This document shows positions 1 to 64,000 of a stretch of 64,000 nucleotides of DNA, piece after piece. The notes under the pieces are model-generated. The model searched no databases. It saw only the letters and a program-made list of their open reading frames with translations, and was not told the origin of the DNA. How positions within the stretch are numbered: position 1 is the stretch's first letter; the number at the start of each line of letters is the position of its first letter. The stretch comes from Planococcus sp. MSAK28401 (lineage in GTDB: Bacteria > Bacillota > Bacilli > Bacillales_A > Planococcaceae), in the NCBI RefSeq assembly GCF_018283455.1, contig NZ_JAAMTH010000001.1, positions 1,717,501 to 1,781,500 on the forward strand. Direction: 5' to 3'. A program made the translations under genes and the position numbers.

Positions 1-303
1 CATCCTCCATTTGCAATCCGATTGAGAAAGCGAAATTTTGTATTTGTTTTACTTGAAAGAGCTACAAAATCGATTATCCCTATTTTAGCAAAATCAAGAA
101 GGTGGGAGTTTTAAATAATTTTTGAATGTAACTTAATCCTAATAAGGTACATTCAGATTTTTCATATTTTTAATTTCATTGACTTGATCAGAAGATGAAG
201 CGAAATTGAACTTGCTAGAATAAATAATACATTCAAAAGACAATTCTATAAGGTTTTAGAGACGGAATTGTGAAGTGTATATTTGGCATCTCAAGGCCAT
301 CAA
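1..303. other. left-edge region without a convincing gene
   Basis: No convincing gene is visible here. Frame 1 on the plus strand is open from base 1 to a TAA at 112-114 and could be the tail of a gene cut by the window edge, but its translation is not recognisable. The minus strand carries GGAGG at 4-8, which could be the ribosome site of a gene lying to the left. The rest is AT-rich. Confidence 0.4.
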
Positions 304-340
304 GAGAAGGAGCTTCAATTGAAGTTTCTCCTCTTTTTTG
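304..340 (+). terminator. intrinsic terminator
   Basis: A long hairpin (arms GAGAAGGAGCTTC and GAAGTTTCTCCTC, loop AATT) is followed by a run of six T. No gene in the window precedes it on the plus strand, so it probably serves one off the left edge or now lost. Confidence 0.75.
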
Positions 341-557
341 TTTGTAGTAGTATACTTTTATAGACAGTTTGGTTTTTGTATCTATCTATCGATCGTTTGA
401 AGTTCTAAGTATATTTACTGTAAGTGTATCGCTTCCAATAATATAAGATAAAAACAGCCCTAGCACAATTTAAGGGAAGTTATTCGGTAGAGACTAGAAA
501 TCGACTTTCATTTTTTAAAACCCTTGTCAGCTTAAAAAGTAGTTGTCAACAGTAACT
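341..557. other. intergenic, nothing recognised
   Basis: AT-rich sequence between the terminator and the 3' end of the minus-strand gene at 558. No reading frame with a ribosome site, repeat or RNA fold was recognised. Confidence 0.4.
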
Positions 558-839
558 TTATTCATTTGCTTGCTTAAGCCATTTAGTATCTCTATCAACT
601 CTTTCTGCTTTCCAACCAATCGATAAATCAGATAATGACCAAAGAGAACTATCTACCCTTAAAATTTCTTCGATCGTAACTATTCTGGCATTGTCTATAT
701 CAAGTTCATCAGAACCATCGAGAAATTGCCACATTCCATCTTCTTCATCACGTGATACATATAATACGGGCTTTTTTCCATCCAATATTTCTTTCAGTGT
801 AATAACCATCGTGTTGGGAAAATCATTAAACTCACTCAT
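558..839 (-). CDS. small DUF2185-like (possible immunity) protein
   Basis: This encodes a small acidic soluble protein of 93 residues. The start at 839 is chosen over the upstream ATG at 854 because GGAGAG lies at a workable distance before it. The stretch KPVLYVSRDEEDGMWQFLDG resembles the core of DUF2185 (Imm33-type) proteins, in which a basic/acidic turn leads to an aromatic residue and a DG pair. Those proteins occur beside polymorphic toxins or singly in Bacillales. No toxin gene is adjacent. The assignment rests on a remembered motif pattern; an uncharacterised small protein is the safe reading. Confidence 0.6.
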   Translation of the reverse strand: MSEFNDFPNTMVITLKEILDGKKPVLYVSRDEEDGMWQFLDGSDELDIDNARIVTIEEILRVDSSLWSLSDLSIGWKAERVDRDTKWLKQANE

Positions 840-980
840 AGGAACACTCTCCATTATATATTTAAATGTAATTATCTCATTGTTTTAATGAGATAATCTG
901 GCGTATATTTAGTTATGAAAAAGTCGACTACTTAACAGCTAAAAAGCTTAAAATGATTTTAACCAGCAAAGAAAAAAGAA

Positions 981-1124
981 ATGTTTTCTCTTTTTCAAGA
1001 AGATAAGAGCGCTTTTGCTCTCAACAATACTGCTGATTTGAAAGATGGAGATATTACGAATATGTTTAGAGGATTTGTTGTTATATATATTGTATATGAA
1101 CCATGGTTAAATACCAGCAGATAA
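981..1124 (+). CDS. possible 47-residue ORF, unknown
   Basis: An ATG-initiated frame of 47 codons runs from 981 to a TAA at 1122-1124, just before the leucine-rich-repeat gene. The first half (MFSLFQEDKSAFALNNTADL) has protein-like composition. The ribosome site is poor (AAAGAA only), and the C-terminus runs into what looks like AT-rich intergenic sequence. It may be the remnant of a longer gene or a chance frame. Confidence 0.2.
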   Translation: MFSLFQEDKSAFALNNTADLKDGDITNMFRGFVVIYIVYEPWLNTSR

Positions 1125-1144
1125 AAGATCATTAAGGGGTGCTT

Positions 1145-2383
1145 ATGAAGAAGAGTAAAGTTCTTATAAGAAATGGTAAAAATGGAGCCACAGTACTAAT
1201 TGGCAAACATAATTTACAAGAATCTATTCATTATATCCAAGCACATCAGATTACAAATATTGAAATTACCTATCGTTATGACAAAGTACAAATAGACTTC
1301 TTGAGTGAATGTCCAGGTATTGAAAATATAATACTAGAAGGGCAAAGTGTGGAGAATTTTGAAGGAGCCTATCACTTGAAAGGTCTCAGAACTTTAATAA
1401 TTAATGATGCTTCCCTTGCCTTAAAAATTGATCTTAGCCAATTAACTTCTTTGGAAGAGATTTTCGGCAAATTACCTCCCAAAACCTTAGCAATTGAAAG
1501 TCTGATCAATTTAAAGAAAATGATGATATGGGGTTACGAGTCAAAAGAGCAAAACTTGAAAGAGTTCGCAGGTTTTAAAAATCTTGTGCATCTTGAGCTC
1601 ATTAATTCTAATATTATTTCTTTAGAAGGAATACAGGAATTGAAGATGCTGAATTTTCTAGGACTATCCAGAATGAAAGGCTTAACAGATATTGAAGCGA
1701 TACAGCATCTAACGGAAAACCTGACAAAATTACAAATACATTTGGTCAAAAATATACAAGACTTTTCTCCAATTGAAAAGCTTCGAATGCTCGAGTATTT
1801 GAGTTTAAATTCCTGTGGGGATATTCCATCTATTCGGTTTACAAAGCATCTTCACAACTTAAAAACTTTAATTTTTGAAGATTCCAATGTCGTTGATGGG
1901 GATGTCTCTCCCTGTGTAGGGTTGGAGCATGTTTATTTTACAGATAATAAGCACTACTCCCACGGGCTAAAAGAGGTGATTTCTACTCCTGACGGTTCCT
2001 CACTTATAGAGAGCATAGTAGAGAAAAAGACTAAACCGGATCTAAAAAATAAAGACGGGAAAGAACATCTAATGCTTACGCAAAAGTGGATAATGAGGAT
2101 GGGCGATGGAGACGATCAATTTACAGAAGAAAACATAGCTGAAACAGAAATAGTTCTCCAAAGCTATGCGGATGAAGTTTCTCGTCTTGAAGAACCGTTT
2201 GATGAAAATATCTTTGAAAAGGTAAAGCAAACAGTACTCTATTTAAATACGTTAAATGAAAAACATGACTTTTTTATTGAGACATTGGAGCGAGAGGAAC
2301 TTGTTACTTTCATCATAGAAAAAGCAAAGCAAGCGGGGTTGGATATAAAGGAAGACATTACAGAAAGATGGCGCGAATGGTAA
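1145..2383 (+). CDS. leucine-rich repeat protein
   Basis: A 412-residue cytoplasmic-type protein without signal peptide. From about residue 70 to 270 it carries irregular leucine-rich repeats of roughly 22 residues (for example LVHLELINSNIISLEGIQEL and LEYLSLNSC), of the type usually used for protein binding. The last 130 residues are charged, helical and unlike LRRs. ATG 1145 is chosen because AAGGGG at 1134-1139 sits five bases before it; GTG 1139 would overlap that site. A second, shorter LRR protein lies at 4491-5324, so this may be a lineage-specific family. The binding partner is unknown. Confidence 0.85.
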   Translation: MKKSKVLIRNGKNGATVLIGKHNLQESIHYIQAHQITNIEITYRYDKVQIDFLSECPGIENIILEGQSVENFEGAYHLKGLRTLIINDASLALKIDLSQLTSLEEIFGKLPPKTLAIESLINLKKMMIWGYESKEQNLKEFAGFKNLVHLELINSNIISLEGIQELKMLNFLGLSRMKGLTDIEAIQHLTENLTKLQIHLVKNIQDFSPIEKLRMLEYLSLNSCGDIPSIRFTKHLHNLKTLIFEDSNVVDGDVSPCVGLEHVYFTDNKHYSHGLKEVISTPDGSSLIESIVEKKTKPDLKNKDGKEHLMLTQKWIMRMGDGDDQFTEENIAETEIVLQSYADEVSRLEEPFDENIFEKVKQTVLYLNTLNEKHDFFIETLEREELVTFIIEKAKQAGLDIKEDITERWREW

Positions 2384-2589
2384 ATTGAAAATACACAATT
2401 TCACAGACTCTGAAATTCATATTAGAAAATTGAAAGATTAAAGTTTTGATTAAGCCGTCTTGAAACTAAGTCTACATATCATCAGGCTATCGGTAGAAAA
2501 GGGGTATAATCAAAGAATGACGATCTTAAAGTTAGAATACAATTTCTAAGTAACAAGTGATGAAAAGTATGAACAATTTGGAGTTGGAT
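2384..2589. other. intergenic with a TATAAT element
   Basis: About 200 bases before the beta-helix gene. A perfect TATAAT occurs near 2507, but no good -35 element was found 16-18 bases upstream. Otherwise featureless. Confidence 0.3.
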
Positions 2590-3948
2590 ATGAAAAGACT
2601 ACTAATGGTTTGCGGCATTGCAGTTTGTATTCTACTATTCGGTATATTCTACATGAATGAAGGGCAGCGTGAGGAAATCTATGTAGCAGTAGATGGAAGT
2701 GACGGAAACAATGGATCAAAAACAGAACCGTTTCGCACCCTAAAAAAAGCATCCTCTGTCGCTGTAGCAGGTACAACTGTCTATATCCGCGAAGGAGTTT
2801 ATAAGGAAAAACTCGTCGTCCAGCATGACGGAGAGGTTTTTAATGAAGTCATTTTTAAGCCGTATAATAAGGAAATGGTCATTCTAAGTGGAGAAGATAT
2901 AAAAAGTGAAGAGGGCGATACTTCAATTGTTACGCTTGAAGATAAAAGTCATATAACTATTGAAGGATTGATTATAAAAGATTTAAGAACCGACTTAGAA
3001 AATGAAACGGTTATGGGGATTTTGGTAACTGGTTCCGGAAATCACATTACGCTGAAGGACAACCATGTGCAGCAGATTGAAACTCATTCAAAAAACGGGA
3101 ATGGTCACGGCATTGCAGTATACGGAACCGATTCCATAAAAAATATGACAATTGTAAACAATATCTTAGAAAATTTAAAGCTGGGAGCAAGTGAAGCGCT
3201 TGTACTAAATGGCAATGTAAGCGATTTTGATATAAGCCAAAACATTGTGCGCAGTAGTGACAATATCGGAATCGATTTGATCGGTTATGAAGGTGTTTCT
3301 TCTGATGAAAGAGTGGATTTTGTGCGCAATGGAGTAGTTTCCAAAAATACGATCCACAACATTTCCACTTTTGATAATCCGGCATACGGCAAAGAGTATA
3401 ATGCTGGAGGCATTTATGTAGATGGCGGAAAAAATATAAAAATTGAAGAAAATATTGTATATCACAGTGATATTGGCATCGAAGCGACTTCCGAGCACAA
3501 AGGAAAGTATGCTGAGAACATCGAAATTGTAAACAATAAAATTTACGAGAACTTTTTCACAGGCATATCAATTGGCGGCTACGATGAGGAGCGAGGGGGC
3601 ACTCGAAATTCGACCATCTCTCAAAATCTGTTGTATCAGAATGACACCATGGGATTGGGTGGAGGACAGCTTTTGATTCAGCATGACGCAGAATTTAATG
3701 CAATTGAGGAAAACACCTTCATTGCTGGACCTTCACGGATATTTATAGCAAACTACTTTTTAACCAGCAACCACAACGAAATGAACCAGAATCTATTTCA
3801 TAAAGATAGAGGCAAAGAAGGAGTTTGGATTTGGGAAGACGAAGAAACCACTTCATTCTCAGATTTCAAATCAGTGTCTGAAAGTGACGAAAAGTCGAGG
3901 TACCTAGACTCTGGTTATACCCATTCAAAAACGTTTGAACTCAACTAG
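2590..3948 (+). CDS. membrane-anchored parallel beta-helix protein
   Basis: A 452-residue protein with an N-terminal hydrophobic segment (residues about 3-20) that should anchor or export it. The extracellular part begins with a YVAVDGSDGNNGS motif followed by PFRTLKKA, the usual entry of right-handed beta-helix proteins of the pectate-lyase/DUF1565 type. Repeated turns with stacked N and I residues (IVNN, ISQN, IEEN) then run to about residue 410. Such folds act on or bind polysaccharides; no catalytic set was recognised. ATG 2590 has GGAG six bases upstream; the GTG at 2557 lacks one. It stands alone, followed by its own terminator. Confidence 0.85.
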   Translation: MKRLLMVCGIAVCILLFGIFYMNEGQREEIYVAVDGSDGNNGSKTEPFRTLKKASSVAVAGTTVYIREGVYKEKLVVQHDGEVFNEVIFKPYNKEMVILSGEDIKSEEGDTSIVTLEDKSHITIEGLIIKDLRTDLENETVMGILVTGSGNHITLKDNHVQQIETHSKNGNGHGIAVYGTDSIKNMTIVNNILENLKLGASEALVLNGNVSDFDISQNIVRSSDNIGIDLIGYEGVSSDERVDFVRNGVVSKNTIHNISTFDNPAYGKEYNAGGIYVDGGKNIKIEENIVYHSDIGIEATSEHKGKYAENIEIVNNKIYENFFTGISIGGYDEERGGTRNSTISQNLLYQNDTMGLGGGQLLIQHDAEFNAIEENTFIAGPSRIFIANYFLTSNHNEMNQNLFHKDRGKEGVWIWEDEETTSFSDFKSVSESDEKSRYLDSGYTHSKTFELN

Positions 3949-4016
3949 TAAGCAAACTTACTAATAGAGATTCCCTCTCGAAAAGATTATTGTCATATGA
4001 ATCAGTGTTATTAATT

Positions 4017-4058
4017 AAGGAGAAAGAGTGCTAAACGAGCATAATCTTTCTCCTTTTG
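4017..4058 (+). terminator. intrinsic terminator of the beta-helix gene
   Basis: An 11-bp stem (AAGGAGAAAGA with TCTTTCTCCTT) is followed by TTG and more T-rich sequence. It lies about 70 bases after the stop of the beta-helix gene. Confidence 0.7.
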
Positions 4059-4200
4059 TTCGTTTATGTATACTTTTACGTACGGTTTTAATGTTAATAC
4101 AAAAAATTCAGAACATATTGGTATATTTTGGTATAATACATATGAAACCAGACTGACAATTTATATAAGAAGACAACTTGAAAAATAGGGGAGGAATAAA

Positions 4201-4449
4201 ATGAACAAATTCGGTTTATTGTCTCTACTAATGTTTGGTATAAATGTCGCTGCATTCTTTGTTATGAGAGGACCAGATGGAGATGTTTATTTAGGAATAA
4301 TAGTATTAAGCGTCCTTTCAGTTATTGGCCTGGTATTTGCAGCATTATCCAAACAATTGCTATGGACGATTCTAGGTATCGGCGTAAATTTGATCCCATT
4401 AATTTTTGCCTCTCTACTGTTACTCGCAATGGGAATAAGTGAGCCTTAA
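4201..4449 (+). CDS. small membrane protein, unknown
   Basis: An 82-residue hydrophobic protein with three predicted membrane segments (about residues 3-20, 28-45 and 50-76) separated by short loops such as MRGPDGDVY. The start is well supported by GGGAGG a few bases upstream. The sequence resembles the many short multi-pass hypotheticals of Bacilli; no named family was recognised. It lies 41 bases before the second LRR gene and may share its transcript. Confidence 0.75.
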   Translation: MNKFGLLSLLMFGINVAAFFVMRGPDGDVYLGIIVLSVLSVIGLVFAALSKQLLWTILGIGVNLIPLIFASLLLLAMGISEP

Positions 4450-4490
4450 AAAATTAGATGAAACAAACAAATCTGTAAAAGGGGATAAAT

Positions 4491-5324
4491 ATGAATTACT
4501 TTGATAAAGACCCTCAGTATTTGTTCAGGATCGATAACCGTCCTGTCGAAATTGAAGATCTTAACGACATAGATCAGAGTTCCGAAGAAATAGTGATATA
4601 TGGAAAAACCAAAGGGATAGACTTGTTGGCTTCTTTTTCACACTTAAAAAAGTTATGGATTTGTTCCGTCAATCAACAAGAATTTGATCAGATTCTAAGC
4701 CAAGTCAACCCAGAAATGTTGTCCGTCTACAATATGCGAGTAGAAAATCTGTCTCTTCTCAGCACTTTATCGAATCTGCAAACACTGAGTCTAGAGTGGA
4801 ACACGAAAGCCTCAAGTTTATGGGATGTATCAAAAAACACGTATCTCAATGCATTGTCTATTGAAGGGTTCTCTAAAATCAGGGATATTGAGCCTCTGAT
4901 GCAAGGCAATAAAATCGAATATCTGAATTTACAGGGAGACCAAAATAACACGCTTAAAATACAAACTCTTGAGCCGTTAAAATACTTACAACAGCTAAAA
5001 TATTTGGGACTATCATTTATTAAGGTGGAAGATGAGTCATTAAAACCAATTTCGTATTTAAAAGGGCTCAAAGTACTTGCCATTTCAAATCAGTTTCCAA
5101 CCGAAGAGTATGCAAAACTGTCTGTGGATTTGCCTGAGACGAAGTGTAGTAAATTCGCTGCTTACGAACGATTGCATCAGGCTATAAGTGGCATGAATAT
5201 AATGGTAGTAGGAAAACGCAAGCCTAACTTAAACTTACAGAAAGACGCTGAAAAAGTTAAAAAGTATGAAAACCAATTCAAAGAGTTGCAAAAGGCTTAT
5301 AAAAAAGTAAATAAAATAGGATAG
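4491..5324 (+). CDS. leucine-rich repeat protein
   Basis: A 277-residue soluble protein with leucine-rich repeats from about residue 40 to 200 (LSLLSTLSNLQTLSLEW, IEYLNLQGD, LKYLGLSFIKV) and a lysine-rich, probably coiled-coil tail after residue 215. AAAAGGGG precedes the ATG. It shares its general plan (LRR core plus charged helical tail) with the 412-residue protein at 1145-2383, and the two are probably distant paralogues. A protein-interaction role is inferred; the partner is unknown. Confidence 0.8.
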   Translation: MNYFDKDPQYLFRIDNRPVEIEDLNDIDQSSEEIVIYGKTKGIDLLASFSHLKKLWICSVNQQEFDQILSQVNPEMLSVYNMRVENLSLLSTLSNLQTLSLEWNTKASSLWDVSKNTYLNALSIEGFSKIRDIEPLMQGNKIEYLNLQGDQNNTLKIQTLEPLKYLQQLKYLGLSFIKVEDESLKPISYLKGLKVLAISNQFPTEEYAKLSVDLPETKCSKFAAYERLHQAISGMNIMVVGKRKPNLNLQKDAEKVKKYENQFKELQKAYKKVNKIG

Positions 5325-5589
5325 TGAAGTCTGTATATTTTTTCTCATATAAGCAACTCTTATTAAGAAATGAATCTCACATAATGTTAATCGTTATACA
5401 TTCAAATTCGTCATTATTTAAGAAGACATGTAAATGAATGAGGTGTTATTTAGGAGTTAGCAAAATGGAATTGGTTTTTAGTCGTCATCGGTAAGGAGTA
5501 CATTTATTTTTGAGGATTCACAATAAGTCATCTCCTATAAATGATAATTAAGTTTCATGTCTAGACCTGAAACAAGGAGGAACGGGAAG
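5325..5589. other. intergenic, nothing recognised
   Basis: AT-rich spacer between the LRR gene and the lipoprotein gene. No hairpin with a T-run or clear promoter pair was identified. Confidence 0.35.
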
Positions 5590-6078
5590 ATGAAAGCCAA
5601 ATTATTATTATGGATGTTGGTTATTTTTGTCACAGTTGGCTGTTCTTCAGAAAAGGAAGTTATTAGGCATGAAGAAAGCAATAGTACTTCTGCGGAAAAT
5701 AGAAAAGATATATCTCAAAAACCACCCAGCTTAAAAGTAAATGTAAACGGAGAAGAATTTTTTGCTGCTACAAACGGCTATTCGTGGAGTTATTTTGATG
5801 AAAAAGAAAAGAGCATGGCCGGTATAGAGGCTGAGGTTGTACCTGTTTCTGATTTAATCGGGAACCGGATAGGTCCTGCCGTAAATTCGGATACGTCTAT
5901 TGAACTTAAGTTTGAAGAAGAACCGATCTCTTACGAGGTATATGTGTTGGGATCTCCCCCTCATAACAGGGGGACTGACGTAGATGTAGGGAAACAAACC
6001 GGGAGGACTATATATGAAGTTAAAGCCACTTGGGAACAAGGAACTGGATACTATATTTTCCCTTTAACGATTGAATAG
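5590..6078 (+). CDS. putative lipoprotein, unknown
   Basis: A 162-residue protein with a lipoprotein signal: a Lys-containing start, a hydrophobic core, and a lipobox ending VGCSS with Cys at about residue 18. A Ser/Glu-rich linker leads into a folded part with aromatic motifs (NGYSWSYFDEKE) and a final beta-rich segment ending TGYYIFPLTIE. That arrangement resembles small extracellular immunoglobulin-like domains of Bacillus lipoproteins. ATG 5590 is chosen because AAGGAGG lies just upstream and the longer frame adds residues before the signal peptide. No specific function is recognised. The IS256 element begins 130 bases downstream. Confidence 0.75.
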   Translation: MKAKLLLWMLVIFVTVGCSSEKEVIRHEESNSTSAENRKDISQKPPSLKVNVNGEEFFAATNGYSWSYFDEKEKSMAGIEAEVVPVSDLIGNRIGPAVNSDTSIELKFEEEPISYEVYVLGSPPHNRGTDVDVGKQTGRTIYEVKATWEQGTGYYIFPLTIE

Positions 6079-6208
6079 ACTCTTTTACCGTCACTTTACA
6101 CCTCGCTATAGATATTCTTTACTTTTCACAAAAAATTTTTAAGTAACTGTACATAATTTATTTTTTCGAAAAATTTGTAGTAGGAAGAAGGGAGAGCGTA
6201 AAATATCT

Positions 6209-7515
6209 TGTGTAAATGAATAAATAGAAAAAGGAAGACCTTTTCTTGTAGAATTAAGTCACCACAACCAATTCACAGAAAAGAGGCCTTCCCTATGACT
6301 CAGTTTACAACAGATATTATGCAAGCTCTAGTAAAAAAAGAAGACATCTCCGAAGTTTTTCGCCAACATTTGGAGACGGCGGTGAATACACTTCTTCAAA
6401 CGGAACTAACAGCGTTCCTGGATTACGAAAAATACGATCGCCTCGGGTTTAATTCGGGCAATTCGCGGAACGGCGCCTACACGCGGACACTCCATACGGA
6501 GTATGGGGATTTAGAGCTTTCGATGCCACGGGACCGGAACGGCGAATTCAACCAACAGACGGTCGCTCCGTACAAGCGCTCAAACGATACGCTGGAAGCC
6601 TTCGTTATTCATATGTTCCAAAAAGGCGTGACCATGTCCGAGATTTCGGACCTGATCGAGAAAATGTACGGCCATCATTACACGCCACAAACCATTTCCA
6701 ATATGACGAAAGTCATGAGCGAACAGGTCGAGGCGTTTAAATCTCGTCCGTTAGAGCAGCGCTACGCTTGTGTCTATCTGGATGCAACTTACATTACCCT
6801 CAAGCGCGATACGGTCTCGAAGGAAGCCGTCTATATTACGATTGGCATCCGAGAGGACGGCTCAAAAGAAGTGTTGGCCTATACAGTGGCACCTACGGAA
6901 TCCGCATTTGTTTGGGATGAAGTCCTGTTGGACTTGAAAGAGCGCGGTGTCGAAGAGGTGCTTTTGTTTATCTCCGACGGCTTAAAAGGCATCACCGATC
7001 GCATCTTCTCGGTCTTTCCCGATGCTCAATATCAGGCGTGCTGCGTCCACTTGTCGCGCGGGATCCGCCACAAAGTTCGCGTTACCGATCGCAAGGAGAT
7101 TCTGGATGATTTCAAATCGGTCTACCGGGCAGAGAACCGAGAACTGGGTGAAAAAGCGTTGAAAGCCTTTGTCGATAAATGGAAAACGGCCTATCCCAAA
7201 GTGGCGAAATCGTTGGAAGCGAATCCCTATATTTTCACTTTCTACAGCTTCCCAAAATCCATTTGGCGAAGCATCTATTCAACGAACCTGATCGAATCGT
7301 TCAACAAGAACGTAAAGAAATACAGCAAGCGCAAGGAGCAATTTCCGAACGAAGATTCCTTGGATCGCTTCCTGATTTCCCAGTTCGAAATCTATAACCA
7401 GAACTTCTCCACCCGTTGCCATATTGGATTCGATCAAGCTCGTGCAGAGCTGACTGAGATGTTCAAGCAAACCTAATCGATATACATACAAGAAAAGGAT
7501 TTACTTATTTACACA
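6209..7515 (+). mobile_element. IS256-family insertion sequence
   Basis: A 1,307-bp element with imperfect terminal inverted repeats: TGTGTAAATGAATAAAT at 6209-6225, and at 7499-7515 the complement of TGTGTAAATAAGTAAAT. It holds one intact transposase gene. The flanking octamers (AAATATCT on the left, TAATTATT on the right) do not match, so no target duplication is visible. This suggests flanking change since insertion, or that the true ends lie a few bases off. Size and layout fit the IS256 family. Confidence 0.8.
6295..7476 (+). CDS. IS256-family (Mutator-type) transposase
   Basis: A 393-residue DDE transposase that moves the surrounding element. The N-terminal part has the family sequence LDYEKYDRLGFNSGNSRNG, and the catalytic domain has VYLDATYITLKRD (first Asp), LLFISDGLKGI (second Asp) and NLIESFNKNVKK (Glu). 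The CCVHLSRGIRHKV segment with Cys-His-Arg is also typical. Length is normal for the family and the frame is intact, so the element may be active. GC content is higher than in the surrounding accessory genes, consistent with separate origin. Confidence 0.95.
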   Translation: MTQFTTDIMQALVKKEDISEVFRQHLETAVNTLLQTELTAFLDYEKYDRLGFNSGNSRNGAYTRTLHTEYGDLELSMPRDRNGEFNQQTVAPYKRSNDTLEAFVIHMFQKGVTMSEISDLIEKMYGHHYTPQTISNMTKVMSEQVEAFKSRPLEQRYACVYLDATYITLKRDTVSKEAVYITIGIREDGSKEVLAYTVAPTESAFVWDEVLLDLKERGVEEVLLFISDGLKGITDRIFSVFPDAQYQACCVHLSRGIRHKVRVTDRKEILDDFKSVYRAENRELGEKALKAFVDKWKTAYPKVAKSLEANPYIFTFYSFPKSIWRSIYSTNLIESFNKNVKKYSKRKEQFPNEDSLDRFLISQFEIYNQNFSTRCHIGFDQARAELTEMFKQT

Positions 7516-7553
7516 TAATTATTGACGGTCTCGAAGAAGGAGGTGGAAGGTTT

Positions 7554-7760
7554 TTGAGGGAATATGGTATTGGTTTTGCCTTATCTTTTGTAGTTTTGCT
7601 TCTTCTCCTGATTTTGAATGCACAGCTTTATCACAATGTGATGCCATTGAATGCTCCCATCATCTTCTTGACGCTTCATGTAATGATCTACAGGTACCTT
7701 AAGCGAAGACCACACCTCTCTTCTCTTTGTTCCAGACTCTGGAAAGATTCTCGAACTTAA
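7554..7760 (+). CDS. possible small membrane protein
   Basis: A 68-residue frame with TTG start preceded by a strong GGAGGTGG site. The first 50 residues are hydrophobic (two membrane segments), and the tail is basic with no obvious fold (RRPHLSSLCSRLW). It starts 38 bases after the IS256 right end. The basic tail may be read-through into decayed sequence, so the gene may be truncated. Confidence 0.4.
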   Translation: MREYGIGFALSFVVLLLLLILNAQLYHNVMPLNAPIIFLTLHVMIYRYLKRRPHLSSLCSRLWKDSRT

Positions 7761-7800
7761 CCATTGAAGAAAACCCTTTAATACTCTTTTAATTAATATA

Positions 7801-8100
7801 TTGCAGCTTATGGTAAGGCAAGAAGGTACGAGGAAAAGCTCGCTGCCTTTTGGTTTCGGCATGAGTACTTTTACGAACGTTAAAAATAACGCTTAACGAT
7901 CACCTAAGGATGAGCTGGGTGGCCGTGTGCTCTCTTTGTGGGGTAATCACTTTTTCGAATATTATTTAGCGCTCGATTCAAATCTTTCGATTAACAAATA
8001 TTGTTTTTCGGAGCTGCATACGTCAGAAGCTTTTACCCGTTATACGAGTAAGCTGTTTGCGAAGACGGTAGTAGCAGAAGAAAATTTGATGCAGTTTTAA
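7801..8100 (+). pseudogene. decayed gene remnant, family unknown
   Basis: Two coding-like stretches lie in different frames. About 7809-7883 reads YGKARRYEEKLAAFWFRHEY and then a stop. Then 7897-8100 reads a 67-codon segment including VLSLWGNHFFEYYLALDSN and FTRYTSKLFAKTVVAEENL, ending in TAA. Neither has a start codon with a ribosome site. The composition (aromatic, well-mixed) looks like genuine protein, so this is probably the frameshifted C-terminal half of a lost gene. No family was recognised. Confidence 0.45.
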
Positions 8101-8231
8101 TGAAAAATAACAAGTTATGAAGATTTCTAAACTGGATAAAATTTTCCGGTTCTGAGTAGAACTTTTCCATTCAAAATTTCAAAGTTTTAAGAACACATTC
8201 AGAGATTCATAAATCAGAGTGGGGGATATTA

Positions 8232-8756
8232 ATGGACAACTGGACTCCTTTATCAAATCAAGAGTATGACCGGATTTGGAGCAGGATTTATAGAGACATC
8301 AAATTTAAACCAAGTATGTCTATCTTTCCTTCATTTCAGTTGCCAACTCCCTTTATAAGCTATGATATTTCAGAGTATCTTATAGATTCAAGAGACTTAG
8401 ATGCTGGTAGCACTGAATTTTCAGTGGATCTGGATGCTTACGATAACCTTGAAGAAAAAGCATTAGATGCATTCAAAGAGCTCACATTAGTTGGCGAGTG
8501 TATGCTAGCACTCAACTGGAAACATGAATGTTATTGGGTAAATCCGCGTTTGGAATTCGTAAAAAATGAATTCGGGGAATGGACAATACCGATCTTTCCA
8601 AATGGGGATTACTATTTCTTTATTGAGAAAGATTTTAAATGGGGCTATTTGGGGCACCCTTGGGAAAAAAGCATAACTGTATTCGGAAAAGAACTCATTA
8701 ATGCTTTTGATAAGCACAAGCCAAGAAAGTTTCATACGATTTTAAGACAAGGCTGA
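8232..8756 (+). CDS. DUF2716 family protein
   Basis: A 174-residue soluble protein. It has the pattern I associate with DUF2716: an N-terminal WTPLSNQEYDRIWSRIY, a central LALNWKHECYWVNPR, then IPIFPNGDYYFFIEKDF and a final GYLGHPWEKSITVFG. The family is common as single genes in Bacillus and relatives and its role is unknown; aromatic, surface-active immunity-like functions have been suggested by context only. GGGGG precedes the ATG. No toxin gene is adjacent. Confidence 0.8.
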   Translation: MDNWTPLSNQEYDRIWSRIYRDIKFKPSMSIFPSFQLPTPFISYDISEYLIDSRDLDAGSTEFSVDLDAYDNLEEKALDAFKELTLVGECMLALNWKHECYWVNPRLEFVKNEFGEWTIPIFPNGDYYFFIEKDFKWGYLGHPWEKSITVFGKELINAFDKHKPRKFHTILRQG

Positions 8757-8841
8757 TTCGTAGTCGACTGCGACTTAATCTGAATTAAGATTTATTCGAT
8801 CATAAAAGAACCAAATGTTTTAAGCGGAAGGAGGGAATAGC

Positions 8842-9267
8842 TTGACCGCAACAGAAGTCATGGCATACTTCAGCATAATCGGGGATCAGTTTCCACTTGA
8901 AGAAATCACTGAAGAACTTGCCATCCAACCCACTGAAACTTATCTCAAAGAAGAAATTCTTAATGAATTCACAGCTCCTTCTTCATCAGAAGTCAGAAGA
9001 AGGAGAGAAACCGATTGGACATTGAGTACGGGATATCAGAAATCATACGATATCAATGATCAATTGAAATCACTTTTAATTTCCTTTGAAGAAAAACAAC
9101 AAGACTTAATCTTGCTGAAAGAGAAATATGGATTAAGCTATCTTTTTATGATTGTTATTAAAATTGAAAACAATAAAAAACCTGCTATGTATCTGGAAAA
9201 GGATATTATTGACTTTGCTAGCAAGATCGAAGCCGAAATACACTTCGATCTTTATATAAACAGCTGA
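8842..9267 (+). CDS. DUF4279 family protein
   Basis: A 141-residue soluble protein with TTG start preceded by GGAAGGAGGG. The opening YFSIIGDQFPLEEITEELAI followed by P-T-E-T is the DUF4279 signature, and WTLSTGYQKSYDIN matches the family's second block (W, then two-residue-spaced aromatic and charged residues). The family occurs in immunity-protein clusters and as orphan genes in Bacillales. It lies 85 bases after the DUF2716 gene, and both fit an immunity-like gene set without a visible toxin. Confidence 0.85.
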   Translation: MTATEVMAYFSIIGDQFPLEEITEELAIQPTETYLKEEILNEFTAPSSSEVRRRRETDWTLSTGYQKSYDINDQLKSLLISFEEKQQDLILLKEKYGLSYLFMIVIKIENNKKPAMYLEKDIIDFASKIEAEIHFDLYINS

Positions 9268-9450
9268 AAATTAATGAGTTTTGAAACTGCGCCGTGAATC
9301 TGGAGAGAAAAAGCGAAAGATGTTCCGCTCGGAGATGTTGAGTCACCACATTTAAGGACGTTAAATATAACTTATTAGCAACTAAGTTATATTCATTCTT
9401 ACTACAAAACTTGATGAATCATAGCCTTGCTTTAAAGGAGTAGATGTTGC
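9268..9450. other. intergenic spacer
   Basis: 183 bases with an AT-rich imperfect repeat (TATAACTTA and TAAGTTATA around 9367-9390). No gene is visible. Confidence 0.3.
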
Positions 9451-9807
9451 ATGAAGCTGATTTGTCGTACTTGCAAGGTAGAAATTTCAAACGAGCTAAC
9501 TAAATTAGAGAATTTGAGTCTACTTAATATAAATGATGGCCAAGATTACATTCCTGAAGGTTTTTTTATAATTGATAGCAAAAAAGCAGATATAGAATTA
9601 GAAGGTGCCATCATTATCAATATTAAAGATTTAACAAATTCAGTTTACCATCCAGACGATAGTAGGTTGAACGGGTGTTGTGGTTATGACGGCTTAGACG
9701 GGATGAACCGTGTCTGTTTAAATAATCATGAAATTGGGACCGAAAATTCGGATTGCTGGATGTTTCATTTTGTTTCATTAGATCCAGAACTAGTGGATTT
9801 CCACTGA
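9451..9807 (+). CDS. small Cys-rich hypothetical protein
   Basis: A 118-residue protein with a CxxC pair near the N-terminus (ICRTCKVEI) and a C-terminal block NGCCGYDGLDGMNRVC...EIGTENSDCW, which together could bind a metal. The C-terminal block is one I recall from widespread short bacterial hypotheticals, where it is strongly conserved. AAAGGAG precedes the ATG. The role is unknown; its place among DUF4279 and SMI1/KNR4 genes suggests the same immunity-like class. Confidence 0.75.
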   Translation: MKLICRTCKVEISNELTKLENLSLLNINDGQDYIPEGFFIIDSKKADIELEGAIIINIKDLTNSVYHPDDSRLNGCCGYDGLDGMNRVCLNNHEIGTENSDCWMFHFVSLDPELVDFH

Positions 9808-9886
9808 TTTATCCTAATAATTTTCCGGCAAGAAGCTTGCAAGGTCAATACTTTATATTTTTTTTATTGAGACAGAGGCGAATTTA

Positions 9887-10069
9887 GTGTCCCCTAAAAG
9901 AAAGACAGAAGAAACATTAAAACAGATAGATCTGTTAAAAGTAAAAGACATTATAGTAGTAGACGTAGAAGCTGCTGTAGCAAGAGAACTAAGAAAAAAA
10001 TGGGAAAGTGCATTTGCGAACGATTTAACTCGAAGTGAGAAAAATCAAAACAGTAGTTGCATTCAATAA
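9887..10069 (+). CDS. possible 60-residue charged protein
   Basis: A GTG-started frame of 60 residues with AGAGG eight bases upstream and an in-frame stop just before. It is lysine- and glutamate-rich and probably helical (EETLKQIDLLKVKDIIVVDV). It ends only 18 bases before the next gene. It could be a genuine small protein or a fragment; no family was recognised. Confidence 0.35.
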   Translation: MSPKRKTEETLKQIDLLKVKDIIVVDVEAAVARELRKKWESAFANDLTRSEKNQNSSCIQ

Positions 10070-10087
10070 AGGGGAGGAATTGTTATC

Positions 10088-10381
10088 ATGAACTCTGGAA
10101 TAATGGAGAGTTTAATTGTATACGCTCCAATTGTATTTTTATTCTTTGCTTGTATCGGGATTGTATGGAGCCTATTGGGAAATAGAAAATATTTAATAGG
10201 ATCAATAATTATGTTGTTAGGTGTAGGGGTTTATTACTGGGGTTTATATGTAGGTGAATGGGAAGGAATGGGCGTATCATTATTTTTGGGTGGTGGGATG
10301 CTTCTTACTGGGATATTGACTCTTCTAATTACCTTTCTTTATTCAAAATCGAGGGCAACTAAAAACAATCGGGAAGTTTAA
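10088..10381 (+). CDS. small membrane protein, unknown
   Basis: A 97-residue protein with three predicted membrane segments (about residues 10-28, 36-52 and 64-86) and a basic tail (SKSRATKNNREV). GGGGAGG precedes the ATG. Its glycine-rich middle (GVGVYYWGLYVGEWEGMGVS) resembles several short Bacillus membrane hypotheticals. A terminator follows directly. Function unknown. Confidence 0.75.
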   Translation: MNSGIMESLIVYAPIVFLFFACIGIVWSLLGNRKYLIGSIIMLLGVGVYYWGLYVGEWEGMGVSLFLGGGMLLTGILTLLITFLYSKSRATKNNREV

Positions 10382-10397
10382 TTGAAAAGCTCGGTCC

Positions 10398-10434
10398 AAA
10401 AAAGAACTTGCTTGGAATTGAAGTTCTTTTTTAC
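10398..10434 (+). terminator. intrinsic terminator
   Basis: Arms AAAAAAGAACTT and AAGTTCTTTTTT form a 12-bp stem ending in a T-run. It lies 17 bases after the stop of the membrane-protein gene. Confidence 0.8.
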
Positions 10435-10511
10435 TTGTCACTACCGATTGGACAACTTCTAAAAGAAATGGTGAAAGTAAACTGAGAATACTAGCATGGA
10501 GGAGGTTAACT

Positions 10512-11102
10512 ATGAATACATTCATTTACATGGTAAGACATGGTGATTCCCCGAAGGAAGGAAATGAGAGAACGAGAGGATTAACTGAAAAAGGCGAAAC
10601 AGATGCTCGACAACTAGCTGCAATATTGAAGGCTGAAGAAGTTAATGTAATCACTTCAAGCCCCTATACGCGTTCCATACAAACGGTTGAAAAATTAGCT
10701 CATCAAATAGGAGAAGAAATTATAGTGTTTGAAGATCTAAAAGAGAGAGTATTTACTTTGGAAGATGAGCGTATATCTGACCGGAAGTTGCTTCCACTCT
10801 TAGAAAAATCATTTGTAGATTTCAATTACTCTTTAGAAGGCGGAGAATCAAACGCTGAATGTCAAAAAAGGGCGATAAAAGTTTTAAAGGAGATACTATC
10901 TGTTTATAAAGAACAGAAAATTGTAATTGGAACTCATGGAGCTGTTATGACTTTGATGATGGCCTTTTACGATAACAAATATGATTTAAAATTTTTACAT
11001 AGCACGTCTAAACCAGACATCTATAAAATGGGATTTAAAGATCAGACTTTATTAAGTGTTCAAAGAGTATTGGTCAAAACAGGGGGGATTAATAACAGTT
11101 AA
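10512..11102 (+). CDS. histidine phosphatase family protein
   Basis: A 196-residue phosphoglycerate-mutase-fold phosphatase. The catalytic RHG motif is at residues 9-11 (YMVRHGDSP), the second arginine is in SSPYTRSIQT, the acid residue is in LKERVFTLED, and the distal histidine is in IVIGTHGAVMT. Members hydrolyse small phosphomonoesters or protein phosphates; the substrate is not evident here. GGAGG precedes the ATG. The gene stands alone, convergent with the NUDIX gene. Confidence 0.9.
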   Translation: MNTFIYMVRHGDSPKEGNERTRGLTEKGETDARQLAAILKAEEVNVITSSPYTRSIQTVEKLAHQIGEEIIVFEDLKERVFTLEDERISDRKLLPLLEKSFVDFNYSLEGGESNAECQKRAIKVLKEILSVYKEQKIVIGTHGAVMTLMMAFYDNKYDLKFLHSTSKPDIYKMGFKDQTLLSVQRVLVKTGGINNS

Positions 11103-11220
11103 TGAGCTAAGTTTACGTAGCGTCATTGAATATGGCATGAAAAAAATGACAGAGTAAATTACGCCATCTGCCATTTTATTAAGAGCAATAAAAAATCGCT
11201 TGTTAAAGTCGATCAGCAGC

Positions 11221-11847
11221 TCAATCAAATAAAGTTGCTTTAGTCGGATTCCTCTCAAATTCAAAGAGCATATGCAGCTGTGACTCGATATTCCGATTCA
11301 AGGATAGTTCCGGTAAATCGTATTCAGGAAAGAAATCCACTTCCTTTGTTTCGACACCGGTTTTTGCCTCACCGCCTACAATTTCGCACTGAATGAAAAG
11401 CTTATAATAATGAAAAGCTTGGGGTGGATGCGGATGTTTATTCATATCCAGTAAGGCAAGCATTTTTGTCGGCACCACAAGATAGCCGGATTCTTCCTGT
11501 ATTTCTTTCGTAATGTTTTCAGCTGGAGATAAGCCAATATCGCAAAATCCGCCAGGTAAAGCCCATCTATTGTCGATGTTTTCGCGAACCATGAGAATCT
11601 TTCCTTTATCGAAGACAGCACCCCGCACATCCATTTTGGGCGTCTGGTAGCCTTCATCATTAGCAAATAACTCTTTGATCTTTTGCATTTCCTCGCCGGT
11701 ATGTTCTTCCATGATTTCCACACTGATTTTCCGTAACTCTTCGTAACGTTCCAAATCAAAGACATCTTTTGAAAAAGTCAGTCCGGATTGAGAAAGCGAT
11801 TGGATTCGCTTAGCCCAGTCCAGCCATTTAAGACTCATAATGGCCAT
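11221..11847 (-). CDS. NUDIX hydrolase with N-terminal Nudix_N-type domain
   Basis: About 208 residues. Residues 1-65 match the helical N-terminal domain of Bacillus ADP-ribose/ADP-sugar NUDIX hydrolases (LKWLDWAKRIQSLSQSGL). The NUDIX box begins at GGFCDIGLSPAENITKEIQE and ends ESGY; the usual Arg-Glu is Lys-Glu. It would hydrolyse a nucleoside diphosphate linked to another group, probably ADP-ribose or ADP-glucose. The start could be ATG 11847 or ATG 11838. Either overlaps the end of the upstream HAD gene, so the two are translationally coupled. Confidence 0.9.
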   Translation of the reverse strand: MAIMSLKWLDWAKRIQSLSQSGLTFSKDVFDLERYEELRKISVEIMEEHTGEEMQKIKELFANDEGYQTPKMDVRGAVFDKGKILMVRENIDNRWALPGGFCDIGLSPAENITKEIQEESGYLVVPTKMLALLDMNKHPHPPQAFHYYKLFIQCEIVGGEAKTGVETKEVDFFPEYDLPELSLNRNIESQLHMLFEFERNPTKATLFD

Positions 11848-12493
11848 CCGTTTCCAAGGATTCCATAAATTCAGCCACAGTTCGGTATGAGGAATTCGGT
11901 GCTACTGCAAATTCCAAGGTTTGATAATCAGGCAACCAATGCACCCCGACGGTTAAAACGTTCGCGCTAATTCCAGCTTGAATGTCAGCATCACTGTCTC
12001 CGATGAACATTGCTTCCTGAGGGCTAACATCCAATATAGCTAAAGCTTTGAACAAACCTTCTGGATCCGGTTTAGGTTGTGTCACATCGTCCCCTGTAAT
12101 GATGGCATCGAAGAAATGCTCCATTTGAAGTGCTTTTAAGGAGATATCCAGACTTCTTCTGGCTTTTCCTGTGAAAATTCCCAATTTAACCCCTTTTTCT
12201 CTTAGATGCAGCAATAACTCGTGAATTTCATCGTTGTGGTCAACGAGTTGTGCATGCTGTTCTAGATATTTTGTATAATACAGTTCAATTGCTTCTTCTG
12301 TATCTTCATGAAGCAAATTCTTCCGGATAATTCCCGTTTCCGATGGGCCAAACATGGCGCGAATTTCAGCAGAAGAGAGCTCGCGCTGGTCGAATTCCTT
12401 GAAAACGTGTTGGAAAGCATAGTCACAGACAGGTAATGTATTAGCTAATGTGCCGTCAAAATCAAAAATAATCGCTTTTATTGGAAACACCAT
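11828..12493 (-). CDS. HAD family hydrolase (phosphoglycolate phosphatase-like)
   Basis: A 221-residue haloacid dehalogenase-type phosphatase with a helical cap. Motif I is FDFDGTLANT (nucleophile and general acid Asp), motif II is the threonine in GIFTGKARRS, motif III is the lysine in TQPKPDPEG, and motif IV is FIGDSDADIQAG. The layout is that of Gph/PpaX-type enzymes that dephosphorylate small phosphates. It is the first gene of a two-gene operon with the NUDIX hydrolase, suggesting housecleaning of damaged or by-product metabolites. Confidence 0.9.
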   Translation of the reverse strand: MVFPIKAIIFDFDGTLANTLPVCDYAFQHVFKEFDQRELSSAEIRAMFGPSETGIIRKNLLHEDTEEAIELYYTKYLEQHAQLVDHNDEIHELLLHLREKGVKLGIFTGKARRSLDISLKALQMEHFFDAIITGDDVTQPKPDPEGLFKALAILDVSPQEAMFIGDSDADIQAGISANVLTVGVHWLPDYQTLEFAVAPNSSYRTVAEFMESLETDGHYES

Positions 12494-12641
12494 CCTTGTT
12501 TTTAATATCTAAAGTTAAAGAAGTGAGTAATACTTGCTAGTTCAAATTAGCTGACAATTTTCATGCTATAGCAACTCGGCTGGTTTTTCCAGTTAATCCT
12601 ATTTACTGAAATTAAATTTCATATTCCTCTTACTGAAAGAA

Positions 12642-12668
12642 AAGAAGCTCAAGGTTGAGCTTCTTTTT
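12642..12668. terminator. orphan hairpin terminator between divergent genes
   Basis: An 11-bp stem (AAGAAGCTCAA, loop GG, TTGAGCTTCTT) is followed by TTTTTATG on the plus strand and TTTTCTTT on the minus strand. It lies between two divergently transcribed genes, where no transcript from this window should end. Confidence 0.65.
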
Positions 12669-12730
12669 ATGTGTAAACGGGTACTTCTGCAATCAGTCTC
12701 CGAAAATTTCACTTCAATATAAAATTTAAA

Positions 12731-12748
12731 TATGAATATGAATATGAA
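12731..12748. repeat. hexamer repeat (TATGAA)x3
   Basis: Three perfect tandem copies of TATGAA lie about 80-100 bases upstream of the DJ-1-like gene, near AT-rich promoter-like sequence. A short tandem repeat near a promoter could vary in copy number by slippage. Confidence 0.6.
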
Positions 12749-12827
12749 TTCTAAATGTTAAAATCAATTATAGTAATAATATTCCATAATCTGCTAATAA
12801 ATTGTGGTTATATAGGGAGATGATTTT

Positions 12828-13394
12828 TTGAAAAAGACAATGGTATTGTTGTATCCAGAGTTTAGTGAATATGAACTCAGTGTCGCTTTGTCTATATTAA
12901 TGCAGGGGCAAAAACCGATGATTACTGTAGGTCTTACTGAAGATCCTATAAAGGGCGAATCAGGATTAACGTGTATAGCTGATACTACTGCAAGAGAAGT
13001 TAACTTGAATGAAATTGATAGTGTTTTACTGCCGGGCTGTATGGATGTTATTACTTTAATCAATGAAGAAGCCCTGGTTGATTTAATAAAAGAAGCAGCT
13101 TCAAAAGATATGGTTATTGCTGCAATTTCTAGTTCTCCTACCTTATTAGCTAAGGCTGGTATTTTGAAGGGCCGGAAGTTTACTGTTGGAATGCCTGAAG
13201 AAGGCAGAACAAAATTAGGCATCTTTGAGGAAAAGAATTATTCTGATGAAGTAGTGGTCCGCGATGGAAATATAATCACTGCTAGAGGAAAAGCTTTTAT
13301 CCGTTTTGGAATTTCTCTAGGGGAAGCATTAAAGATAGATTTTGATGAGGATTGGTATATTGAACCGCCTCAAAAGAAAGTATTTAGTAAGTAA
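12828..13394 (+). CDS. DJ-1/PfpI family protein, nucleophile Cys replaced
   Basis: A 188-residue protein with the flavodoxin-like DJ-1/PfpI fold. Visible landmarks are KTMVLLYPEFSEYELSVALS at the N-terminus, VLLPGCMDV, VIAAISSSPTLLAKAGILKG, and RDGNIITARGKAFIRFGI. At the nucleophile elbow, where the family usually reads AICSGP with a reactive cysteine, this protein has AISSSP. It therefore probably lacks the usual thiol chemistry. The TTG start is preceded by AGGGAGATGA. It stands alone; the family includes stress chaperones, glyoxalases and inactive binding forms. Confidence 0.85.
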   Translation: MKKTMVLLYPEFSEYELSVALSILMQGQKPMITVGLTEDPIKGESGLTCIADTTAREVNLNEIDSVLLPGCMDVITLINEEALVDLIKEAASKDMVIAAISSSPTLLAKAGILKGRKFTVGMPEEGRTKLGIFEEKNYSDEVVVRDGNIITARGKAFIRFGISLGEALKIDFDEDWYIEPPQKKVFSK

Positions 13395-13469
13395 ATTTAA
13401 AACGAGCTGGAATTAAGAAGATGTATGACTCATAACAGCTTTTCAAAAAGGTGGAATGGAGGAGATACA

Positions 13470-14147
13470 ATGGGATGGATCTTTTTATCCGGAGGTGGAG
13501 ACAAACAACATACGGAAAAGTTTGATCAAAAATTCAGGGCACAAATTGGTGTATCGAAGCCATTGTTATATATTCCAGTTGCCATGAAGCACCAGAACTC
13601 GTATGTGGATTGTTATTTTTGGATTAAGAGCGTATTTAATCCACTAGGTCTTCAAGAAATTGTCATGTGGACCGATTTGCATCAAAAATCTTTAAAAGAC
13701 TTGGAGCGGTTTTCTTCAGTCTATATCGGAGGCGGGAACACATTTTCATTGTTGAACGACATACGCAGCTCTGGCTTTGATGAAATTCTGAAAAAATATA
13801 TTCAAAGTGGAGGAACAGTATACGGGGGAAGTGCAGGGGCTATAATTTTGGGTTCTGATATTATGACTTGTGCTCATCTTGATTATAATGAGGTAGGTTT
13901 AGTAGACCATGAGGGGTTGAACTTAATTTCTGATCTTGCAATATGGTGCCATTATGAACCGGAAAATGACGAGCAGATAAGAAAGTACATACAAAGTCAT
14001 CAGAAGTCTGTCCTTGCTTTACCTGAAGAAACTGGGGCTTACTATAATGATGGATATCTAAAAATAACGGGGACAAAATCAGCATTTCTCTTTCAAGAAG
14101 AAAATAAGCTAGAATTATTGCCGGATTCTGAACATCCAGCGCCATGA
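13470..14147 (+). CDS. peptidase E-like (S51) protein
   Basis: A 225-residue protein with the class I glutamine-amidotransferase-like fold of peptidase E. The catalytic serine lies in the elbow VYGGSAGAIILGSD, the upstream YIGGGNTFSLL block forms the expected substrate-side loop, and IWCHYEPENDE may supply the histidine. Peptidase E cleaves Asp-X dipeptides; other family members are cyanophycinases or inactive. ATG 13470 has GGAGGAG five bases upstream; the longer frame from 13425 has none. It stands alone. Confidence 0.9.
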   Translation: MGWIFLSGGGDKQHTEKFDQKFRAQIGVSKPLLYIPVAMKHQNSYVDCYFWIKSVFNPLGLQEIVMWTDLHQKSLKDLERFSSVYIGGGNTFSLLNDIRSSGFDEILKKYIQSGGTVYGGSAGAIILGSDIMTCAHLDYNEVGLVDHEGLNLISDLAIWCHYEPENDEQIRKYIQSHQKSVLALPEETGAYYNDGYLKITGTKSAFLFQEENKLELLPDSEHPAP

Positions 14148-14285
14148 TTTTTACTTTTAATGAAAAACTATTTTTAAGTTTTAGGATGATAAATAGTTTA
14201 CCTAAAGATCGCTAAGGGTTAAAGATAACTTATTTGTTATGAAGATAACTTGAAATTAACTAGCTATTTATATTATGGAGGTTAA

Positions 14286-14693
14286 ATGATGAATGAAATT
14301 ATGGACTTAGTAGATACAAATAGAAAAGGTGTAGCGGAAGCTGCGATAAGAGAAACAGAACAGAAATTGGGTATTCGTTTCCCGGATCAGTACGTTCAAT
14401 TGTTTAGATTGGCCAATGGCCCTGAAATTGGCGCGTGGATTTTATTTCCCGTCAAAGATCCTGATAATGAGAAAAAAACATGGGATGATGTAGTCAGACA
14501 AAATAAGGAAGTTTTAGATAGAGAGTTCCCTGACAATCTGCTTGCGATCGCTGAAGACGGTACTGGGGATTACTTATGCTTGAAAGTAGAAGATGAAAAA
14601 GCGGTGGATTCAATTTATTTATGGCTCCATGAAACAGATGAAACAGAAGAGTTAGCTCCCACTTTAAAAGACTTAATCCTAAATATGATCTGA
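14286..14693 (+). CDS. SMI1/KNR4 (SUKH) family protein
   Basis: A 135-residue SUKH-fold protein. The family pattern is clear: helix AAIRETEQKLGIRFPDQYVQLFRLANG, then WILFPVKDP, FPDNLLAIAEDGTGDYLCL, and a C-terminal helix LAPTLKDLIL. SUKH proteins are widely used as immunity proteins against polymorphic and contact-dependent toxins, and also occur singly. ATG 14286 and ATG 14289 both follow TATGGAGG. No toxin is next to it. The short DUF5316-like gene begins 12 bases downstream, so they are probably cotranscribed. Confidence 0.9.
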   Translation: MMNEIMDLVDTNRKGVAEAAIRETEQKLGIRFPDQYVQLFRLANGPEIGAWILFPVKDPDNEKKTWDDVVRQNKEVLDREFPDNLLAIAEDGTGDYLCLKVEDEKAVDSIYLWLHETDETEELAPTLKDLILNMI

Positions 14694-14705
14694 AAGGAGT
14701 CTCTT

Positions 14706-14990
14706 ATGAAACGAATAGCTTTAGGAGCGTTGCTTTTTGTGTTTATACTCGGTTTCTTTATTGTGCAAAATAATGTGGAACTCGCAATGAACATAACCGG
14801 CGTAATAGGGCTTGGCGGCATATTACTCGGGGGCTTTTTGAAAACAGGATTCGTGAGCCCAAGTGCCCCTGTGATTGGGAATCTGGCAGTTATAAAATTA
14901 GACAAGAAAATGGATTTATCAAATACCATTTTGTTAATAGCTTTACCTCATATCATCGGTTCTTTGTTATTGTTTTTTTATACTCGGTAA
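14706..14990 (+). CDS. small membrane protein (DUF5316-like)
   Basis: A 94-residue protein with a first membrane helix (residues 3-20), a glycine-rich second segment (ITGVIGLGGILLGGFLK), a hydrophilic loop and a third helix at the end (IGSLLLFFYTR). The pattern matches what I recall of DUF5316 proteins in Bacillus. AAAGGAG lies before the ATG. It follows the SMI1/KNR4 gene after 12 bases, so the two probably share a transcript. Function unknown. Confidence 0.7.
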   Translation: MKRIALGALLFVFILGFFIVQNNVELAMNITGVIGLGGILLGGFLKTGFVSPSAPVIGNLAVIKLDKKMDLSNTILLIALPHIIGSLLLFFYTR

Positions 14991-15042
14991 GAGGTTTTTC
15001 TTTCACTAAATGTACATTCGATGATTATGTGAGGGTGTTAAA

Positions 15043-15483
15043 GTGCGATTAATTGGCTGGGTTCCTATGCTGATCTTAATTCTTTGCTCGGGATGTTCTT
15101 CAATTACTATAGAAGATGCAGAAACTGTGCGATTGGATTATTGGAGCGGAGAAGTTACAGAAGAAATACGAGAAGAATACATAGATGAAAATAATGGCCT
15201 CGATTATTTTGTGGATGCTGTGAATGCTGCAGAAGAAGTAACCGGCCAGCGTGTTATCACAACAAGACCACTGCTTTCACTTGAGTTTGTAATGGAAGAT
15301 AAAGAGAACCGGAACTACCATCTGTGGGTAACAGATAGGGGAGAAGGATTTATCCAAAGCTTACAGCCACATAAAAGTCTTACATATAGATTGGGTCCTG
15401 ATTCTGTAAAGGAATTGAAAGACTTCTTTGAAACGAAAGAAAGTGTAGAGGTTTTAAAAGGTGAAATTGAGTTTGAGCAGTGA
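15043..15483 (+). CDS. putative lipoprotein, unknown
   Basis: A 146-residue protein beginning with a lipoprotein signal (MRLIGWVPMLILILCSGCSS; lipid-attachment Cys at about residue 18). The exported part is acidic and ends in a YhfM-like pattern: LLSLEFVMEDKENRNYHLWV, then RLGPDSVKELKDFF. GTG start with GAGGGTG upstream. It ends 30 bases before the next gene. Function unknown. Confidence 0.75.
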   Translation: MRLIGWVPMLILILCSGCSSITIEDAETVRLDYWSGEVTEEIREEYIDENNGLDYFVDAVNAAEEVTGQRVITTRPLLSLEFVMEDKENRNYHLWVTDRGEGFIQSLQPHKSLTYRLGPDSVKELKDFFETKESVEVLKGEIEFEQ

Positions 15484-15513
15484 CAGTAAAAAAACTACAA
15501 AAGAGCTGATAGT

Positions 15514-15984
15514 TTGAAAAAGTTTCGCGGGAAAAGACGTTATTTCCGTAATTTGCATAAAGCAGCTGCCACGGAACATCTCCGGTTGGACTTCGGAAAA
15601 GGCGGCTGGTTTGATCTTTGGCACACCCACCTGGATTTTATTGGACATGGAAATAGAAGCATAAAAATCAGGAGAGAGCATGTCAAAGCTCATATAGCTT
15701 TATACAAAAGTTTACTAAAGAACTTGGAGATTTTCGAAAAGCCTTTTCAATCTTGGATTGAAATAGACGGACAGGATGCCGGATCAGATGCTGTTTATAT
15801 TCATAGTCCCAATCCGAACGAAGACAATTTTCCTTTGAAGAAAGAGAATATCGATTGGGAAGTTGAACTTCCTTTATACCTCAAGGGTTTAATCGACACA
15901 CAAGAATTTGACATTGGTCGATACCTCTCGGAGACAGAAGTGCACTTTATAATTCAAGCCAAATGTCTAAAGAATCGACTTTAG
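15514..15984 (+). CDS. conserved hypothetical protein
   Basis: A 156-residue soluble protein with TTG start and only a weak ribosome site (AGAGCTGAT). The N-terminus KFRGKRRYFRNLHK and the central WFDLWHTHLDF...HIALYKSLLKNLE and QSWIEIDGQDAGSDAVYIHS blocks match a family of short hypotheticals I recall from Bacillus and relatives. No function is assigned to it. It follows the lipoprotein gene closely and may be cotranscribed. Confidence 0.75.
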   Translation: MKKFRGKRRYFRNLHKAAATEHLRLDFGKGGWFDLWHTHLDFIGHGNRSIKIRREHVKAHIALYKSLLKNLEIFEKPFQSWIEIDGQDAGSDAVYIHSPNPNEDNFPLKKENIDWEVELPLYLKGLIDTQEFDIGRYLSETEVHFIIQAKCLKNRL

Positions 15985-16146
15985 GTCGTTTTAATTGGAT
16001 TGAAGTAATGCGCCGATTCAGTTAGATGTGTTTGAAGATAAAACATTTGAATGATTCCATTAGAATTCAATAAAGAATAAAAATTGAGGGAGTGAGTAAC
16101 GATCTTATTAAAAGTTGTTTTTCCCTTAATAATTTTAAGCACAGGG

Positions 16147-16398
16147 TTGGTCATGGCTTATAAGTTGAGCAGGCATAAGTCAGAGAAAAAGAAGCAGATT
16201 ATATTGGGAATCACTCTGATAGTGGTGGTTGCACCCTTTCTTTCTTGGCTTGTCGGGGGCTTGTATGCAACATTTGGATCTATTGAAACTACAGGCTGGG
16301 CAGAAATCGTTTATCCTATGATTATTTTTCCTTTGATCGGCTTGCTTGGAGTTGGATGGTTGGTAAAAGGGGTTCTTAAGAAGAAGGAAGCCAATTAG
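16147..16398 (+). CDS. small membrane protein with unclear start
   Basis: At least 83 residues from TTG 16147 or ATG 16153, with two membrane segments (IILGITLIVVVAPFLSWLVG and IVYPMIIFPLIGLLGVGWLV) and a basic tail. The frame stays open upstream to 16096 and encodes a further hydrophobic segment (ILLKVVFPLIILSTGLVMAY), preceded by GAGGGAG at 16086-16092. No ATG, GTG or TTG stands at the right distance from that site. Either the gene has suffered a one-base change at its start or it uses a non-standard start. Confidence 0.6.
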   Translation: MVMAYKLSRHKSEKKKQIILGITLIVVVAPFLSWLVGGLYATFGSIETTGWAEIVYPMIIFPLIGLLGVGWLVKGVLKKKEAN

Positions 16399-16653
16399 TT
16401 TGAAAGGGATAGAATTGAATCCAATGTTTCAGGAAATTATCCTATTTTCTTTACTCGTTTCTTGTCTGCTAACTTTTTAGATTGTAAAAACAAAAGCAAG
16501 TAACTGAACAAGAATTTTGTCGGCCTTTTTCGTAAATTCACTTATCCTTTTTGTTGCTTCAGTTTATCTTTACAAGTAAGCCTAACAACTTTGGGAAAGT
16601 CGTTCTTTTTAGTACAACAATTCTTAGGTAAGATAAAAGTGAGGTGACTAATT

Positions 16654-17412
16654 ATGCAATTTGTATTCGATCTTGACGGAACCATTTGTTTTAAAGGACA
16701 ACCTTTACCCCAAGAAATTTGTGCTGCTTTGGATGGGTGCCAGGCAATGGGCCACGAAATCATCTTTGCATCTGCAAGACCGATACGTGACTTATTGCCG
16801 GTGCTGCCGGAAAAATATCACCGGTTAAGAATGGTCGGTGGAAACGGGGCTTTTCGAAATGAGGATGGCTCAATCGACGTAAACAGTTTTGACGAGAGCA
16901 CTTGCAAGCAACTGTTCAATATTATTAATACGCATGAGCTTCCGTATTTAATTGATAGCAGCTGGGATTACAGCTATACCGGAGAAGAGACCCATCCGAT
17001 CTATCAAAATATCGATCCGTTGAAGAGTGCGAAAAATGTGCCGATTGATTTGCTGGAAAATGTAGTGAAAATGGTTCTTTTCACAAGCGATCCGGAGATA
17101 CAGAAAAGCTTGGAAGTCCTTCCCCTGACCCTGCATCTTCACCAGAATGAAGGAATTCTTGATTTGAGTCCTGAAGGCATTGATAAATGGGCAGGGCTAC
17201 AACAACTAGGGCTCAAAGCAAATGAATTCATTGCCTTTGGAAATGACTCAAATGACATTTGCATATTTGAAGCTGCCAAAGAAAGTATCTGCATTGGTAC
17301 CCATCCTGTTGCAAAACAACATGCAACCTTACAAATTACAGAGGATGAAGTGGCAAAAATGATTTTACGTATGAGTGATAAGTATCTTCTGCAAGAGATT
17401 GAAGTTAAATAG
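16654..17412 (+). CDS. HAD-IIB (Cof-type) phosphatase
   Basis: A 252-residue HAD phosphatase with a large C2-type cap. Motif I is FVFDLDGTICFKG, motif II is in IIFASARPIRDLL, the lysine of motif III is in EGIDKWAGLQQLG, and motif IV is IAFGNDSNDICIFE. These features fit Cof/YwtE-type enzymes that hydrolyse sugar phosphates, FMN or pyridoxal phosphate; the substrate is not clear. GAGGTGA precedes the ATG. It stands alone. Confidence 0.9.
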   Translation: MQFVFDLDGTICFKGQPLPQEICAALDGCQAMGHEIIFASARPIRDLLPVLPEKYHRLRMVGGNGAFRNEDGSIDVNSFDESTCKQLFNIINTHELPYLIDSSWDYSYTGEETHPIYQNIDPLKSAKNVPIDLLENVVKMVLFTSDPEIQKSLEVLPLTLHLHQNEGILDLSPEGIDKWAGLQQLGLKANEFIAFGNDSNDICIFEAAKESICIGTHPVAKQHATLQITEDEVAKMILRMSDKYLLQEIEVK

Positions 17413-17697
17413 TGTAAGCAAAATTGTGTATACACTTTCAAACGCAGTTAAAATTAGAAAAGATATCTACAGATTGTCAGTTTACATATGACCTCTTATT
17501 GATAACTATGATTTTGATAGTGAAGATTAAAATATATTTTTTATACTCGAAGAATTCAATTTTAGTTGAAGATTTCTGCGTTAAACTAACCATCTAACAT
17601 TTTAATGACTTACATAATCACGATATTGTTGGACAACAAATTGAAATGAAACTTTCTTACATACAGTCCGTATTAATTGGAAAGGAGTGGAAAGATA
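17413..17697. other. intergenic, nothing recognised
   Basis: 285 AT-rich bases between the HAD gene and the next small gene. No hairpin with a T-run and no RNA motif was recognised. Confidence 0.35.
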
Positions 17698-17934
17698 TTG
17701 AAAAAATACATCGTATTTATTTTAAGCTTAATCCTGTTGTATATTGGAGTTCAATTTGTATCAGGGTGGATCTTAACAACTCTCTATACTCCTGATGTAT
17801 CTGTATTAAATACTAATCCAGCGGAAGGATCAGTTTTTGAACTATCTCCAACAATTCAATTACTAGTTGTCTTATTGATCGCAACGCTATCCTACTTTAT
17901 TTCTCAAAAGCTATCAGCAACTCCAAGTAAATAA
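17698..17934 (+). CDS. small two-helix membrane protein
   Basis: A 78-residue protein with TTG start; AAAGGAGTGG ends seven bases before it. Two membrane segments (residues about 3-22 and 52-70) flank a short outside loop rich in T, P and E. It shares its plan with the next gene (two helices, polar loop of about 25 residues with TQ or TI and L-rich second helix), suggesting divergent paralogues. Unknown function. Confidence 0.65.
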   Translation: MKKYIVFILSLILLYIGVQFVSGWILTTLYTPDVSVLNTNPAEGSVFELSPTIQLLVVLLIATLSYFISQKLSATPSK

Positions 17935-17944
17935 TTTTGTCTAT

Positions 17945-17973
17945 AAAGCCGTTCTGATACAGAATGGTTTTTG
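17945..17973 (+). terminator. intrinsic terminator
   Basis: A hairpin (AAGCCGTTCTG, loop ATA, CAGAATGGTTTTT) with a T-run, 11 bases after the preceding stop. Confidence 0.7.
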
Positions 17974-18085
17974 TTCTATCCAACAATGAAATTACATGTC
18001 GAATGTACCTTCTTATGAAATGAGTTACATTGAAATCCAGTATGAAATGAAAGGTTTATTCAGTAAACTTAAAAGGAGGGTTACA

Positions 18086-18298
18086 TTGAGAACTTTCTCT
18101 GAGAAGGTAGTTTATTATTTAATAACTTTTTTTATTTTCTTTTTGCTTTTTAAAATTGTTGCCTGGTTGGAGAATACTTATATCCCTTTGAACACCCAAA
18201 CTCAATTGATCTCTGGCATTATTCTTATTCCTGCAATTGTTATTCTTTCGTTTGTTTTATCCAGTTTACTTTTTAATAGCTTAAAAGAATCCAAGTGA
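18086..18298 (+). CDS. small two-helix membrane protein
   Basis: A 70-residue protein. TTG 18086 is chosen because a very strong AAAAGGAGGG lies at 18071-18080; the frame is open further upstream (to 17996), but no ribosome site is seen there. Two membrane segments (VVYYLITFFIFFLLFKIVAW and GIILIPAIVILSFVLSSLLF) flank a polar loop. It resembles the 17698 gene in plan. Unknown function. Confidence 0.6.
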   Translation: MRTFSEKVVYYLITFFIFFLLFKIVAWLENTYIPLNTQTQLISGIILIPAIVILSFVLSSLLFNSLKESK

Positions 18299-18429
18299 AA
18301 AACTAAAAGCTTGTAAATTCGGTATTTGAATTATTTACTCCGGTATTAAAAAACTTAGTATTTGAAGCGAGATAATCTATGCTATTAAGGCGATTCCAGG
18401 ATCATCATATGATCGGAGGCAGGAAACTT

Positions 18430-18459
18430 ATGGACAACATAATCATCCAAAAATCATGA
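18430..18459 (+). CDS. 9-codon leader ORF overlapping the next gene
   Basis: ATG 18430 begins a nine-codon frame (MDNIIIQKS). GGAGG at 18415-18419 and a second AGGA nearby serve it. Its TGA (18457-18459) overlaps the ATG of the next gene as ATGA. The next gene has no ribosome site of its own, so translation is probably coupled through this leader. It could also be a frameshifted N-terminus. Confidence 0.4.
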   Translation: MDNIIIQKS

Positions 18460-18650
18460 AATTATCTGAACGAACAAAGGAGATTTTTGTTTTAGTGCTC
18501 TCGTTACTTGTCTTTATATACGCCATAGTAGATATCTTCCACCAAATACAACTAGATATTTTTCCAAGAATAACTTCATGGGCTGTGTTAATTTACAGTT
18601 TTGTAATCATGTTTGCTATAATAAAAGATTGGAATATTGATGAAGAGTAA
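18456..18650 (+). CDS. small two-helix membrane protein
   Basis: A 64-residue protein with two membrane segments (IFVLVLSLLVFIYAIVDIF and SWAVLIYSFVIMFAIIKDW) and an acidic end. No ribosome site stands directly before the ATG; the overlapping nine-codon leader at 18430-18459 has one. Function unknown; it ends the run of small membrane-protein genes. Confidence 0.55.
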   Translation: MKLSERTKEIFVLVLSLLVFIYAIVDIFHQIQLDIFPRITSWAVLIYSFVIMFAIIKDWNIDEE

Positions 18651-18742
18651 TAAAGAAAAATTTTTCCGATTATTTAGATTCTCTTATTTTAGGAAAGATA
18701 AAGTTATCATAGTTCTGGATATAGAAAGCTACAAAAATAGAA

Positions 18743-18790
18743 GGAATAGAAGACGCCGATAAGGCACATTTTCTATCCCTTTTTATTTTC
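18743..18790 (+). terminator. intrinsic terminator
   Basis: GGAATAGAA pairs with TTTCTATCCC around an inner GCC/GGC stem, followed by a T-run. It lies about 90 bases after the last small membrane-protein gene. Confidence 0.6.
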
Positions 18791-19124
18791 CTCTAAAAGC
18801 GAGGGCTGTGTGTGGAAACGCATTCGTGTTTTTCATAGTGCTGTTACTGAAATAAGCACCACATCGTGGCAAACACATCTTCATTCACTATTACTGAAGT
18901 TTCGCCGATCGGCAGAAGCTACAACTTCTTGTATTTTCTCTTTCATCATGCGAAAAAGTCAAATTGTTTTCTATTACCCTAAAATTATGATAACGTTATT
19001 TACAAATGTGTTTCATATGTTTCATTATGATATAAAAGTCTTAACCATTTTAGATGTTAAATTTCGGGAAACTGAAATTTGATATATATTCGGTTGAATA
19101 TTCTAGAAATGGGGAGGAAAAGCT
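18791..19124. other. intergenic, upstream region of the dehydrogenase gene
   Basis: A 334-base spacer. A TTTACA hexamer followed after 18 bases by CATTAT near 18998-19027 could be a promoter, and TGTTTCAT is repeated directly there. A 90-codon frame (18810-19082) has no ribosome site and unlikely composition and is not called. Confidence 0.35.
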
Positions 19125-20447
19125 ATGTCGAAAATTTCGTGGTCAAGATTAATGTCCCTCACAGTGTTAAGTTCTGTGTTGGCTTTGGCAGCATGTGGCA
19201 ATGACGATGCTTCGAACGAAGAGTCAACGAATGACTCGGATGCTGCAACAGAAGAAAGTGCCGATGAGGGCACTACAACAGAAGAAGGTGCAGACGAAGG
19301 CGCTAACGAAAGTGCAGAAACTGAACCAAAAGTTACTGAGTTTGAACCGGCATTTCCGGAACAAACAAGAGCACCTGCAGTAGAGACTGAAACAGAACTT
19401 AATGAGGAAGTTGTTGTTGATGGTTTAGGCGTGACTTGGGGTATGGTAGAGTTTGAACCAAACCGCTTACTTGTGACGCAAAGAGATGCAGCAGAACTTC
19501 TTATTGTAAACCTTGAAGAGGGCTCTGTTTCAGATCCAATCGAAGGTACGCCAGAAGTAAATAACTCAGGCCAAGGCGGTTTGCTTGATGTAGCCGTTGC
19601 ACCTGATTTTGACGAATCAAGATCAGTATTCATGACGTTTTCACAAGATATTGAAGGCGGTACTGTCACTGCTGTAGGTAAAGGTGTTTTATCAGAAGAT
19701 GAAACTTCACTTGAAGATTTTGAAGTCATCTTCCAGGCAACACCAGCATATGATGGCGACTTACACTATGGCGGCCGTATTATCTTCGATGAGGAAGGCA
19801 ACCTTTTCCTAACAACTGGTGAGCGTTCAGATGATCCAATTCGTGAACGTGCACAAGACTTGGATGCTTACTTAGGTAAAGTCATTCACATTACACAAGA
19901 CGGGGAACCAGTAGATTCAAATCCATTCGTCGAAGATGAAGACGCACTGGATGGGATATATAGCTATGGCCACCGTAATATTCAAGGCATAGACTACAAC
20001 CCTGAAACAGGAGACTTATGGATCGTGGAATTCGGTCCACAAGCTGGTGACGAACTGAATATCATCGAACCAGCGAATAACTATGGATGGCCTATTGTTT
20101 CTTATGGTATCGAGTATACTGGTGAATTAATCAATGATGGTATCTCAGAACACGAGGCGCAAGGCTTTGTTGAACCAAGATATTATTGGGATCCAACAAG
20201 TGCGCCAAGTGGTATGTCCTTCTATGATAATGACGCAATTCCTGAATGGGAAAACAATTTGTTCATCGGTGGTTTAGCGCCGAACTATATTGTTCGTGTC
20301 GTTATTGAAGATGACATCGTTGTTGGAGAAGAACGACTATTGACTGATGAAGCGCAACGTTTCCGTGACATTCTTGTAACTGAAGATGGCACGCTAATTG
20401 CGAGCACTGATGGCGGTCTGATTTACCAGATTACTGCAGCAGAATAA
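19125..20447 (+). CDS. PQQ-type sugar dehydrogenase-like lipoprotein (GSDH fold)
   Basis: A 440-residue exported protein: lipoprotein signal with AACG (Cys at about residue 25), an acidic low-complexity linker rich in E, D, A, T and S (residues 26-70), then a six-bladed beta-propeller of the glucose/sorbosone dehydrogenase family. Family marks include LGVTWGMVEF, GQGGLLDVAVAPDF, DLHYGGRIIFDEEGNLFLTTGE, GHRNIQGIDYNPETGDLWIVEFGPQAGDELN and APSGMSFYD. The fold oxidises sugars or other alcohols at the cell surface with PQQ; many Gram-positive members have no known substrate. GGGGAGG precedes the ATG. Confidence 0.9.
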   Translation: MSKISWSRLMSLTVLSSVLALAACGNDDASNEESTNDSDAATEESADEGTTTEEGADEGANESAETEPKVTEFEPAFPEQTRAPAVETETELNEEVVVDGLGVTWGMVEFEPNRLLVTQRDAAELLIVNLEEGSVSDPIEGTPEVNNSGQGGLLDVAVAPDFDESRSVFMTFSQDIEGGTVTAVGKGVLSEDETSLEDFEVIFQATPAYDGDLHYGGRIIFDEEGNLFLTTGERSDDPIRERAQDLDAYLGKVIHITQDGEPVDSNPFVEDEDALDGIYSYGHRNIQGIDYNPETGDLWIVEFGPQAGDELNIIEPANNYGWPIVSYGIEYTGELINDGISEHEAQGFVEPRYYWDPTSAPSGMSFYDNDAIPEWENNLFIGGLAPNYIVRVVIEDDIVVGEERLLTDEAQRFRDILVTEDGTLIASTDGGLIYQITAAE

Positions 20448-20509
20448 TTTATTATTCTCTAAAAGAACCTAATCTTAGGTAAAAACTACGACGGTCAATA
20501 ATAGTATAG

Positions 20510-20550
20510 AAGCAGGTATTTATGGGAATCCATGAATGCCTGCTTTTTTG
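20510..20550 (+). terminator. intrinsic terminator of the dehydrogenase gene
   Basis: A near-perfect 15-bp stem (AGCAGGTATTTATGG, loop GAAT, CCATGAATGCCTGCT) followed by six T. Confidence 0.9.
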
Positions 20551-20738
20551 TGCCTGAACAGCTTGAAAGTATAAAGGTAGATGATCGAAATAAAGAGAAA
20601 AGCATTACACCCATCAGCATCTCCCATTTATTTCTATGGTATAATTACCCAAATTGATAAAAGTTTGTAGACTGCTAAAATACCCTTATATTTTATTTAT
20701 GCTTTTTAGTCTGTTTTATGAAGGGAGAATGTTTCTTT

Positions 20739-21023
20739 ATGAAATTAACCATCATACTTCTGCGTTTTGTATACCTTCCTTTAGCGGGACTTTTTATACT
20801 TCCCGTATCTTATTGGTTTGCAGCTGGCTTCATCTCTGAATATGGACCGGAAGCGCCTGATATTATCTTCCCACTCTGGCTAATCCCCGCTGCTGTGTTT
20901 TTGCTCGGCGTCGTCATACAATGTTGGAGAAAGTATTTTTGGTTAGGAATAGGGATTACTGCGTTTTCGTTTGTTTTATTCTTTACGGATATTATTCCTT
21001 ATAGAGCAATTGATTTGTTTTGA
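20739..21023 (+). CDS. small membrane protein, unknown
   Basis: A 94-residue protein with three membrane segments (about residues 3-28, 45-60 and 68-84), with a short outside loop SEYGPEAPD between the first two. ATG 20739 has AAGGGAG nearby; an upstream ATG at 20718 lacks one. It lies convergent to the next gene with a shared bidirectional terminator. Function unknown. Confidence 0.7.
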   Translation: MKLTIILLRFVYLPLAGLFILPVSYWFAAGFISEYGPEAPDIIFPLWLIPAAVFLLGVVIQCWRKYFWLGIGITAFSFVLFFTDIIPYRAIDLF

Positions 21024-21071
21024 ATCAATGGAACAAGTTTATGATGAAGAGGAAGAAGAGAAGCGAAAATA

Positions 21072-21112
21072 AACAAGCCCGGCGCAGTTTATAACTGTGC
21101 CGGGCTTGTTTT
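21072..21112. terminator. bidirectional terminator
   Basis: A strong stem (AACAAGCCCGGCGCAGTT, loop ATAA, CTGTGCCGGGCTTGTT) with A-rich and T-rich flanks. It lies between convergent genes and can stop transcripts from both sides. Confidence 0.9.
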
Positions 21113-21117
21113 GGTAT

Positions 21118-21828
21118 CTACCATTCGAACACAAATTTCAGTGTAATCGTAATCGCAGAGTATATGATGACAGAGATAAGGAAAGTCGGGAAATGCGTGT
21201 CCTTTTCGCTCGGCAGTTCGTGCTTGAAAACCGTGTAGATCATCGCACCGGAAACGAGCGAGAAGACGATCGATTTGAACAGCGGCGTCAGTTCAGTCGT
21301 CAAAGCGACGATCCAGCCCGCGACAATTCCGACAGCCAGTATATAACGGCCGTATTTATTGTATTCCACGGGAAACTTCCGCCACATGTCATGAGCGACC
21401 GCCATGAAATGTGGACCGATCGCGACGCAGTAAAACAAGGCTTGAACAGCCGATACTTCAAATGACAGCACAGAGTAGGAAACCAGCGCGTTGTAGAATG
21501 CATAGAACACGATGACCGACCAGAAAGTAGAGGTATGGGAAATATAATTTTGCTGGATGACAATTTGAATGCCGACAAACAAGACGACACCGAGAAGGCC
21601 GACGAAATAGATTTCCGACTCCATCGTTAGCTGCCGGTAGGGTTCTTGGATCGCCGCTTGCTGTTTATGAAGAGTAGGGAGCAAGTAAATGAAAATATAC
21701 GAAACGGCAAGCCCGCCTGAAAACGAGAACCATTTCACTTGCTTCAGTTTATCTCGAGGCACCAGGACGCTGGCGAAGAAATGGATCAAGATGAATACAA
21801 TGCCGATCAAAAACGGAATCAATAGCAT
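21118..21828 (-). CDS. polytopic membrane protein, possibly ZIP-like
   Basis: A 236-residue membrane protein with about seven to eight hydrophobic helices. Its layout (SFSGGLAVSYIFIYLLPTLH near the N-terminus, then a conserved HFMAVAHDMWRKFP and a glycine-rich helix VGIVAGWIVALTTELTP) recalls distant ZIP-type metal permeases, but the usual HxxPEG motif is absent. AGGAGG lies eight bases before the ATG. It is the only gene of its transcript. Unknown role; ZIP-like is a weak inference. Confidence 0.8.
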   Translation of the reverse strand: MLLIPFLIGIVFILIHFFASVLVPRDKLKQVKWFSFSGGLAVSYIFIYLLPTLHKQQAAIQEPYRQLTMESEIYFVGLLGVVLFVGIQIVIQQNYISHTSTFWSVIVFYAFYNALVSYSVLSFEVSAVQALFYCVAIGPHFMAVAHDMWRKFPVEYNKYGRYILAVGIVAGWIVALTTELTPLFKSIVFSLVSGAMIYTVFKHELPSEKDTHFPTFLISVIIYSAITITLKFVFEW

Positions 21829-22065
21829 GACCCAAGCCTCCTGTCAGATGAAATGATCTGGTGAAATGGCGAGATTTTGTTAAGTAAAAAATATCGTAAA
21901 TAGTGTGCGATGATTTTCTATATTGTATTGCTTCGACTCTAAATAATGAATAACCTTTTAATATTTAGAAGTCTTGCGTAGTTGAAACTATATTTAACAA
22001 GACGATAGGATTTTTTAGCGAAGAAAGAGAATCTAGTCCAATGACTTAAATTCCGGAGGTTGAAG
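21829..22065. other. divergent intergenic region
   Basis: A 237-base spacer between divergent genes that should hold both promoters. TATAAT-like elements occur but no clear pair was fixed. Confidence 0.3.
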
Positions 22066-22512
22066 ATGAAACACAATATGCACTATGAACTTACAAGCAT
22101 GGCGGACACGCCTGAAACATTTTCTTACGCAGAAGACTATTCGTTTTGGATACCGATGATCGAGCATTTCTTTGCGCATGCAGATTCATTCGAAATCCAT
22201 TGTTGGAAAGAAGAAAGCGCAAAATTCGAAGATATTTTAAATGAGTTGTCGAGTGTAGAACGTGATGAAGATGGCCAGTTGTTTATTGCAAGTGGGCAAT
22301 TAAATGAAAAAGCGAAAGAATTCATTCTTTCGCGATCTCTTGACACCAAAGGCAGGTTGAAGTGGTTCTCCTTATTTTTAGAAAAGCAAGGCGAATCACT
22401 ATTTTCGTCTGAGCATTATGGAGTGGAATTGATCGGTTACAAGTTAAACGCAGAACAAATAGCCTTTTTAGAAAAGGTTCTTCCTGAAGACGTTCGTCAT
22501 TTCGAGTGGTGA
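22066..22512 (+). CDS. hypothetical protein
   Basis: A 148-residue acidic soluble protein. ATG 22066 has CGGAGG six bases upstream. It is rich in aromatic and acidic residues (FSYAEDYSFWIPMIEHFFAHA) and in the second half repeats short helices with F, E and K. No family was recognised. It stands alone and convergent with pepF. Confidence 0.75.
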   Translation: MKHNMHYELTSMADTPETFSYAEDYSFWIPMIEHFFAHADSFEIHCWKEESAKFEDILNELSSVERDEDGQLFIASGQLNEKAKEFILSRSLDTKGRLKWFSLFLEKQGESLFSSEHYGVELIGYKLNAEQIAFLEKVLPEDVRHFEW

Positions 22513-22615
22513 ATTGAAAGGTGACTTCGTCTATCAAGATGGAAGCCACTGCTTGCCTTTACTAAATAGAATTCGACAACTTATTAGTCTTTTTTACTCT
22601 ATTAGAAAACAGTTT

Positions 22616-24415
22616 CTATCTCTCTGCTGATGCCAATCGGCTAAGCCGAATAAATTCCTCGGCGTCTTTCACACATAGCGTCATGCCTTTTTCCCAGAAT
22701 TCTTTTTGGGTGATGTCTTCACCCAGATGCTTCATCGCCAGCTCTTCTACAGTAAGTTTTCCGGTATCGCGGAGCAGCGCCAAGTATTGCTGCTCGAAGC
22801 CCGAGCCTTGTTCCAGCGCTTTGGCGTAGACACTGACGGAAAACAGATAGCCGAACGTATAAGGGAAGTTATAGAAGGGCGAACTGGTTATGTAGAAATG
22901 CGGCGTGGAAATCCAATAATGCACTGGCAGGTCATCAACCGAACTGGCGTAGCCTTCTTCCAGTGAAGCTTTCATCAGTTCGTTCAATTGCTCCGCACTG
23001 ATCATGCCTTCCTTGCGCTTTTCGTAAAGTTTTTCTTCAAACAGGAATCTCCCGTGCAGGTTCATAAAGTTCATGACGCTTCGTTTTATTTTTTCGTCCA
23101 GCAGCATGAGTTTTTCTTTCGGCCTATCTGCTTTTTGGATGGCTGCATCCAGCACGAGCATCTCGCAGAATGTCGAGGCGGATTCAGCGGTCGTCATGCC
23201 GTATTTGCGATTGAGCGGCTCAACTTCTTTCATCGCATGGTTATGGAAGGCATGCCCCAGTTCGTGTGTGAGAGTCAACAAGCTGGTCATCGATCCGTCG
23301 AATGTCAAAAACACCCTGGATTCGCCAGTGGCAGGGAAGCCGGCGCAAAACGCGACGGAGCCTTTTCCCGAAGAGTTGGCGGATTCAATCCAGCCTTCTT
23401 CAAAAGCAGTACGTGCAAATTGTTCCACTTCCGGACCGAATTGACGGAATTGCTCCATGAGAAATTCGGCCGCTTGCGAATAATCCATGGAGGCTTTCTC
23501 CTGGTCAAAAGGCGCCCAGAAATCATGAAAAGACATCTTATTGCCCCTGGCCTTATGCGTTAAATAAAAGGCAAAGCTGTTCTTGTTTTCACTGACGACT
23601 TGCCACATAGCCTCCAAGGTTTCTTTTTGTATCCGGTTGTCTTGTAATGGCTTGTCGAGTCCATTCGGGATTCCTCTGTTTTTATCTGCTTGCAGCCGGA
23701 ACCCTGTGAGGTGATTGAGGATGCGGGCCATGGTATCCTGCTGATTTCGCCATGTGTTTTCTAAGGCTTGTGCTGCTTGATGACGAAGCTTTTTGTCTGG
23801 GTGGGAGCGCAGGTTCGTCGCTTGGGCTATGGAATAATCTTCTATGGTTCCGTTTATTTCAATAGAGACGGTCAAATTATTGACGGTTGATCGATAGAGA
23901 TCGCCCCAGGCATGATATCCATCGACCATCAAATCAGACAAGAGATGTTCCAATTCTACAGACAATGGTGAATCGGCTTGCTCGCGCCATTCATTTAAGA
24001 TGAACTGATAATCTTTCAGTTGTTCCAATTCCATTAAGGCATTCCACTGGGGTTTGTCGATTTCTGATAGCAGCTGCTGGAAACGCGTCAGAATCGCATT
24101 GTATTCTGTTTGAAGCGAGGCCGTTTTTCCGCGCAGTATCAATACTTGGGAGTCTTTCGGACTTTCTGCCAGCAGGCACGTGACAAACGAGCTCATCTGC
24201 GAAAGCGATAGCTGGACGATTCCAAAGCCATTTAAGTTTTCCACCAACATTTTCTCGATGGAAAAACTTTTCGAATTGATGGAATCAATCAGTTCAGACA
24301 GCTCTTGAATCTGGCTTTTCGTCTGCTCCATTAATTGAAAAAATTCAGGCGAGTTGCTCTTGCCATTAAATAAAGCATCCAAGTTCCAATGCTCGGGGTA
24401 GGTTGTGGTGTTCAT
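22616..24415 (-). CDS. M3 family oligoendopeptidase (PepF type)
   Basis: A 599-residue zinc metallopeptidase that cleaves peptides of roughly 6-20 residues in the cytoplasm. The zinc-binding HELGH is at residues 384-388 (LTHELGHAFHNH), with the third ligand glutamate expected in TTAESASTFCEMLVLD. The N-terminal half has the long helices of the oligoendopeptidase F lineage and length fits the family (about 600). AGGAG precedes the ATG. It is a single-gene transcript. Confidence 0.95.
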   Translation of the reverse strand: MNTTTYPEHWNLDALFNGKSNSPEFFQLMEQTKSQIQELSELIDSINSKSFSIEKMLVENLNGFGIVQLSLSQMSSFVTCLLAESPKDSQVLILRGKTASLQTEYNAILTRFQQLLSEIDKPQWNALMELEQLKDYQFILNEWREQADSPLSVELEHLLSDLMVDGYHAWGDLYRSTVNNLTVSIEINGTIEDYSIAQATNLRSHPDKKLRHQAAQALENTWRNQQDTMARILNHLTGFRLQADKNRGIPNGLDKPLQDNRIQKETLEAMWQVVSENKNSFAFYLTHKARGNKMSFHDFWAPFDQEKASMDYSQAAEFLMEQFRQFGPEVEQFARTAFEEGWIESANSSGKGSVAFCAGFPATGESRVFLTFDGSMTSLLTLTHELGHAFHNHAMKEVEPLNRKYGMTTAESASTFCEMLVLDAAIQKADRPKEKLMLLDEKIKRSVMNFMNLHGRFLFEEKLYEKRKEGMISAEQLNELMKASLEEGYASSVDDLPVHYWISTPHFYITSSPFYNFPYTFGYLFSVSVYAKALEQGSGFEQQYLALLRDTGKLTVEELAMKHLGEDITQKEFWEKGMTLCVKDAEEFIRLSRLASAER

Positions 24416-24567
24416 TGAATTTCTCCTTTCGGTATTCCGGATAGAAACGCGTGTTCTGTTTTAGTTTACAGCAATGAATAAGAGAAGTCGAAATGATTTG
24501 AAAATTCCGTGCTCCCGTGGCCGTATTGAAAATGAATTAGATAATAATCTTAAATTGGAGGAAACCC

Positions 24568-25104
24568 ATGAAGCTAATCAATGAACGGATATACTTGAGG
24601 CCAGTAGAGGCAGAAGATGCACAGCTGTTCTTGAACCATACCGAAGACGAAGAAATTCGCTACATGACCGGAACAAAAGCAAGATTTTCGGTCGAGCAAA
24701 TCAAAGACCATATCGAACAGATCCAGCAGGACGACTCGCGCTACGATTTTACGATCTGTTTGAACGCAACGGATCAAATGATCGGCGAGTTGTCGGTGCT
24801 GGATATTGATCTGGGCAACCAAAGTGCGGGGTTCAGGATCACCATGAATGCGATGGCACTGACGGGGAAAGGCTATGGCACAGAAGCGATCGAGCTGGTG
24901 CTGAAATTTGTCTTCAACGAGCTTAAACTCAACCGCCTGCAATTGGAAGTGTTCAGCCATAATGAGCGGGGCATACGCGCTTATGAAAAGAACGGCTTCA
25001 AAAGAGAAGGGGTCTTGCGGGAAGCGCTCCATTACAACGGGATGTTTTCAGACGAAATCATCATGGCAATTATCCGAAGAGATTATATGACTGCAAAAAC
25101 ATGA
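24568..25104 (+). CDS. GNAT acetyltransferase (RimJ/RimL-like)
   Basis: A 178-residue N-acetyltransferase. The family opening INERIYLRPVEAEDAQLFLN is present. The acetyl-CoA loop is visible as ALTGKGYGTEAIELVLKFVF, and the late motif is LEVFSHNERGIRAYEKNGFKREGVLREAL. Members acetylate ribosomal protein N-termini, amino acids or small molecules, and the target here is unknown. GGAGG precedes the ATG and a terminator follows. Confidence 0.9.
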   Translation: MKLINERIYLRPVEAEDAQLFLNHTEDEEIRYMTGTKARFSVEQIKDHIEQIQQDDSRYDFTICLNATDQMIGELSVLDIDLGNQSAGFRITMNAMALTGKGYGTEAIELVLKFVFNELKLNRLQLEVFSHNERGIRAYEKNGFKREGVLREALHYNGMFSDEIIMAIIRRDYMTAKT

Positions 25105-25130
25105 AAGGCTGCAGAAGCCTTTCTTTTTTT
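25103..25130 (+). terminator. intrinsic terminator
   Basis: GAAAGGCT and AGCCTTTC form a stem around GCAGA and are followed by eight T; directly after the GNAT stop. Confidence 0.85.
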
Positions 25131-25200
25131 GTGGATAAAAAATCCCTTGAAACTTTCTGGTTGCATTTTTTCTTTAACGGGTTTATATTATGTGAGGCAT

Positions 25201-25223
25201 CAATTAATGAGGGGTCAATTAAT
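25201..25223. repeat. direct repeat CAATTAAT in the nitroreductase leader
   Basis: CAATTAAT occurs at 25201-25208 and again at 25216-25223, 15 bases apart, just upstream of the nitroreductase ribosome site. The repeats could bind a regulator such as the MarR protein encoded downstream; this is inference. Confidence 0.4.
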
Positions 25224-25263
25224 ATCTCTCAAAACTATTAGGGTAGAAAAAGGAGCAATTAAG

Positions 25264-25908
25264 ATGAACACATTACAAAACAAAAAAACCAATGATTTCA
25301 ATGAAATCGTCAATGGGCGCCGTTCCATTAAGCAATACGATCCGGATGTGAAAATCAGCCGCGAGGAAATGACCGAAATCCTGGAACAGGCATCCACGGC
25401 ACCATCTTCCATCAATATGCAGCCTTGGCGTTTTGTCGTTATCGACAGTGCAGAAGGAAAAGAAAAGCTAGCGCCGCTGGCATCGTTCAACTTGGAAAAA
25501 GTGATGAGTGCATCAGCTGTCATCGCCGTGTTCGGCGACCTCAACAACATTGAGTACGCAGAAGAAATTTACGGAAAAGCCGTAGAACTCGGTTATATGC
25601 CAGAAGAAGTAAAAGAATTCCAAGTCGGCTACTTCAAACCTTTGTATGAAGGCATGTCGAGTGAGCAAATGAAAGACATCGTGCTATTGGACTCAGGACT
25701 TGTGTCCATGCAATTGATGCTCGTTGCCCGTGCATTCGGCTACGACACCAACCCGATCGGTGGCTACGACAAGGAAAAAATCGCTGCAACGTTCGGCCTG
25801 GACCAAGAGCGTTATGTGCCAGTCATGCTTCTCACGATCGGTAAAGCCGCGAGTGAAGGCTTCCAGTCATACCGCTTGCCGGTCGAAACGACCACGACCT
25901 GGAGCTAA
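25264..25908 (+). CDS. nitroreductase family protein
   Basis: A 214-residue FMN-dependent nitro/quinone reductase. The N-terminal motif GRRSIKQYDPD and the STAPSSINMQPWRFVVID block contact FMN, and the GYDTNPIGGYDKEKIAATFGL block closes the cofactor site. Members use NAD(P)H to reduce nitroaromatics, quinones or flavins. ATG 25264 has AAAGGAG upstream; the longer frame from 25129 adds untypical residues. Next to it on the same strand are a MarR-type regulator and an antibiotic-biosynthesis monooxygenase-like gene, a typical quinone/electrophile response set. Confidence 0.9.
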   Translation: MNTLQNKKTNDFNEIVNGRRSIKQYDPDVKISREEMTEILEQASTAPSSINMQPWRFVVIDSAEGKEKLAPLASFNLEKVMSASAVIAVFGDLNNIEYAEEIYGKAVELGYMPEEVKEFQVGYFKPLYEGMSSEQMKDIVLLDSGLVSMQLMLVARAFGYDTNPIGGYDKEKIAATFGLDQERYVPVMLLTIGKAASEGFQSYRLPVETTTTWS

Positions 25909-25947
25909 ACCAGCTGACCTTGAGTATTCGGGATTTATGTATTATAT

Positions 25948-25959
25948 TTGACTGGTCAA
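25948..25959. promoter_or_regulatory. inverted repeat TTGAC-TG-GTCAA, possible MarR operator
   Basis: A 5-bp-arm perfect inverted repeat lies 56 bases before the MarR-family start, inside the promoter region. MarR proteins bind similar short palindromes and usually control their own gene. Direct binding is inferred. Confidence 0.4.
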
Positions 25960-26014
25960 TGAATAGTGGGCACAGCTATCAATTGACTTCACCGATCATT
26001 TAGGAGGTCTTTTT

Positions 26015-26443
26015 ATGCCGTGTTCATTTTCAAAGCAGGAACAAGTGCTGCATCAGTTTAAGGGCCTGACCAATCAAATCAGCCCGAAGTTCGAGCGTTG
26101 CACAGGCATCAGTGCATCGCGCTATGAATTATTGTCCCAACTTTATAAGGTAGAAGAGATCAACCAGTCGACGCTTCAAAAATTGGTCAATATCGATAGT
26201 GCCGCGGTTACGCGCCACTTGAAACAGCTTGAAGCGAGCGGCATGGTCACGAAGCGCAGAAATCCAGAAGACAATCGCGTGATTTTTGTCAGCCTGACCG
26301 ATGAAGGCCGCGAGCGCATCATCGAATACCGGAAAGAGAATATGGGCTTCGTCAAGCAAATGCTAAACGACTTCACCACTGACGAAGTGAATGCGCTTAG
26401 CGATATGCTCCAACGCATGCAAGACAATATTGTCGATTATTAA
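26015..26443 (+). CDS. MarR family transcriptional regulator
   Basis: A 142-residue winged-helix regulator. The helix-turn-helix is around residues 45-70 (NQSTLQKLVNIDSAAVTRHLK), and the wing is KRRNPEDNRVIFVSLTDEGR with the conserved D-x-R. Helical ends form the dimer. An N-terminal cysteine (PCSFSKQ) could sense oxidants or electrophiles, as in related quinone-responsive MarR proteins. AGGAGG precedes the ATG. The neighbours are a nitroreductase and a monooxygenase, its likely targets. Confidence 0.9.
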   Translation: MPCSFSKQEQVLHQFKGLTNQISPKFERCTGISASRYELLSQLYKVEEINQSTLQKLVNIDSAAVTRHLKQLEASGMVTKRRNPEDNRVIFVSLTDEGRERIIEYRKENMGFVKQMLNDFTTDEVNALSDMLQRMQDNIVDY

Positions 26444-26472
26444 AAAACTAAATTAAAGGATGGCGAAATGAA

Positions 26473-26769
26473 ATGATGATTATTCACGCACATTTACAAG
26501 TGAAACCTGACCAGGAACAAGCCTTTTTAAACGAAAGCAAGATCCTGATCGAAGCATCGCGTCAAGAACCAGGCAATGTCCAATACGATTTAATGAAATC
26601 GGTCGAGCAGGAAGGCCATTTCACAATGGTAGAAGTATGGAAAGATGCGCAAGCGATTGAAGCTCATAACACGAGCGAGCATTTCACGGCATTCTCTAAA
26701 AAAGCGGCCGAATTCATGAGTGCGCCGATCGAACTCAAAGTTTACAGCGGTGAAGCTGTTCCAATGTAA
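26473..26769 (+). CDS. putative quinol monooxygenase (ABM domain)
   Basis: A 98-residue protein of the antibiotic-biosynthesis-monooxygenase (YgiN-like) family, small ferredoxin-like dimers that oxidise quinols or handle heme. The pattern IIHAHLQVKPDQEQAFL, SRQEPGNVQYDLMKS, FTMVEVWKDAQAIEAHNTSEHF is characteristic. AAGGATGG lies upstream. It begins 29 bases after the MarR gene and is probably cotranscribed, completing a quinone/electrophile-response cluster. Confidence 0.9.
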   Translation: MMIIHAHLQVKPDQEQAFLNESKILIEASRQEPGNVQYDLMKSVEQEGHFTMVEVWKDAQAIEAHNTSEHFTAFSKKAAEFMSAPIELKVYSGEAVPM

Positions 26770-26841
26770 GGAAAGCTTGTTTATTCAAACGAGATGCCAG
26801 ACAGAGCTTGAACATCTCGGTGAACTGTGACAATATAGACC

Positions 26842-26870
26842 TTGAAAGACAAATGCTAATTTCATAAAAC
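26842..26870 (+). promoter_or_regulatory. putative promoter of the TPP riboswitch transcript
   Basis: TTGAAA (26842-26847), 17-base spacer and TAAAAC (26865-26870) stand immediately upstream of the riboswitch. Confidence 0.45.
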
Positions 26871-26968
26871 ACATGTGGGGGAATCGGTGTTGCCGATTGA
26901 GAGAATATCCGTGAGATATTGACCCTTGGAACCTGAACTGGCTAATACCAGCGGAGGGAACATATTCA
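26871..26968 (+). ncRNA. TPP riboswitch (thi box)
   Basis: The conserved thi-box parts are all present: GGGGG after the first arm, CTGAGA-like GATTGAGAG and GTGAGATATTGACCC, then CCTTGGAACCTGAACTGG and CTAATACCAGCGGAGGGAA. The RNA binds thiamine pyrophosphate. The following hairpin should form the expression platform, so high thiamine pyrophosphate stops transcription of the thiamine transporter operon. Confidence 0.95.
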
Positions 26969-26992
26969 AATCGGTCTATTCTGCGATGATAT

Positions 26993-27028
26993 GCGCCCAA
27001 GGTTTCTATAACCTTGGGCGCTTTTTTG
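26993..27028 (+). terminator. riboswitch-controlled terminator
   Basis: A perfect 12-bp stem (GCGCCCAAGGTT with AACCTTGGGCGC, loop TCTAT) followed by six T, 25 bases after the TPP aptamer and 76 before the thiY start. Confidence 0.9.
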
Positions 27029-27104
27029 TATCCGCAATTGGATATGTCCCCTGACTCAGCTCCTGAAATCATCTTTTATGAATTCATTCAGAGGGGGAAA
27101 CAAT

Positions 27105-28112
27105 ATGAAAAAATGGACGATTGCCATTGCACCGGTATTGCTGCTGGCGGCATGCACAGACGAAGCGCAAAATCCGGGAAGCGATGTGGCAAATGAACAG
27201 CAGGAATTACAAGAAGTGACAATGGTCTTGGATTGGACGCCTAACACAAATCACACCGGATTGTATGTGGCACAGCAAAAGGGCTATTTTGAAGAGCAAG
27301 GGCTCGATGTCGAGATCATCTTGCCGGGTGAAGCGGGCGCCAATCAATTGGTGGCTTCCACCCAGGCGGAATTCGGCATCGGCGCACAGGAAAGCTTGAC
27401 GGAAGCGAGAGTGCAGGGCATTCCGATCGTCTCAATCGCGGCGCTCATCCAGCACAACACGTCCGGATTTGCCTCACCTAAAGACAAAGAGATCGAGTCG
27501 CCGAGCGATTACGAAGGAAAAACTTACGGCGGCTGGGGAGCGCCAGTCGAAAAAGCGGTGCTTGGGTCCATCATGGAACAGGAAGGGGCCGATGTGGAAA
27601 ACGTCGACATCGTCAATATCGGCAATAGCGACTTTTTCACGGCGGTCGAACGCGACATCGATTTTGCGTGGATCTATTACGGCTGGACGGGCATTGAAGC
27701 TGAACTGCGCGGCGACGAATTGAACATGCAGTATTTGACGGATTACTCGGAGAAACTGGATTATTATACCCCTATCCTGATGACCAATGAAAACATGATT
27801 GCAGAAGATCCGGAAACCGTCCGTGCATTCACCAAAGCAGTGTCGCAAGGCTATGAATTCGCCATCGATGAGCCGGAACAAGCAGCGGACATCCTCATCG
27901 AATCGGTCCCGGATTTGGATCCGGAACTGGTGAAAGCGAGCCAGAAATGGCTGTCGCCGAAATATCAGGACGATGCAGCGAAATTCGGCGAACAACAAGA
28001 GCAAGTATGGGCGGATTACGCTGCCTGGATGTTCGACAATGGATTACTGGATGAGGAATTGGACGTCGAGCAGGCGTACACCAATGAATTTTTACCGGAG
28101 GAGGAAAACTGA
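27105..28112 (+). CDS. thiY: thiamine-precursor ABC transporter substrate-binding lipoprotein
   Basis: A 335-residue NMT1/THI5-like binding protein. It begins with a lipoprotein signal (LLLAACTD, Cys about residue 16). The mature domain opens TMVLDWTPNTNHTGLYVAQQKG, the hallmark of ThiY proteins that bind formylaminopyrimidine (a thiamine breakdown product) or hydroxymethylpyrimidine; YGGWGAPVEKAVL is another family block. ATG 27105 has AGAGGGGG upstream. It is the first gene after the TPP riboswitch, and its stop overlaps the next start. Confidence 0.95.
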   Translation: MKKWTIAIAPVLLLAACTDEAQNPGSDVANEQQELQEVTMVLDWTPNTNHTGLYVAQQKGYFEEQGLDVEIILPGEAGANQLVASTQAEFGIGAQESLTEARVQGIPIVSIAALIQHNTSGFASPKDKEIESPSDYEGKTYGGWGAPVEKAVLGSIMEQEGADVENVDIVNIGNSDFFTAVERDIDFAWIYYGWTGIEAELRGDELNMQYLTDYSEKLDYYTPILMTNENMIAEDPETVRAFTKAVSQGYEFAIDEPEQAADILIESVPDLDPELVKASQKWLSPKYQDDAAKFGEQQEQVWADYAAWMFDNGLLDEELDVEQAYTNEFLPEEEN

Positions 28113-28405
28113 TGGGCAACGCATTATTAAGTATTCAAATCATCCCGAAAACGAAAAACGGGGAAGACGTCATTCCGTATGTAGATAAAGCCATCGCCGT
28201 CATTGAAAAGTCAGGTGTCCCTTACCAAGTCAATCCATTGGAGACGACGATGGAAGGGGATCTGACGCAGTTGTTTTCGATCGTCGAGGAAATGAACGAG
28301 GCGATGATCGAAAACGGCAGCCCGAACGTCATCTCCCAAATCAAAGTGCTGTATCAGCCGAGCGGCGCATCGATGGATAAATTGACGGAGAAATACCGGC
28401 CGTGA
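28112..28405 (+). CDS. thiamine-binding (MTH1187/YkoF-like) protein
   Basis: A 97-residue protein of the MTH1187/YkoF thiamine-binding family: ALLSIQIIPKTKNGEDVIPYVD, then GVPYQVNPLETTMEGDL and a C-terminal RNA-free ferredoxin-like beta strand. Such proteins bind thiamine or precursors; here it sits between the binding protein and the permease. GGAGGAGG precedes the ATG, which overlaps the thiY stop (TGATG). It ends in a GTGA overlap with the permease gene, so translation of the operon is coupled. Confidence 0.9.
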   Translation: MGNALLSIQIIPKTKNGEDVIPYVDKAIAVIEKSGVPYQVNPLETTMEGDLTQLFSIVEEMNEAMIENGSPNVISQIKVLYQPSGASMDKLTEKYRP

Positions 28406-29172
28406 AGATTATGCAAAAAGGATGGAGACCGGTTCTGGTCCTCATCCTTTTATTGATCATCTGGCAAGTGCTGGTGCCGCTGTTTGAAGTGCCGGACTGG
28501 CTATTGCCGACCCCTTATCAGATCGGGGTAGAAGCGGTAAAAAGTTGGCCAAACTACAGCGGGCATTTATTTGCGACGATCCGGTTGTCGATCCTCGGCT
28601 TTTTCATCGGATCGTCGATCGGCCTTGGCGTCGCGATGATTCTTCATCTCGTGCCGAAACTGCGGGAGACTTTTTATCCTTTGCTGATTTTATCGCAAAA
28701 TATCCCGATCATCGTGTTGGCGCCGCTATTGGTCATTTGGTTCGGCTTTGGCTTATTGCCAAAACTGATCATCATCATTCTCGTGTGCTTTTTCCCGATC
28801 ACCATCGCGGCACTTGACGGGTTCAGGCAGACGAGCGGCGAGTTGCTGCACTATATGAAAATGGCAGGAGCTAACAGACGCCAGATCTTTTGGAAGCTCG
28901 AATGGCCGCATGCGATGCCGTCGATCTTTTCAGGATTGAAAATTGCGGCGACCTACAGCGTCATGGGCGCCGTCATTTCCGAATGGCTCGGAGCGCAGGA
29001 AGGCATCGGCGTCTATATGACGCTCGCCTCGTCGTCGTTCCGGACGACGCAAGTTTTTGTCGCGATCTTGTTGATCATGTGTTTAAGCATGATATTCTTT
29101 GCAGCGATTGTGTTACTCGAAAAGCGGGTCATCCGCTGGAAAACGAGCGGGGGAGGAGATGCGAATGGCTGA
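28402..29172 (+). CDS. thiX: thiamine-precursor ABC transporter permease
   Basis: A 256-residue membrane protein of the SsuC/TauC/ThiX permease type. Five to six helices are visible, with the family EAA-like loop GANRRQIFWKLEWPHAMPSIFSGLKIA that docks the ATPase. GTG 28402 overlaps the preceding TGA. It forms the membrane channel of the riboswitch-controlled thiamine-precursor transporter with ThiY and ThiZ. Confidence 0.95.
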   Translation: MKIMQKGWRPVLVLILLLIIWQVLVPLFEVPDWLLPTPYQIGVEAVKSWPNYSGHLFATIRLSILGFFIGSSIGLGVAMILHLVPKLRETFYPLLILSQNIPIIVLAPLLVIWFGFGLLPKLIIIILVCFFPITIAALDGFRQTSGELLHYMKMAGANRRQIFWKLEWPHAMPSIFSGLKIAATYSVMGAVISEWLGAQEGIGVYMTLASSSFRTTQVFVAILLIMCLSMIFFAAIVLLEKRVIRWKTSGGGDANG

Positions 29173-29908
29173 ACTGGTAATCGAGCAATTGACCAAAAGC
29201 TTTGACGGGGCCGAAGTGATAAAAGAGCTGTCGCTGCAAATCCAGGAAGAAGAATTTGTCGCCGTGCTCGGCCCTTCCGGCAGCGGAAAAAGCACATTAT
29301 TTCATTTGATCGGCGGGCTGTATGAACCAGATGCAGGAACCATTCTATTGGGCGGCGAGAACATAAACGGCCAAAAAGGCTCCGTCAGCTATATGCCGCA
29401 AAGCCCGTCACTGCTTCCGTGGCGCACAGTGCTGGACAATGTCTTATTAGGGGCTGAGATCGTAGGACGTAAAGATCAGCAAGCGGCCGTAGAAATGATG
29501 GGAAAAGCAGGACTGGCAGGATACGAGCAATCATATCCACACCAATTGTCAGGCGGCATGAAGCAACGCGCCGCCTTTATCCGCAGCCTGTTGAGCCCGC
29601 AGCCGCTCATTTTGCTGGACGAGCCGTTTTCAGCACTCGATGAATTCACTCGTTCGGAAATGCAGAAATGGCTGCTTGATATTTGGCAGCACAATAAACG
29701 CTCGATTCTTTTCGTCACGCATAATATAGAAGAAGCTTTGTTTCTCGCAGACCGCATCCTGGTATTATCGGAAAAACCTGCGCACGTTGTTGCTGAATTT
29801 AACGTAGGATTCGCGAGGCCGAGAGCACAAGACATCATCCTGACAGAAGAGTTTCTGCAATACAAAAAAGATATTTATAAAGTATTGAAAAAAGCCGCAC
29901 CAAAATAA
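29165..29908 (+). CDS. thiZ: thiamine-precursor ABC transporter ATP-binding protein
   Basis: A 247-residue ABC ATPase. Walker A is LGPSGSGKST, the Q-loop is in YMPQSPSLLPWRT, the signature is HQLSGGMKQRAAFI, Walker B is LILLDEPFSALD and the switch His is in ILFVTHNIEEA. This is the SsuB/ThiZ subfamily. ATG 29165 has GGGAGGAG six bases upstream and overlaps the permease end by eight bases. It closes the operon, followed by a terminator. Confidence 0.95.
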   Translation: MAELVIEQLTKSFDGAEVIKELSLQIQEEEFVAVLGPSGSGKSTLFHLIGGLYEPDAGTILLGGENINGQKGSVSYMPQSPSLLPWRTVLDNVLLGAEIVGRKDQQAAVEMMGKAGLAGYEQSYPHQLSGGMKQRAAFIRSLLSPQPLILLDEPFSALDEFTRSEMQKWLLDIWQHNKRSILFVTHNIEEALFLADRILVLSEKPAHVVAEFNVGFARPRAQDIILTEEFLQYKKDIYKVLKKAAPK

Positions 29909-29918
29909 TAACGATCCA

Positions 29919-29948
29919 GGCCGTCGAGAAATCTCGACGGCCATTTAT
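29919..29948 (+). terminator. intrinsic terminator of the thi operon
   Basis: An 11-bp perfect stem (GGCCGTCGAGA, loop AA, TCTCGACGGCC) followed by ATTTATAT; the T-run is weak. Confidence 0.7.
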
Positions 29949-29998
29949 ATGCCCTTTTGCGCTTCACCGATAGTTTTTTCAACAGTATACCCCTGCAC

Positions 29999-30769
29999 TT
30001 AATTGGGCGGAGGCAAGAATTCCTTTTCGTCCAAGTTTGTCGTTATCCATTTCCTCAAGAGGCGATTGAATTCTGTGGCCTGCTGAATGGGCCAATCATG
30101 ACGGGCTCCTGGGATCAATATTCCAATAGCGTTTGGCATGACAACAGGCGCAATTTTGATGGAAGCGATTATGGCACGAGATTCTTTTTCCCCTGCAGCA
30201 AACAGCGAAGGTTTATGGAAATGCCCATACGATGCATCGAGGCGGAATCGTATGATTTCCTTCCAGATGGTTTCATACGTTTGAAGGGTTAGAAGTTGGT
30301 AATTCGAGATGAATTCAGGGATCTTTTCGGGAGGCAGCCGGTAGTATTCACGGGCTATCTTTTCGAGATACGGCTTGTTGCGAATGTTCCGCTGGACAGC
30401 GCGTGATTGCAGCTTCAATAAAAACCCATAATGCAAGGGCTTCACCGTAATGCCGCTAATGAAAAGGCTGAGTACCTTTTCAGGAAAATGCTTAGCCAAT
30501 TCCAAGGCAATGTGGCCGCCTAAAGAAAGCCCCACCACGTGCACAGCACGATTTCTAATCACTTGTTGGGCGATTTGTTCGGCAGTATCCGCTAAACTGA
30601 CCCATGGAGTAGCCGCAATTTTTCCATGGCCGGGCAAATCGACCATGATTAATGGGTAATCTGAAAACGCGCTCTCTTGTTGCCACCACATCCATCGGCT
30701 TGCACCAAGGCCGTGGATAAAGAGGATAGGTTCTTTACCAGTAAACGCCGTCTCTGAGTAATCGATCAT
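29999..30769 (-). CDS. alpha/beta hydrolase
   Basis: A 256-residue alpha/beta-hydrolase. HGLGASRWMWWQQ holds the oxyanion region, the nucleophile elbow is GLSLGGHIAL (Ser near residue 96), and the late histidine is in GARHDWPIQQATEF. ATG 30769 has GGAGAGG eight bases upstream; a GTG at 30778 overlaps that site. The substrate is unknown; the closest resemblance is to esterases and lactonases. It stands alone. Confidence 0.9.
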   Translation of the reverse strand: MIDYSETAFTGKEPILFIHGLGASRWMWWQQESAFSDYPLIMVDLPGHGKIAATPWVSLADTAEQIAQQVIRNRAVHVVGLSLGGHIALELAKHFPEKVLSLFISGITVKPLHYGFLLKLQSRAVQRNIRNKPYLEKIAREYYRLPPEKIPEFISNYQLLTLQTYETIWKEIIRFRLDASYGHFHKPSLFAAGEKESRAIIASIKIAPVVMPNAIGILIPGARHDWPIQQATEFNRLLRKWITTNLDEKEFLPPPN

Positions 30770-31106
30770 GTTAGACACCTCTCCATTCCGGTTATGGACA
30801 CCTGTCGGACAAATGTCTCATTACTGAAGAAATCTTGAGCTCATCTTAAGTGATGAAAGTAATGCCACGCTTACATAAAACGGGGAAACAGGCAATATTG
30901 CTTTTACCATTCCCCAATTCAACGGCTTTTAGTGTTTTAATGGAATACTCGTAACTGTACTCATATTTGTATCAACTTGGAATCAAGCGATTGGATTGTT
31001 GCCAGCAGCTAGCGAAAATAAAGCTAGCTGAAACAGCAGGAATTGAATTCCGTACGAAGAAAATAATGATAAGATATGATCACAATAGTTTTCGGGAGGG
31101 GCAGCG
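30770..31106. other. divergent intergenic region
   Basis: A 337-base spacer. It contains an isolated perfect hairpin, CAGCTAGC (31006-31013) with GCTAGCTG (31023-31030), without a T-run, so not a terminator. No reading frame with a ribosome site is evident before the YwaF-type gene. Confidence 0.4.
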
Positions 31107-31841
31107 ATGGACACATGGTTTGGCGCAAGATCCGATTATCCGTTCGAGCTTTTTTCCGTGAGCCATCTAGTCGTATTGGCAATCGCAATGATAGGATTCT
31201 TATGCCTGATTCTATTAAGAGATAATTTATCGGCCAAAGATGCCTTGTTCCAGCAATTGCGCTGGCTGCTGTTTTTTGTCCTGCTCATCTCTGAAGTGTC
31301 GTATCAATATTGGGCCATCAGCCATGATTTTTGGAGCTTCAACCGCTATATGCCGCTTCATTTATGCGGTATTGCCTCTGTCACTGCCATGATCGGCTTA
31401 GTAACTTTGCGCCCGTTTTGGGTCCGTATGTCTTTTTTCATCGGCATTGTCCCAGCGGCACTGGCACTCGTCACACCGGACATGCCTTATGATTACCAGC
31501 ATTACCGGTTTTGGAAATTCTTTGTCCATCACACCGCCATCGCATGGGCATGTTGGTTTTTGGCTTTGGCGATGCCAAACGCACTCACATGGCGCTCGGT
31601 GTTTTCAGTTTATGGCATTTTGCTCGTCTATGCCGCGTTCATCGGCTTTTGGGTCAATCCACAGACTGGCTCGAATTATCTTTACTTGTCGCAGCGGCCA
31701 TCTACCGTCTCGCCCTTGGATTTTTTCGGGGACGGCGTTTGGTATTATATCAATTTATGCTTAGTTGCTTTTTTCTTATTTGCAGCTCAGTATGGGATAT
31801 TCCGCTGGCTATTTAAGAAAACCGGTGCTGAAGAAAAATGA
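31107..31841 (+). CDS. YwaF/TIGR02206 family membrane protein
   Basis: A 244-residue polytopic membrane protein with about seven helices and family signatures: FELFSVSHLVVL near the start, MPLHLCGIASV, PDMPYDYQHYRFWKFFVHH and VNPQTGSNYLYLSQRP. This pattern matches Bacillus YwaF/TIGR02206 proteins, whose role is not known. GGAGGGGC precedes the ATG. It is a single-gene transcript with its own terminator. Confidence 0.9.
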   Translation: MDTWFGARSDYPFELFSVSHLVVLAIAMIGFLCLILLRDNLSAKDALFQQLRWLLFFVLLISEVSYQYWAISHDFWSFNRYMPLHLCGIASVTAMIGLVTLRPFWVRMSFFIGIVPAALALVTPDMPYDYQHYRFWKFFVHHTAIAWACWFLALAMPNALTWRSVFSVYGILLVYAAFIGFWVNPQTGSNYLYLSQRPSTVSPLDFFGDGVWYYINLCLVAFFLFAAQYGIFRWLFKKTGAEEK

Positions 31842-31858
31842 ATAGGGCCATAAACCAG

Positions 31859-31900
31859 CTGCCGAGACGGAAATGCTTCCGTCCACGGCAGTTTTTTCTT
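31859..31900 (+). terminator. intrinsic terminator
   Basis: A nested hairpin (CTGCCG/CGGCAG outside, GACGGAA/TTCCGTC inside) with a run of six T, after the YwaF-type gene. Confidence 0.85.
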
Positions 31901-32045
31901 ACGATTAGTCAATAGTTTTTAATCAATTTCAAAGAGGTTTTTCCGTGAGGTCTTATCTTTTAGGAGGCGGAAATTAATCATAACTAAAAATAGGCATGCC
32001 AAAAAACCTCCGGCTTTTTCTTTTTTTTAGCAGGGGCAAAATGTG

Positions 32046-33278
32046 TTAAACTTTAGGTGCCACGGTACAGGGGCTTAGCCTGTAATCGTAGCGTAATTGG
32101 TGTGTGACCAAGTGGTGAATCGTTTTGAGCAGCTTGTTCATGCAGGCCACCACGGCAACCTTATGACATTTGTTATAAGGTTGTTTTTTTAATTTCTGAT
32201 AATAATCCACCAGGTGGTTCTGAGACAGGCGCTTCTGTTTAAGCATGTTCATAATGATAATGTAAAGCAGTTTGCGGAGGTGTTTGTTTCCGCGTTTATT
32301 GATGCGGTCCCTTGCGAGAAACTTACCGGATTGGTAACGGCGAATGTCGATGCCGGCAAAGGCATTCAACTGCTTATGATTCTCAAATCGCCCGATATCG
32401 CCAATCTCAGCTAGCAAGCGAACGGCGGTATTGTCTCCGATGCCTGGAATACTTAACAGAATGGCATACTCGTCCAACGGAGAAGCAAGCGCGGCCATTT
32501 TCTCGATACACGCCTCTTTCAGAAAGACAAGCTCCTGGAACCGCTTAGCGTACAGTCGAACCAGCTCACAAGCAAGGTCATCGACCTTTACCGCAGGGTA
32601 GGAACTATTGGCGGCATCCAGCAGTTGGATGGCTTTTTCTTCTGCTTTTTTAGTGGACGTTCGCTTTTCAGTATTGGCGAGAATCCGGTTTCTAAGCAAC
32701 GTTTTGGAGTTCCCTAACACGAGGTCGGGATGCGGAAACAACTGCACTAACCGAAGAAAGAGGTCCGATTTTGTCGTGAACAAGTCAGTCAGTTCCGGGA
32801 AAGTGAGCTGCAGTTCCGTGTGCAGACGTCCCCTGACGACGGCCAGCTCCGCATCCAGATCCGTGTAATGCCGGGATAGTTTCTTGAGTTGCCGGTAGAC
32901 ATCTAATGACGGTGTCTCCAGGCGACGTTCATTTTGGAAGTGGCTGCTTGCGAGCTGATGAGCGTCTGCGCGGTCCGTCTTATGTTTCCGCAACCGGTCA
33001 TTCTGCAGTTTGGCTTCCAGGGGATTCATCAGATAATACGGATAACTGTTTTCTTGCATGAAGCGTTCGAGTTGGCGTGAATAAACGCCGGTGGATTCAA
33101 ATACCAGGTGTGGCACCTCATCATAACCTGCGGTTAGGTCGTCAATCAGCAGCTTCAACGCAGCAAAATCTTCGCGCGTGTGCTGGATTTCTTTTTCAGC
33201 GATACAGGTTTTCAGCGCGTTATAGACCACAATATAGCTTTTCCCCATACTGACATCAAAAGCGATGACATGTTTCAT
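32046..33278 (-). CDS. IS110-family recombinase/transposase
   Basis: A 410-residue DEDD recombinase of the IS110 family. The N-terminal RuvC-like domain has IAFDVSMGKSYIVVYN (first Asp), HLVFESTGVYSRQL (Glu) and KTDRADAHQLA (Asp pair). The C-terminal domain has the helix-hairpin LSIPGIGDNTAVRLLAEIGD and the block FAGIDIRRYQSGK with the catalytic-type serine, then NKRGNKHLRKLLY. Full length; no frameshift. ATG 33278 follows AAGGAG eight bases upstream. These enzymes act with an element-encoded bridge RNA; see 33279-33465. Confidence 0.95.
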   Translation of the reverse strand: MKHVIAFDVSMGKSYIVVYNALKTCIAEKEIQHTREDFAALKLLIDDLTAGYDEVPHLVFESTGVYSRQLERFMQENSYPYYLMNPLEAKLQNDRLRKHKTDRADAHQLASSHFQNERRLETPSLDVYRQLKKLSRHYTDLDAELAVVRGRLHTELQLTFPELTDLFTTKSDLFLRLVQLFPHPDLVLGNSKTLLRNRILANTEKRTSTKKAEEKAIQLLDAANSSYPAVKVDDLACELVRLYAKRFQELVFLKEACIEKMAALASPLDEYAILLSIPGIGDNTAVRLLAEIGDIGRFENHKQLNAFAGIDIRRYQSGKFLARDRINKRGNKHLRKLLYIIIMNMLKQKRLSQNHLVDYYQKLKKQPYNKCHKVAVVACMNKLLKTIHHLVTHQLRYDYRLSPCTVAPKV

Positions 33279-33465
33279 CTCCCACACTCCTTCATTTTGA
33301 TTGGAAGCTTCACCGATCCTTACCGATTCCCATTTCTTCTACACGATCTCAATGGATCCCACATACTCAAACCTGATTCAGATAAGGTGGGTGAAGGAGG
33401 TCCGTTTTATTTACGGATTCAAGATCCCAAAACTGCCTCGACCTCCGCTTCACCTCTACTATAAA
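33279..33465 (-). ncRNA. candidate IS110 bridge-RNA leader
   Basis: The 187 bases directly upstream of the IS110 recombinase are non-coding and strongly structured. GGTGAAGGAGGTC at 33390-33402 pairs with GACCTCCGCTTCACC at 33440-33454, with an inner CCGT...ACGG hairpin. Known IS110 bridge RNAs lie in the same place and are of similar size (about 180 bases). No loop could be matched to a target or donor by eye, so this is a positional and structural call only. Confidence 0.45.
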
Positions 33466-33506
33466 AAAATAGTAGGACAAACCAATGCCTTGGTTCGTCC
33501 TACTAA
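33456..33506 (-). terminator. minus-strand terminator with alternative pairing
   Basis: On the minus strand TAGTAGGACGAACCAA pairs across a GGCA loop and is followed by seven T. The A-run side also forms CTACTAT/ATAGTAG (33456-33462 with 33469-33475), which competes for the same bases. It may insulate the IS110 gene from transcription entering from the right, or be left from an older gene. Confidence 0.6.
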
Positions 33507-33588
33507 TCTTAGTATGTTTTCTTTGCAATAGAGGACTATTTGCATATTTAGAGAATAAAGGGGGACATAGCGAAAGGGGTGGGGGGGA

Positions 33589-35040
33589 ATGGATTGGCTA
33601 GTCATACTGAGCTGGACCTTGAACTCTTTATTGTTGTTGAACATCGTGCTCGCACTTATCATCATCTTCAATGAACGGCGGGATGCAGGGGCTACGTGGG
33701 CATGGCTGTTGATTTTGTTTTTCTTGCCGATTCTCGGATTTATCGTCTATTTGTTTTTCGGGAGGCATTTAACGAACAAAAACTTCTACAATTTAAGTGA
33801 AGATGAACAATCCTATTACACGCGCCAAGTCGATTCTCAAGTCCAGCGCATACGGGCAGGGGAAGCGGAGTATGATGAAGAGCTGCTGAACAAATACGAG
33901 CAATTGCTAATCATGAATTTACAGTCTTCCAAATCACTCGTCAGTTTCTACAACGAAACCCGGATATTCTCTGAAGGCAATGAGAAATTCGACACGATGA
34001 TCGAAGACATCAGCCATGCGCAGGAAGAAGTCAATGTCCAATACTACATCATCAAGCGGGATGCGCTCGGCCAGCGGCTTTTCGATGCCTTGCTCGAGCG
34101 GGCCAAGGCAGGAGTCAAGATACGTCTCCTATACGATGCAGTCGGATCGAAGAGTTTAAAACAATCGGATTTTAAGGAATTGATCGAATATGGCGGCGAA
34201 GTGGAAATCTTTTTTCCGTCCAAATGGGGAATCAATTTCCGCCTCAATAACCGCAACCACCGGAAAGTGTGCATCATTGACGGGAAAACCAGCTATATCG
34301 GCGGGTTCAATGTTGGGACGGAATACTTAGGGGAAGTGGAGAAGTTTGGCTATTGGCGCGATGTCCATTTGCGCATAGAAGGGGATGTCGTCCAACACAT
34401 CCAGGACCGTTTCGTATTGGACTGGAACTATGCCAACCAGTATAAGAGCCGTGATGACATCTTCTGTTTTCCCACGCACCAAATCAGGAACTTTTCGCCG
34501 ATGCAAATCGTCACGAGCGGGCCGAATTCCGATACAGAGCATTTGAAAAACATGAAAATTAAAATGATTTCTTCGGCAAAGCGAGAAATCTACATCCAGA
34601 CGCCGTATTTCATTCCGGACAAAAGTTTTATGGACGCCTGTAAAATGGCTTTGCTGAGCGGTGTTAAAATGAGTATCATGATTCCAGGAAAGCCTGACCA
34701 TCCCTTTGTCATGTGGGGATCGTGGTCGTTCCTCGGCGAGTTGCTCGATTACGGGGCGGACGTTTATCTTTACGATCGCGGCTTTTTGCACGCCAAGACG
34801 ATGACCGTGGACGGCGAGATTTCAACTGTCGGGACCACCAACCTCGATGCCCGCAGCTTCCGACTGAATTTCGAAATTAATACGCTCGTGTTCAACCGCC
34901 GGATTGCGCTCGAACTGGAGTCCTTGTTTGAGTCGGATACAGCCGATTGCCGAAAATTGACGAAAGAACTCTACGCAGAGCGCGATTGGACCATCAAGCT
35001 GCGCGAAGGATTTGCCCGCTTATTGAGCCCAATCTTGTAA
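33589..35040 (+). CDS. cls: cardiolipin synthase
   Basis: A 483-residue membrane-anchored phospholipase-D-type enzyme that joins two phosphatidylglycerols into cardiolipin. Two N-terminal membrane helices (residues about 2-22 and 33-52, with TWAWLLILFFLPILGFIVYL) are followed by two HxK motifs: HRKVCIIDGKTSYIGGFN (His at about 224) and HAKTMTVDGEISTVGTTNLD (His at about 401). Length and order are standard. GGGGTGGGGGGG precedes the ATG. Confidence 0.95.
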   Translation: MDWLVILSWTLNSLLLLNIVLALIIIFNERRDAGATWAWLLILFFLPILGFIVYLFFGRHLTNKNFYNLSEDEQSYYTRQVDSQVQRIRAGEAEYDEELLNKYEQLLIMNLQSSKSLVSFYNETRIFSEGNEKFDTMIEDISHAQEEVNVQYYIIKRDALGQRLFDALLERAKAGVKIRLLYDAVGSKSLKQSDFKELIEYGGEVEIFFPSKWGINFRLNNRNHRKVCIIDGKTSYIGGFNVGTEYLGEVEKFGYWRDVHLRIEGDVVQHIQDRFVLDWNYANQYKSRDDIFCFPTHQIRNFSPMQIVTSGPNSDTEHLKNMKIKMISSAKREIYIQTPYFIPDKSFMDACKMALLSGVKMSIMIPGKPDHPFVMWGSWSFLGELLDYGADVYLYDRGFLHAKTMTVDGEISTVGTTNLDARSFRLNFEINTLVFNRRIALELESLFESDTADCRKLTKELYAERDWTIKLREGFARLLSPIL

Positions 35041-35071
35041 CTTATGATAGCTAAGTGTTGAATGACATACG

Positions 35072-35107
35072 AAAAAGCTGAAACCACTTTAGGTTCCAGC
35101 TTTTTTA
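35072..35107. terminator. intrinsic terminator
   Basis: AAAAAGCTGAAACC pairs with GGTTCCAGCTTTTT (one mismatch) and is followed by T-rich sequence; A-rich on the other side, so it may serve both convergent genes. Confidence 0.8.
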
Positions 35108-35128
35108 TTTGTCTAAATTTTTCAGGAC

Positions 35129-35980
35129 CTACAAGCGCTTCTGTGACATGGCTTCGCGCATATGGCGCAGCGCCGTCTTGCCTTCGTCTCCGCGAGCGAT
35201 CATGACGTTCGTGTAAAGCGCATCGATTAAGCTGAGCTGCGCAATGCGGGAAGCGAGGGCTTCTGAACGGAAATCCGTTTCTTCCGATAACGTGTACAAG
35301 ACAATATCCGCCTCTTTGGATAAAGGTGATTTGGCGAAATTGGTCACGCAGACGATCGTCACTTCTTTTTCCTTCAACACATGAAGCACTTCTAGGACAT
35401 CGCGCGTGCTGCCGGAGTGAGAGATGACGATGGCGACGTCGCCTTTGGTAAGCTGCGATGCGGACATGAGCTGCAGGTGGGCGTCCATATTCATCGCTAC
35501 ATGAAGGCCGAGGCGGACGAATTTATGATAGCCGTCCATGGCGATCATTGCAGACCCGCCATTTCCGAAAAACTCGATCTTGCGGGCGGACAGCACTGAG
35601 GCAACTGTTTGTTTCAAGGCCTCTTCGTCGATGATCTGCAAAGTATCTTCGAGCGTCTTGATGTTGGAGCGGAACACTTTTTCCGCCACCGTTTTCACTT
35701 CGTCGCCTTCTTCGATCTGTTCATGGATGTCTTTTAATGGCGCCACGACTTCCGCAGCCAAAGCGATTTTGAACGCCTGGAAGCCTTTAAAGCCAAGGCG
35801 CTGGCAGAAGCGGAAGACGGTCGACTCCGCAAGCCCAAGTTCATCGGCGATTTGATTGATCGTCAGATGGATGATATTGCGGGGGTCATTCAAGATGTAA
35901 TCGGCGATTTTCTTTTCCTTTTCACTGAAATTGCGGTAACTGCCACGGATGGCTGCCAATGCGAATTGTTGTTGTTTCAT
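35129..35980 (-). CDS. RpiR/MurR-family regulator of the gluconate genes
   Basis: A 283-residue RpiR-type regulator. An N-terminal helix-turn-helix (LTINQIADELGLAESTVFRFCQRLGFKGF) is followed by a SIS sugar-phosphate domain (KIEFFGNGGSAMIAMDGYHKF, AIVISHSGSTRDVLEVL). It is divergent from gnd-gntP-gntK, so it probably controls that operon with a phosphogluconate-type ligand. This differs from the GntR regulator of Bacillus subtilis. The ligand is inferred from context. Confidence 0.9.
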   Translation of the reverse strand: MKQQQFALAAIRGSYRNFSEKEKKIADYILNDPRNIIHLTINQIADELGLAESTVFRFCQRLGFKGFQAFKIALAAEVVAPLKDIHEQIEEGDEVKTVAEKVFRSNIKTLEDTLQIIDEEALKQTVASVLSARKIEFFGNGGSAMIAMDGYHKFVRLGLHVAMNMDAHLQLMSASQLTKGDVAIVISHSGSTRDVLEVLHVLKEKEVTIVCVTNFAKSPLSKEADIVLYTLSEETDFRSEALASRIAQLSLIDALYTNVMIARGDEGKTALRHMREAMSQKRL

Positions 35981-36111
35981 CCTGCCACGCCTCTTTCTAT
36001 TGCTTGAAGTATTTTTATATTTCTATCATAACATGCTTGTGTATGGAAAAATATTTGATATACTTAATTCATTAAGGAAAAATATTCTTTTATTCTACAG
36101 GAGGTTTTCAA

Positions 36112-36993
36112 ATGGAAATCGGAATTATCGGCTTGGGCAAGATGGGCAAGAACTTGGCACTCAATTTAACAGATCATGGCCACACAGTGGTAGGGCATGA
36201 TGCAAACGCGTTGGAAGTAAGCGATTTCAAAGTAGCCGGATCACTCGAAGAATTGGTGCAGAACCTGCAAGCGCCACGTACAGTGTGGTTGATGGTGCCG
36301 GCCGGAGAAATTACGGAATCGGTCATCGCACAATTGGTGCCGCTGTTGGACAAAGGCGATGCCATCATTGACGGAGGCAACTCGAACTACAAAGAATCGG
36401 TGCGACGCGCTGAGGAATTGAAAGCGAGCGGAATTTATTTCTTCGACTGCGGCACAAGTGGCGGGACAGAAGGTGCACGCCACGGAATTTGTGCCATGAT
36501 CGGCGGAGACGAGGAGAAGTTTACCGACATCGAACCGCTGTTCCGCGACATCTCAGTCGAAGGCGGCTACCTTTATGCAGGCAAATCAGGCAGCGGGCAT
36601 TTCATGAAAATGATTCACAACGGCATTGAGTACGGCATGATGCAGTCGATTGCTGAAGGATTTGACATCCTTCACAAAAGTGATTTCGACTATGACTACG
36701 AAAAAGTGGCCGGCGTCTGGAACAACGGCTCGATCATCAGCTCTTATTTGATGGGTTTGACGCAAAATGCCTTCTCGAAAGATGAAAAGCTCGATGGCAT
36801 CAAAGGGGTTATGAACTCATCAGGTGAAGGGAAATGGACAGTGGAAACGGCACTCGACTTGAATGTGCCGGCACCGGTCATCACAATGTCACTGATGATG
36901 CGCTACCGTTCGCTCGAAGACGACACGTTTACAGGAAAAGTCGTCGCAGCACTTCGCAATGAATTCGGCGGGCACGCAGTCGTCAAAAAATAA
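36112..36993 (+). CDS. gnd: 6-phosphogluconate dehydrogenase, short (NAD-type) form
   Basis: A 293-residue decarboxylating 6-phosphogluconate dehydrogenase of the short lineage (about 300 residues), which typically prefers NAD. The Rossmann motif is GIIGLGKMGKNLA at the start, the substrate block is GTSGGTEGARHGICAMIGG, and the catalytic helix has GHFMKMIHNGIEYGMMQ. It converts 6-phosphogluconate to ribulose 5-phosphate. First gene of the gluconate operon; GGAGG precedes the ATG. Confidence 0.95.
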   Translation: MEIGIIGLGKMGKNLALNLTDHGHTVVGHDANALEVSDFKVAGSLEELVQNLQAPRTVWLMVPAGEITESVIAQLVPLLDKGDAIIDGGNSNYKESVRRAEELKASGIYFFDCGTSGGTEGARHGICAMIGGDEEKFTDIEPLFRDISVEGGYLYAGKSGSGHFMKMIHNGIEYGMMQSIAEGFDILHKSDFDYDYEKVAGVWNNGSIISSYLMGLTQNAFSKDEKLDGIKGVMNSSGEGKWTVETALDLNVPAPVITMSLMMRYRSLEDDTFTGKVVAALRNEFGGHAVVKK

Positions 36994-37023
36994 ACCATTG
37001 TTTATCGGATAGGGGGAAATCAC

Positions 37024-38367
37024 ATGGCTGGTTCAACATTGATTATTATCGCGGTCGCAAGTATTTTCGTTTTGCTATTTTTGGTCATGCGCACGAAATT
37101 GCATGCGTTCGTCGCGTTATTATTGGTAAGTTTACTGCTCGGCATCGCGGCAGGCATGCCGCTTGGGGATGTTATTCAATCAATTCAAAACGGCATGGGC
37201 GGAACACTCGGCTTTGTCGCAGTGGTCGTCGGCCTTGGCGCTATGTTTGGGAAAATGCTTGAAGTTTCCGGCGGCGCTGAACGCTTAGCCGCTACATTAA
37301 TTGCGAAATTCGGAGAAGATAAAGCACCATGGGCTCTTGGCGTCACAGGTTTCATCGTGGCCATTCCTGTATTCTTTGATGTCGGCTTCATCATTTTGGT
37401 GCCAATCGTCTACAGTTTGGCGAAAAAGACCGGCAAATCGCTTTTGCATTACGGGATTCCGCTGTTAGCGGGTCTTGCTGTTACACATAGCTTCATCCCG
37501 CCGACTCCGGGACCGATTGCGGTTGCGGAACTGGTTGGGGCAGAACTTGGCTGGGTTATCCTGTTCGGGGTGCTCGCAGGGATTCCATCGATGATTTTAG
37601 CGGGACCAGTTTTTGGACGCTACATAGGGAAGCGCATTCATCTAACGATTCCGGATTACATGGATATCAAAGAACAGGAATACGATAAGGAATTGCCAAG
37701 TTTCGGCATGATCATTTCCTTGATCTTGATTCCGCTTGTGTTAATCCTGTTCAACACCTTGTCAGCCGTCGTATTGGATGAAGGGAACCAGATCCGTGAG
37801 ATTTTGACTTTCCTTGGCCATCCATTCGTCGCCTTGACGATCGCTACGATCCTGACGTTTTTCTTCCTCGGCACACGCCGCGGCTATTCACGCCAGGAAG
37901 TACAAGACATTGCAACGAAAGCACTTGAACCTGCAGGGATCATCATCCTCGTTACAGGGGCTGGCGGCGTGTTCAAACAAGTACTTATCGACTCAGGTGT
38001 CGGCGATGTGCTTGGCCAAATGATGGGCGATTCTGCACTTCCGCCGATTGTTTTGGCATTCTTGATCGCTTCAGCGGTCCGTGTGGCTCAAGGCTCGGCT
38101 ACCGTTTCCATGGTAACGGCTGCAGGATTGATCGCACCGCTTCTAGAAATTACCGGAACAACTGGCCCAGCACTTGGTTTAATCGTTATTTCCATCGCTG
38201 CAGGCGCCACGGTTTTATCTCACGTAAACGATTCCGGCTTTTGGCTTGTTAACCGCTATTTCGGAATGAGCGTCAAAGATACCTTGAAATCCTGGACCAT
38301 GATGGAGACCATCATCGGCCTCACCGGATTCGTGGTAGTATTGATTTTGAGTTTCTTTATTACATGA
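37024..38367 (+). CDS. gntP: gluconate permease (GntP family)
   Basis: A 447-residue GntP-family gluconate/H+ symporter with about twelve membrane helices. Family blocks include GFIVAIPVFFDVGFIILVPI, IPPTPGPIAVAELVGA and AVRVAQGSATVSMVTAAGL. GGGGGAAATC precedes the ATG. It lies 30 bases after gnd and 61 before gntK; it imports gluconate for the following kinase. Confidence 0.95.
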   Translation: MAGSTLIIIAVASIFVLLFLVMRTKLHAFVALLLVSLLLGIAAGMPLGDVIQSIQNGMGGTLGFVAVVVGLGAMFGKMLEVSGGAERLAATLIAKFGEDKAPWALGVTGFIVAIPVFFDVGFIILVPIVYSLAKKTGKSLLHYGIPLLAGLAVTHSFIPPTPGPIAVAELVGAELGWVILFGVLAGIPSMILAGPVFGRYIGKRIHLTIPDYMDIKEQEYDKELPSFGMIISLILIPLVLILFNTLSAVVLDEGNQIREILTFLGHPFVALTIATILTFFFLGTRRGYSRQEVQDIATKALEPAGIIILVTGAGGVFKQVLIDSGVGDVLGQMMGDSALPPIVLAFLIASAVRVAQGSATVSMVTAAGLIAPLLEITGTTGPALGLIVISIAAGATVLSHVNDSGFWLVNRYFGMSVKDTLKSWTMMETIIGLTGFVVVLILSFFIT

Positions 38368-38370
38368 GTA

Positions 38371-38407
38371 CAGAAAAGAAAAAGGGATTCTCCTTTTTCT
38401 TTTTCTG
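38371..38407 (+). promoter_or_regulatory. hairpin between gntP and gntK
   Basis: CAGAAAAGAAAAAGG pairs with CCTTTTTCTTTTTCTG around GATTCT, directly between the two genes. No T-run follows, so it is not a terminator. It may act as an RNase barrier or differential-expression site. Confidence 0.4.
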
Positions 38408-38428
38408 TTATAAGGAAGGAAGAAGAAC

Positions 38429-39973
38429 ATGCCTGAACAATCCTATTATTTAGGGGTCGATATAGGGACCACTTCCACAAAAGCTGTCCTGTTCAATAAA
38501 GCGGGGCAAATCAAAGACAGCCATACCGTTTTCTATCCCTTGCACACACCGAACCAATTGACCGCCGAGCAGGACCCGGAAGAAATTTTCCGCGCCGTCC
38601 TGACAGCGGTCCGGGAAACCTTAAGAAAAAGCGACATTAGCAAAGAGTCATTAAAGCTCTTGTCGTTCAGTTCGGCGATGCACAGCCTGATTGCGGTGGA
38701 TGCACAAGGAGAGCTTTTGACCAATAGCATCACTTGGGCAGATACGAGAAGCTCAAAGCATGCGAAGCACATCAAAGAAAACTTGAACGGCCATGACATT
38801 TATTTGCGGACCGGTACGCCGATCCACGCGATGTCGCCGTTATCGAAACTTTTGTGGCTGCAGGATGAAAAACCGGAAATCTGCCAAGCTACCGCGAAGT
38901 TCATTAGCATCAAGAGCTATATTTTCCATAAATTTTTCGGGGAATACGTCGAAGACCATTCCATCGCCTCCGCTACCGGCTTGTTTAATTTGGAACAGCT
39001 CGACTGGGACCAAGGCGCACTGGATGTATCTTGTGTCACGACAGAGAAATTGCCGCGCCTCGTGCCGACGACCGAGCAATTTACAGGAGTCGCGCCGGAA
39101 TTCGCTGCATTCATGGGTGTCCGGGAAGACGTTCCGTTTGTTATCGGGGCAAGCGACGGCGTATTGGCCAATCTTGGCGTCAATGCCATCGACCCCGGCG
39201 TCATTGCTGTGACCATCGGGACGAGCGGTGCCATCCGCACGGTGTCTCCGGTGCCGAAAACCGACCCGAAAGAGCGGACTTTCTGCTATGTGTTGACGGA
39301 GAATCACTGGGTGATCGGCGGTCCGGTCAATAACGGTGGCATCATTTTGCGTTGGCTTCGCGACGAATTCGCATCATCTGAAGTGGAAACAGCGAAGCGC
39401 CTCGGGATCGATACATACGATGTGTTGACGAAAATCGCCGCAACGGTTAAACCAGGAGCTGACGGGCTGTTGTTCCACCCTTATTTGACAGGCGAACGGG
39501 CGCCGCTCTGGGATGCTAACGCGAGAGGATCGTTTTTCGGCCTGAGCATCCATCATCAGAAGCAGCATATGATTCGCGCTGTATTAGAAGGCATCGTCTT
39601 CAATCTCTATACCGTGCTTCTCGCCGTTGAGGAATTGACGGGGGAGCCGGCACGCATCCAGGCTTCCGGCGGTTTTGCCCGCTCGGAGTTGTGGCGCCAG
39701 CTGTTGGCTGACGTCTTCGACAAGCCGGTCATCATCCCGGAAAGCTTTGAAAGTTCTTGTCTCGGCGCAGTGGTTCTCGGCATGTATGCCACTGGCGAGA
39801 TCGAGGATTTCAGCATCGTCTCTGAGATGATCGGCAGCACACATACGCATCATCCGGAAACAGAAGCAAGCAATATTTACCGCGAACTGCTTCCGATTTA
39901 TATCCGTTTGTCGCGACTTCTGACAGAGGAATACGAAAGCATTTCCGATTTCCAGCGCAAGCATATGAAATAA
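38429..39973 (+). CDS. gntK: gluconokinase (FGGY family)
   Basis: A 514-residue FGGY carbohydrate kinase that phosphorylates gluconate to 6-phosphogluconate. The N-terminal ATP-grip block is GVDIGTTSTKAVLFN, substrate binding uses HSLIAVDAQGE and TWADTRSS, and the C-terminal part has GASDGVLANLG, TIGTSGAIRT, HPYLTGERAPLWD and the glycine-rich ASGGFARSELWRQLLADV. GGAAGGAAG precedes the ATG. Last gene of the operon, followed by a terminator. Confidence 0.95.
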   Translation: MPEQSYYLGVDIGTTSTKAVLFNKAGQIKDSHTVFYPLHTPNQLTAEQDPEEIFRAVLTAVRETLRKSDISKESLKLLSFSSAMHSLIAVDAQGELLTNSITWADTRSSKHAKHIKENLNGHDIYLRTGTPIHAMSPLSKLLWLQDEKPEICQATAKFISIKSYIFHKFFGEYVEDHSIASATGLFNLEQLDWDQGALDVSCVTTEKLPRLVPTTEQFTGVAPEFAAFMGVREDVPFVIGASDGVLANLGVNAIDPGVIAVTIGTSGAIRTVSPVPKTDPKERTFCYVLTENHWVIGGPVNNGGIILRWLRDEFASSEVETAKRLGIDTYDVLTKIAATVKPGADGLLFHPYLTGERAPLWDANARGSFFGLSIHHQKQHMIRAVLEGIVFNLYTVLLAVEELTGEPARIQASGGFARSELWRQLLADVFDKPVIIPESFESSCLGAVVLGMYATGEIEDFSIVSEMIGSTHTHHPETEASNIYRELLPIYIRLSRLLTEEYESISDFQRKHMK

Positions 39974-39977
39974 GAAG

Positions 39978-40009
39978 AAACCCGAAGCTTAATGGCTTCG
40001 GGTTTTTTT
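39978..40009 (+). terminator. intrinsic terminator of the gluconate operon
   Basis: AAACCCGAAGC pairs with GCTTCGGGTTT around TTAATG, followed by T7. Confidence 0.9.
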
Positions 40010-40166
40010 AATTCCACGATTCATTTTCCTCATGAAGCCGATCTATATTTTGTAGAAAAGTTCTGAAAACGGATCGAATTCGAAGACGCTTTTGATATAC
40101 TAATATTTACAAGTACAGGTGGTTGCTGGGAGAAATTGATTACCGGCAGCTACGATTGGAGGCGCT

Positions 40167-40724
40167 ATGAAACTCTTATTATTATTCGGCCCGCAAGCAG
40201 TCGGTAAAATGACTATAGGCCATGAATTGGAAAAGATAACGCACCTCAAATTACTTCATAATCATATGACGATTGACTTGCTGCACCCATTCTTTGGCTT
40301 CAGCGAAGACACATGGCGAATCTCGACTATCATTCGGGAAGAAATATTTAAAGCGGCCGTTAAAAGCGATCTGGAAGGCATTGTGTTCACTTTCGTCTGG
40401 TCATTTGAGTCAACAAAGGATTGGGAATTTGTAAGCCATATTCGCTCTATTTTTGAACAAGCGGGTGGAGAAGTCTATTTCGTAGAACTTGAAGCACAGC
40501 AGAGCGAACGTTTGCTACGAAACCAAACGCCTCATCGCCTTGCACATAAAGCAACGAAGCGCAATGTGGCAGAATCCGAAGTGCATTTAATCGAAACGCA
40601 TAAACTGAACCGGCTTAACTCTTTGCCGGAGGAAATTCATGAAGAAAATTACATACGAATCGATAACACAAAGCTAGACCCGCAAACTGTCGCTCAAATG
40701 ATTAAAGACTGCTTTGCATTATAG
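40167..40724 (+). CDS. AAA/shikimate-kinase-like P-loop protein
   Basis: A 185-residue P-loop protein with Walker A FGPQAVGKMTIGHEL and a lid-like HRLAHKATKRNVAESEVHL. It resembles small nucleoside/shikimate-type kinases and Bacillus proteins annotated as AAA family ATPases; the nucleotide partner is unknown. The ATG follows GGAGGCGCT. The phosphotransferase-like gene begins 76 bases downstream, and the two may share a transcript. Confidence 0.85.
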   Translation: MKLLLLFGPQAVGKMTIGHELEKITHLKLLHNHMTIDLLHPFFGFSEDTWRISTIIREEIFKAAVKSDLEGIVFTFVWSFESTKDWEFVSHIRSIFEQAGGEVYFVELEAQQSERLLRNQTPHRLAHKATKRNVAESEVHLIETHKLNRLNSLPEEIHEENYIRIDNTKLDPQTVAQMIKDCFAL

Positions 40725-40800
40725 AAAATCGGTAGCCGGCCTGTTATACAACCAGCCAGAAAGACATTAGGGCATTTATAACAAACGAGGTGAGAGACCC

Positions 40801-41682
40801 ATGTTGGATCAAGTATTGAAGCAATTCCGTTTGGAAGTCGTTACTGTCAATGAAGTCGAAGATTCTTTCAGTTCAACCGTATATAGATGCACTTTAATGA
40901 ACGGGGACACTGTCTTCGTAAAAATACCGTATACCCGTGTGAAATACGAGCGCGAGCTAGCTGCTTATGAAATCCTCGCTGGATATGTCCCGATTCCAAA
41001 GCTGCTCGATTATTGGGCGGGTGACGCTAAATGTCCGGGGGCTTTACTGCTGTCCGAACTGAAAGGGAAGCCTTTGTCCGCAACAGCTTCTCCAGAAATT
41101 GCGTATCAAATCGGTGCAATGCAAGCGGCAATGCATCAAATCAAACCTTCGAACACGACAGAATCCAGCGCGATAAAAAATGAATTTGACAATTGGCATG
41201 AATTTATCGAAAGGCAGTTTTATAGCTTCGCAGAAGATGCAAAAGAAGTATTGGATGAGGATTTATATATGGCCAGCTTGCGAAAATTTGAGCAAATGAA
41301 GGGCGAGCTTCCAGAACCAGACGGGCCGAGTTTTGTCCATATGGATTTCCGGCAAGCCAATATCATTGTGGAGGAAGGCCGGGTTTCCGGCATGATCGAT
41401 TTTGAAAGTGTCCGCTTCGGGTCGACAGACATTGATTTCACTAAAATTCACCGTGATTTTCTCAGCACAAATTCGTCATTATCTGACTCCTTTCAGATGG
41501 GCTATAACAGCATCCGGCCGATGATTGACTTGCAATCCGTTTTGCCTTTTTACCGTTTCATTGATGCCTTTAATAGTATCGGCTGGAGCCAAAGGCGGGG
41601 GCTGCAGGAAAATGTCGCGTTCTATGAAGCCAATTTACGGATATTAAAAGGGATGCTGCAAGGAGATCGGCTGGAAAAATGA
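40801..41682 (+). CDS. aminoglycoside phosphotransferase-like kinase
   Basis: A 293-residue APH/ChoK-fold phosphotransferase. The catalytic loop is SFVHMDFRQANIIVEEGRV (HxD...N), the metal Asp is in GMIDFESVRFG, and the N-lobe lysine is in TVFVKIPYTRVKYERELAAYE. The fold phosphorylates small hydroxyl compounds (sugars, amino alcohols, antibiotics). Resistance cannot be claimed: such genes are common housekeeping members in Bacillales. GAGGTGA precedes the ATG. Confidence 0.9.
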   Translation: MLDQVLKQFRLEVVTVNEVEDSFSSTVYRCTLMNGDTVFVKIPYTRVKYERELAAYEILAGYVPIPKLLDYWAGDAKCPGALLLSELKGKPLSATASPEIAYQIGAMQAAMHQIKPSNTTESSAIKNEFDNWHEFIERQFYSFAEDAKEVLDEDLYMASLRKFEQMKGELPEPDGPSFVHMDFRQANIIVEEGRVSGMIDFESVRFGSTDIDFTKIHRDFLSTNSSLSDSFQMGYNSIRPMIDLQSVLPFYRFIDAFNSIGWSQRRGLQENVAFYEANLRILKGMLQGDRLEK

Positions 41683-41746
41683 ATTCTAAACTCTGGCTAT
41701 CAAGAAAATCGGCGAATGCCAAATCTAGCAGATTGGAGGGAGATTG

Positions 41747-42202
41747 TTGAGAACCCTTTGTTACATCTTACTGTTAGCTGTTTTTTTGTTAGCGGCATGC
41801 AATGAAAATCAACAAAAAAGCGCCGCGGTTCTGGAAGCGGAAGCTTATTTGGAAAGCCAAGGATATACGTCGATTTCCGTGGTAGAAGAAAAATCGTTGC
41901 TTTCAACGAAACAAAATTTAGCGGACCCGGCCTACACGCCGATTTGGCAAGTTCAACCCTTAGATTCCGCTCAATACATAGACAAAGAGCTTACTTCTGT
42001 GGAATTAATCGTACAAAATCACCCGCTTGAACTTCTCTATAACAATAAAAAAACAAGTACTATCGTCTATCTCTATCACAATAAAGTAATAGGCGGATGG
42101 TCTTTTCCAGTCAGCTCAAGCGAAGCGCTCGTCGGCAATGTGTATTCCTTGGATGGAAAAACGGGGGAAGAAGTGAAGGAAGAAAAGGACAATCCTGAAT
42201 AA
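41747..42202 (+). CDS. putative lipoprotein, unknown
   Basis: A 151-residue protein starting at TTG 41747 (or 41744) after GGAGGGAG. The signal ends LLAACNE (lipobox Cys at about residue 17). The mature part contains a PIWQVQPLDSAQYIDKEL segment and a TSTIVYLYHNKVIGGWSFPVS block typical of short Bacillus extracellular lipoproteins. Function unknown. It stands between the kinase and the NUDIX gene. Confidence 0.75.
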   Translation: MRTLCYILLLAVFLLAACNENQQKSAAVLEAEAYLESQGYTSISVVEEKSLLSTKQNLADPAYTPIWQVQPLDSAQYIDKELTSVELIVQNHPLELLYNNKKTSTIVYLYHNKVIGGWSFPVSSSEALVGNVYSLDGKTGEEVKEEKDNPE

Positions 42203-42268
42203 AAAAATATCTAAGGTAACGGTAGAACATTTTTAGCCAATCAAGCTGGCGATAGGAGAACAACAATC

Positions 42269-42754
42269 ATGCTGAAATATACTTTGTGCTTAATTCGAAA
42301 TGGCGATAAGATTCTGCTTCTGAACCGAGAGAAGCCCCCGCAGATGGGCATGTGGAATGGCGTTGGCGGAAAAATCGAGCCCGGCGAAACATCCCTTGAA
42401 AGTGCCATCAGGGAAACTTTTGAAGAGACCGGCATCCGACTGATAGACATGGTGTATGCTGGGAATGTTATTTTCACAAGTGAAAACAGCCGGCAAGGCA
42501 TGTACTTGTTTATGGCGGAAATGCCAAAAAATCAGTTATTGGCTACGCCTTTCGGAACATGTGAAGGCATATTGGATTGGAAATCGATCGGCTGGATCAT
42601 GCAAAAAGACAATCGCGGGGTAGCCGCTAATTTACGTGCCTATCTGCCTTCGCTGCTGAATGGCGATTTGGGATTGGAACATAGCTTCATTTATAAAAAT
42701 CGGGAAATCGCAGCGTACACAGTTGTAGCACTTTCAGAAGCAATAAAAACATAG
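42269..42754 (+). CDS. NUDIX hydrolase (MutT/8-oxo-dGTPase-like)
   Basis: A 161-residue NUDIX hydrolase. The box is GVGGKIEPGETSLESAIRET with FEETGI, fully canonical. The N-terminal YTLCLIRNGDKILLLNREKPPQMGMWNG matches MutT/YtkD-type 8-oxo-dGTP diphosphatases that clear oxidised nucleotides. The substrate is inferred from this resemblance. TAGGAG precedes the ATG. The cupin gene follows after 15 bases, probably cotranscribed. Confidence 0.9.
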   Translation: MLKYTLCLIRNGDKILLLNREKPPQMGMWNGVGGKIEPGETSLESAIRETFEETGIRLIDMVYAGNVIFTSENSRQGMYLFMAEMPKNQLLATPFGTCEGILDWKSIGWIMQKDNRGVAANLRAYLPSLLNGDLGLEHSFIYKNREIAAYTVVALSEAIKT

Positions 42755-42769
42755 AGAGGAGTGGATTCA

Positions 42770-43135
42770 ATGAATTTCAAGCCGATCAATTTCAATGAAA
42801 AACTTTCGAAATTCGACGATCTTTGGTCGCCAAAAATCATTGCAGAAATGAATGATTATCAATTCAAAACCGTAAAAGTGCAAGGGGAGTTTGTCTGGCA
42901 TAAGCACGAGGACACCGATGAAGTGTTCATTGTACTAGAAGGCGAACTGGTCATTGAATTTCGGGACGGGGAAGTGGTCTTGAAAGAAGGCGAAATGTTT
43001 GTCGTTCCAAAGAATACCGAGCACAAGCCATATGCCAAAACACAAGCGAGCATCTTGCTGGTTGAACCTAAAGGGGTCGTCAATACAGGCGATACGGAAA
43101 GTGAACGGACGGCAGAAAATGATGTGTGGATCTAA
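42770..43135 (+). CDS. cupin domain protein
   Basis: A 121-residue single-domain cupin. Cupin motif 1 is visible as [26 protein letters not shown] and motif 2 as [17 protein letters not shown], giving the His/Glu/His metal set. Substrate unknown. ATG 42770 follows AGAGGAG; an in-frame GTG at 42761 touches it. It lies directly after the NUDIX gene. Confidence 0.9.
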
Positions 43136-43208
43136 ACGGGTTTTTCGTAAATTTTGCGCTGCTTACTCTTCAAATAAGGTAAAATAACAGCATACTTTGT
43201 TTTAGGAC

Positions 43209-45053
43209 GTGATTTTCTTGCCGGATTGGACTTATCATACGATGTTTGAACCGACACTTTCCCGCTTGCCGGCAAAAACCGGGAGAGCGTTTATCCATAA
43301 GGGCATGCATCGGATTGCCTCGATTCCCGGCGGAAGCAAACTCATCGAATATTTGGGGCACACGGCTCCAGCCAAGCAGCTGGAAACGGAGCTGTTCGGT
43401 TTGAAGATCGCCAACCCCGTCGGCTTGAGCGGGAAAATCGATCCCTTGCTTTCCGGAACGAAGGCATTCAGCCATTTGGGAATGGGCTTTATCGAAATCG
43501 GCCCGGTGTCATGGGAGCCAGTGGAAACGGGTTCGCCATCATTCAGCGACTCCAAAGATAATTTGGTTTTTCCATACCATCTGGAATCACCTGGCCTCAA
43601 GCAAACGATCGATAAACTGGACAAGCTAAAGCCGTTCAACAAGCCGATTTTCATTCGCGTAGGAAAGAACGGCTCTTTTGAACAAACGCGTTCTTTATTG
43701 AACAAGTTGTCTGCGTATGGAGAAGCTTTTATCATTGAAGAGCCGTTCAGCGAGGAACAGTGGCAGTCTTTTAAAAAAGCGATTAACGGCAAGCCGATGT
43801 TAACTGCCAGTTCCGCGCATGGAACCGATTCGGCTGTTATGGAACTGGCAGCTAATGAAACATACATAGACGGAATCGTCATCGATGAACAGGGAACAGA
43901 CACGGGCGAAGGCATGAAATATGCGCTTGACCAAACCCTTCTACTGGCTGAACAAGTATCATCCATCCGGCAGCACAGCACAATTCCGATCATCGTCTCG
44001 GGCGGAATCGCTGAACCGAAAGATGCACTGGCTTTATACGAGGCAGGAGCTGATTTGGTGATGCTTTCGGGCGGCTATGTCAGGACCGGCCCCGGTTTGC
44101 CGAAGCGCATCAATGAAGGTTTGCTGGACCAACGAATAGCTTCGCCTCCTGTGTACGATGGCTGGATTTGGCATTGGCTATTCGGCTTGTTCATGTTCCT
44201 CGGCGGGGCAGTGGCAATGCTCGTCAGCATGACCATCGTCCTTATGCCGTACGATGAGGCATTTTTGAATTTAACGCGAGAAGAACTCATGGCGATCAAT
44301 CCGAATATTTACTATTTTATGCAGCATGATCGGATGACCGTAGCCGGTGCGATGGTTTCCGGCGGCATTCTCTATATGCAATTGGCGAGGCACGGCGTCC
44401 GTTACGGGCTGGAATGGGCAAAACGCGCCATTCACATCGCAGGCGTATTGGGGTTCCTCGGCATTTTATTGTTTATCGGATTCGGTTATTTTGACTGGCT
44501 CCACGGCATTCTTTGGCTCATTCTGCTGCCGTTTTTCTGGAAAGGCTACCAGGCATCCAAAAATCATAGCGAACATTCGCCATCACGCAACCGGACGAAC
44601 CATCTGGCATGGAAGCGCAGCCTCTGGGGCCAGCTGGCGTTTGTCGCACTCGGATTTGCGCTCGCAGCAGCAGGGCTGGTCATTTCGACAATCGGCGTAA
44701 ACGGCGTATTCGTCCAAACCGACATCGCTTTTATTTGCATGAGCCCTGAACAAATCGCTTCCATTAACGAACGGCTCATCCCTGTGATTGCGCATGACCG
44801 TGCAGGGCTTGGCAGCGCCTTGGTCAGCGTCGGGCTGCTCGTCTTAATGCTTGCGCTGTGGGGATTCCAGGAAGGGCAGCGGTGGGTGTGGTACACATTT
44901 CTTTTCGGCGGGCTGCCGGCGTTCGGTGCGGCCAACATCATTCATTACGTGATCGGCTATACGAACTTTATCCATATCCTGCCGGCTTACGTAGCTTTAG
45001 TGCTATTCGCAAGTGGTTTGGCCTTGTCCAAGAAATTCTTTTTCATCAAATAG
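43209..45053 (+). CDS. DHODH-like domain fused to duplicated membrane module
   Basis: About 614 residues. Residues 60-310 look like a dihydroorotate dehydrogenase barrel (ELFGLKIANPVGLSGKIDPL, GMGFIEIGPVSW, IPIIVSGGI, ADLVMLSGGY), but the catalytic serine loop (N-S-S-P-N-T) and the usual F-D-K-N are not seen. Residues 318-614 form a membrane part of about eight helices. It consists of two copies of one module, each starting with a polar loop that ends in an HDR motif (residues 373-375 and 529-531), followed by G-S/V-G-L/I-L and an aromatic-rich helix pair. The start is uncertain: GTG 43209 or TTG 43218, with only AGGA upstream. Catalysis of orotate synthesis is doubtful; a membrane flavoprotein is plausible. 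Confidence 0.85.
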   Translation: MIFLPDWTYHTMFEPTLSRLPAKTGRAFIHKGMHRIASIPGGSKLIEYLGHTAPAKQLETELFGLKIANPVGLSGKIDPLLSGTKAFSHLGMGFIEIGPVSWEPVETGSPSFSDSKDNLVFPYHLESPGLKQTIDKLDKLKPFNKPIFIRVGKNGSFEQTRSLLNKLSAYGEAFIIEEPFSEEQWQSFKKAINGKPMLTASSAHGTDSAVMELAANETYIDGIVIDEQGTDTGEGMKYALDQTLLLAEQVSSIRQHSTIPIIVSGGIAEPKDALALYEAGADLVMLSGGYVRTGPGLPKRINEGLLDQRIASPPVYDGWIWHWLFGLFMFLGGAVAMLVSMTIVLMPYDEAFLNLTREELMAINPNIYYFMQHDRMTVAGAMVSGGILYMQLARHGVRYGLEWAKRAIHIAGVLGFLGILLFIGFGYFDWLHGILWLILLPFFWKGYQASKNHSEHSPSRNRTNHLAWKRSLWGQLAFVALGFALAAAGLVISTIGVNGVFVQTDIAFICMSPEQIASINERLIPVIAHDRAGLGSALVSVGLLVLMLALWGFQEGQRWVWYTFLFGGLPAFGAANIIHYVIGYTNFIHILPAYVALVLFASGLALSKKFFFIK

Positions 45054-45056
45054 CAA

Positions 45057-45090
45057 CTTGCCGGCAAATGAGCCGGCAAGTATTTTTTTG
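45057..45090 (+). terminator. intrinsic terminator of the fusion gene
   Basis: A perfect 9-bp stem (CTTGCCGGC, GCCGGCAAG) followed by TATTTTTTT, directly after the stop. Confidence 0.9.
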
Positions 45091-45093
45091 TAT

Positions 45094-45120
45094 AAAAAAA
45101 AACAGCCTCGAGGGCTGCTT
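45094..45120 (-). terminator. minus-strand terminator separated from its gene by the IS
   Basis: CAGCC/GGCTG around CTCGAGG, with a run of nine T in the minus direction. It abuts the IS3 element. Without the element it would lie about 20 bases after the stop of the DUF948 gene, so it is probably that gene's terminator, now 1.5 kb away. Confidence 0.65.
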
Positions 45121-45167
45121 TGAACTGAGCCCCATTTTGTGGACAATTTAATAAAAGCACCCGGCAG

Positions 45168-46073
45168 CTAAGCTGCGATCAGATGACTTCGGTATTGTGC
45201 CGGAGTCATCTTTTTTAGATTCCATTGTTTGCGCGTTCCATTGTAATACGCCATGTACTCATCCACCAGTGCTTTCAATTCCTCTAGGCTGGTTGCCTGT
45301 TTAAAGTCGACATCATCTTTAAAGTGACCAAAAAACGATTCGATGGGGGCGTTGTCGAGACAGTTGCCCCTGCGGGACATCGATTGGGTCAATTTCATTT
45401 TCTTCACGCGTCGTTGGTATTCGGGGTGGGTGTAGTGGAAGCCTTGATCGGAATGGATCATCGCTTCCGGGTGAACATTGTCATCCAATGCTTCCTTCAG
45501 TTTTCTTAACGTGCGGTACACAATTTCCATCGTAAGCGTCGTCGTCACTTCGTAGGCGACGATTTCGCGGGTGGCGACATCTTTCACAGCGGACAGATAC
45601 GCCATCTGTCCCGAACGGTTAGGGAGATACGTTATATCCGTGACGAAGACCTTGCCGGGTTCGTCTAGTTTAAACTTACGGTCTAACAGGTTTGGACAGA
45701 CGGCGTGTTCCTGTGTGGCTTTGGCGATTTGCTTATAAGGATTCGCTCGCCGGATTTTGGCAAAGAGATTGAATTTGCGCATGAGACGTAAGATTTTCTT
45801 ATGATTCATCGGCGTTTACAGCAGTTCAGTAAGGATCATATAAAAGGTGCGATACCCGACTTTCCCACGATGCGCATCGTAGATGCTTTTCAGCAACAGG
45901 TAATCTTCATAGTCCTGTTCTTCGCGAATGGCGTGCTGTTCCACTTTCTTCAGCCAAGCATAGTAGCCACTTCGACTGACTTCCGCTGTTTGGCACAAAG
46001 CCCCCACCAAATTCTTCAGTCGGAATTTCCGGACCACTGCATTGATCGCTTCGAATTTTTCCGCTGGGGTCAA
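45168..46073 (-). pseudogene. IS3 transposase orfB with in-frame TAA
   Basis: A DDE transposase of the IS3 family. The first part (46073-45819) has the helper region FRLKNLVGALCQTAEVSRSGYYAWL. After TELL a single TAA at 45816-45818 interrupts the frame, and the same frame goes on TPMNHKKILRLMRKFNL. The catalytic region follows: VFVTDITYLPN (Asp), MIHSDQGFHYTHPEY (Asp) and MSRRGNCLDNAPIESFFGHFK (Glu). A CAA-to-TAA change would explain it. The frame begins at TTG 46073 overlapping the orfA stop. Confidence 0.9.
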
Positions 46074-46495
46074 TTGCGTTTCTTCGCCTGCCTCTCGAGT
46101 TCCTCGAGCTTCTTTAGCAACTCATTTTCGGCTTCCAGATATTTGATGCGTGCTTTCGCCTTCTCCAGCTGTTTCTCGGCAGAGAGTTCTTGGGTAGAGG
46201 GCCGGCCGGTACTGCCTTTTCCACGGCGCTCTTCCCAAAACCCTTCCTCGCCATAAAGGTCGAATGTTTTCCGCCAACGCTTCAATGTCTCTTTGGGTTT
46301 TTTCGCCCCAATGACCATCAGGTCGAATCCGTTTTCAACAAAGATTTGCGACGGTCCTTTGCCTTGCAAATTCTCTTGGACAGCCTTCACCTTAAATTCA
46401 GGGATGTATTGAATCGTTCGATCGGTGACCGTTTTAACATTCGGGTTCGCTTCCAAGATGCGTCGTTGGTGTTCGTTAAAGATAATTTTACTCAT
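46070..46495 (-). CDS. IS3 orfA helix-turn-helix protein
   Basis: A 141-residue protein with an N-terminal helix-turn-helix (KVKAVQENLQGKGPSQIFVENGF) and a C-terminal leucine-zipper-like helix (LEKAKARIKYLEAENELLKKLE). It binds the element ends and normally fuses with orfB by frameshifting. ATG 46495 follows GGGAGAGG; a longer frame reaches upstream into the terminal repeat. Frame intact. Confidence 0.9.
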   Translation of the reverse strand: MSKIIFNEHQRRILEANPNVKTVTDRTIQYIPEFKVKAVQENLQGKGPSQIFVENGFDLMVIGAKKPKETLKRWRKTFDLYGEEGFWEERRGKGSTGRPSTQELSAEKQLEKAKARIKYLEAENELLKKLEELERQAKKRN

Positions 46496-46616
46496 AACAA
46501 CCTCTCCCGTTCCAGTAGATATGTTTAGTATACCGGGGTCTGAAAACAGAAAAAACCCCAAATGGGGGGCACTTTTTAAAGTGTCTACCATTTGGGGTTC
46601 AGTTCACTTTTCAATG

Positions 46617-47102
46617 TTAATAATTTTTGGATACCTGTTGTGTAGCTGGGGGTTCCGGATTATAAGTTGCAGTTGTTTGATCCTGGTTTTTCTTCTTATC
46701 CAAGTAGTTCATCAAGCCGGCTGCGTTGTTGCTGTATTGGTTGACTTGGAAGCGGTTGGCAGGGTCGTCTTCGACTTTCTTTGAAATGTCCGAAGTAATG
46801 CTGCGGACCACCGAATTCATGTCGATGACTGAATTAATCGTTCCTTTTGCCCCGTCGACCAGGACGGCCACTTTCTCGGATTTCTGTTGGATGTCTTCTT
46901 TCAATTCATTCGTTGTGTGCTGCAAATGAGTTGTCTCAAGAATTAGCTTGTCCATACGGCCTTTTAAGTTGTCTGCCGAACCTTTCATTTCTTTCATCGG
47001 CTCTTTGATGCCGGATAGCAACATCACCACACCGACGATGGCGACGATCAGGCCAAGGACAATGATTCCAAGCGCTATGTAAAGCCAGATTATAGGATCC
47101 AT
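46617..47102 (-). CDS. DUF948 family membrane-anchored protein
   Basis: A 161-residue protein with one N-terminal membrane helix (IIWLYIALGIIVLGLIVAIVGVVML), then a long coiled coil (residues about 35-110) and a Q/N/P-rich tail. This plan and the sequence SADNLKGRMDKLILETTHLQ fit the DUF948/YtxG-type stress proteins of Bacilli. ATG 47102 follows GAGGAGG; the longer frame from 47168 precedes that site. The IS3 element sits only ten bases after its stop. Confidence 0.85.
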   Translation of the reverse strand: MDPIIWLYIALGIIVLGLIVAIVGVVMLLSGIKEPMKEMKGSADNLKGRMDKLILETTHLQHTTNELKEDIQQKSEKVAVLVDGAKGTINSVIDMNSVVRSITSDISKKVEDDPANRFQVNQYSNNAAGLMNYLDKKKNQDQTTATYNPEPPATQQVSKNY

Positions 47103-47311
47103 CGGGATTTCCTCCTCTATAGTTTGTGTATTAAGTAGACCATACCCGTTTTTAAGAGGCTTTAACACATAAACTATGACTAATCAGCTCGATTTGAGTT
47201 CCATTACGGTTTGTAAAAGGCAGATGGAACTATGAGCCGGATTGGTCATATGTATAGTATAAGAATTTTAAATAAATGCATGAATCACGAAATAAAGAAT
47301 TTATTTTTGCA

Positions 47312-48010
47312 TTAACGCATTTCCGATTTCAATACAAAAACAATATATCCAAGGTCCTGTTCGAAGTTCCAATCCATAAATGTTTCAATGATTTCCCGGC
47401 CCAATGCTTTAGACAAAGGCGCTTCGTTTAGCAATTGCTGCTCAAGCGGTCTTTTGGTCAACTTAAGAATCTCCATATAACCATTTTCGATTAAAGCCCT
47501 CTCAATGCCGACAAGAATACCGCTTCGCTTTACTAGCAATGTTCTATTGCTGAGCCAAAAAGTCTCAATAAGGTCAGGTTTTCGTTCAGCTTGTTCATTC
47601 ACTTGCTCGATGAGTGCATGAAAACTTTCCTGTTGTGAACTTGCTGGCCAACCATAAGCGACTGTTGGAGATTCCTTGCCAATTACCCCAATAAACATGC
47701 CGGTTTTATGGACTAAGTTCCAATCGGCGTACAATTCCGTAAACTCCAATTGTGTGAAGTTCAAAAGCTCATTTAAAATTTCGGATTTTAATGCATTGAA
47801 CATAAAATCCCTGGTTTCCAGTACCCGCTTCCATTCATCTTGATCGAGAAGGATTTTCTCCATCGGGCTGACAAATCCCCGAAAATGGATGGTGACATAG
47901 GGTCTTTTAATCGTGACATAAACAGAAGTCGGTCCTTTCCCAAAATGTTGGCGAAGCAAATTCGAAATATACCCCGATACTTCTGATTGAACAGATCTTT
48001 CTTCTTGCAT
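47312..48010 (-). CDS. double-domain DUF2294 (MpsC-like) protein
   Basis: A 232-residue soluble protein with two copies of the DUF2294 fold. The first (residues 5-120) opens FGKGPTSVYVTIKRPYVTIHFRGFVSPMEKIL and includes RDFMFNALKSEIL; the second (about 140-230) has KRSGILVGIERALIENGY. Single-domain members are linked in annotations to Na+-translocating/MpsC systems, though their role in Bacillus is not settled. AAGGAG precedes the ATG. It lies 69 bases after its paralogue. Confidence 0.85.
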   Translation of the reverse strand: MQEERSVQSEVSGYISNLLRQHFGKGPTSVYVTIKRPYVTIHFRGFVSPMEKILLDQDEWKRVLETRDFMFNALKSEILNELLNFTQLEFTELYADWNLVHKTGMFIGVIGKESPTVAYGWPASSQQESFHALIEQVNEQAERKPDLIETFWLSNRTLLVKRSGILVGIERALIENGYMEILKLTKRPLEQQLLNEAPLSKALGREIIETFMDWNFEQDLGYIVFVLKSEMR

Positions 48011-48079
48011 AGATGCTAGCTCCTTCCCGGCGTAACATAACCGGCTATTTGCGATTTCTTAACTACGTACTTTCAACAT

Positions 48080-48766
48080 TCATTCCTCGGTTAAAATGAA
48101 AACCATATAGCTGCGGTCTTGGGGAAAATCCCAATCGACAAACAAATCTTCTATCTGTCGATTTAAGTGGCCTTCTAGGTTGAATAAAGTGAGGATTCGT
48201 CTCTCCATTGGCAGCTTGGCTAAACGCAGTTCTTCGTTTAGGCCATTTTTTAGCAATTGTTTTTCAATGTCTACTAAAATACCTATTCGCTCGACTAGAA
48301 GAACTTGGTCGCTCAACCAATAGAAATTAATTTCATCCGGCTTTCTTTGCGAACGCATGCTGTTCATCAAGACAATTTCGTAGAGAGCTTCTTGGTTAAG
48401 CGACTGTGGCAATGGATAGTCAGATTCACCTTTTTCCATTTTGACAATCAATAAACCTGTTTGCTGATGCAGGTTCCAGTCTGCGTACAAATCCAATAAT
48501 TTAATGTCTGTAAATTGCTGAATTTCTTCCAATAAAGTTGGCTTAACTGATTGGATGAGAATATCACGCGTTTCTATAACCTTCTCTAATTGCCCTTTCT
48601 CTACAAAGATTCGCTCTGTCGGAAGCAGGAAACCGTTTAGATGGATAAGCAAAAACGGTGGGGCATAGGTTACTCTTATTTGATTGGCTTTTTCACCAAA
48701 ATGGTCGACAAGAAATTTTTCGGTATAGTGCCTGATTTTCATGTCATTAATATGGTTTACATTCAA
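48080..48766 (-). CDS. double-domain DUF2294 (MpsC-like) protein, paralogue
   Basis: A 228-residue paralogue of the next gene, with the same double domain (FGEKANQIRVTYAPPFLLIHLNGFLLPTERIF and VERIGILVDIEKQLLKNGL). TTG start with AAGGAG eight bases upstream. Tandem duplication of a gene that is itself an internal duplication is the notable feature. It is the first gene of the pair; both end in W-D/N-F-x-Q-D (MDWNFEQDLGYIVFVL, VDWDFPQDRSYMVFIL). Confidence 0.85.
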   Translation of the reverse strand: MNVNHINDMKIRHYTEKFLVDHFGEKANQIRVTYAPPFLLIHLNGFLLPTERIFVEKGQLEKVIETRDILIQSVKPTLLEEIQQFTDIKLLDLYADWNLHQQTGLLIVKMEKGESDYPLPQSLNQEALYEIVLMNSMRSQRKPDEINFYWLSDQVLLVERIGILVDIEKQLLKNGLNEELRLAKLPMERRILTLFNLEGHLNRQIEDLFVDWDFPQDRSYMVFILTEE

Positions 48767-49196
48767 TGTAAAGGCTCCTTTTCGAGTTTTTTAAAAGTAT
48801 TGGTTTAGCAAAGTGCAGACGATTGGAAGTTCGGAAGGTTAGATGATAGTAACGGATTTTTTAACTGGCATAGAATAAAAAAAGACGCCAAAAAGAATGA
48901 TTCATTCTCTTTGGCGTTATTCCCAGCTCTATTGTCAGGTTTATACTCTGCGCAATTCCAATATGGCAGCCCATGCTGCATTTTTATCATTTCATTTAAC
49001 TATGTGCACTGAAGCCCGCTTGATGTTCGCGCTAGATGATTCAACTACTGTATTAAGAATTATAGCGAGAAAGGAAAAAAATTTCAAGACGCTATTCCGG
49101 AAGGGGCGTACGCTTCTCGTACGGGAATAAAGGAGGCTTTAGGCAAGCAATATTGAAAAGCTATTAGCCATTGTCGCATCATGGACGGAAAAAAGC
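48767..49196. other. intergenic region with one minus-strand terminator
   Basis: No convincing gene. A terminator for the minus strand lies at 48876-48918. Short frames (for example 48897-49130 plus) have no ribosome site or family resemblance. Part of the region before the oxidoreductase stop may be decayed sequence. Confidence 0.35.
48876..48918 (-). terminator. intrinsic terminator (minus strand)
   Basis: ACGCCAAAAAGAATGA pairs with TCATTCTCTTTGGCGT, with a run of seven T on the minus-strand side. It probably ends the oxidoreductase transcript from the right, about 280 bases after its stop. Confidence 0.8.
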
Positions 49197-50285
49197 TTAC
49201 CTATAAATCGTTTGATAGGTCGTCATGAATTTCTTGTCGATGTACTGCTTGAGTTTCCAGGGGGTTTTTCCGTGCACACTCCAATTTCCGTAAGTCAAGA
49301 ACGCTTCGCCGCCGCCCGTGGAAAGAATCGCGACGTAGCGCTTTTGCGGAACGAAAGGGGACAATGCATTTCCGTCGAGGAAATTTAATAGATTGCCCCA
49401 CAAAACAGGGCCTTGGCGAACCGCATAGACCCCGTTTTTCGCAAGGTCCGGATAGCGGTCGATCGAGACGCAATCGCCTGCACCGAAGACTTCGGGGTAA
49501 CGGAGCGATTGAAGTGTTTCATGGACAGCCAGAAATCCAGAACGGTCGACTGGCATGCCCGACTGTTCGAACAAGCTAGGGCTTTTTGGTCCGGTCAACC
49601 AGAGCACGTCTGACTGGGGATAAGAAGTGCCGGTGCTTGTAGTGACGGAAGTTGCGTCAATATCTTCTATAGTTACATCCGTGAAAAAAGGCAATGCTTT
49701 TTTCCGGGCGACTGCCTCGATTTTTCTCGAAACGGCCGCTCCTTGAGCCGATAGCAGAGCTCCGGAACTAAACAGTAAAGCGTCGCTCAAATGCCGTCGC
49801 ATTCGCCAGGCGTATGTAGAGAAAGCCAATTCCACGCCCGATGCGCCGCCTCCGACAATGACAGGCTTGGCGGATTTTCGGAACTTTATTAGTTGATCTG
49901 GAAAATGATAATTGGGCTTGATCGGTGAGATGTAGTTTCTAAGCGCTTCCGGACTATCTGTCTGCGACCCGATGTCAAAAGACACTGCATCATAGGGATA
50001 GGTCTCGCCATGTTGGCCAATCAGTGTGCGAGAGTTCGCGTCGATGGCGCAGATGGTGTCTTGATAGAAAGCCGCGCCGATTTTTTGGGCGAGCTGTTTC
50101 AAATCGATGCGGATCTCATCCAAACCGTAAACACCTTCAGTGAATCCGGAAAACATCCCCGAATAGTATTGATGCACCGCAGGCGAGATGAGCACCAGCT
50201 GCACATCTTCCCGCGGTTTTTTTGCAAATTGTGAAAGGCTATGCAAATGTGCATGGCCACCTCCAACCAGGACAACAATCTTCAT
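49197..50285 (-). CDS. FAD-dependent pyridine nucleotide oxidoreductase
   Basis: A 362-residue FAD/NAD(P)-binding oxidoreductase of the SelD-N/NDH-2-like group. The FAD motif is IVVLVGGGHAHLHSLSQF, the NAD(P) motif is PVIVGGGASGVELAFS, and the flavin-binding end block is VFGAGDCVSIDRYP. No redox-cysteine pair is seen. ATG 50285 follows AAGGAG. It begins 12 bases after the CDP-alcohol phosphatidyltransferase gene, so they are an operon. Membrane quinone reduction or similar is an inference. Confidence 0.9.
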   Translation of the reverse strand: MKIVVLVGGGHAHLHSLSQFAKKPREDVQLVLISPAVHQYYSGMFSGFTEGVYGLDEIRIDLKQLAQKIGAAFYQDTICAIDANSRTLIGQHGETYPYDAVSFDIGSQTDSPEALRNYISPIKPNYHFPDQLIKFRKSAKPVIVGGGASGVELAFSTYAWRMRRHLSDALLFSSGALLSAQGAAVSRKIEAVARKKALPFFTDVTIEDIDATSVTTSTGTSYPQSDVLWLTGPKSPSLFEQSGMPVDRSGFLAVHETLQSLRYPEVFGAGDCVSIDRYPDLAKNGVYAVRQGPVLWGNLLNFLDGNALSPFVPQKRYVAILSTGGGEAFLTYGNWSVHGKTPWKLKQYIDKKFMTTYQTIYR

Positions 50286-50297
50286 GTTAAACACTCC

Positions 50298-50879
50298 TTA
50301 CGACAAAATCCGTTTGGCCTCGGCCATGCGCTGAATAATGGTGAAAATCTGCACGGCGATGAACAAAAGGGTGATCGCCGTCAAGTATGGAGAAAAGACG
50401 ATCATCAAAGTAAACAGGATAAACCCTTCTGTCCGTTCAGCAAGACCGGCTTGATAATAGAATGATTTCATCCCTTGTTTTTCGGATAATGCCCCGACGG
50501 TTAAAAAAACGGTCATGGCGACGATGATCGATGCACTTAGTAGCAGCAAAGCCCACATCGAGTCCGGAAAGCGGAAAGCGAGCCCCAAGATCACGCTGAT
50601 TTCCACCAAGCGGTCAAAACTGATGTCGAGCAGCGTGCCCCAAGGGGAAGGCTTCGTTTTTCTCGCCATCGTCCCGTCGACCACATCCAAAAATCCGGAT
50701 AGCCAAAGCGCGAAGAGCGCCAGAACCGGTAAGTCCAAATAAATGAAAATACCGGAGGACAAGCCGATGGCAAAAGCGGTCTTGGTCACGCCATCAGCAG
50801 TGCAGCCTTTTTTCAATAGATAATCAGCGGTCTTGTCGACAGCTGGTTGTACATGTTTTCTTGCGTATGTATCGAGCAT
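50298..50879 (-). CDS. CDP-alcohol phosphatidyltransferase family protein
   Basis: A 193-residue membrane enzyme with the signature DVVDGTMARKTKPSPWGTLLD followed by ISFD, the exact D-G-x2-A-R-x8-G-x3-D-x3-D motif. About five helices. Such enzymes transfer phosphatidyl groups from CDP-diacylglycerol or make related polar lipids; the acceptor is not known. ATG 50879 is chosen over a GTG at 50888 because the ribosome site AAAGG lies before it. First gene of the operon. Confidence 0.9.
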   Translation of the reverse strand: MLDTYARKHVQPAVDKTADYLLKKGCTADGVTKTAFAIGLSSGIFIYLDLPVLALFALWLSGFLDVVDGTMARKTKPSPWGTLLDISFDRLVEISVILGLAFRFPDSMWALLLLSASIIVAMTVFLTVGALSEKQGMKSFYYQAGLAERTEGFILFTLMIVFSPYLTAITLLFIAVQIFTIIQRMAEAKRILS

Positions 50880-50935
50880 ATAATTCACCTTTTCATGTAA
50901 AAGATATTCTAAGTATAAAGCATATTGTCGTATAG

Positions 50936-50976
50936 CCCCCCTGCAGAACTCTCTGAACTGAGGGGATTTTTTTTAA
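50936..50976. terminator. terminator-like hairpin
   Basis: CCCCTGCAG pairs imperfectly with CTGAGGGG, then eight or nine T on the plus strand. It lies between divergent genes, so its target transcript is unclear. Confidence 0.45.
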
Positions 50977-51060
50977 GCAGACTAAGCGAGGGTAAATAGG
51001 GGTAAGTATATAGAAGTGTTTGTTAAGATATATTTAATTCACGATACAAGAAAGGAATTG

Positions 51061-52950
51061 ATGGATATGACCAAGAAATACGATATCGCAATTATTGGAG
51101 CGGGCGCAGCAGGCCTGACTGCCGCTTTTACAGCCGCAGGATTTTCGAAAAAGACCGTGCTGATCGACAAGAATCTGCCAGGCGGGGAATGTACATGGTC
51201 CGGCTGCATTCCGAGCAAATCGCTTATCAATATCGCGAAGGAAGTCCATCACGCCAAAAAATATTCACCTGAGCTGAAAGTCGATACATCAGAAGTGTTG
51301 AAAGATATCCAAAAAGTCATTCAAAAAGTATACGCTGGGGAATCGCCGGAAGTCTTGCAAGAATCCGGCATCGACTTTATCAACGCTTACGCCACATTCA
51401 CAGGGCCGAATACCTTGGAAGTGGACGGGGAAACGATTGAAGCGAAAAAAATCATCCTCTCTACTGGCTCGACTCCGCTAGTGCCGCCGATCGATGGCTT
51501 GAGGGAAGTGGATTACCTGACCAATGAATCCATCTTCAAATTGGAATCATTCCCAAAAACGATGACCATTCTCGGCGCAGGCCCGATCGGTGTCGAAATG
51601 AGCCAAGCGCTCAACCGTCTCGGCGTTAAGGTGACGCTGGTTGAAAAATCGGATCGCATCTTATCAAACGATGACGAAGAACTTGCGCTGATGATCCAAC
51701 AGCGGCTCGTCGAAGAAGGCGTCACGATCCATGCCGGTGTGGCAGCAGTGAAAGCTGCTCAACAAGGCAGCCAAATTGAACTGACGGTCGAAAAAGACGG
51801 CAAGGAAATGACTGTTTCAAACGAGGGGCTCCTCGTAGCGCTCGGACGGCAAGCAAATGTATCCGGCTATAATCTGGAAACAGCTGGGGTCGAGTACGAT
51901 AAGAAACGCATCCAAGTAGACGAACATATGGAAACGACGGCCAAAGGCATCTATGCCATTGGAGATGTGGTCGGCCCTTATCAACTCTCGCATATGGCCA
52001 ACGCACAAGGCATCACAGCGACTCAGAATGCCATTTTGCCAATCAACCGCAAGATGAATTACGACAATGTGACCTGGTGTACATACACGGATCCGGAACT
52101 CGGCCACTCTGGCTTGTCCGAAGCTCAGGCACGCGAACAACACGGCGATTCAATTCGCGTTTACGAACAGGATTATGCGGATATCGACCGTGCAAATACG
52201 AAACAAGGGTCTATCGGCAAAGTGAAGATCGTTCTCGATAAAAAAGGCCATATTCTCGGAGCGAGTATTTTGGGCGACAGAGCTGGTGAAATCATTAGCC
52301 AAATTCAGACACTCAAAACTCTTGGGATCAATATGGGTAAATTATCCAGCGTAATCCACCCGTATCCAACTTATAGCGAAGTGCTGGTGAAAATCGGCAA
52401 GAAGGTCTATGTCGATAACCTGCTCAACCAACCGGTCGTCAAAACCTTCAACAAAGCTAAAGCAGGAGAGTTGCCTGTGAAAAAAATCGGCTTGTATGGC
52501 GCTGCAGCAGCCACCGGATTTGGCATTGCCAATATGGCGATACAAAACAACACCAAGCCACAACTTGGGGTTGAAAATGGCCGTCTCACAGAAGTGCCTT
52601 CTACGCCGAATGCCGTTTCTTCGCAAACGACGTCGCGAAGCAAATCCGTGCCGGCATGGCCGTACAATGGCAGCAAAGAGCAAGCGAAAAAGAACTTGAT
52701 CGGCATGTTGAAAAGCTATGAAGGCATCCGAATTGCACAAGTGAATAACGATTACGTTTACGCAATTGCTTCGAGCAAACTGTTGAAATTCAAGGATGAC
52801 ATCGAATTTTACTTTAATGATGCCGCGCAGCAAATCGAATTCCGCTCAGCATCACGTGTCGGTTATTCAGACCAAGGAGTCAACCGCAAGCGCTATAATG
52901 AAATGAAAGAACTCTATTCAAGTATTTCGACCCACACGCGCAATTCATGA
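51061..52950 (+). CDS. disulfide oxidoreductase fused to DUF1499
   Basis: A 629-residue fusion. Residues 1-460 are a pyridine-nucleotide disulfide oxidoreductase: FAD motif DIAIIGAGAAGLTAAFTAA, redox pair GGECTWSGCIPSKSL (Cys-x4-Cys), NAD motif MTILGAGPIGVEMSQALNRL, and end block YAIGDVVGPYQLSHMA. A linker with a hydrophobic patch follows. Residues 531-629 are DUF1499: AWPYNGSKEQAKKNL, then FKDDIEFYFND, RSASRVGYSDQGVNRKRYNE. ATG 51061 follows AAGGA. Its TGA overlaps the ATG of the TVP38 gene (ATGA), so the pair is coupled. Mercuric reductase is its nearest-looking relative; the substrate is unknown. Confidence 0.9.
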   Translation: MDMTKKYDIAIIGAGAAGLTAAFTAAGFSKKTVLIDKNLPGGECTWSGCIPSKSLINIAKEVHHAKKYSPELKVDTSEVLKDIQKVIQKVYAGESPEVLQESGIDFINAYATFTGPNTLEVDGETIEAKKIILSTGSTPLVPPIDGLREVDYLTNESIFKLESFPKTMTILGAGPIGVEMSQALNRLGVKVTLVEKSDRILSNDDEELALMIQQRLVEEGVTIHAGVAAVKAAQQGSQIELTVEKDGKEMTVSNEGLLVALGRQANVSGYNLETAGVEYDKKRIQVDEHMETTAKGIYAIGDVVGPYQLSHMANAQGITATQNAILPINRKMNYDNVTWCTYTDPELGHSGLSEAQAREQHGDSIRVYEQDYADIDRANTKQGSIGKVKIVLDKKGHILGASILGDRAGEIISQIQTLKTLGINMGKLSSVIHPYPTYSEVLVKIGKKVYVDNLLNQPVVKTFNKAKAGELPVKKIGLYGAAAATGFGIANMAIQNNTKPQLGVENGRLTEVPSTPNAVSSQTTSRSKSVPAWPYNGSKEQAKKNLIGMLKSYEGIRIAQVNNDYVYAIASSKLLKFKDDIEFYFNDAAQQIEFRSASRVGYSDQGVNRKRYNEMKELYSSISTHTRNS

Positions 52951-53609
52951 ATAAAAAACGCATCGCCAAATGGCTGCTGGTGGCTGTAGCCATCGGCTTG
53001 GGTATCTGGCTCAGCCGTTCCGTTTTTGATGTAGAAGCGGAAGACCTTCGCAGCTGGATTTTATCGTTCGGGTTATGGGCGCCTGTCATTTACATTATCG
53101 TTTACACCATCAGGCCGCTGATTTTCTTCCCGGCCTCGGTGTTATCGATTGCCGGCGGCTTGGCTTTCGGTGCTTGGATGGGAACCTTTTACACCATCAT
53201 TGGCGCGACTTTGGGGGCAATGCTGTCCTTTCTTGTCGCAAAGGTGGTCGGCAGAAGCATCGTTACAAAAGAGTGGACAGGGAACGCTGCCAAATTTCAG
53301 GCGCAAATGGAACACAACGGATTTTTATATGTGCTGTTGTTTCGGCTGATCCCGGTTATCAACTTCGATTTGATCAGCTATATGGCAGCGATTGCCAAAG
53401 TACGTTTCACATCGTTTGCCTTGGCGACCTTGATCGGCATCATTCCCGGAACCTTCGCCTATAATTTTCTCGGCAGCAGCTTTGTCAGCGGAAACCCAAA
53501 AATCATTGCAGCGGCGATCGTCGTATTCGTTATTTTGACGGTCGTCCCAATTTTGATCCGCAATCGCTGGAACCGGAAAGCAGGCGGCGATTCAGATAAA
53601 TCGAATTGA
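52947..53609 (+). CDS. TVP38/TMEM64 (VTT domain) membrane protein
   Basis: A 220-residue membrane protein of the TVP38/TMEM64/DedA-like VTT group. Visible are FGLWAPVIYIIVYTIRPLIFFP and GGLAFGAWMGTFYTIIGATLGAML (the re-entrant block), VVGRSIVTKEW and VLLFRLIPVINFDLISYMAAI. About six helices. ATG overlaps the stop of the fusion gene, so both are made together; the same partnership with mercuric-reductase-like proteins is known elsewhere. Lipid scrambling or transport is suspected for the family. Confidence 0.95.
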   Translation: MNKKRIAKWLLVAVAIGLGIWLSRSVFDVEAEDLRSWILSFGLWAPVIYIIVYTIRPLIFFPASVLSIAGGLAFGAWMGTFYTIIGATLGAMLSFLVAKVVGRSIVTKEWTGNAAKFQAQMEHNGFLYVLLFRLIPVINFDLISYMAAIAKVRFTSFALATLIGIIPGTFAYNFLGSSFVSGNPKIIAAAIVVFVILTVVPILIRNRWNRKAGGDSDKSN

Positions 53610-53691
53610 TTGCTCTAATAGTTAAGCCATTGTGGAGGCTTGAATAAGAAATACAGAGAAGCAGCATAAAAGGGATTAGGAAGTGGGACAA

Positions 53692-54936
53692 ATGAAACTA
53701 TATCCAATAACGGCAATTGGCATGCTGGCACTTGCCTTGTCAGCGTGTTCATCTGAGGAAGCAGGAAGTGCAACCGATGCAGATAGCTTATTGACGGATG
53801 ACTGGGGCGTTATTCAAGACAACGCACAAGGCCAGGAAGTCAATATGTACATGTGGGGCGGAAACGACAACATCAATAATTATCTGGATGACTGGGTCGC
53901 ACCGCGCATGAAAGAACAGCACGGCATCGAGTTGGTGCGCGTGCCAATGAATGATGCACAAGACATCATCAATCAATTGCTCGATGAAAAAACGGCCGGC
54001 AAAACGGATGGCAGCATAGACATTGTCTGGATCAACGGTGAAAATTTCAAAGCTGCGAAAGACAATGACTTGTTGTGGGGAGATTTCACCGGACAATTGC
54101 CGAACTTCAATGACTACGTCGATGCGGATGCACCGGAAGTTTCACAGGATTTCGGAGAACCGGTAGAAGGCTTGGAAGCACCGTGGGGCAAGGCGCAATT
54201 CGTCTTCGTGCACGATGCGAACCAACACGAGAATCCGCCCAAGTCAATGACAGAACTTGCTGATTGGGTGAAACAGAATCCGGGCCAGTTCACATACCCC
54301 GCACCGCCTGATTTCACAGGAAGTGCTTTTGTCCGCCAGGTGTTGTATGAAACGACCGGGGGACACGAGCAGTATCAGCAGCCTGCAGCAGACATTGAAG
54401 ATTTGGAAGAACGCCTTGAGCCGATGTGGCAATACCTGAACAGCATTGAGCCGTATTTGTGGCGGGAAGGCGAAACGTATCCGGAAAGCTTGGCGAAACA
54501 AGACCAATTGTTTGCGAGCGGTGAAATCGGCATGACCATGAGCTACGACCCGGCACTTGCTGCAAGTGAAGTGTTGAAGGGACGCTTTCCGGAGTCGACC
54601 CGCACCTATCTATTAGACGGCGGAACACTTGCGAATACGCATTTCCTGTCGATTCCGTTTAATGCCTCGGATAAAGCGGGAGCGCTTGTCGCAATCAATG
54701 AACTAATGTCGCCTGCCGCCCAAACCGCTAAATTATCACCAGAGAATTGGGGCGACTTAACGGCACTCGATTTGGAAAAATTATCGCCCGAGCAGCAACA
54801 GACGATGAATGAAGTGGATCTGGGGGAAGCGACACTTTCAATAGAAGAATTGGAACAAAATCGCTTGCCTGAATTGTCCTCGGATTACATTGATATCATT
54901 GAAAAAGGATGGACGGAACATGTGGCGAAAGAGTAA
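53692..54936 (+). CDS. YnjB-like ABC transporter substrate-binding lipoprotein
   Basis: A 414-residue periplasmic-type binding protein with lipoprotein signal (ALSACSSEE, Cys about residue 19). MYMWGGNDNINNYLDDWVAP and IDIVWINGENFKAAKDN, APWGKAQFVFVHD and TYPAPPDFTGSAFVRQ match YnjB-type proteins. ATG 53692 has AGGAAG upstream. The permease start lies 17 bases before its stop, so all four genes form one operon. The ligand is unknown; a phosphonate-, spermidine- or thiamine-like small molecule is possible. Confidence 0.9.
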   Translation: MKLYPITAIGMLALALSACSSEEAGSATDADSLLTDDWGVIQDNAQGQEVNMYMWGGNDNINNYLDDWVAPRMKEQHGIELVRVPMNDAQDIINQLLDEKTAGKTDGSIDIVWINGENFKAAKDNDLLWGDFTGQLPNFNDYVDADAPEVSQDFGEPVEGLEAPWGKAQFVFVHDANQHENPPKSMTELADWVKQNPGQFTYPAPPDFTGSAFVRQVLYETTGGHEQYQQPAADIEDLEERLEPMWQYLNSIEPYLWREGETYPESLAKQDQLFASGEIGMTMSYDPALAASEVLKGRFPESTRTYLLDGGTLANTHFLSIPFNASDKAGALVAINELMSPAAQTAKLSPENWGDLTALDLEKLSPEQQQTMNEVDLGEATLSIEELEQNRLPELSSDYIDIIEKGWTEHVAKE

Positions 54937-55804
54937 ACCGTATCTTTTGCTGCTGCCGGCCGCCGCTACCTATATCCTCCTGTTTTTCGGGGGGATTTTT
55001 GACGGGCTGTTGAAAAGCTTCGGCTATTTTCCGGCGATCGGGGAAACGGAGTTGAACCTTGCGGCCTACGACAGGCTCCTGCATTCCGCCTCTTTCTGGG
55101 AATCGATGGAACTCACGCTGCGGGTAGCTGCCTTGTCTTCGCTCCTATCAGCCGTTATCGGGGCGCTAATTGCTGTAGCTTTGTTTTTTCTCAATGAATC
55201 TACGAAAACGACCTCGCCAAAAGCTTGGCATCGCTTGTTCCAATTGCCATTGACCATACCGCATCTGGTCGCCGGCTATATCGTCGTACTGCTGTTCACC
55301 CAAAGTGGATTTGTATCGAGAATACTTGTAGCGTTTGGGTGGATCGACGGCATCACGGCTTTCCCGGTGCTCGTCAATGACCCGTTCGGATGGGGAATCA
55401 TCCTCACGTATGCTTGGAAAGAAGCGCCTTTTGTGGCGCTTATGCTGTATCCGGTGCTGTCGCGGATCCACGGCTCCTGGCGTGAAGTGTCGCGCGTTTT
55501 CGGTGCGGGTAATTGGCAATTTGTCCGGGAAATAGTCGTGCCGGCCATAATGCCGGCGTGGGCGATTGCGACGTTCATCGTCTTTGTGTTTACTTTTTCC
55601 GCTTTTGAAGTGCCTTATCTGCTGGGTGTCACTTATCCAAGCGTATTGCCGGTTTACTCGTATCAGCTGTACACAAGCGGCACGCTTTCGGATCGCCCCG
55701 AAGCGCTCGCGGTCAACATGATTCTCGCGGCTATCACGATTTTACTGGGCCTAGTGGCGTATTACTTCAGTAAGCGCTGGAACGTACTCAAGGGGTGGGG
55801 CTAA
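54920..55804 (+). CDS. ABC transporter permease (YnjC-like, first half)
   Basis: A 294-residue membrane permease with about six helices. The EAA loop is EVSRVFGAGNWQFVREIVVPAIMPAW. The TAA overlaps the next ATG by one base. With the next gene it corresponds to the two halves of YnjC (which is a single double-length permease in Escherichia coli). Confidence 0.9.
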   Translation: MWRKSKPYLLLLPAAATYILLFFGGIFDGLLKSFGYFPAIGETELNLAAYDRLLHSASFWESMELTLRVAALSSLLSAVIGALIAVALFFLNESTKTTSPKAWHRLFQLPLTIPHLVAGYIVVLLFTQSGFVSRILVAFGWIDGITAFPVLVNDPFGWGIILTYAWKEAPFVALMLYPVLSRIHGSWREVSRVFGAGNWQFVREIVVPAIMPAWAIATFIVFVFTFSAFEVPYLLGVTYPSVLPVYSYQLYTSGTLSDRPEALAVNMILAAITILLGLVAYYFSKRWNVLKGWG

Positions 55805-56631
55805 TGAAAAAACATCCGCAGCTTCTGTCCTTGTTTGCATTCATCGCATTAATCATTTTTGTCGTCGTCCCATTTGTTCCCTTGATTTTATCTAGCGTGT
55901 CATTCAGTTGGCGCTGGCCGGATGTGTTGCCTGAGTCATGGAGTTTTCGTGCCTGGGAATATGTATTGAATGACGGGCGAACATGGCAAGCGGTCGGGAT
56001 CAGCTTATGGATTGCCTTGATTGTAACAGCCGTGAACATCTTACTGGCGCTCCCGGCGGCCAACGCGTTGGTGCGTTATTCAGTCCGCGGCAGATGGCTA
56101 TTCGAAGCGGTCATTTTTGCGCCAATCATCATTCCGCCTTTTATCTCAGTCATGGGGATCCACTTGACCTTTTTGCGGCTCGGATTGACTGAAACTGTTC
56201 TTGGGGTCGTGTTGGCACATATCGCGCCGACTTTGCCATATATGTTCCGTGCAGTCATGATTAGCTATCAAACCTTGTCAGCGGATTGGGAAGACCAAGC
56301 GCGCATGCTAGGGGCGCGTGCGCTGCCGCGATTCTTTCACGTCGTGCTGCCGCATCTGTTGCCAGGCATATTGGCAGGCGCAAGTTTAAGCGTCTTGATT
56401 TCCTTGAGCCAATACTTGATCACCTTCATCATCGGTGCTGGCCAAGTGGTTACCTTGCCGATTTTGCTGTTCCCGTTTGTCAGTGGAGGAGACCCAGGCA
56501 TTGCATCGGCTTATTCATTGCTCTATGCAGCCATTGCTATTGCGGCTTTAGTTGGAATGGACGCCGCTTTAAAACGTTATTATCAACTGAATAAAGCCCC
56601 ACAGGACTCGGGGAAAGGAGTGAAACCGTGA
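55804..56631 (+). CDS. ABC transporter permease (YnjC-like, second half)
   Basis: A 275-residue permease with about six helices and EAA loop DWEDQARMLGARALPRFFHVVLPHLLPGILAG. It starts in a TAATG overlap with the first permease gene and ends in a GTGA overlap with the ATPase gene, so translation is tightly coupled. The two separate permease genes form the transport channel. Confidence 0.9.
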   Translation: MKKHPQLLSLFAFIALIIFVVVPFVPLILSSVSFSWRWPDVLPESWSFRAWEYVLNDGRTWQAVGISLWIALIVTAVNILLALPAANALVRYSVRGRWLFEAVIFAPIIIPPFISVMGIHLTFLRLGLTETVLGVVLAHIAPTLPYMFRAVMISYQTLSADWEDQARMLGARALPRFFHVVLPHLLPGILAGASLSVLISLSQYLITFIIGAGQVVTLPILLFPFVSGGDPGIASAYSLLYAAIAIAALVGMDAALKRYYQLNKAPQDSGKGVKP

Positions 56632-57695
56632 GTGATTTGCGCATCATCGATATAGAAAAGCGGTACCAAGCCGTACAGCCGAAAAACGATGCGTCGTTCA
56701 TGCTTCGCCCAGTCCGGCTGTCCATTCGCGAAGGAGAGTTCTTCTCGCTTCTTGGGCCTTCCGGCTGCGGCAAGACGACTTTGCTGAAATTGGTTGCTGG
56801 CTTATTGAAAGCAGATGGCGGGGAGATTTGGGTAGGGGATAAAAACCTGACAAATGTGCCGCCTGAATCGAGACAATTTGCCATGGTGTTTCAGCAATCG
56901 TTGCTGTTTCCGCATAAAACCATCGAAGACAATGTCGCTTTTGGCTTGAAAATGCAGAAAGTCGGCAAAAAGCAGCGCTTGAAAGCTGCGCACGATATGC
57001 TTGAACATGTAGGGCTCAACGAATTCGGCCGCCGCTTTCCTGACGAACTCAGCGGCGGTCAGCAGCAGCGCGTGGCACTCGCCCGGGCTTTGGTGGCGAA
57101 TCCGCGCGTCTTGTTGATGGATGAACCATTCAGCGCGCTCGATCCGGGCTTGCGGGAAGAAATGCGCGAGCTGCTAAGCCGCATCCAAAAAGATTTTCGC
57201 GTTACCGTCTTGTTCGTTACGCATGACCGCGACGAAGCTTTCGCATTATCTGATCGAATCGCGGTCATGAGCGAAGGGCAATTGCGCCAGGTCGGCAGTG
57301 CTAGAGAATTGTACGAACGCCCCGAAACTACAGCGGTCGCTTCTTTCCTTGGCTTGCGGAATATCTTGAGCGGCGTACTGAAAGATGGCCGTTTTGTCTC
57401 CTCTGACGGAATGATTGAAGCGGATGTTGCCAAGCAGCTGGCAGACGGTGATTATTTTATGGTCATCAGGCCCGAAGCGATCAAAGCTGCGGAAGGCGAC
57501 CAATTGGGCCATGTCCCGGTTAAGGGCATTGTCGAGGAAATGAAATATGGCCGCGGCATGTACAGCCTGAAAGTAAATACAGGGAATCAGTTGCTGGAAT
57601 GTGTAGTTACCACACCACAAGCTGAAGAAACAGCAGTCGGAGAACCGATCAGTTTGCTAGTGGATATGCAGAAAGTCTGGTTCCTGAAAGAATAG
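56628..57695 (+). CDS. ABC transporter ATP-binding protein (YnjD/PotA-like)
   Basis: A 355-residue ABC ATPase with C-terminal TOBE-like extension. Walker A LGPSGCGKTT, Q-loop MVFQQSLLFPHKT, signature ELSGGQQQRVALARAL, Walker B RVLLMDEPFSALD, switch LFVTHDRDEAFAL. The tail (residues about 240-355) with YGRGMYSLKVN binds regulatory or substrate ligands in PotA/MalK-type proteins. GTG start overlaps the permease stop. Last gene of the operon. Confidence 0.95.
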   Translation: MSDLRIIDIEKRYQAVQPKNDASFMLRPVRLSIREGEFFSLLGPSGCGKTTLLKLVAGLLKADGGEIWVGDKNLTNVPPESRQFAMVFQQSLLFPHKTIEDNVAFGLKMQKVGKKQRLKAAHDMLEHVGLNEFGRRFPDELSGGQQQRVALARALVANPRVLLMDEPFSALDPGLREEMRELLSRIQKDFRVTVLFVTHDRDEAFALSDRIAVMSEGQLRQVGSARELYERPETTAVASFLGLRNILSGVLKDGRFVSSDGMIEADVAKQLADGDYFMVIRPEAIKAAEGDQLGHVPVKGIVEEMKYGRGMYSLKVNTGNQLLECVVTTPQAEETAVGEPISLLVDMQKVWFLKE

Positions 57696-57706
57696 CATCA
57701 TTCAAG

Positions 57707-57746
57707 TACAAAGCCCCTTGCCACAATGATGGCGAGGGGCTTTGTA
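57707..57746 (+). terminator. intrinsic terminator of the ABC operon
   Basis: A long stem (TACAAAGCCCCTTGCC, GGCGAGGGGCTTTGTA, one mismatch) after the ATPase stop. The T-run is weak (TATATG), so it is a probable rather than a certain terminator. Confidence 0.7.
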
Positions 57747-57850
57747 TATGCGTCCTACTTAACAAGAGCATGCCTTCTGAAAAGGGAGCATCCTAGAGAG
57801 CGTTGCTTGAAATTGGGTTATTTTTACTGATTATTTTTACAGTTATTAAT

Positions 57851-57864
57851 AGAACAAGTGTTCT
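57851..57864. promoter_or_regulatory. LexA-type SOS box over the toxin promoter
   Basis: AGAACAAGTGTTCT is an inverted repeat with core GAAC-N4-GTTC and matches the Firmicutes LexA (DinR) pattern, including purine-N-purine-pyrimidine in the centre. It overlaps the -35 position of the extended -10 promoter (TGTGTTAAAAT, 57868-57878). Confidence 0.6.
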
Positions 57865-57867
57865 GTT

Positions 57868-57878
57868 TGTGTTAAAAT
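57868..57878 (+). promoter_or_regulatory. extended -10 promoter of the toxin gene
   Basis: TGTGTTAAAAT: TAAAAT at 57873-57878 with an upstream TG pair. It has no consensus -35 (TAGAAC at 17 bases), as expected for an extended -10 promoter under LexA control. Confidence 0.55.
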
Positions 57879-57935
57879 AGAGGTACAGCTGCATGAGGGC
57901 GGTTTGGCCATTCCCTATAGAAAGGGGGTGGTAGC

Positions 57936-58043
57936 ATGACCATGGCAGAAGCATTTTCGCTTGTGTTCACGAGTGTCGGGTTGACGATTAGCGCATTGAC
58001 GCTCGTCTTATCCTTGATTCTGGTCATTCCGAAAAAAAAATAA
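57936..58043 (+). CDS. holin-like type I toxin peptide
   Basis: A 35-residue hydrophobic peptide (MTMAEAFSLVFTSVGLTISA, then LTLVLSLILVIPKKK) with one membrane helix and a triple-lysine tail, as in the TxpA/BsrG/Fst family of putative holin-like toxins. AAAGGGGGTGG is a very strong ribosome site. The 5'/3' complementary blocks, the antisense RNA at 58030-58159 and the terminator after it make a full type I toxin-antitoxin locus. It would act on the membrane. The SOS box is the unusual part. Confidence 0.85.
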   Translation: MTMAEAFSLVFTSVGLTISALTLVLSLILVIPKKK

Positions 58044-58070
58044 CCGTCCCATTGGCGTGGGCTGACGGTT
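58032..58070 (-). terminator. terminator of the antisense RNA
   Basis: AACCGTC (58042-58048) pairs with GACGGTT (58064-58070), followed on the minus strand by ATTTTTTTTT. Confidence 0.8.
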
Positions 58071-58126
58071 ATTTCGTAAACCTATAGTGTCCAGCCGACC
58101 GCCCTCGAAAGGCGGCATGCAGCTGG

Positions 58127-58155
58127 CCGGATGCACACAGCATCCGGTTTTTTTT
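58127..58155 (+). terminator. terminator of the toxin mRNA
   Basis: CCGGATGC, loop ACACA, GCATCCGG and T8: a perfect intrinsic terminator for the plus-strand toxin transcript. Confidence 0.9.
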
Positions 58156-58165
58156 CGTTACTTTC

Positions 58166-58193
58166 AGTATACTAAATTACAGCTATTTTGCAA
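58166..58193 (-). promoter_or_regulatory. promoter of the antisense RNA
   Basis: TTGCAA and TATACT in minus orientation, 16 bases apart; five of six bases match consensus at -10 and four of six at -35. It lies between the antisense RNA and the end of namA. Confidence 0.7.
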
Positions 58194-58198
58194 CTGTC

Positions 58199-59215
58199 TC
58201 ATATCCAACCCCGCTCATAAGGCACAGGAGCTTCGATATCGGCTCCAAGCGTCTGAGCGGCAGTGTAGGCCCAATACGGGTTACGCAGCAATTCGCGTGC
58301 CAGGAAGATGAAATCGGCACGGCCATTCTGGAGAATTTCTTCAGCATGGCGCGGCTCCGTGATCAAGCCGACAGCGCCGGTTGCAATCGGTGTTTCTTTT
58401 TTGATCGTTTCTGCAAAATTCACTTGATAGCCAGGGAACACCGGAATCTGTGCCGGCACGACAGCCCCTGAACTGACATCAATCAAATCGACGTTCTGCT
58501 GTTTCATCCATTTGGTCATCTCTACGTATTGTTCAGGCGTCATGCCGCCGTCTGTGTAATCTTCTGCGGAAATACGCACGAACAGAGGCCCTTCCCAAAC
58601 TGCATTCACTTCATCCAGTACGCGGCGCAGCAGGCGGTAGCGGTTCTCGCTGCTGCCACCGTACTCGTCGGTGCGTTGGTTGGTCAACGGAGATAAGAAC
58701 TGATTGATTAAATAGCCATGGGCAGCATGAATTTCGATGACATCGAAGCCGGCTTGTTTCGCTCGCACTGCGCCGTCTCGGAATGCTTGGACGGTGTCAT
58801 CGATTTCTTCAATTGTCATCGCTTTCGGGGTTTTGTATTTATCGTTAAAGGCAATCGCGCTCGGTGCCTGAATATCGCCGTCGACGGTCGCTTTTCTGCC
58901 GGCATGCGCCAATTGGATGCCGGTTTTCGCACCGTTTGCTTTCATCAAGCGGACGATTTCCGCCTGTCCATCGATATGGGCATCATCCCATATGCCGAGA
59001 TCTCGGGATGAAATGCGCCCGATCGGCTGAACGGCGGTCGCTTCGGTGATGATCAACCCGACGCCGCCGACTGCCCGTGTCGGATAATGGACGCGGTGCC
59101 AATCGGTGACATGTCCGTCTTCTTTATCGCTTTGATACATGCACATCGGCGCCATGACGATGCGGTTTTTGAAATGGACGCCTTTTAGCTCGAATTCTTC
59201 AAAAAGTTTTGCCAC
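58199..59215 (-). CDS. namA: NADPH dehydrogenase (old yellow enzyme)
   Basis: A 338-residue FMN-dependent ene-reductase, the same length as Bacillus Yqj[33 protein letters not shown] includes the Cys that tunes the flavin. The substrate histidine pair is in [16 protein letters not shown], and PVPYERGWI is the C-terminal end with the shared-active-site arginine. GTG start after GGAGG. It reduces enones and nitro compounds with NADPH. Confidence 0.95.
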
Positions 59216-59335
59216 GTAAAATTCCTCCTTCAGTATCTATACAAGAAATTAGTATACCGGAAATCCTGCGTGGCTTCGATTCGAAAGCCTTGCTGCCATG
59301 GTTCTTTAGCAGCCCGAACATCCATGTAAATGGAA

Positions 59336-59369
59336 ACACCCCGCAAAAGTCGTCGCTTCTGCGGGGTGT
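59336..59369 (-). terminator. intrinsic terminator of proC
   Basis: CACCCCGCA pairs with TGCGGGGTG around a purine-rich loop; TTTCCATTT follows on the minus strand. It lies 11 bases after the proC stop. Confidence 0.7.
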
Positions 59370-59379
59370 TAGGGGTTTC

Positions 59380-60183
59380 TTATTCGAATTCTTTCCCGAG
59401 TTCACGGGAGCGGTTGGCGGCGGATGTGACGCAATCACCGACGATGCGCTTGAAGTCGTTATCGTAGAGGGCTTGAAGTCCAGCGGCGGTCGTGCCGTTC
59501 GGGCTCGTGACACGTTTGCGCAATTCGCCGAAATCTTCTTGCTGGAGCATTTCCGCTGCACCATCGAATGTTTGGCGTACAAGTTTTTTGGCATCTGCAG
59601 ACGATAAGCCGTTGTCGATTCCCGCTTGTACCATGGACTCCGCGAAGTAATAGAGATACGCTGGGCCGCTTCCGGCAATGCCAGTCACTGCGTGTAACTG
59701 GTCTTCTTCCACGACTGTCACGCCGCCGATCGATGACAAGAGCTTTCTCAGCAAGTGCTGCTGTTCTTTGGTGACAAATTTGCTCCAGGCGACGCCTGTG
59801 GCCGATTTGCCGATTTGTGCCGACGTATTCGGCATGGCACGGGCAACGGCGAAATCACCGACATGTTTTTGGATCGTCTCAATCGAAACGCCTGCCGCGA
59901 CTGAAACGATAACAGTATCGCCGCTCAATTTTTCGCGAATGCCTTTCAAGGCCACTTCGACATCTTTCGGTTTCATCGCGAGCAGAATGAAATCAGCATC
60001 TCGTAGTTCAGTCTTGTCATCGCAAACGATATTGACGCCGTATTCATCGTGGAGAAATTCCAGACGGTCCTGATCTGACCGGTTCATGACGGAAATTTCA
60101 TCCGGTTTCATAATTCGCTTGTTAATCCAGCCATGGATCATGGATTCGGCCATCGATCCGGCCCCCACACATACAATTTTCAT
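59380..60183 (-). CDS. proC: pyrroline-5-carboxylate reductase
   Basis: A 267-residue reductase for the last step of proline synthesis. The Rossmann motif is VCVGAGSMAESMIHGWI, the phosphate/substrate block is ARAMPNTSAQIGKSATG, and the signature is VTGIAGSGPAYLYYFAESMVQAGIDNG. ATG 60183 has AGGAAG upstream. It is controlled by the T-box leader upstream (60202-60441) with a proline specifier. Confidence 0.95.
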   Translation of the reverse strand: MKIVCVGAGSMAESMIHGWINKRIMKPDEISVMNRSDQDRLEFLHDEYGVNIVCDDKTELRDADFILLAMKPKDVEVALKGIREKLSGDTVIVSVAAGVSIETIQKHVGDFAVARAMPNTSAQIGKSATGVAWSKFVTKEQQHLLRKLLSSIGGVTVVEEDQLHAVTGIAGSGPAYLYYFAESMVQAGIDNGLSSADAKKLVRQTFDGAAEMLQQEDFGELRKRVTSPNGTTAAGLQALYDNDFKRIVGDCVTSAANRSRELGKEFE

Positions 60184-60201
60184 ACATTCCACTTCCTTTT
60201 C

Positions 60202-60441
60202 TCAAAATAAAAAGCGCAATCATCCCTGTTACTCCAAGGACGAAAACGCTTGTTTCCGCGGTACCACCTAAGTTTGCACATTTGCACAACTCGATATCCT
60301 TATCGCGGACAGACGGCCGTGTTTGCACGGCAGCTCAGAAGCAGGTTCAGGAAGGGAGCGGGGGTGCGGCGTTTCAGCGTTGGCGGCACTCTCTTGTACC
60401 CATCACCTTCCGTACTAATCTTCATCTACGCTTACATATGT
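60202..60441 (-). ncRNA. T-box leader (proline specifier) of proC
   Basis: A T-box riboswitch read on the minus strand. The specifier loop has GAA-CCT-GC with CCT (60343-60345) for proline. AGTA (60413-60416), an AGAGAG-like block and CTGAAA follow the usual order of stem I. The T-box sequence AGGTGGTACCGCGG is at 60256-60269, and the terminator AAGCG...CGCTTTTTATTTT at 60202-60253. Uncharged proline tRNA should prevent termination and raise proC. Confidence 0.95.
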
Positions 60442-60447
60442 TATTAA

Positions 60448-60476
60448 ATTATAAGTAAACAAATTTTATTTGTCAA
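60448..60476 (-). promoter_or_regulatory. consensus promoter of the T-box-proC transcript
   Basis: TTGACA (60471-60476) and TATAAT (60448-60453) in minus orientation with exactly 17 bases between: a perfect housekeeping promoter. Confidence 0.9.
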
Positions 60477-60552
60477 ATTGGCCAGCCGGCGTGACGGCGC
60501 TTGCCTTTCAAGGTATGATAAGTGAATAGACATTCAGTTTAAGGGAGTGGGA

Positions 60553-61506
60553 ATGATGGAACCGATCAAAATCACCATCCCGACGCCATTTGCGGTCGGA
60601 GATGTCAATTCTTATCTATTGAAAGGCGACGCGTTGACGTTGATTGATGCTGGACCGAAAACACCGGAAGCCTGGGAAGCGCTCAAGGCCGGGTTGAAGG
60701 CGGCAAATGTCGCCCCGGAAGACATTGAACAAGTGGTCTTGACGCACCACCACCCGGATCACGCAGGATGGGTCGACGGATTTGATGCCGCAAAACTGTA
60801 TGGCCATCCATACAATGATTTATGGCTGCGCCGGGACAAAGCTTTTTTCGATTACCATGACGCGTTTTATCAGGAGCGCTTGAAAGAAGAGGGCGTGCCG
60901 GGCGATTTGATGTTTTGGATGAAAAAGATGAAGCGGCCGCTCAATTTGATGGGCAACCGCCCGCTCGATATGGCCATCAATGAAGGCGATACGATTCCAG
61001 GGCACGCGGACTGGCACGTTATGGAGACTTTGGGACATGCCCAAAGCCATCTATCGTTTTGGAATCCGGAGGAACGCACGATGATCGGCGGCGACCACGT
61101 CATCGCGAAAGTGTCGTCAAATCCGCTCATTGAACCGCCGTATCACCCAGAAGAAGGACGCCCGAAGTCCTTGCTGCAGTACAACGCTTCCCTCGGCCGG
61201 CTATTGAAGATGCCGATAGACGTCATCTACAGCGGCCATGGGGAAGACGTGCGCAATGTCCACGAACTCGTTTCCACACGCCTCGAAAAGCAGCACTTGA
61301 GGGCGATGAAAGTGCTAGACATGCTCGACCGATCGAGCGAGCAGTCGGTTTACGAATTGACGCAGCAGCTATTTCCGCATGCCTACGAGAAAGAACTCGG
61401 CCTGACATTGTCTGAGACGATTGGCCAAGTCGATTACTTGCTCGAAGACGGTTTGATCGAAGAGCGGCTTGACGACCGCGGCATTTTTGTCTACCGCCAG
61501 GCGTGA
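60553..61506 (+). CDS. MBL-fold metallohydrolase
   Basis: A 317-residue metallo-beta-lactamase-fold hydrolase of the glyoxalase II/RNase J-like group. The metal motif is VLTHHHPDHAGWVDG (H-x-H-x-D-H), DVNSYLLKGDALTLIDAGP precedes it, and the later LGHAQSHLSF and VIYSGHGEDV supply further ligands. A C-terminal helical domain follows (residues 235-317). ATG 60553 or 60556 follows AAGGGAG. Substrate unknown. Divergent from proC. Confidence 0.9.
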   Translation: MMEPIKITIPTPFAVGDVNSYLLKGDALTLIDAGPKTPEAWEALKAGLKAANVAPEDIEQVVLTHHHPDHAGWVDGFDAAKLYGHPYNDLWLRRDKAFFDYHDAFYQERLKEEGVPGDLMFWMKKMKRPLNLMGNRPLDMAINEGDTIPGHADWHVMETLGHAQSHLSFWNPEERTMIGGDHVIAKVSSNPLIEPPYHPEEGRPKSLLQYNASLGRLLKMPIDVIYSGHGEDVRNVHELVSTRLEKQHLRAMKVLDMLDRSSEQSVYELTQQLFPHAYEKELGLTLSETIGQVDYLLEDGLIEERLDDRGIFVYRQA

Positions 61507-61593
61507 TGTACAGAGTTGCATGCGCAAGCTTCAGCAGGTAAACTGAAAATTAAGAGTTGCAACAAGAATCTAAGCGTAAAGGATTGGGATAAA

Positions 61594-62187
61594 GTGAAAA
61601 AAGCTAGTTTATTTCTTGCAGGATTCCTGCTATTGGCGGGTTGCTCCGACGATGCCGCACCGTCAGAACCTACGGAACCGACAAGCAAGGAGGAAGAGCC
61701 GGAAATTGCAGTTGAACAGGAAGGTTTAACGGAAGAAGGCTTTATTACACAGATTGGGGAAGGGCGCATCCTCATCAATAATATTTACTTCTCTGTACCG
61801 GAAGATGTTGAAGTCCAGTTTGCAGAAGGCGGCGAAACGACAGAAGCCGTTATTAGCGACTTGCGTACCGGCATGAAAGTTTCAACAGATTATACAGGAC
61901 CGCTCGAAGAATCGTTCCCGATGCAAGGCGAAGCGGAAAAGATCACCATTTTGCAGGACGAAGAATCCCTGCGCCAATCAGAAGCATTGCAAGCGTTCAT
62001 CAACGAAGAACAATTATCCAAATTGATCTTGATGGGGCAGCCGATCGTACGCGGTGATGAAATCGGGTTTTTGTTCAATAATATGGAAACAGGCGAATTG
62101 ACGGAAGTGCGCATCGACATGAACACATTGGAATATACAATGGGCAATGAAGAAGACCAAGAACAAACAGAAGACACAGAGGAATGA
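61594..62187 (+). CDS. putative lipoprotein, unknown
   Basis: A 197-residue lipoprotein (LLLAGCSD, Cys about residue 16) with a Pro/Glu/Thr-rich linker. The mature part has a beta-rich segment (GFITQIGEGRILINNIYFSV and VQFAEGGETTEAVISDLRTG) seen in DUF3221-type surface proteins; this is a resemblance only. GTG 61594 with AAAGGA upstream; the longer frame from 61516 precedes the signal. A terminator follows. Confidence 0.75.
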   Translation: MKKASLFLAGFLLLAGCSDDAAPSEPTEPTSKEEEPEIAVEQEGLTEEGFITQIGEGRILINNIYFSVPEDVEVQFAEGGETTEAVISDLRTGMKVSTDYTGPLEESFPMQGEAEKITILQDEESLRQSEALQAFINEEQLSKLILMGQPIVRGDEIGFLFNNMETGELTEVRIDMNTLEYTMGNEEDQEQTEDTEE

Positions 62188-62197
62188 CCCAGCACAG

Positions 62198-62232
62198 AAA
62201 AACCCGGATGGCGACGAGCCGTTCGGGTTTTT
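62198..62232 (+). terminator. intrinsic terminator
   Basis: AAAAACCCGGATGGC pairs with GCCGTTCGGGTTTTT around GACGA and ends in a T-run. Confidence 0.85.
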
Positions 62233-62324
62233 GCGTGCGCAAAAGTTGATTTTTCTTATTATAGAAGAAACACAATATTTTTGCATAATCTCTAAAAAAC
62301 ATGAAATTTTATGCGCGTCTTCCC

Positions 62325-62353
62325 TTGCGTTATAAAAATCACCATGTTATTAT
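62325..62353 (+). promoter_or_regulatory. argG promoter
   Basis: TTGCGT (62325-62330), 17-base spacer and TATTAT (62348-62353). TATAAAAATCACC in the spacer and ACGCATAAAAATACAG at 62374-62389 resemble ArgR/AhrC boxes. Confidence 0.6.
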
Positions 62354-62373
62354 GTGTATATTCATCGCATATA

Positions 62374-62389
62374 ACGCATAAAAATACAG
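62374..62389 (+). promoter_or_regulatory. putative ArgR (AhrC) box
   Basis: ACGCATAAAAATACAG matches the Bacillus ARG box core (TGAATAAAAATTCA) in 11 of 14 positions. It lies between the promoter and argG. Confidence 0.5.
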
Positions 62390-62402
62390 GAGGTCATATT
62401 AT

Positions 62403-63635
62403 ATGAACAAAAAAATCGTACTCGCATACTCAGGTGGACTAGATACATCGGTGGCCATTCCATGGCTCAAATCACAAGGCTATGACGTCGTCGCCGTTTG
62501 CCTCGACATCGGAGAAGGAAAAGACTTGGACTTCATTAAACAAAAAGCGCTGCAAGTCGGAGCGGTCGAAAGCTATATGATTGATGCCAGAGACGAATTT
62601 GCCGAAGACTATGCACTCATTTCGCTTCAAGCCCATACATTATACGAAGGCAAATACCCGCTCGTTTCTGCATTGTCTCGTCCGTTGATTTCCAAAAAAC
62701 TCGTGGAAATTGCAGTGGAAAGCGGCGCAACAGCTGTGGCCCACGGCTGCACAGGAAAAGGCAACGACCAAGTTCGTTTTGAAGTTTCCATCAAATCCTT
62801 GAACCCCGACCTTGAAGTCGTCGCACCTGTTCGCCAGTGGGGCTGGTCGCGTGACGAGGAAATCGCTTATGCCAAACAGCATGACGTGCCGGTTCCGGTC
62901 AACTTGGATTCCCCGTTTTCCATCGACATGAACCTATGGGGCCGTGCCAACGAATGCGGCATCCTCGAAGACCCGTGGGCCACACCGCCAGCAGATGCAT
63001 ATGATATCACCAATGCACTCGAAGACACGCCGGATACGCCGGATATCGTGGAAATCGAATTCGTCAAAGGCGTGCCGACTAAATTGAACGGCATCGACTA
63101 TAAATTAACGGATCTGATCTTTGAATTGAACCATGTCGCAGGCAAACATGGCGTCGGCAGAATCGATCATGTGGAAAACAGACTGGTCGGCATCAAATCC
63201 CGTGAAATCTATGAAGCACCGGCAGCGATGACTTTGATCGCCGCGCACAAAGAACTTGAAGATATCACCTTGGTAAAAGAAATGGCTCATTTCAAGCCGG
63301 TCATCGAGAAGAAAATGACGGAATTGATCTATGAAGGGCTTTGGTTCTCTCCACTGCGTATCGCACTTGAAGCGTTCCTGAAAGAAACACAGGAATTCGT
63401 CAACGGCACCGTGCGTGTCAAACTATTCAAAGGGCACGCCATCACGGAAGGGCGTAAGTCGCCGAACTCCTTGTACAGCGAAGAACTGGCGACGTATTCA
63501 ACAGATGATACGTTCAACCACGAGTCTGCGGTCGGATTCATCGAGCTATGGGGCTTGCCGACAGTCGTCAACTCGAAAATCAACAAGAAAGAAGTTGCGG
63601 TCACGGCACAAGTCAAAGAGGAGGTACAGCTATGA
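62403..63635 (+). CDS. argG: argininosuccinate synthase
   Basis: A 410-residue ligase joining citrulline and aspartate in arginine synthesis. ATP motif [19 protein letters not shown] (PP-loop), [13 protein letters not shown] and [23 protein letters not shown] are visible. Length fits the family. AGGAGG precedes the ATG. Its TGA overlaps the argH ATG (ATGA), so the two are coupled. Confidence 0.95.
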
Positions 63636-64000
63636 CCAAGCTGTGGGGCGGTCGTTTCCAAAAGACAGCTGAACAGTGGGTCGACGAGTTCGGGGCTTCC
63701 ATTTCCTTTGACCAGAAATTAGTGCTCGAGGACCTCCAGGGCAGCATGGCGCATGTACAAATGCTGTCTTCCTGCAAGATCCTGCCGCAGCAAGACGCTG
63801 ACTTGATCTTGTCAGGGCTTCAGACGCTGCAGAAAAAAGCGGAGAACAGAGAACTTGAGTACAGCGTATCGAACGAAGACATCCACTTGAATTTAGAAAA
63901 ACTCCTGATCGATGAGATCGGCCCTGTCGGCGGCAAACTGCATACCGGCAGAAGCCGCAACGACCAGGTCGCAACGGATATGCATCTCTATTTGAAAAAC
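63632..64000 (+). CDS. argH: argininosuccinate lyase, partial at window end
   Basis: The first 123 residues of argininosuccinate lyase, cut by the window end and still open. [19 protein letters not shown] and [20 protein letters not shown], then [20 protein letters not shown] are the typical lyase blocks. The ATG overlaps the argG stop. It cleaves argininosuccinate to arginine and fumarate. Confidence 0.9.

Follow-up and report, generated by a model that had tools for sequence, protein, structure and literature searches.

Probable bridge RNA of a Planococcus IS110-type element, with reversed guide order and terminator targets

On the minus strand of the window (the whole 64,000-nucleotide stretch of the Planococcus sp. 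MSAK28401 genome analysed here), an IS110-type recombinase gene is preceded by a structured leader, and the question raised by this locus is whether that leader guides the recombinase to DNA, and if so to which DNA and in what arrangement. The initial annotation took it for a bridge RNA, a call that is supported by the fold, the guide/target covariation and the donor match described below. We put at about 0.93 the probability that the leader acts as bridge RNA for a mobile IS110-type element, with reversed loops, terminator targets, junction-driven expression and recombination at an AA core.

The gene (32046-33278, minus strand, ATG at 33278) encodes a recombinase of 410 aa with profile matches to DEDD_Tnp_IS110 and Transposase_20; PF01548 and PF02371 are above cut-off, and NF033542 scores 193.6 bits against a cut-off of 140. 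Residues E61, D102, D105 and S317 align with IS621, and D8 was placed by eye. The protein has both the DEDD RuvC-like domain and the Transposase_20 domain with its catalytic serine by which the IS110 family is recognised.

The element exists in three copies genome-wide (L001, L002 and L003) that show no internal difference and have different flanks. Because the flanks of the identical copies diverge there, the ends could be fixed at 31898 and 33517, not counting the core dinucleotide, with ACATACTAAG as the left end and CGTAAG as the right end. Copies in relatives refined this register (left end ACATACTAA(G/C)ATTAG, right end usually CGTAAG) and placed the core dinucleotide, AA on the minus strand, at 33518-33519 for the left copy and 31896-31897 for the right copy. 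Copies in which the right flank holds only AA, among them L095 and L106, settled this register; in one relative (L092), GA stands in place of AA at the right core. Between guide match and core, the spacing within the A-run differs by 0-2 nt from copy to copy, also where copies share an identical or almost identical guide (L095-L102 and L115-L118), so the cut may slip within A-runs. From the left end to the ATG there are 239 nt, and the non-coding end on the opposite side of the gene measures 148 nt and gave no match to the RNA model. Near the ends of the window copy, TAAGATTAGT on the left and TACGATTAGT, the right-hand sequence in reverse complement, share 9 of 10 bases, and this inverted repeat is lost in relatives with right ends GGAGGTAAG or AGTGGTAAG. 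The element so delimited includes the leader region, so its ends leave the bridge-RNA call standing. The extent first proposed for the feature, 33279-33506, had the right region but stopped short, since the leader reaches to the element end at 33517.

For the comparisons that follow, 70 copies were assembled. Their right ends were found via a search for a TTGACT/TTGATT motif with at most 4 changes allowed, which gave a right end in 65 of the 70; 61 copies have both ends and a readable guide, with 22 distinct 5' guides.

Library models could not settle the bridge-RNA call, because Rfam has no match to the leader at gathering score, the window's one such match being a TPP riboswitch elsewhere. 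A search of 33200-33600 at relaxed thresholds returned seven matches far below gathering (best E 0.0077, a microRNA family), which we took as chance. The folding energy of the single sequence is likewise unremarkable (33470-33288, z -0.99, with 36 of 200 shuffles equally good), and single-sequence folding of both strands was non-distinctive and was dropped as evidence. The case for a structured RNA is carried by comparison. We aligned 35 distinct leaders, wrote down a structure under the guidance of RNAalifold and counted its 42 pairs: 98.8% of cells are standard-paired, and each of seven helices is kept in at least 96.6% of cells. Changes on both sides occur in 13 of the 42 pairs, against 4.6 ± 1.3 in shuffled alignments, none of 500 of which reaches this count, and no more than 5 with the partners slid. 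Covariation among copies, the absence of which the initial annotation had named as fatal to its reading, was thus found in the stems (these 13 pairs) and also, as set out below, between guide and target.

Read on the minus strand, the leader runs from a 5' stem-loop through a target loop to a donor loop. The 5' stem-loop (33470-33505), whose helix 1 covaries, forms a terminator-like hairpin together with the T-run at 33463-33469. The stem of the target-binding loop is built from a 5' arm GGTGAAGCGGAGGTC (33440-33454) and a 3' arm GACCTCCTTCACC (33390-33402), with an apical hairpin at 33415-33427, and both the stem and the apical hairpin entered the covariation analysis. This is the strong stem that had been claimed before the recombinase, present on the plus strand as GGTGAAGGAGGTC at 33390-33402 and GACCTCCGCTTCACC at 33440-33454. 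The donor-binding loop and its closing stem ACCUUAU/GGUAAGG occupy 33318-33388 and entered the covariation analysis as helices 5-7. The minus-strand terminator at which the leader had been said to end is real as a structure, a 16-pair hairpin at 33505-33470 followed by TTTTTTT, but it lies at the 5' end of the leader and not at the end of the RNA; it sits inside the element, upstream of the target loop. Close to the leader's 3' end, at 33303-33314, GGTGAAG duplicates the sequence of the target stem's 5' arm, and the leader alignment has GTGAAG or something close to it at this position; from its sequence, this repeat could compete for the partner of the target stem.

The loops expected to recognise target and donor somewhere within 33300-33440 could be located there, each with two guides. 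In the target loop, the 5' side GGCAGUUUU (33429-33437) is complementary to the top strand of the right target flank AAAACTGCC, and the 3' side UAAAUAAAAC (33404-33413) has the sense of the left flank, so it pairs with the bottom strand. Comparison of the 61 copies and 22 guides bears this out, in that the variable loop sides match the flanks of their own insertion. Between the reverse complement of the 5' guide and its own right flank, the mean longest match is 7.44, against 3.45 for the flanks of other copies (0 of 20000 permutations), and between the 3' guide and its own left flank it is 4.47, against 3.80 (0 of 20000); these permutations count related guides as independent. The same 61 copies gave null results for an IS621-like assignment of the guides (1457 and 7740 of 20000 permutations) and for a sense control (14738 of 20000). 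A perfect 5'-guide match of at least 5 bases is present in 56 of the 61 copies and one of at least 6 bases in 49; the five copies with fewer than 5 matching bases are L072, L091, L097, L107 and L119. Guide and flank change together from GGCAGUUUU with AAAACTGCC in the window to CGTGTTTC with GAAACACG in L064, GCGGACGC with GCGTCCGC in L126 and GTATGCT with AGCATAC in L073. The 3' guide finds a full TAAATAAA match in the left flank of L003, and one mismatch (AAATAAA versus AAAGAAA) at the window copy and at L002, which leaves a longest perfect match of 3 at the window copy.

On the donor side, the 5' guide GAGUAUGU (33361-33368) contains AGUAUGU, complementary to the element's own left end ACATACT, a pairing that RNAalifold proposed unprompted. 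Covariation here amounts to a single double change, in L088; in two rows the guide has changed and ACATACT has not. The 3' donor guide GUAGAAGAAA (33333-33342) partially matches the right end CGTAAG-AA; the match is weak in the window copy, and most of the leaders printed have UAAGAAA on this side.

Two observations on individual copies concern the same loops. In L120 (G146), the 5' guide of the target loop is deleted, GCCGACC being joined to TGGGATC, and the recombinase frame has a stop; by its sequence, this copy reads as a bridge RNA without its guide. L065 (Niallia taxi) and L092 are related elements with nearly identical flanks, and their guides match the site; the joined flanks of L065, read across, encode EVEILKKAMAIF, which we take to resemble OrfA of an IS3-type transposase.

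When guide order is measured in one frame for all elements, the direction of the recombinase gene, the window element is reversed: the longest match is 9 in the reversed versus 3 in the canonical assignment for the 5' target guide, and 7 versus 3 for the 5' donor guide. Elements of two other species show the same order. In the element of L. plantarum (L136), the target loop is reversed (9 and 8 versus 3 and 5), as is the 5' donor guide (7 versus 4), the 3' donor side being uninformative; in S. suis (L135), the 5' target guide, the only guide tested there, is reversed. Copies from L. crispatus were left out of the target-order analysis, their right ends not being fixed. In IS621 of E. coli, the left flank ends with ATCAGGCCT and the 5' guide is ATCGGGCCT, the same sense and hence the canonical order, and its 5' donor guide, ACAGTATC, agrees with the right end over 8 bases in the canonical assignment versus 3 in the reversed. 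The IS621 target contrast is small by longest perfect match (5 and 5 canonical, 4 and 4 reversed) because of a mismatch in its guide. The sister elements L144, L145 and L146 are also canonical, with 8 versus 3-4 for the 5' target guide and 7 versus 2-3 for the 5' donor guide: the 5' guide repeats GCACCCGT or TCCTGCCC of the left flank, and the 5' donor guide repeats GCTGGTT of the right end. The core of this sister subfamily is TT by eye, i.e., AA on the other strand.

Could the reversal be an artefact of mis-assigned ends or of the direction of reading? The core lies within A-runs, where the cut can be placed only to within one or two bases, and the IS621 target contrast is as small as given above, although its 5' donor guide is clear. 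Against this stand the 1.6 kb of element that separate the left and right flanks, the canonical tests that were null where both reversed tests gave 0 of 20000, and the canonical order that the same method yields for three sister elements; the published IS621 rule is also the canonical order, the 5' side pairing the bottom strand and the 3' side the top strand (PMC11208160). Of all the alternatives, we give this one the least credence. Hardly more credible is the view that the leader has no guide role and acts only as an IS 5' terminator, attenuating or insulating transcription of the recombinase gene. The strong hairpin and T-run would fit, and 5' terminators upstream of transposases have been described as a class, the proposed "mobile attenuators" that block read-in transcription (Naville and Gautheret 2010, PMC2965389); in both cases, a terminator lies upstream of a transposase gene and is thought to block read-in. 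This account leaves unexplained why the variable loop matches its own insertion site across 22 guides and why the donor loop matches the element's end, and the window hairpin differs from that class in also being the 5' part of a guide-RNA leader, predicted to be truncated when transcription starts from the junction. The guide/target covariation argues against attenuation as the sole function, and the leader may act as a terminator in addition.

A more serious, though still unlikely, alternative is that the element is a member of the IS1111 group whose RNA has moved upstream of the gene. The published account of IS1111 elements (ISEc11, ISPa11 and ISKpn4; Siddiquee et al. 2024, PMC11187229) describes seekRNAs in which the complement of the top strand comes first, as it does in the window, usually encoded downstream of the gene with a few exceptions that have an upstream non-coding region, together with a transposase of 330-350 aa and sub-terminal inverted repeats of 11-13 bp that are perfect or nearly so. 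The 9/10 end repeat TAAGATTAGT/TACGATTAGT, short and imperfect, would fit this affiliation. Yet the window recombinase is longer, at 410 aa, its non-coding region lies upstream, relatives that end on the right in GGAGGTAAG or AGTGGTAAG have lost the end repeat, and the canonical order in the sister subfamily makes the reversal look local. The recombinase is about 31% identical to this subfamily (Alkalihalophilus, Cytobacillus, Niallia, Peribacillus), and a tree of 30 recombinases, from which Niallia was left out, joined the sister subfamily (Alkalihalophilus, Cytobacillus, Peribacillus) to the window clade with support 99/98. L147, presumed from its length to be an IS1111 reference, could not be placed in this tree, and it and IS621 are only loosely attached on long branches.

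The window element departs from the IS621 type in guide order and from IS1111 in the location of the RNA and the length of the protein; we class it as a bridge-RNA element of the IS110 family, broadly defined. With IS621 (Durrant et al. 2024, PMC11208160; Hiraizumi et al. 2024, PMC11208158) the element shares the RNA upstream of the recombinase, the succession of 5' stem-loop, target loop and donor loop with two guides per loop, the catalytic residues and insertion into extragenic repeats, and it may share the junction promoter as well. It differs in that the 5' side of its loops would pair with the top strand and not the bottom, in its core (AA versus CT) and in the length of its recombinase (410 versus 326 aa). 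From the sister subfamily (L138, L144, L145 and L146), which has an upstream RNA, a similar leader layout and the position of nearest sister in the sampled tree, it differs in guide order, canonical in the three elements tested there. Neither the reversed guide order nor the upstream RNA is new alone. The simplest reading is that the RNA-plus-gene cassette of the window clade was inverted relative to the ends.

Where does such an RNA send the element? The window copy lies in the T-tract of an intrinsic terminator behind a TMEM164-like gene (31859-31897, plus strand), and the hairpin and six T (31892-31897) were left on the target side by the insertion. Each of the three host copies has gone into the T-tract of a terminator-like hairpin; the strongest hairpins that end at the insertion points have energies of -21.5, -14.2 and -18.8 kcal/mol. 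A terminator-like hairpin ending at most 8 nt from the insertion is found for 18 of 60 copies, the host three included, versus 48 of 1824 control windows, and any terminator-like hairpin in the stretch for 43 of 60 versus 535 of 1824; the control windows come from the same loci and overlap one another. The 18 terminator-sited copies come from 14 genomes or records and have 14 different 5' guides. The other 42 fail this hairpin test, and several of them aim at dispersed repeats. Among thirteen strong matches to the neighbouring gene besides the host's own, all eight genus relatives examined lack the element at the window site, and in these eight the hairpin and T-run are kept, by eye, between the same two genes. 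AAAACTGCC occurs 73 times in the host genome, three bridge RNA genes included, against 96 for a control read backwards; followed by GGCAG within 30 bases, it gives 13 matches at 9 places, against 2 in the control. Terminators are a minority of the bare AAAACTGCC matches because few are followed by GGCAG, and the A-rich left guide probably supplies the remaining specificity for terminators. On this sequence evidence, the guide is aimed at intrinsic terminators behind genes.

In the copies of five genomes (G115, G186, G185, G034 and G011), the right flank reads AAAGCGTC(C/T)... and is mostly a GC-rich repeat, CCGCGGAAAGCGTCCGC, which means that the window clade also exploits dispersed repeats. 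A 2006 paper (PMC1525189) reportedly treats REP sequences as IS targets. Among the openly accessible published papers covered by our literature search, by title and opening of the abstract, and in the papers cited here, there was no report of terminators as IS110 targets nor of this combination of guide order and RNA location.

How the leader would be transcribed is suggested by the two ends. A candidate -35 box TTGACT (31907-31912, minus strand) lies at the right end and a candidate -10 box TAAGAT (33506-33511, minus strand) at the left, and when the ends are joined they are 17 nt apart, which would make a promoter that exists only at the junction. TTGACT/TTGATT is found in 65 of 70 copies, a count to be read with the fact that the right ends were themselves searched with this motif, and the joined ends read TTGACT-17-TAAGAT or TTGACT-17-TAACAT in the eight elements printed. 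Transcription from this promoter is predicted to start near 33499, at a point six bases into the stem of the 5' hairpin, by analogy with the distance between the RNA start and the -10 box of IS621; the IS621 sequence itself was inspected, and the position of its RNA start is assumed.

This start would divide two kinds of transcript. A transcript reading in from outside has 16 pairs beside seven T (computed, -24.1 kcal/mol), and one started at the junction loses the six pairs next to the T-run (computed, -13.1), whereupon CUACUAU can pair with AUAGUAG. The alternative hairpin so formed, CUACUAU(U-run)AUAGUAG at 33456-33475 on the minus strand, is a possible anti-terminator; it pairs in 98.1% of cells and shows no covariation. 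Its pairing was reached in 20 to 264 of 500 mononucleotide shuffles in ten elements, and for the refolding helix under dinucleotide shuffles the counts were 85 of 2000 in the window element, 53 of 2000 in L. plantarum and 135 to 1657 of 2000 in the other nine, so that we see in it a weak hint of anti-termination. A hairpin whose base lies upstream of the predicted start, with a T-run, is also present, in different sequence, in three Lactobacillaceae relatives and in Alkalihalophilus, Cytobacillus and Niallia; this start-straddling layout was not found in IS621 or Peribacillus. If the choice of start site gates termination in this way, the element would be silent while integrated and expressed only when excised. 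This model, of a cassette turned around in a clade of Bacilli IS110 elements whose 5' hairpin became a start-site-gated terminator, is tentative, and we rate it at somewhat less than even odds.

Taken together, these features suggest the following cycle for the bridge-RNA element. Upon excision, the right and left ends would be joined in a circle, the joint forming the promoter TTGACT, 17 nt, TAAGAT, from which leader and recombinase would be transcribed. The RNA would fold into 5' stem-loop, target-binding loop and donor-binding loop and be bound by the recombinase; its 5' guide GGCAGUUUU would pair with the top strand to the right of the AA core and its 3' guide UAAAUAAAAC with the bottom strand to the left, and in the donor loop AGUAUGU would pair with the left end and the 3' side with the right end, whereupon the recombinase would join both DNAs at the AA core. 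The guide would fit a stem arm plus the T-tract of intrinsic terminators with a CTGCC/GGCAG stem, and for that reason the element would land behind genes. Once it is integrated, read-in transcripts would form the whole 5' hairpin and stop, and junction transcripts, which have no stem base, would refold and continue.

Bridge RNAs are under development as programmable recombination tools, and the combination of reversed order and upstream RNA, next to a canonical sister subfamily, allows a natural comparison of how the order changed and of whether a single protein fold can serve both orders. The IS621 work proposes that the RNA has moved between the ends of elements (PMC11208160), and the window clade bears on that proposal. 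With 22 natural guides and their targets, a retargeting series for Gram-positive bacteria is already available, and targets in terminator T-tracts suggest a way for such elements to spread without much damage to their host.

A search with the RNA model gave matches at E <= 1e-4 in 130 of 261 genomes, a figure that includes weak matches and is not a count of elements; none of the phage records matched the leader. Free-standing bridge RNAs were considered and rejected. Three extra model matches in the host genome are the palindromic hairpin read on the other strand, and 14 further stretches examined were taken as cut or decayed copies, about eight of them ending at a contig end, four (L191, L193, L195 and L196) having recombinase remnants and one (L194) having a shortened leader with no recombinase remnant in the stretch. 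In E. coli, the IS621 copies L133 (1971-2139) and L134 have a 72-bp tandem duplication at the left end. At its inner joint, the left target guide of the RNA itself, TATCGGGCCT, runs into a new left end; recombination of the element into the DNA of its own guide could leave such a joint. The TPP riboswitch of the window lies at 26867-26976 on the plus strand, and the reading frames after it look, by eye, like parts of an ABC transporter.
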